A program made the position numbers and the translations under genes. A model generated the notes under the pieces. That model made no database searches, was not told the origin of the DNA, and saw nothing but the letters and a program-made list of their open reading frames with translations. Below, piece by piece: positions 1 through 27,180 of a DNA stretch of 27,180 nt; within the stretch, counting starts at the first letter, position 1; the number at the start of each line of letters is the position of its first letter. This DNA is from a virus, in IMG/VR virus record IMGVR_UViG_3300017779_000118, positions 1-27,180 of that record, one strand, 5' to 3'.

Positions 1-1363
1 AGAGAGAGGGGATACCTACTCTTGAAGTAGAGCCATCTATTCTCATTACTTCAGTTGTAGCACCACCATCGTTTGCTTTGAAAATAATATCTTTATCTTG
101 AGTTACATTTTCTATAATAGCATGGTCAGAAGATGTGGATAGTTGAAGGTCGGTTCCTATTACTACTTCTCCCGAATCTTTTATCCTCATTCTTTCTGCT
201 AATGTTCCAGCATTAGCAGTAGATAATACTAAACTGCCATCATCAACCCCTGTTGCTTCATTAATAGCCGCAATTCTCGCACCAACATAAGTAGCCGGAC
301 TACCGGAATTAGAATCATAATTTTCTAAATCAATTCTTGCATAATCCGTACCCGTAGCGTTTCTTGCACCTTCGATACTTAATGTTCTTGTTTGTCCTGA
401 ATCAGAACTTCTTGAAATTGCCGTATCTCCACTAACTTCTAATTTTGCTGTGGGTGCTGTTGCCCCAATACCCACTCTTGAAGATGAACCATCTATTCTC
501 ATTACTTCGGTAACAACACCACCATCGTTTGCTTTGAAAATAATATCTTTATTACTGGTTACATTCTCTATAATAGCATCATCAGAAGAAGTAGACATTT
601 TCAAATCAGTACCTACTTCTAAAATATCCTTTGCTTGAGTTTTTCCATCCCCCGTAACTACAAATTTATTAACTCCGCTATCGTCTTTAATTACTACTGC
701 GGTAGCATCAGTATCAGTACCTAATTGTAAAATTATTTGGTCATTAGTATCTTGGTTATCTATTGTAAAATCGCCCACTGTATTAGTAATAGTAGTTCCT
801 GTTGCCGCACCGGTTATACTAGCAGTAGGAGTATAAATCTTATTTGGGTCAGAACCAACACCATAAGCAATACTCAAACTATTAGATTCTTTATTTGTAG
901 TAAAGTATTGAATTAATCTAGAACCGGCGGAAGTCACACTAGAGTATTCTATCATTGCAACAATAGTATCTCCAAGTTTGAATTCCGGAACTCTTTCGTT
1001 AGCGGTTGGTGGCCTTAGATATAATTCATTTACAGTTTCTCCACTTTCTCTTCCATCGGCCACTACTAGCAAATGATAGCCTTTAGCATAAGTAGTGGTT
1101 AATGCACTATCAGCAAAAGTCTTAGTTCCGACAGCATGATATTCCCCATTCCTTAGTATTTTTCCAGCCGCTACAACTAGATTACTGCCCGTTTGATTTA
1201 TGTCAAAATCCGTACCAGTTTTTACTACTACATTACCTGCCGCCATCTGATTCAGTGCCTTGATTAGTCCCGAATGTGGGAAGTCTACTGTATCTACAGG
1301 CTGAGTTAAACTTGTACCTGTGGCATTTTGTGTTATGTAGTGCGGGTTTGTTGTATTAACCAT
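1..1363 (-). CDS. Tail fibre protein (N-terminal part, truncated by window edge)
   Basis: Open from ATG 1363 to the left edge, at least 454 codons, with GAGGTG and eight bases before the ATG. It begins MVNTTNPHYITQNATGTSLT. The N-terminal part (SGLIKALNQMAAGNVVVKTG, GSNLVVAAGKILRNGEYHAV) looks like a fibre anchoring and shoulder domain. It is followed by fibre-type text, including VGIGATAPTAKLEVSG, which is a classic fibre repeat preceding a C-terminal chaperone or receptor domain in many phages. Two near copies of a 49-residue unit (GTDL...MRIDGSxSRVGI) are present. The C-terminal region lies beyond the window; a self-cleaving intramolecular chaperone there would be usual. Confidence 0.78.
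   Translation of the reverse strand, partial: MVNTTNPHYITQNATGTSLTQPVDTVDFPHSGLIKALNQMAAGNVVVKTGTDFDINQTGSNLVVAAGKILRNGEYHAVGTKTFADSALTTTYAKGYHLLVVADGRESGETVNELYLRPPTANERVPEFKLGDTIVAMIEYSSVTSAGSRLIQYFTTNKESNSLSIAYGVGSDPNKIYTPTASITGAATGTTITNTVGDFTIDNQDTNDQIILQLGTDTDATAVVIKDDSGVNKFVVTGDGKTQAKDILEVGTDLKMSTSSDDAIIENVTSNKDIIFKANDGGVVTEVMRIDGSSSRVGIGATAPTAKLEVSGDTAISRSSDSGQTRTLSIEGARNATGTDYARIDLENYDSNSGSPATYVGARIAAINEATGVDDGSLVLSTANAGTLAERMRIKDSGEVVIGTDLQLSTSSDHAIIENVTQDKDIIFKANDGGATTEVMRIDGSTSRVGIPSL
11..157 (-). repeat. Tail fibre repeat, second copy
   Basis: 147-base coding unit in the same frame as the copy at 467-613, offset 456 bases. By eye about 28 of 147 bases differ, and the protein version (STSSDHAIIENVTQDKDIIF..., ending RVGI) is nearly the same. 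It points to internal duplication within the fibre gene. Confidence 0.75.
467..613 (-). repeat. Tail fibre repeat, first copy
   Basis: First 147-base copy, encoding STSSDDAIIENVTSNKDIIF and the following residues through MRIDGSSSRVGI. Differences from the other copy cluster in a few codons, and the central part (KDIIFKANDGG) is unchanged. This is the pattern expected for repeated shaft modules of fibres. Confidence 0.75.
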
Positions 1364-1364
1364 T

Positions 1365-1706
1365 TTAGTTCACCTCTATTGTTAAGAATAGTTCTAAAGT
1401 TTCGGATGCTGTAAATGGGCCGACTCCATCGAAATTGACTCTCGCTATCATCTCGCTACTTGTCTTAAATATGCCCAACTCTCTTATTACTTTTCCAGTA
1501 ATGTTGCTACCAGCACAAGTAACTTTTATTTCTAAAACATTTAGATTTGATTTTTCCTTTGCTATTGTTACAGTTGCTCCGCTAGGCACATCTAAAGTAG
1601 TTGACCTAGGGCTAGTTGAGTTTCCACCGTAGCCTATTTGTGCGCTAGCGGCTAATGTGCTTTCTATGTAACTAAGTACTTCTGCTTTCATTTCATCGGT
1701 AATCAA
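1365..1706 (-). CDS. Small tail-tip protein (tail-collar-like fold)
   Basis: 113 aa. It opens with a helix (MITDEMKAEVLSYIESTLAASAQIGYGG), followed by strands ending in GKVIRELGIFKTSSEMIARVNFDGVGPFTASETLELFLTIEVN. The core 'G..IRElGiF' resembles the first domain of tail-fibre or collar proteins that set up fibre attachment. It overlaps the giant hub gene's TGA by two bases with a TTG start (TTGA). This is favoured because GGAGG lies seven bases before the TTG, inside the end of the hub gene, while the next ATG (1691) would be too far. It precedes the tail fibre gene by one base, so it may be the adaptor that holds the fibre. Confidence 0.65.
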   Translation of the reverse strand: MITDEMKAEVLSYIESTLAASAQIGYGGNSTSPRSTTLDVPSGATVTIAKEKSNLNVLEIKVTCAGSNITGKVIRELGIFKTSSEMIARVNFDGVGPFTASETLELFLTIEVN

Positions 1707-4700
1707 TATTCTTCCTCCACTAAATTGTCAATCGTTGCACCGCTATTGAATCCCATTGGGGTGGTACTAGTATTTAGGGCTGCCCCGAATCCTAGAGTCA
1801 AGCCGTCTGAGTTTATTCTTCTAACTAAAAGTTTGCTAACTTTAATATCAAGGGAATCTAATATATCAAAGGTTATCGCCCTTTCATCAAATTCTTTAGC
1901 CCTAATATCTGCGTGTATTTTTTTATTATCTGAAAGTAATTCAGCAAATCTATCCTCCAATTGTTTTGTAAATCTGCCTAGTTCTAATTTAAGCATACCA
2001 GTAAAAGTATGTTCTATTTGTAATACAATGTATTCGTCTAGTTCTATGCCTTCCCTAGTTAGTTCTACATTGATTATATCTCCGGCCTGTAATTGACTAA
2101 TGTTATTATGGCCAACTGTAATATTTAGTCTAACATTGTCAGAGGAATGTAGCCTTAGCAATTCCAGTGCCCTTTTATTTACTGCCTCTTGAGAAGTTAA
2201 TTCAGATTCATACACTTCTAGGGTTTTCCTACCTAGTTTGTTTATGCTTCTCAAATCCTTTCTAGAGCCCTTGTGTACTTTACCATAAACAATCACTTCG
2301 TTATAGAAATCAAATACAGATTTAACTTTATTATATTCGTATATTTGGTAGTCTCCATTATCGCTAAGTGTTACCTTGGGGTAGTTTAGTTCACTAGTAT
2401 TATTTACTAATTTAAAAGTAGAATCTGCTATTTCGTATGTTGAGGAAGCAGACGGGTCTTCGATTAAGACCATATCTTTTTTAGATAGAATTAAGTTAAT
2501 TGCAGAAAATAAATCAATCCCCTTATAGTTGGGTGCTAAGAAATATGGGAAGTCACTATCTTCAGAAGTGAATTCTATATCATTTGTTTCTAGCAGGTCG
2601 TTGATTAAATCAGTACCCTCGTAGCAAATGTCTACAACGCTACCAATCATTCCTCTTTTAGCAGCAGCAGATACTTCTCCGTTTACGGTTAGTGTGATAG
2701 GTTCACTAATAGATGCTACCCCCAAAGTTTCTTCCATCTTATCAAAGGATAGGAAATGCCCTATATCGTCTCCATTATCAGTATAGGTCATAGAAGTCTT
2801 GTAAACATTATCTCCATCAGAAACAGCCACCGTTAAGTCACTATTAGGAGTAAGTAAACTTTCCATTTTATCGGGGAATCTCTGCAAGACCCACTGTGAA
2901 TCAGACTGGGCATCCATATCTAATGCGACATACATAGAAAGAGCCGCCTCTTTACCTCCTGTGTTATGGAATCTAGTAAAGGAGCGACCTCCACTTTTAT
3001 TCCTAACCATATAAGAATTGATTTCGCTAGGGTCATAACAATTATCTTCTCCACTAACTTTAGTGTATGCGGATGATAGAGTATTCAACCTAATTTTATT
3101 AGGTGAGTGAGTATAAAAGCACACATGATTAGGCTGCATTATTCTGTAAAAATCGGTAACTATTGCAGTATCTAAAGTTAAGATATGTCTTTCAGTAGAA
3201 TTGGTAGTGTCTATTTCGTGAGAAATTACATACGCTATGACATTAGGAGTTTGTTCGTTTAGTGAAGGAGTGTTTGCTAATAGACTGGAATATGTTTGGA
3301 CAGTAAAATTCTCATCGTAGTACTTCCCTTTTTCTGAAACCAAATAACATCCGGTTAAATCATTCATTAATCTTAGAGATTTTCTATTTATATTAGCGAA
3401 GGCTACTGAATCAGCAGTACCCGAAGTGTCATCTTCATCAAAATAAGTTATACTAGTTATATCAGTATCTAAATCAATGGCATAACTATACACATTTCTA
3501 TTTCCAGCCGCTTTATTAGTATTGGTTGCAGAAGAAGTAAGATATAAACGGGGCTTGAATCCCAACATTACCCCATCTGCATCTTTCGCATATGTTCTAT
3601 TTGCGTGAGAGCCCACTCCGTCTTCGTGCTCGGCAAAGTCGTTTAGTATTCCCATTCCAACTAGGCAAAACGGGGTAGAAGAACTTTGGGAACTTCTAAA
3701 GGCTATAGAACTAATAGCACCGGCAACGGTTCCCTTTGAAACCAAACTGCCTCCACCTTCTTCAACATCAAACCGGTCTAAAAATATAGGTAGAAATGGA
3801 TTATACAAACATTCGTTTCCAGCAGGTGCGCTATTATCGGGCTCGCCCAAACTTCCATGAAACAACTCAAATAGTTTGAAGGGATGGTCACTAATACCTG
3901 ATGCAGACTGGCTAGTGTCTCCTAAAATGCTAGCCGCATCAAAATCAATAGGAAGATATGAATTAAATGTTTTAAATCCATTAATAGTGCCGCCTTGGTC
4001 TAGAACTACAGTGTTCTGCCTACTCCAAGCACAGGTTCCGTCACCATAATGTCCAGACCCAACATCATTTACGATTATAGACTTCATCATATGTGGTTCC
4101 TTTCTAAGTTGGACAAATGTATCTTCCTTTCCATGCCCCCGTATAGTAGAAACCCTACTGGTAGCCGAACCGTCAGCATTTCTCATAGTTCCTAAAGCAT
4201 ACAAAGTGCCAGCAAAATAAGCCGTACCATTTGTTTTTCTAGCCTTATCCATTAGGACTATTTTCCAACTACTGCTGCTTCCTTCTGTAGCGGCTACCTC
4301 CCCAATATATCTTCCATCGGAATCTGCTATTATTTCTCTCTGCCCTGTTAAGGTATTAGGATTTACAGAAGTATCTGTTGCAATATAAGAACCGAAGGTT
4401 AGAGTCTGACTACTCTTACTCCCTCCAGTAGTAGAAGAAGATAGTACGAAATGAGTAGCATCGGTAATGCTAGCAATAGTAGCACCGGTTGGTATTCCAT
4501 CCCCGCTAACTGGCATTCCTGCTTTTATTGATGTATTAGAAGAATGGGTTATGGTAGTTCCATTATTATAAGAACAGCCAGCCACCGTATAATCGTTGTA
4601 ATCTCCCGTAGCGACTTGAGAAGTACTTGCAAACAAAGTACCTAGAGTATCAAAGTCGAAAGCCGAATACTTGAATTGCGGTAAAACTCTGTCTTTAGAA

Positions 4701-7700
4701 ATTATATTTTCGGGGTCTATTTGATTGAAAGCCCAATCGAAAACTACTTCGGTTAATCTCATTAAAGAAAATCTCTTTAATTCTGAAATAGTTTTATCGG
4801 CAGAGATAATAGAACTGGAAGTGTAATTAGAATCGTTTAGTGTTAATGTATTAGTTCTACCGATGGTGCTTTCTTTAATATCCGAAGAAGAAGTTTCTAC
4901 AGGGGCCTCTAGTGAAAAGAAATTATAATTAGAAATTTCTCTAGTCTGACCGCTATACATTAGACTGTCTTTTCTTTCAGAAGAATAAGGGTGAAGGTCA
5001 GAAGTTGCAAAAAGAAACATTCTAGATATCTTATAGTCTAATAAGTCTAAATGGTCTTTGGCAGTAAATACATTCTCATGAGTACCCGCTACATCTGCCA
5101 CTGTATTAGTTACGCTTGGGTCGTGAGTAAACAGAGTTCTTGTTAGGGCAACATTTTCTGCTCTTAAATTAGAATCGAAAAATCTAGAACCATATACGGA
5201 AGTATTTCCTCTAGATTCGGGAAGTAAGTGGGTACTAAAATGCGGAGCAGCATTCTCTCCCGTCTTACCAACTCCGATAATAGGATAGTCTTCGCTCCAA
5301 TTCTCTATGTAGTTTCCTAATCCAAATCTATAGGAACTGGCGTAATATGGAACTTTGCTTACGGTTTCTAAATAATACTCAGAAACATCTTTTATGTCAG
5401 TAGTGCTAGTAGTATTAATTCTATTATAGTTTCCCTTTTCTAAATTTATTATTCTAAAATAAGGAGAACCGTATTTTTCAGAATAATAAAACTCTTCAGC
5501 CATATCGTCGTAATAGAGTGGGTAATTCATAGACAGGGTTTTGTAGGTGCTGTCTTCATTAACATGGGGACTTAGCAAAGATATTATTTTTCCAGTATGT
5601 AAATGTCCAGCATTTAGTAAAGCCAATTCATGAGTTAGTTTTCCTGTCTCTAAGAAAGTACTCTCTGCTAAAATCTGTATGGTGTGAGTGCTAATAGTGG
5701 AAGTTAGTTTCCTATCCAAGTAAACATAAATTGTATCGTGGTCTGTATGAAGAGTCACTGTAATGATTTTACCTAAGAAAACACCGTTGGCATAAACTGG
5801 TTTATTATGTAATTTTCTAGGACTAGCAGTAGTAGAAAGTAGGGCATCACTAGTAGTAGTTCCTCCTCCTGCGTCTTTATCAATTGTAAAATAAGTGTTA
5901 CCGGAAGTACCTGTAGTGCAAGCCCCTAAATCTGTAAAGGTAGTATCTTGTGTATTTGCAAAATTGATATCTACTCTTCCTAAAGTTAGAGGCATATGCG
6001 GAGCAATTTCTATTAGTGTTTTTCCATCTGCTTCTTTAGTACTTAGTATAGAAAAGTCAATTAGCGTATTTATGGTATCGAAGGTTTGGAATGTTTTGCT
6101 CGCTGCGTTATCATCTAGCCTTGCTTGGAATGCAGAATCACTTTTTATTCTTACAGTATCACTAAGATAATATCCCAATGCTCTAGAATCTTGACTTGCA
6201 GATGTCCCTACCAAGGTGGCAGATTCAGCACCAGTGCTAGTTAGGCTTTGTCCACTCTCGAAGATTATCCCCTTATCGGAAGCCGCAGTTAAGTCAGTAC
6301 TAGTATTTTGGAATGAGTTAGTAGAAAGTGCCTTGTTGAAAACATAGTGTTTAGAAGTTGCTTCCGCCCCTACTGCCGCACTCGATGGGCTACTAGTAGG
6401 GTCACTTTCTACTAAAGCATAATTTTCTAAAGTGACTCTTGTACTGCTATCAACGGTAGCGATTTTTCCAACATAAGAAGTGTTAGCATGGTCTACATGA
6501 TAAGCATAAACATGAGTGCCAACATCAGCAGTAGCATCAAAGTAATTATCGGAATCAAACTCTACAATTTTGCTATTGAAGGAACATGTCAAAAATGGAC
6601 TACCGGTAATTAATTTTACATTGTTAAAGGGACTATTACTAGAATAAATAATATCTTTAGAATGAAGAGTATTTTTATTTACAGAAGGTGATAATAATTT
6701 ACTATAACTATTCCTGCCACTTATCTGTAAAATCCTTTGACCGCTTTCTTGATAGGAGTCTATGGTTTCTATCGTGCCATTTAGTTTCTCTATCTCTATT
6801 TCGTAATCTCCATTAAGCCACTGTAGGCCACTATTAGTCCCAGTGCCATATGTTTTAGTTACGAATTTAACGGTCATTAATTTTTTATCTACATCTACAG
6901 ATGTAACATTTAATTTAATATAGCCATAGTCTTTAGAAATAATGTTGATAAAAAGATTATTTATTCTATTGTCTACTAATGGGAAATCTGTAAGTATTGT
7001 ACTGTCCTGTCTATTAAATGCCCTACGGTATAGTTTATCTCCTACGGATATAGTAGGATTAGATGAAACAGAAAATAGCCCTGCTACTCCATCTGTCTTA
7101 TGATATTTATTGGAGCCACTCACTTCTAAAGTCATAGGTTGGCTTGCAGGGGAAGATGCAGTAGCAGCAGTAAAGGTTCCTATAGAATCTATAATAAACA
7201 ATACATCTCCAATTTTTATTTCGTCATTAGCATTTAGGAAACTGTTCAAATCGTGAGTAGTAGTAAAAGTGTAAGTCGGGGAAGATGCCGAAAGAACCTC
7301 CACTTCTAAATCAAACCAATCTTCTAAATTAGCCCTGTGTACTTTATGCCTAACTCTATATGGCATATTTTCCGTAATCTTTTTATTTTGTATTCTGAAT
7401 AAGTCGGCAATCTTAGTTTCTCCATAGCCTCCTCTTTGTCCATACGATTCATATACGATATTATCATAAACGCCAAATACTATATTAGCCCTATCGGGAG
7501 AATTTCTATAATGTAAGTATCTTTTAGGCCCAGTAAATGCCCAAGTGCTAGACAAGTCGTCGCTGTCTCTTCTTGCGTTAGGGAATACATCGTCATAGTC
7601 AGCCCAATCAGCACTATTCAAACTTAGTCCTTCATTAGAAGTATTAGTATGAGGGTCATCTAAAGTCACTAAATTATCTACTACTTGCGCCTTTAAATTA

Positions 7701-8626
7701 TATTTGCTATAATCTACAATATCTTCTGCGTAGGAAGTAATAGTTGTAAAAGTATGAGTTAATCCAGAATATAAATTAATTGCACCATTAGTATTAGTAG
7801 TTTGGCAATGGGAATAGTATTTGGTGCTATGATTCAATTGTCCATCTTTATCCATGTACTCATCAAAGAAATAAAATAAAGGTCTAGAACAAAATAGTTC
7901 ATATTGCAAATTCATTTTTATTCCTGCTGAAACTACAAGAGGGTAAGTGTCTTTAGCAGGGCCTCTGAATAACATAAATTTAGTGCCCTTTGTTATTTCT
8001 GTTCCTAGCCTTGGCTCAAATTCAAATGAGTCTCCTGCTGTATCGTCAGAAGTAACTTGAGTTACTCTAGCAAAATGGTGTTTGTTATGGTCGTCAGAAT
8101 GTAATAATATGAAGTAGTGGTAGTTTGTAAAATCGGCATCGCTATAGTTAGAAGTAGCATCAATTAATTTGACTCCTTCATCAGTAGCAGAATCGTAGCA
8201 TTTTATTTTATATCCCTCTGTATTTGCTAGGTTCTGCCTTTCTGTATTAGCAGTGCTAGTACCTACTTCATCAATAGTTAGTGCGGTGTTGCTATCATCG
8301 GGAAATATTGCAGTGTAAAGTCTATCTGTAGAAGATAGGGTTTTTACTATATTTATGTGGGGATTTGTAGGAACTTGGTAGTTAGTAGAAGTAAATTTAA
8401 ATGAACTTGCGTTTCCTGTAGTAGCCTGAGATAAAGTTATTTGGCTACTGCTATCAAAACTCTTCATGAAGGTGTTGTCCGGTATATTAGTTCCAGTAAC
8501 TAGCATACCTGCCTGTAAGTTAGTTGTGGATATGCCTGTAACAGTGGCGGTGGAATTGGCTGTCCCCGACTTAATTAAATTAGTATATTTGCCTTCGTTA
8601 GTCAGTACTACTATTCTATCACTCAT
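1703..8626 (-). CDS. Giant baseplate hub / receptor-binding tail protein
   Basis: 2307 aa, the largest gene. The C-terminal 330 residues resemble a tail hub (gp27/gpD-like). They run from FFDFY-like text FDFYNEVIVYGKVHKGSRKD (about 2105), through SQEAVNKRALELLRLHSS, to LQAGDIINVELTREGIELDEYIVLQIEHTF (about 2178), then a coiled segment and a short end. The rest is mostly beta-strand, Ser/Thr/Asn/Asp-rich and probably made of many extracellular-type domains. A short motif A-G-M-x-V-x-G-x-x-I-P occurs at 39-49 and 1369-1379. No enzymatic site was identified. Hub domains joined to a long adhesin portion suggest that attachment and tip functions are in one chain. GGAGGT lies six bases before the ATG. 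It is likely the main host-contact protein. Confidence 0.75.
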   Translation of the reverse strand: MSDRIVVLTNEGKYTNLIKSGTANSTATVTGISTTNLQAGMLVTGTNIPDNTFMKSFDSSSQITLSQATTGNASSFKFTSTNYQVPTNPHINIVKTLSSTDRLYTAIFPDDSNTALTIDEVGTSTANTERQNLANTEGYKIKCYDSATDEGVKLIDATSNYSDADFTNYHYFILLHSDDHNKHHFARVTQVTSDDTAGDSFEFEPRLGTEITKGTKFMLFRGPAKDTYPLVVSAGIKMNLQYELFCSRPLFYFFDEYMDKDGQLNHSTKYYSHCQTTNTNGAINLYSGLTHTFTTITSYAEDIVDYSKYNLKAQVVDNLVTLDDPHTNTSNEGLSLNSADWADYDDVFPNARRDSDDLSSTWAFTGPKRYLHYRNSPDRANIVFGVYDNIVYESYGQRGGYGETKIADLFRIQNKKITENMPYRVRHKVHRANLEDWFDLEVEVLSASSPTYTFTTTHDLNSFLNANDEIKIGDVLFIIDSIGTFTAATASSPASQPMTLEVSGSNKYHKTDGVAGLFSVSSNPTISVGDKLYRRAFNRQDSTILTDFPLVDNRINNLFINIISKDYGYIKLNVTSVDVDKKLMTVKFVTKTYGTGTNSGLQWLNGDYEIEIEKLNGTIETIDSYQESGQRILQISGRNSYSKLLSPSVNKNTLHSKDIIYSSNSPFNNVKLITGSPFLTCSFNSKIVEFDSDNYFDATADVGTHVYAYHVDHANTSYVGKIATVDSSTRVTLENYALVESDPTSSPSSAAVGAEATSKHYVFNKALSTNSFQNTSTDLTAASDKGIIFESGQSLTSTGAESATLVGTSASQDSRALGYYLSDTVRIKSDSAFQARLDDNAASKTFQTFDTINTLIDFSILSTKEADGKTLIEIAPHMPLTLGRVDINFANTQDTTFTDLGACTTGTSGNTYFTIDKDAGGGTTTSDALLSTTASPRKLHNKPVYANGVFLGKIITVTLHTDHDTIYVYLDRKLTSTISTHTIQILAESTFLETGKLTHELALLNAGHLHTGKIISLLSPHVNEDSTYKTLSMNYPLYYDDMAEEFYYSEKYGSPYFRIINLEKGNYNRINTTSTTDIKDVSEYYLETVSKVPYYASSYRFGLGNYIENWSEDYPIIGVGKTGENAAPHFSTHLLPESRGNTSVYGSRFFDSNLRAENVALTRTLFTHDPSVTNTVADVAGTHENVFTAKDHLDLLDYKISRMFLFATSDLHPYSSERKDSLMYSGQTREISNYNFFSLEAPVETSSSDIKESTIGRTNTLTLNDSNYTSSSIISADKTISELKRFSLMRLTEVVFDWAFNQIDPENIISKDRVLPQFKYSAFDFDTLGTLFASTSQVATGDYNDYTVAGCSYNNGTTITHSSNTSIKAGMPVSGDGIPTGATIASITDATHFVLSSSTTGGSKSSQTLTFGSYIATDTSVNPNTLTGQREIIADSDGRYIGEVAATEGSSSSWKIVLMDKARKTNGTAYFAGTLYALGTMRNADGSATSRVSTIRGHGKEDTFVQLRKEPHMMKSIIVNDVGSGHYGDGTCAWSRQNTVVLDQGGTINGFKTFNSYLPIDFDAASILGDTSQSASGISDHPFKLFELFHGSLGEPDNSAPAGNECLYNPFLPIFLDRFDVEEGGGSLVSKGTVAGAISSIAFRSSQSSSTPFCLVGMGILNDFAEHEDGVGSHANRTYAKDADGVMLGFKPRLYLTSSATNTNKAAGNRNVYSYAIDLDTDITSITYFDEDDTSGTADSVAFANINRKSLRLMNDLTGCYLVSEKGKYYDENFTVQTYSSLLANTPSLNEQTPNVIAYVISHEIDTTNSTERHILTLDTAIVTDFYRIMQPNHVCFYTHSPNKIRLNTLSSAYTKVSGEDNCYDPSEINSYMVRNKSGGRSFTRFHNTGGKEAALSMYVALDMDAQSDSQWVLQRFPDKMESLLTPNSDLTVAVSDGDNVYKTSMTYTDNGDDIGHFLSFDKMEETLGVASISEPITLTVNGEVSAAAKRGMIGSVVDICYEGTDLINDLLETNDIEFTSEDSDFPYFLAPNYKGIDLFSAINLILSKKDMVLIEDPSASSTYEIADSTFKLVNNTSELNYPKVTLSDNGDYQIYEYNKVKSVFDFYNEVIVYGKVHKGSRKDLRSINKLGRKTLEVYESELTSQEAVNKRALELLRLHSSDNVRLNITVGHNNISQLQAGDIINVELTREGIELDEYIVLQIEHTFTGMLKLELGRFTKQLEDRFAELLSDNKKIHADIRAKEFDERAITFDILDSLDIKVSKLLVRRINSDGLTLGFGAALNTSTTPMGFNSGATIDNLVEEEY
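1707..1718 (-). promoter_or_regulatory. Ribosome site selecting a TTG start
   Basis: GGAGGAAGAATA precedes TTG at 1706-1704 on the minus strand. The strong GGAGG core sits seven bases before the TTG but 22 bases before the next ATG, so TTG initiation is supported. The site lies within the last codons of the giant hub gene. Confidence 0.55.
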
Positions 8627-9783
8627 AAGTCAACCTCCTCGAATCTAAAATAAAATAAAGTGTCATCATAATTAGGAAGGAGATTGTTTATTCCCTTGAA
8701 TTCTTTTCTTCTAACCCCCATCATGGACATTTCATGAATCTCCCCCATGAATTGTTTATTGGTAGTTGCTGAATTAGGCCCAGTAGAACCAGTTCCATTT
8801 GCACCCAAGTAAGAATGTTCTCTAGCAAAAGAGAAGGTACTATCTGTAGCATGTATATCTGCTTTAACTTCACTACCATTAAAATAAATAGTTAGCCTTC
8901 TATTTGATTCGTTAAAGGTACAAGCGATATGAGATGTATTTTCTGTATACATCGCCATTTGCTCATCTTTAACATATAGAGGAGTTCCGTCGGAAATAGA
9001 AGTAGAATAAGAACTAGTTAAGGCAACTGCTTGACTTCCGGTTGAACCTGCTACAGTGTTTATAGTTCCTAGGGAAATAATTTCTCCAGCAGGAGCAATA
9101 AATACCTCTTGCTTATTACCGGCAAAAAGATAGTCTGCTTTACTAGTAGTAAAATTAGTCCCGCTATGGCTACTAATGGTAGCAACCTGTCTATATTTCT
9201 GCCTTCCATTAGAATCCACTAGTCGAGTAGGTAGGGCAAGTACGCTACCTAATCTAAACTGCCTACCAAAAGAAACCGGTGTAATCATTTCATCTGTAGT
9301 GTAGGTTTCAGTACTGGCTCCCAATTTTAATCTAACTCTAATCTTATATCTAGCAGGTTCATTTTCATTATGTAGTGTAGAATTAATTAAGGATATTTGG
9401 AAATTAGTATTATAAAACAGCATCATTTCGTGAGTTAGTCTAGCAGTTCTAGAAAGATATTTCTCGTTTTGGTAAAGGTTTTCATTACCGGCGGTATAGA
9501 CAGATTGAGATAGTGCTGGCATTACTTTCATACTATTTACGCTAGTATTCGCAGGGGCACTCAAAGAAGAATAAGTTCCATGACCATTTATTTCATAGGG
9601 AGTAATTATTGTCTCGAATGTAAAAGACCCTTCATGCGCCCATAATCCATATGCTACATCATTGCTAGTATCAGAATCCCCTTCTGTATCTGCTACATTC
9701 AAAGCATAGGGAAGAACTACATGGCCATTACACATAATTGGAAAGACCAAAGAGCGTTGTTTTCCTGCCAATACTTCATACAT
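8623..9783 (-). CDS. Tail protein with LamG/concanavalin-like lectin fold
   Basis: 386 aa. Two parts are seen. The N-terminal part (MYEVLAGKQRSLVFPIMCNGHVVLPYALNVA, then WAHEGSFTFETIITPYEINGHG) opens the lectin-type fold. The C-terminal part has the LamG core pattern: HIACTFNESNRRLTIYFNGSEV (about 283-305), SYLGANGTGS, then FMGEIHEMSMMGVRRK (about 345) and LFYFRFEEVDL at the end. Such folds often bind sugars or act as structural tail modules. A carbohydrate or glycoprotein of the host surface is the likely ligand, by analogy. The ATG at 9783 follows GAGGTGG; a GTG three codons earlier overlaps it. The stop overlaps the next ATG (ATGA). Confidence 0.7.
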   Translation of the reverse strand: MYEVLAGKQRSLVFPIMCNGHVVLPYALNVADTEGDSDTSNDVAYGLWAHEGSFTFETIITPYEINGHGTYSSLSAPANTSVNSMKVMPALSQSVYTAGNENLYQNEKYLSRTARLTHEMMLFYNTNFQISLINSTLHNENEPARYKIRVRLKLGASTETYTTDEMITPVSFGRQFRLGSVLALPTRLVDSNGRQKYRQVATISSHSGTNFTTSKADYLFAGNKQEVFIAPAGEIISLGTINTVAGSTGSQAVALTSSYSTSISDGTPLYVKDEQMAMYTENTSHIACTFNESNRRLTIYFNGSEVKADIHATDSTFSFAREHSYLGANGTGSTGPNSATTNKQFMGEIHEMSMMGVRRKEFKGINNLLPNYDDTLFYFRFEEVDL

Positions 9784-9793
9784 TTTAACCACC

Positions 9794-10420
9794 TCAAGGG
9801 AATACTGTTGCTACTTCAAATTGCATAGTAAATGAAACCTCTACAGTATCGGAAGTAAAATCGCAACCGAACTGTCTAATAAACCCCTTAACTCCTTCTG
9901 AAGTAGAAGAAGTAGGAAAGGAGTCGCTAAGAGGGACTCTGTAATTATCTAGTTCATTGCGCCCACCTCTAGAAGTAAAAGTCCAAGGGATTAAATCCCC
10001 CCTACTACCGCTTCCATCGGCATCTCTATCTTTGTAGTTTTCATCTACATTAGACGGAATTAAAAATACTAGTTCATCAAATGCTTGGTGAAGTGCTGCG
10101 CCAGTAGAATCTACTCCGGATGCAATCATCTGTGCGATTTCGTGTGCAGTAAATGTTAGTGCTGCGCCACTATGTCCGCCCGACCCGTCTTTAGTTATCG
10201 CAGACTCCATAATGAAACCTTGTAAAGTAATTGATTTACTAGACATTCCTAAATCTAGGGCCGCAGTTACCGCTTCCCCTGTTGCTAATCCACTAAGAGG
10301 GACTGGTAAAGCAGGTATTTGTTTATCTGTAGAAATGCTAACGCTAGTGACAAGTAATGGGATTACATTTTTAGTGAGGCTTCCTTGATTGGCCTTAGTT
10401 TTTAGATACACGAAACTCAT
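9794..10420 (-). CDS. Tail-tip or distal tail protein
   Basis: 208 aa, beta-rich, without cysteine pairs (one Cys near the end). It starts with SFVYLKTKANQGSLTKNVIPLLVTSVSISTDKQIPALPVPLSGLATGEAVTAALDLGMSSKSITLQGFIMES, where the 'I.a.PvP' turn followed by a strand reading 'k.I.lqG' is common in virion proteins that follow the tape measure. Later come TAHEIAQMIASGVDSTG and a disordered Asp/Gly/Arg part. The end (FIRQFGCDFTSDTVEVSFTMQFEVATVF) is a strand pair. The order after the tape measure suggests the distal tail ring. The TGA stop of the tape measure lies inside the GGGTGAT ribosome site. Confidence 0.6.
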   Translation of the reverse strand: MSFVYLKTKANQGSLTKNVIPLLVTSVSISTDKQIPALPVPLSGLATGEAVTAALDLGMSSKSITLQGFIMESAITKDGSGGHSGAALTFTAHEIAQMIASGVDSTGAALHQAFDELVFLIPSNVDENYKDRDADGSGSRGDLIPWTFTSRGGRNELDNYRVPLSDSFPTSSTSEGVKGFIRQFGCDFTSDTVEVSFTMQFEVATVFP

Positions 10421-10424
10421 TTAA

Positions 10425-11861
10425 TCACCCCATTGTCCTAGAAGAAGTACTTCTATTAATTTTATTATTTACCATATCTCCTATCTTACTTGCGATTCTT
10501 CTCATCTCTCCATCAGAAGTATCTCTAGCATTAATGGTAATATTGATGTTAGTAACTCCACCGCCACCGCCAACCATAGTCCTACTTTTTCTATTAGAAT
10601 GTACTTTAGAACCTGCTGGAAGATTTACGAATTCTGGCCCCTTTTCCCCTACAAGGGCCATGCCTCCATGAGAAGTACCTCCGGCATGAAATACATCCCA
10701 GTCAGATAATTTATCCCAAAGCCACTTTGCCACTATCATTACTCCAGCAGTTATGAGAGCAGGTACAATAATTGGGAATCCATACATCCATAATACCATA
10801 GCACCTAAAGCCACTAAAGCACCCAAGGCCCACTTTTCCCAAGTTAGGCTAGAAAAGAAATCCAATATAGATTCTCCTAAATCCATGCCGACTTGGAAAA
10901 GAGCAGAAAGGCCCGCCAATCCAATAGTATATGCAAATTTCAAAAGGACATATGCGCTAGCCACCATTAAATCTAACAGGGCATATGCTACATCTAGAAG
11001 AGAAGCATCTCCCATAAAGAAATCTATTATTGTAGAGAAACTATCCCAAATAGTATGTAAAGCGGTTTCTATTCCCGCATAAAATCCTTCAAATGGTTTC
11101 ATGAATCCGGTGTATAGAGACTGAACCGTACTCCAAAACACTTTGAGGAATGTGCCTACTGCCATTATAACTAACATAGAAATGATGAAGAAATTAAACG
11201 CCTTGGCTAATATCGTTCTTGCTAGTTTCATAACTCCTAAAATTAGACCAGCACTTTTACCAATCCATTTAAATTTATTTTTTTTCAGCCAAGAAAGGGC
11301 TGCTCCACCCTTTTCTCTAGCACCCTTTCCAAAGGATTTAATTTGGTCAAGTCTTTCCCCAAATGCTTCTTGACGCTTATCAAGGAATTGCCCACCCTTA
11401 AGTTTAGTTAGAGTACCGACATCTGACATCACTCCCCTTAATCCTCTCCCCTTTCCTCCATCAACACCAATGGAGTCCATCTGATTCAACAGGTTTTTCA
11501 TCCCTTTACCCATGCTTTTAAACGAGGGTAGGTTTAGTCGTTCTGCAAAGTTAGGCATTTTTAATACATTGAGTTTTTTAATACCTTTTCCTAGTAGGGA
11601 ATTCTTTTTCATTATTTGTCCCATAGTAGTATCGTAAACCTTCCCTGTCACAATTAGACCGGTTTTGAATTTATTTAATATTGTAAAACTACCTCTAAAG
11701 GTATAAAGAAAACTTTTAGCAAATCCTTTAAACCCGTCTTGAGCACTCATAAAGCCCGAAACCGCTTTACCTGCTTTAGTAAAGTAGCCTTCGTATTTTT
11801 GGGAAATTTCGGCTATTTCGCCAAGAGTTTTCTTAGTATTTAGAAGAGGGTCGGTGGCCAT
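10425..11861 (-). CDS. Tail tape measure protein
   Basis: 478 aa; sets tail length and may help DNA entry. Residues 1-195 are basic and helical. Three hydrophobic regions follow at about 200-245, 288-325 and 343-380. The C-terminal part has LVGEKGPEFVNLPAGSKV at 403-420, the motif seen in many tape measure proteins, then a Gly tract and ITINARDTSDGEMRRIASKIGDMVNNK, like the usual C-terminal helix. It lies directly after the chaperone pair and before the tail-tip genes. At roughly 1.5 angstroms per residue the tail would be about 70 nm, short for a long-tailed virus. The start has AAGTGATATT before ATG, the ribosome site overlapping the chaperone stop. Confidence 0.85.
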   Translation of the reverse strand: MATDPLLNTKKTLGEIAEISQKYEGYFTKAGKAVSGFMSAQDGFKGFAKSFLYTFRGSFTILNKFKTGLIVTGKVYDTTMGQIMKKNSLLGKGIKKLNVLKMPNFAERLNLPSFKSMGKGMKNLLNQMDSIGVDGGKGRGLRGVMSDVGTLTKLKGGQFLDKRQEAFGERLDQIKSFGKGAREKGGAALSWLKKNKFKWIGKSAGLILGVMKLARTILAKAFNFFIISMLVIMAVGTFLKVFWSTVQSLYTGFMKPFEGFYAGIETALHTIWDSFSTIIDFFMGDASLLDVAYALLDLMVASAYVLLKFAYTIGLAGLSALFQVGMDLGESILDFFSSLTWEKWALGALVALGAMVLWMYGFPIIVPALITAGVMIVAKWLWDKLSDWDVFHAGGTSHGGMALVGEKGPEFVNLPAGSKVHSNRKSRTMVGGGGGVTNINITINARDTSDGEMRRIASKIGDMVNNKINRSTSSRTMG

Positions 11862-11865
11862 AATA

Positions 11866-12072
11866 TCACTTCATTTTCTTGGTCTGCTTTTCCATTTCTT
11901 CTGCCTTTATCTCTTCAACTATTCCATGTATTGCTAATAAATCCTGTACTAATTGGGCTGGCATCTGATAGATTTCTAATGGGCTTATCCCTAACGCTTG
12001 TGCCAAAGTGTAGACGACTAAGAGGCTTCCTGTTTGGGCATCTGTTTTACCAGACCTAATTCCCCGCCTCAT
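11866..12072 (-). CDS. Tail assembly chaperone, -1 frame extension (T part)
   Basis: 68 residues from the ATG overlapping the first frame's stop (TAATG). It starts with basic MRRGIRSGKTDAQTG, followed by helices (SLLVVYTLAQALGISPLEIYQMPAQLVQDLLAIHGIVEEIKAEEMEKQ). No ribosome site precedes this ATG, because the upstream bases are the A-run. It is therefore most likely made by -1 frameshifting from the first frame, giving a 190-residue fusion (120 residues, then Arg-Leu, then these 68). Re-initiation at the TAATG is the alternative. The last codons run into the tape measure's ribosome site. The helix text with 'LGISPLEIY' resembles the second domain of lambda-like GT proteins. Confidence 0.7.
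   Translation of the reverse strand: MRRGIRSGKTDAQTGSLLVVYTLAQALGISPLEIYQMPAQLVQDLLAIHGIVEEIKAEEMEKQTKKMK
12022..12070 (-). promoter_or_regulatory. Possible frameshift-stimulating stem-loop
   Basis: Seven bases after the slippery site, GAGGC (12070-12066) can pair with GCCTC (12026-12022). Inside, TCTG and CAGA form a small stem around GTAAAA, with a possible GGG/CCC pair between. The distance is in the usual 5-9 base range for stimulators. The outer stem is only five pairs, so folding should be tested. Confidence 0.4.
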
Positions 12073-12437
12073 TAATCGTTTTTTTCTTCATCCCCCGACA
12101 TTAATTCGAAAGGGTTAGGCATTACTTCTTTTATTTGATTCCCTACAAAGGGAGTGAGTCTAATTAAATCAACTGCGGATAAACTGGGTTCAGTTTTCTC
12201 GATGAAATTCTCAATCATGTATCGGTACATTGCGTTCAAGTCCAAATCAAAACTTTGGGTCTTTGAATCAATGTTCATTAAGGAATTAGCGGCCTTTTCT
12301 ACTTCTAGCCAAGTTGGTTCCTTAATCCAAATCTTTAGGTATTCATCACTATCCGGTGCTACTTGAATCCAGTGGCACTTTGCTTCTGTGAGTGCAAACA
12401 TTACACTCTTGTTACTTACTATTTTTTTGTTTAACAT
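12072..12437 (-). CDS. Tail assembly chaperone, first frame
   Basis: 121 aa (start ATG 12437, with AGGTGG five bases upstream; a GTG three codons earlier overlaps the site). It lies between tube and tape measure genes, the invariant place of G/GT-type chaperones. The protein starts with MLNKKIVSNKSVMFALTEAKCHWIQVAP and continues through EKAANSLMNIDSKTQSFDLDLNAMYRYMIENFIEKTEPSLSAVDLIRLTPF, a strand then helices, as in many tail chaperones. It ends in an acidic GDEEKND. The last codons contain a slippery sequence, so a share of ribosomes should continue into the next frame. It should coat the tape measure protein during tube growth. Confidence 0.75.
   Translation of the reverse strand: MLNKKIVSNKSVMFALTEAKCHWIQVAPDSDEYLKIWIKEPTWLEVEKAANSLMNIDSKTQSFDLDLNAMYRYMIENFIEKTEPSLSAVDLIRLTPFVGNQIKEVMPNPFELMSGDEEKND
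12078..12084 (-). promoter_or_regulatory. Programmed -1 frameshift slippery site (A_AAA_AAC)
   Basis: The minus strand holds A AAA AAC in exact codon phase (GAA AAA AAC GAT TAA), two codons before the first frame's stop. A -1 tandem slip leads to CGA TTA ATG AGG, which is the frame of the second chaperone part. Heptamers of the X XXY YYZ type between tail tube and tape measure genes are conserved in long-tailed viruses. Phase, place and product all fit. Confidence 0.8.
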
Positions 12438-12454
12438 ATCTTCCACCTACTAAA

Positions 12455-12479
12455 CCAACAAACGAACAAACGGTGTTGG
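12455..12479 (-). other. Short hairpin between the basic peptide and chaperone genes
   Basis: CCAACA and TGTTGG arms (12474-12479 and 12455-12460) with a 13-base T-rich loop can pair in the RNA. It lies in a 50-base gap, one of the few in the window. No T tract follows the stem, so a terminator is not supported; processing or translation control is possible. Confidence 0.25.
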
Positions 12480-12486
12480 TGGAATA

Positions 12487-12591
12487 TTATTCTGTAGTTT
12501 CTTCTTTAACTACCTCTTTCTTTGGTCGGCCCTTTTTCTTAGATTCAGATTTTCTTTTTTCTGCTAATTTTCTTTTTTCGTACATATCCAT
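12487..12591 (-). CDS. 34-aa basic peptide with AT-hook-like motif
   Basis: A short frame between the tube protein and chaperone genes, too small for length-limited ORF calling. It has a good ribosome site: GGTGATTTTG before ATG at 12591, where the TGA of GGTGA is the tube protein's stop. It ends at TAA 12489-12487. The peptide is helical and very basic, with KKKGRPKKE near residue 19-27, which resembles a GRP-type AT-hook, then VVKEETTE. About 50 bases separate it from the chaperone gene. The ribosome site, the exact placement and the composition support a real gene; a regulatory leader is also possible. Confidence 0.55.
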   Translation of the reverse strand: MDMYEKRKLAEKRKSESKKKGRPKKEVVKEETTE

Positions 12592-12596
12592 CAAAA

Positions 12597-14222
12597 TCAC
12601 CCTTGTAATTTCCAATGAGTTTTGACAGTACATTCTTTCAAATCTCTAGGCTTTACCATTGCTTCAACGGTAATTGGCCCTTTATCCTCCGGTATTGTAA
12701 AGTTAGCACTCTCTAGGAAATAATTCTTGAAAGAGATATTAATTTCTTCTCCATTGGGTTTGTCGAATTGCAAATCAATTAGTCCATCTTGAGCGAAGTT
12801 GCTACCGCCTGTTTCTACAGAAGTTCCAGTATTTTCATTTCGATTAAATAGTTCTTCGAAGAGTAAATCATCTGTAACTAAAGCAGTAAAAGACAATTCG
12901 TACATTCTATTGGATGGAATAGCATCTTGAATAGAAGTATTCCCAACCCCAATAAATCTCTTTTCCTGTAGGTTGTTATTAATAGTTAGAGAAAGGTTTG
13001 TAATCTTTAGGAACTGCTGGCCGAATGCACTGAAACTCCCTCTAGAGAAAAAGAATGGCTCTAAAAACTCGTCAGATTCATAATTAAACAATAAAGTATT
13101 ATCTAAACCTGCACCTCCCCTAGACTCGTAATTCTCATTTTGCTTTAGTTTATGAACGGCCCTTGTGTTTAACTCCATAGTCATTTTAACTTCTTCATTT
13201 TCATTAGCGGTCATAGTAAAACTATTGACTCTATTTCCTCTAGCGATTCGTACAAAATTAGTGTCTTCTAGCGTCGGATTAGTATTAGTATGATATGGGC
13301 TACTACTAGGTAATTTGCTAATAGTCTGCTCTAAAGAAAACGAAGGAAGTTCGTCATTATTAGATTCTTTGAATTCGTAAGTAATTGCTTTAGTTATGCT
13401 TGAAGGAGTAACAGGAACATCTAATTTTTCTATCTTCGATTGTAAATCCACATGTTTTAGAATAGGAGGAGTTAGCGCAGTACTAGAAACTCCGGTAGCC
13501 GCATAGCCGGTCTTATAGAAAATAGGCCCACCTTGTTCTGTATGGGTTTCTAAAGTTTTAGCACCCGCCCCTTGGTCGTTAGAATCAATATAAATTTCCC
13601 CAGAAGTACCCGCTAAAGGGTTGGTTATGGTGGAGTTTAGCATGGTAGCGGTTAGGCTATCACATTTTCCTAAAGCATAATAAAGCCAAGCACCGTGATT
13701 CGCCATAAAGTTTAGACTACCACCACTAGCAGATTCTATTCCCTTGTATTGGTAAGTCATGTTTCTTGAGCCGCCAAGAGCAAGGTTCATCTGTTTTACT
13801 TCTACTTCCACATTAGGAAATTCTGCACTTTCCAAAAGACCAAGCCAATTATCAGCATTTAGTCTAGCAGTAGAAGAACCAGTAGAATATCTTTGGCCAA
13901 CACAAGGCGCACCATATGGTCTAATCACACAAAAATATCCGCTAGTAGCAGTAGCAGTATGGGCCGGAGTAATCTGTATAGAATTGGAAGAATTTCCCGT
14001 AATAGTACAAATAGAATTAGGAGTGGTAGCCGAACTATTGTATATTTCTACAGTGCATCCTACATAAATATCTTGCACTAAAAGGTAAGAATTTTGGAAA
14101 TCTGCTACAGGAATTAGGTTAGTAGTATTACTAGTACTATGATTCAATTCTATGTATAAATGCGTTTCGGGAACGAATGTTAAACTTGCGCCGCTTCCTA
14201 AAAATATATCTGTGTTTGTCAT
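12597..14222 (-). CDS. Major tail tube protein
   Basis: 541 aa, beta-rich. The first 150 residues (NTDIFLGSGASLTFVPE, TVEIYNSSATTPNS) look like an added decoration domain. The core begins near EFPNVEVEVKQMNLALGGSRNMTYQYKGIESASGGSLNFMANHGAWLYYALG, a pattern typical of tube proteins of long-tailed viruses. The later part (FLKITNLSLTINNNLQEKRFIG and SNRMYELSFTALVTDDLLFEELF) has the strand-turn-strand text of tube_2-like domains. It is longer than most tube proteins (150-350 aa), probably because of the extra domain. GAGAGG precedes the ATG. Position before the chaperone/tape measure set agrees. Confidence 0.72.
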   Translation of the reverse strand: MTNTDIFLGSGASLTFVPETHLYIELNHSTSNTTNLIPVADFQNSYLLVQDIYVGCTVEIYNSSATTPNSICTITGNSSNSIQITPAHTATATSGYFCVIRPYGAPCVGQRYSTGSSTARLNADNWLGLLESAEFPNVEVEVKQMNLALGGSRNMTYQYKGIESASGGSLNFMANHGAWLYYALGKCDSLTATMLNSTITNPLAGTSGEIYIDSNDQGAGAKTLETHTEQGGPIFYKTGYAATGVSSTALTPPILKHVDLQSKIEKLDVPVTPSSITKAITYEFKESNNDELPSFSLEQTISKLPSSSPYHTNTNPTLEDTNFVRIARGNRVNSFTMTANENEEVKMTMELNTRAVHKLKQNENYESRGGAGLDNTLLFNYESDEFLEPFFFSRGSFSAFGQQFLKITNLSLTINNNLQEKRFIGVGNTSIQDAIPSNRMYELSFTALVTDDLLFEELFNRNENTGTSVETGGSNFAQDGLIDLQFDKPNGEEINISFKNYFLESANFTIPEDKGPITVEAMVKPRDLKECTVKTHWKLQG

Positions 14223-14247
14223 GTTCTTCCTCTCCCTTACTTACTAA

Positions 14248-14757
14248 CTATGGGACTGAGAGTGCGAATCGTTTTGCTTCTATGCTAATCTTATATCCGA
14301 AAATTCTTTTCTTCCTGTCATTTGATTCGTTTCTAGCCCCAACAAAAATTTGATTAAATCTAGAACCGTCGCTCGCAGTATATCCGGTGCGCTTCCCCTC
14401 AAGCACATGACGAGTAATCAAGTATAAAGCCCTTAGCCTATCTTTGCCAAAGTCAGCATCCGTTCCGGCTCTTTCATCTTGGACATGTCGAATGTGAATT
14501 GTAAATGAATAACTTTCGTTGCGTACATCATAATGTACTGTCGGATAATCTACAGTTTGGCTATCTTCAAAAATAACGATTAAGTCTTTTAATGATAAAT
14601 CGTACCGACTTCCTCGGTTTGCTTCCATACTTCGAATATCAATTATATTTGGTTTACCAATATGGTCACTAGAAATTGTACCTGCGCTTTGTAGAGCAGT
14701 AGCAGAAGAAGACCATCCTGTATCTAGAAGATTAATTAAAAGACTAACTTCATCCAT
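14248..14757 (-). CDS. Probable tail terminator/tail completion protein
   Basis: 169 aa, alpha/beta. It has an N-terminal helix (MDEVSLLINLLDTGW), then strands (GKPNIIDIRS, LIVIFED, YSFTIHIRHV), a long helix (KDRLRALYLITRHVLEGKR) and a last strand pair (KRIFGYKISIEAKRFALSV). This order matches gpU/gp17-like tail terminators, which cap the tube and join it to the neck. Position supports it: directly upstream of the tail tube gene and after the adaptor. The ATG overlaps the previous stop (TAATG), and AAGGGGATGG is just upstream. No signature residues are known to me, so the call is structural and positional. Confidence 0.55.
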   Translation of the reverse strand: MDEVSLLINLLDTGWSSSATALQSAGTISSDHIGKPNIIDIRSMEANRGSRYDLSLKDLIVIFEDSQTVDYPTVHYDVRNESYSFTIHIRHVQDERAGTDADFGKDRLRALYLITRHVLEGKRTGYTASDGSRFNQIFVGARNESNDRKKRIFGYKISIEAKRFALSVP

Positions 14758-14966
14758 TATTCCATCCCCTTAAGTGCTTCTTCTAGCCTATCTTTCATTA
14801 CTCTTTCCATATGTTCAGCAATCTTGGCTTCTGCATTTGCTAACATTTCATCTTCGGAAAATGTAAAGTCTACTCTTAGTAATTTAGATATCTCTAACAT
14901 TTGTAGATTTCTTTCTTTTTCTATTTCTAGATATTTTTGAAATTGCTGAGAAAGATTTCCAAACAT
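14757..14966 (-). CDS. Small helical protein
   Basis: 69 aa (73 if a TTG at 14978 is used, which overlaps the adaptor's stop). It is almost entirely helical, with repeated Leu/Glu/Lys spacing (SQQFQKYLEIEKERNLQMLEISKLL, then EAKIAEHMERVMKDRLEEALKGME), consistent with a coiled coil. The ATG at 14966 has GGATGAT three bases before it, resembling the AAGTGATATT sites elsewhere. Its TAA stop overlaps the next ATG (TAATG). It lies between adaptor and tail terminator candidates, so a neck role is likely but unproven. Confidence 0.65.
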   Translation of the reverse strand: MFGNLSQQFQKYLEIEKERNLQMLEISKLLRVDFTFSEDEMLANAEAKIAEHMERVMKDRLEEALKGME

Positions 14967-14970
14967 ATTA

Positions 14971-16092
14971 TCATCCAATTATGTAAACTAAATCCTTCTT
15001 GCCATCTAAGATTTCCATTGCTTCTTTCTTTAGAATATCGTACTTTTCTTTAGTGGTAATGTTTGCCCCAGTTTCAGCAATGAGAATGGTTTGGTCATCG
15101 TGTCTTAGAATCTCTGCCGCTACTAATTTTGTAGCCGCTTCGTGTATTGCCGCAGGGACTCTAGAATCTCCAGCGATATAAGAAACTATTACAGAGTTAT
15201 TAGTATGATACGGGTAGTCTTGTAGGAAAAATATCCTGCCTTCATTACCGATTTTCCAAAAACTACCAATTCTTTTCATGTCTTGCTTATCTGTAAAGGC
15301 ATCAATGCTAATAGAAGCAGAAACATCTCCGGAAGTTACTGTAGCAGAAATAGTGCAATCCGAACCATCTTCCCCTTCTAAAAGAGAAGAGATATTAATT
15401 TTAGTTCCATCGTCGGGGTCAGTACTTGCATAAAAGAAATCTGAAATGTTAAAATTACTAGAGCCATCTTCTGTCAAACTCTTTCTATTATCTGCTCCCG
15501 TAAACGAAGCGGTCTTGGCGGGATATTGTTCATTTATTAGAGACACTATTTCCTTAGCCGTTGTTTTAGTACCGAACTTCTTACTAAAATTAGAATCTGA
15601 TAAACTCGAACCCACGCTATTACTAGCAGTAAGTGTAAATGTAGTAGAGCCATCGGGCAAAGTCAAGACAATTGTATTTAATTTTGCATAATCCAATATG
15701 GTTATACTTGCCTGTGCCGAAGCCAATTCTTTGTATGAATTCCCCTGCCAAACTTGCAAACTTACAATCTTTCTAACTTTCATATGTTGCAATTGCACAA
15801 AGCCAACATATCCTCCATAATATGCGTCTGCGGGATGTCTACTAAAATTAAAATCGTGGAATTCGTGTTCATGCCTAATGGGTCTATAGGAACGCTTTAC
15901 TTTATCGTCAATCATTCCTTCTACTCTTTTTATTATAGAACCTACTTGTACTTGGGTAGGATTTGTACCAGCACCGAAAGCAGGTATCTGTAATAAATCC
16001 GATACTGCGGTTTTGTCTGTATAGAATCCCTGCCCTGTAGAATAATCTGCATTAATTGTAGTGTAGTCACTAGGGGAAAATACTGTTGGCAT
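14971..16092 (-). CDS. Head-tail adaptor with inserted beta domain
   Basis: Likely binds the portal and connects it to the tail. The N-terminal part (about 50-70: VQVGSIIKRVEGMIDDKVKRSYRP) and the C-terminal part (about 310-373: VPAAIHEAATKLVAAEILRHDDQ and KYDILKKEAMEILDGKKD) form the helical frame typical of HK97 gp6/SPP1 gp15-type adaptors. Between them lies an unusually large beta-rich section (about 120-270). It has a pattern like LTLPDGSTTFTLTAS, TTAKEIVSLINEQYP and DGTKINISSLLEGEDGS, similar to 'IN'-type domains of hook and tail proteins. Typical adaptors are 100-200 residues, so this is about twice as long. The ATG at 16092 follows AAGGTG by six bases; a GTG three codons earlier overlaps the ribosome site. 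It directly follows the 483-aa gene. Confidence 0.6.
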   Translation of the reverse strand: MPTVFSPSDYTTINADYSTGQGFYTDKTAVSDLLQIPAFGAGTNPTQVQVGSIIKRVEGMIDDKVKRSYRPIRHEHEFHDFNFSRHPADAYYGGYVGFVQLQHMKVRKIVSLQVWQGNSYKELASAQASITILDYAKLNTIVLTLPDGSTTFTLTASNSVGSSLSDSNFSKKFGTKTTAKEIVSLINEQYPAKTASFTGADNRKSLTEDGSSNFNISDFFYASTDPDDGTKINISSLLEGEDGSDCTISATVTSGDVSASISIDAFTDKQDMKRIGSFWKIGNEGRIFFLQDYPYHTNNSVIVSYIAGDSRVPAAIHEAATKLVAAEILRHDDQTILIAETGANITTKEKYDILKKEAMEILDGKKDLVYIIG

Positions 16093-16093
16093 T

Positions 16094-17545
16094 TTAAGCA
16101 CCTTCTTCTATCTGTTCTTTTACTGTAAAGTAATTGTGAAGTATTTGGTCTATTTTATCTGAAAGGGGTTCGTTTAATCTATACTCGTTATCTTCTGACG
16201 CACTTGTGTCTTTCATTCCTTCCTCTATCCTAGCAATGGCATCTTGGATTTGACTCTCCTGTATCTCACCATCTTTTAGTTTAAATTTTTCTCCAATTTC
16301 TTGAAGTACTGCTTCCCTATCTTCGCCCTCTAACTCGTCGGGTATCTGATTATACATTTCAATTGCTCCCCTATACATAGGTGCATCCTTTCCGTATAAA
16401 TCTGAAAGTATTCCAACCTCTGTCCTATTGCCTTTTTTCTTTCCTCTATATTCGTATGCAAATGGACTTACACTAAACATTCCCTTCGGTTGGTTTTGTA
16501 TTTTAATTCCATATTTTATATCTGACCTAAGTGAAAATGTAGGGCCACTTTCACCGGCTTCGAATTCCATAACTCTAAGTTGTCCCTTTGGTGACATGGT
16601 GACTTTGAACTTTTCATCTTTGAGTCCTTGCCCCCTACTTGCCTCTACTATTCTCTTTAGTATTTCTTCTTCGAAGGCAGATACCATCTCTTCCTCAAGG
16701 CTTCCATCTTCCTCTACTATTTCATCAATAAGTTTTCCAGCAACATCTGAAAGAGTCGGCTTACTTCCTAAATTAAAGGGCTCAATGTCTTCCTCCAATG
16801 TACCAATTAGGTATTCATCTCCCTTCTCTTGAGTAAAATTTCTTTCGGCGTTCTTATATTGAACATTTGGATATAATGACTGCAAAAACTTTTTTTGGTT
16901 ATCTGTGTTAGAGTATTCAAATGTAACATCCCCAGTATAGTCGAATATATGAACTGTTCCGGTAGACTGTTCTTCAGTTCTATTAAACTTAATTGACATA
17001 TTATTTTTAGGATTTTTAACTTCGGGATATCGAGACAGGGGTACATGAGGAATGTCTTGACCGATTTCTGCCCTTTGGGGAATGTCTTCAAAGCCCCTGA
17101 TATATTCCTCGATATCCACACTAGAATCTAAATCAACATCCTCATCAGAACGCCTCTTACCGTATAGGCTATATCCTATTATTTCTAGACGCTTGGTTTT
17201 ATCTTTCATATCTTCTAAAGTATAGTCCTTTACTTTATCATATATCCTACTTCTAATTAGTTTAGTTTGCTCTCCCAGCCCACCTTCCATTACTAAATCT
17301 AAGATTTTAGTATCTTCTATCTGCTCAATTTTCTTTAGACCTTCTTCCGAAAAAGAACCTTCGTCAAATTCTATAATGGTACTTCTCTGTGACCTATCTG
17401 CAAGATTGGGTATTGAATCCACGCCTTCTAATTTAAATCCATCCTTTCCTTTATTTTTACCAGTGATGGTATCTTTAATCTTTCTTTCGAAATCAGAGGG
17501 CCATTCCCTCAATTCGTTTTGTGCATTCACTACCTTAGTGGGCAT
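16094..17545 (-). CDS. Unknown acidic 483-aa protein in the neck region
   Basis: Highly charged, Glu/Asp-rich protein, no membrane segment and no cysteines. The N-terminal 150 residues are helical (KKIEQIEDTKILDLVMEGGLGEQTKLIRSRIYDKV). The middle has beta-like text (TGTVHIFDYTGDVTFEYSNTDNQKKFLQSLYPNV) and an acidic helical stretch (GKLIDEIVEEDGSLEEEMVSAFEEEILKRIVEAS). The last part reads FKVTMSPKGQLRVMEFEAGESGPTFSLRSDIKYGI and ends with helices. Its length is near that of portal proteins, but the portal wing/stem/crown pattern is not seen and the position after the capsid gene is wrong. It overlaps no real gene. A neck or internal virion protein is possible. Confidence 0.72.
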   Translation of the reverse strand: MPTKVVNAQNELREWPSDFERKIKDTITGKNKGKDGFKLEGVDSIPNLADRSQRSTIIEFDEGSFSEEGLKKIEQIEDTKILDLVMEGGLGEQTKLIRSRIYDKVKDYTLEDMKDKTKRLEIIGYSLYGKRRSDEDVDLDSSVDIEEYIRGFEDIPQRAEIGQDIPHVPLSRYPEVKNPKNNMSIKFNRTEEQSTGTVHIFDYTGDVTFEYSNTDNQKKFLQSLYPNVQYKNAERNFTQEKGDEYLIGTLEEDIEPFNLGSKPTLSDVAGKLIDEIVEEDGSLEEEMVSAFEEEILKRIVEASRGQGLKDEKFKVTMSPKGQLRVMEFEAGESGPTFSLRSDIKYGIKIQNQPKGMFSVSPFAYEYRGKKKGNRTEVGILSDLYGKDAPMYRGAIEMYNQIPDELEGEDREAVLQEIGEKFKLKDGEIQESQIQDAIARIEEGMKDTSASEDNEYRLNEPLSDKIDQILHNYFTVKEQIEEGA

Positions 17546-17555
17546 TTAACCATCC

Positions 17556-18206
17556 TCACATTAGCCACTTAGCCCAAGCAGCACCTTTCTGAATTGCAGT
17601 ACCTAGTCCTAAACCTGCTTGCGGCGGCTCATATGACATTTGTCCCTGTGCATCTAACCAATATGGGCGACCATACATGTCCTGTCCACTAGGAGGAACT
17701 GGATATCCACTTCCGTTATTAGCAGCACCTTGCATCTGTTGGAATTGTTGGGTTTGTCCTGTCAATCCCGCAATTGCCATTCCCGCAGATGGTTGTTGTC
17801 CTCCGCCGAATCCTTGAGATTCTAAAAATTGAGACTTGGCCATCTTTCTTTGATTGATGACTTCTGAATCAATAGCAGAATTCAATAGATTAAGAATATC
17901 CAACTCTATGTTTTCAGCAGTAATCTTTTCATATTCTCTAAGAGCATCAGGGTGTATTCTAATAGTACCAGTGGTATTATCTTGAACAAACTGTAGTTTA
18001 GTTAGCATTTGGCTAACTACCCTTTCGGTTACATCTTCCATGAGTTTTTCTAATGACTTTAGGAATTTATCTCCATGATATTGGAAAAACTCCTCTACAT
18101 GATTATCTTGCAAAGAAAGTAAATTATTTACATTCTTGAATTGTTGGTCACTTTGTTGTTGCACTGCTCCTAAAACAGTACCGTTACTGGTTCCTAGTAT
18201 TCCCAT
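17556..18206 (-). CDS. Unknown protein, helical N-half and Gln/Gly-rich C-half
   Basis: 216 aa. Residues 1-140 look helical and charged, with coiled-coil-like stretches (FKNVNNLLSLQDNHVEEFFQYHGDKFLKSLEKLMEDVTERVVSQML). Residues 140-216 are low-complexity and rich in Gln, Gly, Ala and Pro (GFGGGQQPSAGMAIAG, QTQQFQQMQGAANNG) and end in IQKGAAWAKWLM. The arrangement suggests an oligomerising domain with a flexible tail. GGAGG lies eight bases before the ATG and overlaps the stop region of the zinc protein. Its position between head and neck genes suggests a structural or internal virion protein, but no family is recognised. Confidence 0.7.
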   Translation of the reverse strand: MGILGTSNGTVLGAVQQQSDQQFKNVNNLLSLQDNHVEEFFQYHGDKFLKSLEKLMEDVTERVVSQMLTKLQFVQDNTTGTIRIHPDALREYEKITAENIELDILNLLNSAIDSEVINQRKMAKSQFLESQGFGGGQQPSAGMAIAGLTGQTQQFQQMQGAANNGSGYPVPPSGQDMYGRPYWLDAQGQMSYEPPQAGLGLGTAIQKGAAWAKWLM

Positions 18207-18209
18207 TCT

Positions 18210-18851
18210 TCATTCCTCCGTTTCTAATGTAGCACCTTGTTTAATCATTAAATGATTCAATCTATCTGTCAGAATATTTATTTCTCCAACGATAGTAATT
18301 GCTTCATGAGTAGCCGACTTATTATCTCCTAATGTGGGTGGTTTAATAAGCCATCCGGCAGAAATTAAACTACTAACATCTTCCTTGCTTAGTGTATTTA
18401 GTGGGCCTCTTTTAATCATCTTAGGCATTTTTGGAATAAAGGCTTTGAATTCTAGGCCATGCTGTTCTGCTAGAATCTGCTGCTGTAGCATCTCCATTTG
18501 TCTATGTATTCCGGAATGTTTAGGACAATATGTTCCTCGCATTGGCCTACCTTTAGTCACTTGGGTTAAGGGAATTGGTGGCCTCATGTAATCTCCACTA
18601 TCCCATGTATGGTGCATTCCGCAAACTACACAACGGTCTTTTAGATTAAACTTGTAACTGTATTTAATTTTTAGAAAAGATTTCCTTTCCGGTGCTAAAA
18701 CCTTAACTAATTCTTTCAATTGCTTCTTGGGTTTTATATTGACGCATTTGTATTCTTCTACAGGCCCACTTGCTCTTGCTCTTTGCATCGGTGGCAAAAA
18801 TGCCGATGGTGCAGTTGTATTCATTTGTCCTATTATATTTTGTTGAAACAT
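18210..18851 (-). CDS. Zinc-binding protein of unknown function
   Basis: About 213 aa. A likely zinc site is formed by CVVCGMHH (Cys 74 and 77, His 80/81) and YCPKH (Cys 109, His 112), about 30 residues apart, in a knuckle-type arrangement. Upstream is a basic region (NIKPKKQLKELVKVLAPERKS). Downstream are helices (HRQMEMLQQQILAEQHG, and INILTDRLNHLMIKQG near the end) and a short linker LSKEDVSSLISAGWLIKPP. It follows the GTPase gene; a TTG overlapping the GTPase stop is a possible earlier start, but the ATG at 18851 is preferred. Similar CxxC...CxxH modules occur in transcription and assembly factors. Whether it is in the virion or acts on DNA/RNA cannot be told. Confidence 0.72.
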   Translation of the reverse strand: MFQQNIIGQMNTTAPSAFLPPMQRARASGPVEEYKCVNIKPKKQLKELVKVLAPERKSFLKIKYSYKFNLKDRCVVCGMHHTWDSGDYMRPPIPLTQVTKGRPMRGTYCPKHSGIHRQMEMLQQQILAEQHGLEFKAFIPKMPKMIKRGPLNTLSKEDVSSLISAGWLIKPPTLGDNKSATHEAITIVGEINILTDRLNHLMIKQGATLETEE

Positions 18852-18856
18852 TCTAA

Positions 18857-19519
18857 TCAATAATCCTTTAACATTGTAGTTACGCCTAGGTAGACCATTT
18901 CCGGTTGGGATTTAGCCGACACGATGTATTTGAAAGTTGGTATGCCCTTATCATTTAACCTTTGCATTCCATATTTAAAAGGCTCGAATATAGGATGGTC
19001 TTGAATCTCTCCGTCGTGACTATATTTTTTTCCCCAAATATCATATTTATTCGCCCACATTCCTACCGCTATAGGGTAGTCGGGTTCCTTTTTCTTTTTT
19101 CCATTGGGCCAAGTATTAGCACAAACGGCATCCACTAAAAACTTCCAAGCGAGTTGATGGTCTAGGTTAGCCCCGCTATCTAGATGTCTATGGTCAATCA
19201 TAAAAATAATATATTTGACCTTTCTTCTTTTCATGTCGGCAATCCATTCTTTCCAATAGAAAGATTCTCCTCCAACATCTGCTGACTTTAGGGTATGGGT
19301 TTCTCCCTCGACCTTTATTGTTTTTCTAGTACCTTTGTGTAAGCCCACTGTTCTTTTTTTAATATCGGGTACTTCCCCTCTAGTTCTAAGTTGATGGTTT
19401 AAAGTAGTTTTACCTACCATTGTTGCACCATAAATGCCAAACGGAATAGCATGTATTCTTTTGTAAAATGCTATCGCCGCTTCAGTAATTACAATTGCGA
19501 AACCTGCGAGTACTGACAC
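18857..19519 (-). CDS. Membrane-anchored Arf/SR-beta-like small GTPase
   Basis: A P-loop GTPase with all five G motifs (numbered from the GTG start): G1 GATMVGKT at residues 31-38, a switch-I Thr in RTVGLHKG (T57, compare the TxG of Arf), G3 DVGGE at 81-85 (Arf has DVGGQ), G4 NKYD at 157-160 and G5 SAK at 201-203. The Gly pair after the switch-II Asp is typical of the Arf/Sar/SR-beta branch. An N-terminal hydrophobic helix (SVLAGFAIVITEAAIAFY) comes directly before the GTPase domain, the same plan as SRP receptor beta. The Glu in place of the usual switch-II Gln (DVGGE) may lower or change hydrolysis. I chose the GTG at 19519, six bases after GGTGG. In-frame ATGs at 19546 and 19573 overlap the preceding gene and lack clear ribosome sites. 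It sits in a virion gene cluster after two membrane proteins. Its role is unknown; action at the host membrane is inferred. Confidence 0.88.
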   Translation of the reverse strand: MSVLAGFAIVITEAAIAFYKRIHAIPFGIYGATMVGKTTLNHQLRTRGEVPDIKKRTVGLHKGTRKTIKVEGETHTLKSADVGGESFYWKEWIADMKRRKVKYIIFMIDHRHLDSGANLDHQLAWKFLVDAVCANTWPNGKKKKEPDYPIAVGMWANKYDIWGKKYSHDGEIQDHPIFEPFKYGMQRLNDKGIPTFKYIVSAKSQPEMVYLGVTTMLKDY

Positions 19520-19530
19520 ATTCAACCACC
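19520..19530 (-). promoter_or_regulatory. Ribosome site selecting a GTG start for the GTPase
   Basis: The minus strand reads GGTGGTTGAAT just before GTG. GGTGG with a six-base gap matches sites before other genes here (for example GAGGTGG before 9783). It overlaps the stop TGA of the preceding membrane gene. It favours the GTG start over the two upstream ATGs. Confidence 0.5.
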
Positions 19531-19743
19531 AAGAGTATGTGACCATGCGGATTGTAAACCATCTAAGCACCATCCTAATATGTTAATATCAAATACTCCT
19601 AATATATTCCCAATTAGAAATGACGCTAACGCCGCACAACTTCCCCAAAAATAGGCTCTAAATCTTAGAAACCAAATATCAGCAGAATGCGCTCTCTGCA
19701 AATCATACGCCATTGCGCCTTCATCAAAGCCAGTAAAAACCAT
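19522..19743 (-). CDS. Small membrane protein, one TM helix
   Basis: 73 aa with one clear hydrophobic segment at about residues 30-52 (YFWGSCAALASFLIGNILGVF), an N-terminal part rich in aromatic and charged residues, and a short Trp-containing end. A strong GAGGTG site lies seven bases before the ATG, and the upstream gene ends 11 bases away. Its stop precedes the likely GTG start of the GTPase gene by two bases, and the sequence around its last codons (GGTGG) is the GTPase ribosome site. This suggests tightly coupled expression and a physical link with the GTPase. Family unknown. Confidence 0.7.
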   Translation of the reverse strand: MVFTGFDEGAMAYDLQRAHSADIWFLRFRAYFWGSCAALASFLIGNILGVFDINILGWCLDGLQSAWSHTLGG

Positions 19744-19754
19744 GAGGATTCACC

Positions 19755-20150
19755 TCATCTTTCGATAGCGGCTAAGAATTCATTTCCTACGCCTTCTGTT
19801 TCTATGGTAGAAATCATAGCAGGGGATGAACCGAAATTAGTATTATGCTTATTCATAGTCTCTCGTATCTTTCCCTTCTGTTCTTCTTCCTTTCTCTTCT
19901 GATGCCAAAAATGATTTACTCTTCTTTCTAGTAGATACATTTCTATCTTTTCGTTTAGTGCTAAATCAAATACTGCCTTTAGTATCATAATAGCCCCAAC
20001 GGTAATTAGGCCAAATAGTGCCGAGTGTGCTAAGGTAGTATATGGGAAATCAATCCCATAATTAGCGTAAAAAAATACATTCGCTCCGCTTACAGTCCCT
20101 ACAAAAAGGATAGTCATAACTAGTCGTGTGTCGTGTTCTAATGCTGGCAT
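19755..20150 (-). CDS. Membrane protein with two TM helices and charged tail
   Basis: 131 aa. Two hydrophobic helices are visible at about residues 10-28 and 40-65, separated by a short loop (NYGIDFPYTT). They are followed by a long charged helix (NEKIEMYLLERRVNHFWHQKRKEEEQKGK) and a flexible end. The charge pattern suggests both ends on the cytoplasmic side. It has GAGG seven bases before the ATG. It opens a run of three membrane-associated genes within the head/neck block. It is too small and lacks the second gene needed for a classic holin-endolysin pair, although a holin cannot be excluded. No known family is recognised. Confidence 0.75.
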   Translation of the reverse strand: MPALEHDTRLVMTILFVGTVSGANVFFYANYGIDFPYTTLAHSALFGLITVGAIMILKAVFDLALNEKIEMYLLERRVNHFWHQKRKEEEQKGKIRETMNKHNTNFGSSPAMISTIETEGVGNEFLAAIER

Positions 20151-20159
20151 TTAAAAACC

Positions 20160-20486
20160 TCAGTTAAATTCTACGGAGATGGCATGGCGAGTATCTCCAT
20201 TAGGACTACCTGCGCTATTTGCTATTTTTAGATAGAGTCCTTCTCTAGCCAAAACACCATGCATGTCATATTCTAGATTAAGTCCTCCGGATTGTCCGTC
20301 AAAGATAATCCTTACTAACTCTGTATTATTAGTTAGAGTAGAGTCCTTAGAATCATATATTTGGACAGTGATAACATCGCCGCCACCTGCAAACCCAGTC
20401 AAATGTAAACTCTTTAGCCTACACTGATGCGCTGCTATTACTGCGCTTGCTACCAAAACTCCGCTAGACCTACATGTATCTGCCAT
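20160..20486 (-). CDS. Small beta-rich virion-type protein
   Basis: 108 aa, not matched to a named family. It looks like a compact beta sandwich: alternating hydrophobic strands (VITVQIYDSKDS, LVRIIFDGQSGG, GLYLKIANSAG, HAISVEFN) separated by Gly/Asn/Asp turns. Two cysteines (positions 5 and 22) could pair. This pattern, with a central IYDSKDST turn, is common in small capsid decoration or tail spike subdomains of marine viruses. The start has GGAGAG six bases upstream. It is the last clear head-like gene before the membrane-protein group. Confidence 0.65.
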   Translation of the reverse strand: MADTCRSSGVLVASAVIAAHQCRLKSLHLTGFAGGGDVITVQIYDSKDSTLTNNTELVRIIFDGQSGGLNLEYDMHGVLAREGLYLKIANSAGSPNGDTRHAISVEFN

Positions 20487-20535
20487 ACCAATCTCTCCAT
20501 ATATCCGTAATGCCGATAATACTTGAAGATGTCGA

Positions 20536-20949
20536 TTATTCAGAATCTACTATTTCTGTAGGTTCTTCGACTTCTTCAGTTACTATTTCGGCTTCGGGAA
20601 GTATAATTTCCTTTACTTTCTTAGCGGCTTTCTTAGCCCCTCTTTTAGCACTTTTAGGTATAGAGATTTTTTCGACTACAGGTTTGGGCAATACAAAATC
20701 TACAACATTTTCTGCGGTAGAGTCTTTCGGCATTCCAAACATCCGTACAACTTCTAAAACCATTCTATCATCTAGATTAGATAATTCTTCCCTGTCTCCT
20801 TCTTCGAAGACAACAGATAGGTTGGGGTCTTGGGTCTTCATCAAACCCTTAACCGCAGATACTTCACAAGAAATTTCTCTTGTGATTTCTTTTCTATCAA
20901 AAACCAACCTACCCATTGTCGAAGTAGGACTAAGACAAATCTTAGCCAT
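20536..20949 (-). CDS. Unknown 137-aa protein with basic then acidic tail
   Basis: Not recognised. The first 90 residues are mixed, with a helix (LDDRMVLEVVRMFGMP). A strongly basic Lys/Ala stretch follows (KSAKRGAKKAAKKVKE), similar to histone-tail or DNA-binding segments. The last 25 residues are very acidic (EAEIVTEEVEEPTEIVDSE). The ATG follows GAGGCG by six bases, the same ribosome site as the gene before it. It lies among head genes, so a capsid-inner or DNA-contacting role is possible, but this is inferred only from the basic stretch and location. Confidence 0.7.
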   Translation of the reverse strand: MAKICLSPTSTMGRLVFDRKEITREISCEVSAVKGLMKTQDPNLSVVFEEGDREELSNLDDRMVLEVVRMFGMPKDSTAENVVDFVLPKPVVEKISIPKSAKRGAKKAAKKVKEIILPEAEIVTEEVEEPTEIVDSE

Positions 20950-20959
20950 TCTAAACGCC

Positions 20960-21535
20960 TCAAATGTTTCCTCTTACTTCTAGTATAACATAGCCCAAGT
21001 CACTAACAGCCGCATTTGCGCCCGTTGACATAACCGTTGCACCTAATTCAAAGGTAGATTTATCTAGAAGAGTTCCTGTTCCACTAGTACCTAAAATTTC
21101 TGTAAATAGATGTAGGGTAGATTCTTGTGCTATAGGTTTAACCGAAGTTACACTTGACAATCCTAGTTCGGAGGCAGTCAATAACTCATATGTTGGAGTA
21201 ATTGTAATTTCGTCATTAGTTGCATCTGCTGTGATTCCATTTGCTTCTACAGTTATTACTGTAGCAGAGGAAGCAGTTACCAGTTTAACTCCATCATTTC
21301 CACCAGTAGCAGCACTACCGATAGTAATATGTCTACCAACTACGGGCTGAGTTAACGCAGTACCGCTAGCATAAGTGATAGTCTCTGCCGAATTAACTAG
21401 ATTAACTGTACTAGTTACTGCTGCATCTCTATATGCAGTTAGGTTTATTTTAGCCCTAACCATATACTCATCCCCGACCACTTTAGGGGCAGTATTGCCC
21501 TTGTGGTCTGCGAGAAATTCTACTGTGTGTGTCAT
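20960..21535 (-). CDS. Probable head decoration or minor capsid protein
   Basis: The gene begins 10 bases after the capsid gene stop with GAGGCG six bases before the ATG. A longer frame would begin inside the capsid gene and lacks a ribosome site, so the 191-aa form is preferred. The protein is all-beta in appearance, with many Thr, Val, Ala and Gly and little charge. A segment GRHITIGSAATGGNDGVKLVTASSATVITVEANGI reads like an Ig-like or hairpin-rich domain inserted between an N-terminal strand pair (MTHTVEFLADHKGNTAPKVVGDEYMVRAKINLTAY) and a C-terminal part ending in DLGYVILEVRGNI. The place right after the capsid protein fits a capsid decoration or vertex protein. The family is not recognised. 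Confidence 0.6.
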   Translation of the reverse strand: MTHTVEFLADHKGNTAPKVVGDEYMVRAKINLTAYRDAAVTSTVNLVNSAETITYASGTALTQPVVGRHITIGSAATGGNDGVKLVTASSATVITVEANGITADATNDEITITPTYELLTASELGLSSVTSVKPIAQESTLHLFTEILGTSGTGTLLDKSTFELGATVMSTGANAAVSDLGYVILEVRGNI

Positions 21536-21545
21536 ATTAAACGCC

Positions 21546-22907
21546 TCACTGAATGTTGGTAATCTTACCTTGTCCCTTAAAGAATGAACAACCGACTTCA
21601 CCAATTGTGCGGTAAAGTGCTTGGTTTCCTAGGCGACCAACACCGAATGGGTTTCCATTGGAAATACCATCTTCGAAGTATTGTGTAGGTTTCATGACAG
21701 CCAACCAAATGTGGTCAGTATCAAGGAAAAGCAAATCGCTTAGTTTGCTAGTTGCGTTTCCTGTAGAAGCCATATCCTTACAAGGAATTAGTGGGATGTC
21801 GTAGTATGTTGCAACTCTAAATCCAACTTCTGCTCCCTTAACTCCACGAACACCATTTACAGTAGGAACTATTTCCTTTCTGTCCATGAATCTTTCTTGG
21901 CTTTGTAGTAGGTCTGCAATAGACTGAATTGTATCATATCCTGTTAGAATTACCTTTGGAGAACCGCCAGCAATTCGTAGGTTACGAATCATGTTGTTAA
22001 GTAGAGTTAGTGTTAGCGAGCGAACATCTCCACTAGCATATCCGGAACCAAAGTCTACTTCAGAATCTAGGAAAGATGCTGCACTGTGCCTTTCATCTCC
22101 GTAAATCTTACCCAAGTTGTTTGTTGCGCTTGCGGTATCAGTAGCAATAACTCCACCATCAATAGCCAAAAGTTCTGCACGACTTGTAACAATCTTGTTT
22201 AGAGAAGTGTAGTTTCTTTCGATGTTTTCTAGACGGCCTGTAGATTGGTTTGTTGATTCACCATAATGTTCTAGAGGCATAAGAAGCATCATGTTTTGTG
22301 CTTCTGCGTGAGCAATTCCCATATCTTCACGCATTTGCGCTCTAATATCTCCAATTCCATCGTCAATCTTTGCCATTTCCATTGCCAATTCAGAGAAATC
22401 GAATTGATGTGCAACAGTCTTAGGACTCATAAATAGTTGAGCGTAGGTTGGAGCCATAGCACCTAGACCATCTGCCGCAGTAGAAAGTCCAGCGTTTTCT
22501 GGAACGCCACCAATTAAATCAGCAGAAGGAGCATCTGCTCCAATTCCTGAATCTGAGGTATCTGAATCGTTTACAAGTGCTTCTGCAAGTGTGTTTCCGG
22601 AGCCACCGAAAGGTCGGCTCTTTAGAACTCTCCATCCCGAAGAAGAATAAGGTCGCTTTGAAATCATTGAAAGTGCATTTACTTCACGGTTTAGCATTGA
22701 CCAAACTTTCTGTCCGTAAAGAACATTGTAAAGTCCGGTTGTTGTGGAAATTCCAGTAACGCCACTTGCGGCAGCGTCGGCAATATCGTGAGCACTATGT
22801 AATCCCTGTACTACTCCCGCTTGCTTTAGAATATCGTTGCCGCCAAATGCGCCAGCCATTCCGTATGTTTGTGCTTCTAAGTCTCTAATTGTGTTAATAT
22901 ATCCCAT
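21546..22907 (-). CDS. Major capsid protein, HK97 fold
   Basis: Forms the icosahedral shell. The assignment rests on position directly after protease/scaffold, on length (453 aa) and on sequence character. The N-terminal region is Ala/Gly-rich and helical. It is followed by STTTGLYNVLYGQKVWSMLNREVNALSMISKRPYSSSGWRVLKSRP, which resembles the N-arm and E-loop region of HK97-type capsid proteins in archaeal tailed viruses. Later come an Asp/Ser-rich segment, a helix MAKIDDGIGDIRAQMREDMGIAHAE like the spine helix, and a C-terminal part with VILTGYDTIQSIADLLQSQERF and YYDIPLIPCKDM. That segment fits the A-domain with its typical 'Y..IPLI.c.dm' strand. The start has GGGGG at good spacing. No cleavage site can be read from the sequence. 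Confidence 0.85.
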   Translation of the reverse strand: MGYINTIRDLEAQTYGMAGAFGGNDILKQAGVVQGLHSAHDIADAAASGVTGISTTTGLYNVLYGQKVWSMLNREVNALSMISKRPYSSSGWRVLKSRPFGGSGNTLAEALVNDSDTSDSGIGADAPSADLIGGVPENAGLSTAADGLGAMAPTYAQLFMSPKTVAHQFDFSELAMEMAKIDDGIGDIRAQMREDMGIAHAEAQNMMLLMPLEHYGESTNQSTGRLENIERNYTSLNKIVTSRAELLAIDGGVIATDTASATNNLGKIYGDERHSAASFLDSEVDFGSGYASGDVRSLTLTLLNNMIRNLRIAGGSPKVILTGYDTIQSIADLLQSQERFMDRKEIVPTVNGVRGVKGAEVGFRVATYYDIPLIPCKDMASTGNATSKLSDLLFLDTDHIWLAVMKPTQYFEDGISNGNPFGVGRLGNQALYRTIGEVGCSFFKGQGKITNIQ

Positions 22908-22920
22908 TTAAGATTCCCCC

Positions 22921-23559
22921 TCAATTTCCAGCGAGCCTGTTTAAGTCGGCCCATGACATGTTTGCTACATCATCCATAGATGGTAGTGCAACAGATGGTG
23001 TCTGCTGTGATTTGAGAATTTCAGATTTTCCAGTAGAGAATGACTTTCGTAGGTCAGCCAATTCTTCCTTTAGTGCGCTAACTTCAGACTTTGCATCATA
23101 GTTAGCCTTTGAAATGATAGTGTTTCTTTCAGAAACTTCAGACTTAAAGCGGTTTGCAAAAGTCTTTTCTAAGTTACCTAGAGCAATCTTCTCTAGTTGT
23201 TCTGACTTGTATTCCGAGTATGCTTTCTCGATTACATCAGGGGAAAGGTTTAGTGAAGTAATTTCACCATTGTCAAAAGCCTTGACGACCTTTGCTTGCT
23301 TTTCTCCTACTGGCTTTCCGCCACTAATTACTACACGGTCTGCTGGTTCTCCAGTTTCCATATGTAGTGTGGTCTGGGCCTTTGCTTCTTCATCCATGTA
23401 TTCCATAGTTTCCTCTTCAGTGTCCATCATTTCTGAGTCCATCATTTCTGCGTCTTCCATAGCCGCAGGGGATTTCTCCTCGTCTTCTTTCCTTAGGGTA
23501 TTGACTTCCTCTAATAGAGTGTCAAGTTCCTCAAGTGCTTTTTCTAGTTTGTCGGTCAT
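22921..23559 (-). CDS. Scaffold protein from internal in-frame start
   Basis: An ATG at 23559-23557 lies in the same frame as the protease gene at its codon 178, exactly where the protease domain ends and the acidic helical region begins. It is preceded by AGAGGG and seven bases (AACGAAA), one of the better ribosome sites in the window. The product would be a separate 212-residue scaffold starting MTDKLEKALEELDTLLEE. Nested protease/scaffold genes with internal starts are known from phage lambda (C/Nu3) and others. That this site is used is inferred from the strong ribosome site and its match to the domain boundary. Confidence 0.65.
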   Translation of the reverse strand: MTDKLEKALEELDTLLEEVNTLRKEDEEKSPAAMEDAEMMDSEMMDTEEETMEYMDEEAKAQTTLHMETGEPADRVVISGGKPVGEKQAKVVKAFDNGEITSLNLSPDVIEKAYSEYKSEQLEKIALGNLEKTFANRFKSEVSERNTIISKANYDAKSEVSALKEELADLRKSFSTGKSEILKSQQTPSVALPSMDDVANMSWADLNRLAGN

Positions 23560-24090
23560 TTTCGTTCCCTCTTTTTCTTGTTTCAAAATATCGAATTTCG
23601 CTTCCGGATTAATTCCTTTTTCGCAGATAGTCACTTCGTGTAATTCTAGTTTGCTAATTTCGCTGTATTCGCCTAATTCCGAATGTTGCTTTTTAACTTT
23701 TTGAAGTGCCTGTCCCCCTATGCTAAAAGACCTTAATGTTCCTTTGCGAATTCCCCTGTTTATTTCTTTGGCTTTTTCGATGTCATCTCTTAATTTTATT
23801 ACTACAAAAAATCCCACATCATCTACTTCGGTTTTCCATATTTTTCCATTTTTATCTCTATATGATTTTACTACTTCTCCTACTTGGACATTTGAATGGT
23901 TTGTCATTACATTTCTAAATTTTGATTGCTCCATGTAATTGTTTACTGCATCTTGTAAGGCTTTGAGTGTGATTAAGTCATTCTGTTTATCAACGATTTC
24001 TATGCTTGCATATCCTCCAATCATTAAATCGTCTTGACTTTTGAGTATTTGGAAGTCATTTTCTCTATGCGATAGAACAGCAGACCCCAT
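22921..24090 (-). CDS. Prohead serine protease fused to scaffold domain (HK97 U35 type)
   Basis: Capsid maturation protease that digests the scaffold and may trim the capsid protein in the prohead. The N-terminal part (about 1-170) has the U35 pattern: GGYASIEIVDKQND near the start, catalytic His in MTNHSNV at about residue 65, catalytic Ser in RSFSIGG at about 123, then LELHEVTICEKGINPEA, which matches the family strand ending in a Pro-rich loop. The rest (about 178-389) is acidic and helical with a Met/Glu-rich stretch (AEMMDSEMMDTEEETMEY) and coiled-coil-like segments, typical of a scaffold or delta domain. The ATG at 24090 is the likely start; a TTG three codons upstream is in frame and overlaps the GAGG ribosome site. 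It directly precedes the major capsid gene by 13 bases, the usual order. Confidence 0.9.
   Translation of the reverse strand: MGSAVLSHRENDFQILKSQDDLMIGGYASIEIVDKQNDLITLKALQDAVNNYMEQSKFRNVMTNHSNVQVGEVVKSYRDKNGKIWKTEVDDVGFFVVIKLRDDIEKAKEINRGIRKGTLRSFSIGGQALQKVKKQHSELGEYSEISKLELHEVTICEKGINPEAKFDILKQEKEGTKMTDKLEKALEELDTLLEEVNTLRKEDEEKSPAAMEDAEMMDSEMMDTEEETMEYMDEEAKAQTTLHMETGEPADRVVISGGKPVGEKQAKVVKAFDNGEITSLNLSPDVIEKAYSEYKSEQLEKIALGNLEKTFANRFKSEVSERNTIISKANYDAKSEVSALKEELADLRKSFSTGKSEILKSQQTPSVALPSMDDVANMSWADLNRLAGN
23560..23574 (-). promoter_or_regulatory. Internal ribosome binding site for scaffold start
   Basis: Within the protease coding sequence the minus strand reads AGAGGGAACGAAA just before ATG. 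The GAGGG core and seven-base spacing match the sites of the head genes nearby. It encodes the unremarkable residues KEGTK, so the purine run may be kept for translation rather than for the protein. Confidence 0.6.
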
Positions 24091-24118
24091 TTTCCTCAAC
24101 TCTTCCTTTTTCCATTTG

Positions 24119-24129
24119 GTATTTAATAC
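24119..24129 (-). promoter_or_regulatory. Possible archaeal TATA box before the head gene block
   Basis: On the minus strand the sequence GTATTAAATAC lies just after the ligase stop, about 30 bases before the protease ATG. It resembles an archaeal TATA box and is also an inverted repeat (GTATT/AATAC around one A). The gap of about 40 bases between ligase and protease is among the largest in the window. A start about 25 bases downstream of the box would give a very short leader. No purine-rich BRE is clearly seen upstream, so confidence is low. Confidence 0.3.
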
Positions 24130-24130
24130 T

Positions 24131-26653
24131 TTATGGTTTTTCTTTATTTATTACTAACTTAGAATATTTATCTTCATTAATATCCCAAAGTCCTTCGTCG
24201 CCATCTTTATCTGCCGCAGTTTGTTTATAGCCAGTCCATGCTATCCAAATTTTCTTATTATCCATAGGAACTACTCTAAAGTGCATTTTGGTTTCAAATT
24301 TATTTCCTCTGAGGAAATATTCATGGTAGCCTTCTCTTTGAACGCCTAACTCTATCTCTCCTTCATCAATGGTTTTAGAATTGGGTGAAATGTTAGTAGA
24401 GACTTCGGAAGGGAATTTACCCGCCTTACCAAATAGGTCAAATATATCATCATCTGAATTAATGTCTATTGTCCAGTACATCGTTTCTTCTGAAAGATTA
24501 ATTGCTAAGGTTAGGTCATCATCCTTCCTAGAATATACTTTGAACTCCCCTTTTCTATATTCCGAAGGGGTCTTGTAACTATCACTCAACATGATTTTGT
24601 CGGAGTCTGCCATGAACTTCTTTTCTTTATGGTTGTAGGTTATGCCATCTCTAGAATTAAACCACTCCTCTAATCTAGACATGTCTCCTGCCTTCTGTAC
24701 TCCTAATACGCTATCATATAATCTTCCATGTTCCTTAACTAAGAAATTATGTAATTCTTTTATTGACATGGGGCCCTTTTCTTTTAATGCTTGAAATGCT
24801 GCTACTGTTAATTCACTTTGCTTAGTTTTCATTATATTCTCGGCATCGGTTTTCCAAGAATCTAAATTCATCATTGCATGTTTAGACATTAGGTTATCCT
24901 TTTCAAATTCGTAGAAAGTAAACCCATCCATAGATTTTAATATCGCTTCTCCGTGAACATAGTCTGTAACTAGAATTCCTTTCTCTAATGCCTTAGTCTT
25001 AAATTTCAAACTCTTTTTAGTTTCTTTAGATAGCATTTCCAAAGTAATTATTTTATCGGGGTATTCTACTTCGGGTATTTCTATAACGGTGGAACCGTAA
25101 ATAGTATATTTCTCACCATTGAACTTAACTTCATCTACTTTAACTCTAATAATATCTCCAGTATCTACATCTATTTTGGTATTGTTAGCCTTACCAACAT
25201 CCATGTATTTTATTTTGTCTAACTCTCTAATGTGTCTTCCTTCGCCTTCTGCTGGCCCTGCACCTAAAGTGTATGAAAACATATTTGATTTTGTTTTCTT
25301 CTTATCTAAAACAATTAAATCTAAGTCTACGAACTTCTTCCATTTAATCCACTTTGGGTTTTTCTTAGTCCCTATGTAATAGGTAGAAGTAATGTCCTTT
25401 ATGACTACCCCTTCAGCAGTGGGCATCCCCATAATAGTTTCACTATATTCTTTAATGTCCTTTAGATTGTCAGCAATTCTAGTATCTTTCTTAGAAGGGA
25501 ATGCTAGGCTCTCATCCGAGTGCATAGAATAATTATTGAATAGGATATCTATTCTTTCTCTAAGTTCTTCTCCTGCCATACTTCTTTCTTCATGTCTCAT
25601 TATATCGAATACATGTGCCCTTAATGTTGCATCGGGGTGCTGATTTTTAAAAACATGGGCAATTGTATCTGCTCTATGTAGTGCCTCTTCTTCATCAAAT
25701 AGGATTAACTCTGCATCTAAAATACAATCTCCAAAGTTTTTCTTTTTCATTACTTCGACTTGGGCCTTGCATTTATCAGTAATATCTTTTTCATTATATG
25801 AATAGATTTTAATTTTATTATCTATCTTATGAATCTGTATTCTCATGCCGTCATATTTTTCTTGTACGACCCATTCTCCACTAAATCCCTGTAGTTCGTT
25901 AATATCTTCTAATTCAAATATTCTATACATTGGCTTGTTGGGAATAATGAAATCTACTACAGCCTTTTCTTCTTGAGATTTCTCAGCCTTCTTTAATTGT
26001 ACGCCTAGTAACTTATTCCAATCTTCTTCAGTGTTCTTGGATAAGAAAAATAATTTCAATAGAGAAAGGCCATTCTTAAACTTACTTTCAATCTTTTTAG
26101 AATCTTTACCGTCTCCGTAATGTTCGGTAATATAAAGTGGGATATCTTTAGGGTCTAAGTCTAGACCTTTCAATCCAACTGTAATGTCGTCGGGGTCAAT
26201 ATCTTTGATGTCATATAATTTATCCGGTAGGGTTTCATCATCTGTTCTCAAAGCATAGTGAATAAATTTAATCATAACTCCACTATCTCCCATTAAGGCT
26301 TCCAAAACATTTCCTTTGAAGCGTTTTGCAAATGGGTCTTGTACTTCATCTGATTCGAAGCGTAGCATTTTAATTGCGTTGTAGACTTCTGAAGCAGTAG
26401 GGCTTTCGGGATTCATAGCATTTTTATTTTCTATGATATCTCTTGCTAAGTATTCTTGGAGTTGGCCACCCAAGTAATCTACATTATCATATTCGTCTCT
26501 AATATCTTCTATTGCCTTTCTCCATCTAGACCCGTAGTTCTTAGGGTCACTCTTAGCGGAAAGATAGGCTACTCTAGTCTTTTCAAAAAGTGAGAGTATT
26601 TTGCTTGAGACGGATTCAGTTTCCTTCTCAAATAGAAGGCCGGTTAGTGGCAT
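24131..26653 (-). CDS. ATP-dependent DNA ligase with extra C-terminal region
   Basis: Seals nicks in double-stranded DNA through a ligase-AMP intermediate. Residues 1-230 are mostly helical and fit a DNA-binding N-terminal domain. The nucleotidyltransferase core follows: motif I EKYDGMR with the adenylated Lys at 266, motif III LDAELILFD at 312-320, IIIa around AHVFDIM at 346-352, motif IV EGVVIKD at 414-420 and motif V WIKWKK at 435-440. An OB-fold-like segment covers about 441-525. All key residues are present, so it should be active. The protein is about 250-300 residues longer than typical archaeal ligases. The extra part holds a winged-helix-like stretch (about 610-685) and a C-terminal domain (about 700-815) with WTIDI, GYHEYFL, KMHFRVVP and WIAWTGYKQ. 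That domain may be related to LigD-type phosphoesterases, but I cannot show it. The start follows AAGTGATATT. The position just before the head genes is unusual for a replication or repair enzyme. Confidence 0.93.
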   Translation of the reverse strand: MPLTGLLFEKETESVSSKILSLFEKTRVAYLSAKSDPKNYGSRWRKAIEDIRDEYDNVDYLGGQLQEYLARDIIENKNAMNPESPTASEVYNAIKMLRFESDEVQDPFAKRFKGNVLEALMGDSGVMIKFIHYALRTDDETLPDKLYDIKDIDPDDITVGLKGLDLDPKDIPLYITEHYGDGKDSKKIESKFKNGLSLLKLFFLSKNTEEDWNKLLGVQLKKAEKSQEEKAVVDFIIPNKPMYRIFELEDINELQGFSGEWVVQEKYDGMRIQIHKIDNKIKIYSYNEKDITDKCKAQVEVMKKKNFGDCILDAELILFDEEEALHRADTIAHVFKNQHPDATLRAHVFDIMRHEERSMAGEELRERIDILFNNYSMHSDESLAFPSKKDTRIADNLKDIKEYSETIMGMPTAEGVVIKDITSTYYIGTKKNPKWIKWKKFVDLDLIVLDKKKTKSNMFSYTLGAGPAEGEGRHIRELDKIKYMDVGKANNTKIDVDTGDIIRVKVDEVKFNGEKYTIYGSTVIEIPEVEYPDKIITLEMLSKETKKSLKFKTKALEKGILVTDYVHGEAILKSMDGFTFYEFEKDNLMSKHAMMNLDSWKTDAENIMKTKQSELTVAAFQALKEKGPMSIKELHNFLVKEHGRLYDSVLGVQKAGDMSRLEEWFNSRDGITYNHKEKKFMADSDKIMLSDSYKTPSEYRKGEFKVYSRKDDDLTLAINLSEETMYWTIDINSDDDIFDLFGKAGKFPSEVSTNISPNSKTIDEGEIELGVQREGYHEYFLRGNKFETKMHFRVVPMDNKKIWIAWTGYKQTAADKDGDEGLWDINEDKYSKLVINKEKP

Positions 26654-26657
26654 AATA

Positions 26658-27131
26658 TCACTTTAAAACTCTGATGACATTGGTAAGTCCAAGACCTTCT
26701 ATTAGTGCTATTCTTGTTTGTAATTCAGAAGTCTTCATTGCTTTTATCTCCTTTAGAGTTCGAGAAATAGTCTCAATTTGCTTCTTTGTCAATCTTGCTT
26801 TCTCTCCTTCTAATAACTCTAGACCGATATTAACATTTAATCCCGTAATGGTAGATAATTGTGTTCTTAGAGTGATGTCTTCTTTGGGGTCTACTGCTTT
26901 CTTAATCTTATATTCCTCTTCTACACCTGCAAGACCAAATCCTTCTTTATCTTGATTAGGAACTTTGATAGTAACATTTTCAGCCTTTGGTCTTTTGACC
27001 TTAACTAATTCTTCATCTACTTCTAATGGCATACTGTTCCTAGTTTCTTCTAGTAGAGTTTGCTTTGCAATTCTAGCGGCTCTAATAGCCTGTTCAATTT
27101 TTGCTTCTTCTGCTGTCATTCTTGTTGGCAT
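26658..27131 (-). CDS. Unknown 157-aa charged protein
   Basis: I do not recognise a family. The protein is rich in Lys and Glu. The N-terminal 25 residues look like an amphipathic helix (TAEEAKIEQAIRAARIAKQT). A middle part holds short beta-like segments (VKVKRPKAENVTIKVPNQ), and the C-terminal third looks helical (KKQIETISRTLKEIKAMKTS) and ends in IEGLGLTNVIRVLK. No membrane segment or cysteine is seen. I chose the ATG at 27131, eight bases after GGAG. A GTG three codons earlier is in frame but overlaps that ribosome site. It ends four bases before the DNA ligase start, and the upstream partial gene ends six bases before it, so it is probably co-translated with both. It could be a ligase partner or a virion protein; nothing decides between them. 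Confidence 0.75.
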   Translation of the reverse strand: MPTRMTAEEAKIEQAIRAARIAKQTLLEETRNSMPLEVDEELVKVKRPKAENVTIKVPNQDKEGFGLAGVEEEYKIKKAVDPKEDITLRTQLSTITGLNVNIGLELLEGEKARLTKKQIETISRTLKEIKAMKTSELQTRIALIEGLGLTNVIRVLK

Positions 27132-27136
27132 TTTAC

Positions 27137-27180
27137 TCACTCCATCTTCTGAATAATCTTTGCCATGTCATCGAAGGACA
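27137..27180 (-). CDS. C-terminal end of an upstream gene (partial)
   Basis: Only the last 13 codons are in the window. They read SFDDMAKIIQKME and end at a TGA at 27139-27137, in a frame open to the right edge. The tail is short, charged and probably helical, and does not identify the protein. In tailed viruses portal and terminase genes normally lie upstream of the prohead protease, so this could be the end of one of those or of another accessory gene. This is a guess from position only. The end of the gene (GGAG, then the TGA) doubles as the ribosome site of the next gene. Confidence 0.55.
   Translation of the reverse strand, partial: SFDDMAKIIQKME

Follow-up and report, generated by a model that had tools for sequence, protein, structure and literature searches.

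A putative Ras-superfamily GTPase with a predicted membrane helix in the virion module of a magrovirus clade

Genes at the locus and their genomic setting

The window, meaning the whole 27,180-nt stretch of IMG/VR record IMGVR_UViG_3300017779_000118 that was analysed, contained a 238-codon ORF at positions 18857-19573, which a sequence-only reading had singled out as a membrane-anchored small GTPase within a viral structural gene cluster. The ORF was found as described, on the minus strand (a point left unstated in that reading), and the placement among structural genes held: the GTPase gene belonged to a cassette of five genes (m131, m73, the GTPase gene, g216a and g216b) between the head genes and the connector-side gene g376. 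The genes discussed here were:

22921-24099, minus strand: prohead protease (PF04586)
21546-22907, minus strand: major capsid protein, HK97-type (PF17236; phrog_24667)
19755-20150, minus strand: m131, a two-helix membrane hairpin (MTxLFVGxxxGxN and FGxxTGxxxxxKAxxD) with a charged C-terminal tail
19522-19743, minus strand: m73, a small membrane protein with one hydrophobic segment and an invariant RAHSAD ahead of it
18857-19519, minus strand: putative membrane-anchored small GTPase, 220 aa from GTG 19519 (222 aa from the alternative TTG 19525)
18210-18851, minus strand: g216a, a soluble protein with a probable zinc-binding CxxC...CxKH and an invariant RPPxPL
17556-18206, minus strand: g216b, a soluble, highly conserved protein with NNLLxLQxNHVExFFxYHG and a WW-domain-like C-terminal patch
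14971-16101, minus strand: g376, the connector-side gene at the other cassette flank, common to sister magroviruses and haloviruses

The long GTPase start at ATG 19573 was ruled out by homologues. Residues 1 to 16-18 of the 238-aa ORF overlapped m73 in a different frame and had no counterpart in relatives, and a start codon was present at residue 3 of the 222-aa form in 301 of 307 relative loci (ATG in 225, TTG in 40 and GTG in 36). That residue corresponds to GTG 19519 in the window; TTG 19525, two codons upstream, overlaps the m73 stop codon in TTGA. The resulting length of 220-222 aa agrees with the 220 aa given earlier. For alignment we used 102 GTPase sequences that were 58-87% identical to the window protein, all of which had Ser as the residue after the supported start. 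Mismatches between the GTPase and its relatives fell mostly at third codon positions (e.g. 29/13/96), indicating purifying selection.

The two small membrane proteins named as neighbours proved real, with two predicted hydrophobic segments in 43 of 43 m131 sequences and one in 39 of 41 m73 sequences. The second helix of m131 carried an invariant Lys58, and its charged tail would be cytosolic. No known relatives were found for g216a or g216b. The C terminus of g216b (GYPxPPxGxDxxGRPYWIDxxxGQxxYEPP) resembled the second half of a WW domain, with PF00397 matched in 6 of 31 members (best E 2.7e-4).

Linkage was evaluated across 205 distinct GTPase DNA sequences at loci with enough flank, where the GTPase was accompanied by m131 in 192/192, m73 in 194/194, g216a in 175/175 and g216b in 172/172 loci; as public contigs share samples, the loci counted are not independent of one another. 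Pattern-based scans found up to 371 GTPase-encoding stretches in IMG/VR, and relatives occurred on hundreds of marine viral contigs of the magrovirus order. The small_GTP model matched once per genome in nine of nine long viral contigs, at the GTPase gene, and in none of three sister contigs. The GTPase had a median identity to relatives of 71%, the capsid protein one of 76% and the ligase one of 58%. Genes neighbouring the GTPase abutted or overlapped, so the cassette is probably co-transcribed with the head genes. The only match in bacterial and archaeal genomes was on a 12.2-kb contig of a Maricaulis MAG (NZMJ01000024.1); since this contig carried the same viral cassette genes, a cellular origin was rejected, the contig being apparently a magrovirus sequence mis-binned into a bacterial genome.

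The capsid protein was related to that of halovirus HCTV-1 (25% identity), the ligase-protease-capsid gene order was as in magroviruses, and related contigs of 88-102 kb (up to 101.5 kb) encoded a family-B DNA polymerase. In capsid, polymerase, synteny and genome size (~90-110 kb) the virus belongs, at order level, with Magrovirales. Protease, capsid, connector-side, tail-tube and chaperone genes followed the same order as in Magrovirales (Aoguangviridae, Apasviridae) and Druskaviridae haloviruses, but all five cassette genes were absent, at profile sensitivity, from 27 sister magrovirus loci and from haloviruses. Sisters, whose capsid proteins were 44-55% identical to that of the window, had ligase, protease, capsid, g214, g376 and tail genes in common with it and carried a single ORF of 800-977 aa between the g108-position gene and g376; a whole-record search of three sister contigs found no displaced copy of the cassette. 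As the flanking genes were common and the cassette was absent, gain or loss affected all five genes together, as a single block between head and connector genes. In published work, viruses of this kind are assigned to marine Poseidoniales as hosts. The GTPase went unmentioned in the magrovirus literature examined; an earlier 'GTPase' annotation elsewhere, as in Philosof 2017, Prabhu 2025 or Zhou 2023, is possible, and a prior functional account of it seems unlikely.

Several other features of these genomes were recorded. The family-B polymerase occupied two places, mostly as two ORFs, in nine GTPase-bearing contigs (L303, L310, L321, L339, L353, L360, L164, L176 and L100) and was a single ORF in three cassette-less ones (L243, L271 and L284); a figure legend in PMC10768690 has the Aoguangviridae polymerase drawn as N- and C-terminal parts. 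Genes g124/g68 (11866-12446, minus strand) looked like two paired tail assembly chaperones, and a canonical -1 slippery heptamer, A AAA AAC, lay near 12072, just before the g124 stop; homologues were present in haloviruses, and HCTV-1 has an annotated chaperone pair and a joined frameshift product. A 2307-aa tail-region protein (1703-8626) contained a repeat-like stretch, SGDGIPTGATIASITDATHFVLSSSTTGGS, and a similar stretch occurred in a small protein near the sister-virus capsid gene (L243:11977-12447, L270:11872-12342).

Many unrelated small proteins in magrovirus structural modules began with a common tag, M(x)W-x-[DN]-I-[LI]-K (MWKNILK, MSWENILK and others), for example at L243:15937-21231, L004:8663-9881, L181:9056-9688 and L082:1199-1891; contig L082 is nearly identical to the window, and its tagged gene lies just past the window's right end. 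The tag was found in 429 coding-strand ORFs compared to one on the opposite strand, and was not found in haloviruses. With the tag removed, the non-redundant bodies formed 114 families, several of them with HExxH motifs. The tag has the look of a signal that sorts ejected cargo or packages it into the capsid, and this tag system is possibly more striking than the GTPase. The junctions flanking the GTPase were also insertion points for accessory small ORFs, in 18 (before) and 65 (after) of 294 loci. Many of these inserts were small ORFs with the W-x-x-I-L-K tag, and no homing endonucleases were recognised between cassette genes. The GTPase as a reader of the tag was considered and rejected, because cassette-less sister viruses are tagged as well.

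G motifs and predicted fold

All five G motifs claimed for the protein were present and in order, preceded by a hydrophobic helix:

19463-19519, minus strand: N-terminal hydrophobic helix, residues 3-21, with invariant G8-F9-A10 and a buried invariant E15, then K/R at 22-23
19403-19429, minus strand: G1 / P-loop GATMVGKTT (G33, G38, K39, T40 and T41 in 102/102)
19343-19354, minus strand: G2 / switch I RTVG (RT and G in 102/102; V in 100, I in 2)
19265-19279, minus strand: G3 / switch II DVGGE (E in 100/102, Q in 2/102)
19040-19051, minus strand: G4 NKYD, family WANKxD (N, K and D in 102/102)
18911-18919, minus strand: G5 SAK, family YIVSAK (S, A and K in 102/102)

The consensus over the 102 relatives was G[AS][TS]x[VA]GKTT, RT[VI]G, DxGG[E/Q], NKxD and SAK, the motif cores being invariant apart from the Glu/Gln of G3. 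One hydrophobic N-terminal segment was predicted in 101 of the 102, and AlphaFold2 modelled a helix at residues 2-24, bearing out the single membrane helix proposed ahead of the G domain. Glu15 sits ~7 residues from the cytosolic end of this helix, at a depth similar to that of Lys58 in m131, and the helix is joined to the first strand of the G domain by only a few residues. Glu in place of the catalytic Gln of G3 suggests altered hydrolysis. Slow or helper-dependent GTP hydrolysis is plausible, because a Gln-to-Glu change in Ras lowered hydrolysis to about one eighth according to a study cited in PMC6813200, where the wording, 'one-eighth reduction', is ambiguous.

A model predicted from the 102 sequences (AlphaFold2; pLDDT 78.6, pTM 0.78) superseded an earlier one built from 24 sequences (pLDDT 61) and showed an N-terminal helix followed by strands and helices in Ras-fold order. 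Searched with this predicted structure, Foldseek ranked Rab and Ras structures first (E ~1e-8 to 1e-9), among them mouse Rab5C (E 4e-9, TM-score 0.70 by target length); its 50 highest-ranked matches included neither Arf nor SR-beta. A profile search against PDB sequences likewise placed Ras first (E 0.05), with neither Arf nor SR-beta among the best 60, and identity to solved GTPases was ~15-20%. The window protein alone gave weak profile matches to TIGR00231 (8.5e-4), Roc (0.007), SRPRB (0.018) and Ras (0.021), below all Pfam and NCBIfam curated cut-offs. Weak Pfam matches across the 102 members were to MMR_HSR1 (99 members; best E 1.2e-5), SRPRB (89), Roc (86), Ras (86), G-alpha (28) and Arf (11). 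Such scores below the cut-offs point to divergence and not to membership of a different family. PHROG gave weak matches to Sak4 and guanylate kinase (best E 0.018 and 0.03), and another P-loop family, such as a kinase or packaging ATPase, was rejected, given invariant NKxD and SAK motifs and a Ras-like fold.

The predicted fold supports a Ras-superfamily small GTPase with one N-terminal membrane helix. The profile and structure checks therefore upheld the superfamily suggested by the sequence-only reading and not its assignment to the Arf/SR-beta branch, which was unsupported: SRPRB (PF09439) scored 15 bits against a cut-off of 25, Arf was matched in few members, and Ras and Rab led the PDB and Foldseek rankings. 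The protein fits best in a new branch of the superfamily that is specific to viruses, with GTP binding putative.

Possible roles in the virion cycle

Our best guess is that the GTPase is the switch subunit of a cassette inserted in the head-to-connector part of the genome in one magrovirus clade. We tentatively propose, at somewhat less than even confidence, that it acts as a membrane-bound GTP switch timing a late step of virion assembly at the host membrane. What the analysis shows is the predicted fold, the motifs, the hydrophobic anchor segment, strict linkage and core-gene conservation, whereas GTP binding and all of the following steps are inferences. The N-terminal helix would hold the G domain at the inner face of the archaeal cytoplasmic membrane and would pack against m131 and m73, perhaps via invariant Glu15 and Lys58 of m131. 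The GTP state could then recruit, or open a site for, g216a and g216b, and via them the growing head or connector, with GTP hydrolysis releasing the assembly; the net effect would be to time late, membrane-bound virion assembly. The similar predicted depths of Glu15 and Lys58, and the short link between helix and G domain, would fit a three-protein membrane complex in which the nucleotide state moves the helix. There is precedent for head assembly at a membrane, as head formation in phage T4 begins at the inner membrane and involves the viral membrane protein gp40. Sister magroviruses and haloviruses build heads without the cassette, however, which is therefore dispensable for head assembly in itself, and Glu at the catalytic position of G3, which may slow hydrolysis, also speaks against an assembly role.

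Retention in every locus with enough flank, together with near-capsid conservation, argues for a core function in the virion cycle rather than host manipulation, and makes the earlier suggestion that the protein redirects host traffic the less likely one. Among core functions, the main rival to an assembly role is an egress or lysis complex, in which m131 and m73 form an assembly that disrupts or remodels the membrane and the GTPase is the timer for its opening when infection ends, standing in for a bacterial-type holin. Three membrane proteins adjoining late genes, and no holin or lysin recognised among the scanned window proteins, are consistent with this; to our knowledge, lysis by tailed archaeal viruses is largely unexplained. 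Lysis genes are nevertheless usually fast-evolving and need not lie inside a head module, the soluble proteins g216a and g216b look like specific partners, and sister viruses manage without the cassette, leaving egress rather unlikely. Ranked third, and less probable still, is an ejection apparatus carried in the virion, whose packaged proteins insert in the host membrane at entry while the GTPase senses cytosolic GTP and gates passage of DNA or protein. The location of the cassette among virion genes and the capsid-like conservation of the GTPase agree with such an apparatus, for which the unrelated tagged proteins of the same module could be ejected cargo; yet the cassette proteins bear no signature of structural proteins, tailed phages usually have long helical ejection proteins, and tagged proteins are also found in cassette-less sisters.

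Ranked lower is a host-directed factor resembling SR-beta that would divert the signal-recognition or membrane-insertion pathway of the archaeon to the service of viral membrane proteins. Its layout is that of SR-beta and weak PF09439 matches recur across the family (best 3.6e-4), but the score of the window protein, a different G3 and unfavourable PDB and fold searches, added to a strict retention and capsid-like conservation unlike that of most host-manipulation genes, make this improbable. Hardly credible, finally, is a superinfection exclusion or counter-defence protein that sits in the structural module by chance: a membrane location, and a site beside accessory genes in some relatives, might suggest one, but the gene was in every relative with flank, at the same place and with the same partners, whereas the true accessory genes at that site were patchy.

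In a broader and more novel reading, the cassette may encode a G-protein machine of a prokaryotic virus, a GTPase-driven membrane complex of three proteins with two soluble partners, serving an essential step of the virion cycle (membrane assembly, genome delivery or egress); we regard this as possible and somewhat doubtful. If true, tailed viruses would have their first example of a step under GTP-switch control, and the machine would be of a class without a described counterpart. Ras-like switches are characteristic of membrane biology in eukaryotes, and viruses of prokaryotes are not known to control a step at the host membrane by GTP. Here a Ras-like GTPase was fixed as a core gene, with near-capsid conservation, in viruses reported to infect Poseidoniales, which are among the most abundant marine archaea, indicating that stable domestication of a small GTPase family by a virus of prokaryotes is possible. 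Through its four obligate partner genes it makes testable the question of how the host membrane serves a tailed archaeal virus in assembly, entry or exit.

Comparison with known GTPases

SR-beta has one N-terminal membrane helix with a Ras-like G domain directly after it, as does the viral protein, and its family profile was weakly matched by most viral members. The viral protein is, by contrast, encoded in a virus, falls below the PF09439 cut-off and is not favoured as SR-beta by PDB or fold searches, and it has DxGGE at G3 where SR-beta has DxPGH. With Arf/Sar/Arl (PF00025) and G-alpha it shares the T-[VI]-G of switch I, the D-x-G-G of switch II and a Trp 11 residues after the Asp. Unlike Arf, the viral GTPase has Ser in place of the myristoylated Gly2, a transmembrane-type rather than an amphipathic helix, and Glu where Arf has the catalytic Gln (DVGGQ), and only 11 of its 102 members matched PF00025. 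G-alpha, which was among the top matches of the first, weaker model, differs in its helical-domain insert; the viral protein has none, with ~16 residues from the P-loop to the Thr of switch I.

The rarity of such proteins in viruses, as first claimed, was borne out. No GTPase-named entry from a prokaryotic virus was among the best 50 viral structure matches, and a pattern-based scan of 50,697 phage records found no copy of the GTPase. The GTPase-named entries among those 50 all came from giant viruses of eukaryotes (Pithovirus, Klosneuvirus and others), whose Ras/Rab GTPases are likewise virus-encoded Ras folds and gave the best viral structural matches, but at ~8-19% identity to the window GTPase.

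In prokaryotes, Ras-like small GTPases are a minority feature, found in 17% of genomes according to a review (PMC4316618) in which the word 'phage' is absent. MglA and Rup, described there, are single-domain Ras-superfamily GTPases like the viral protein, and Rup group 1 also lacks the G3 glutamine. MglA, however, lacks the G3 Asp that is invariant in the viral GTPase and is usually paired with MglB, while no roadblock (mglB) match was found among the scanned window proteins. Neither MglA nor Rup as described corresponds to a viral cassette with membrane partners. What is new here is the cassette context in which this GTPase is found.
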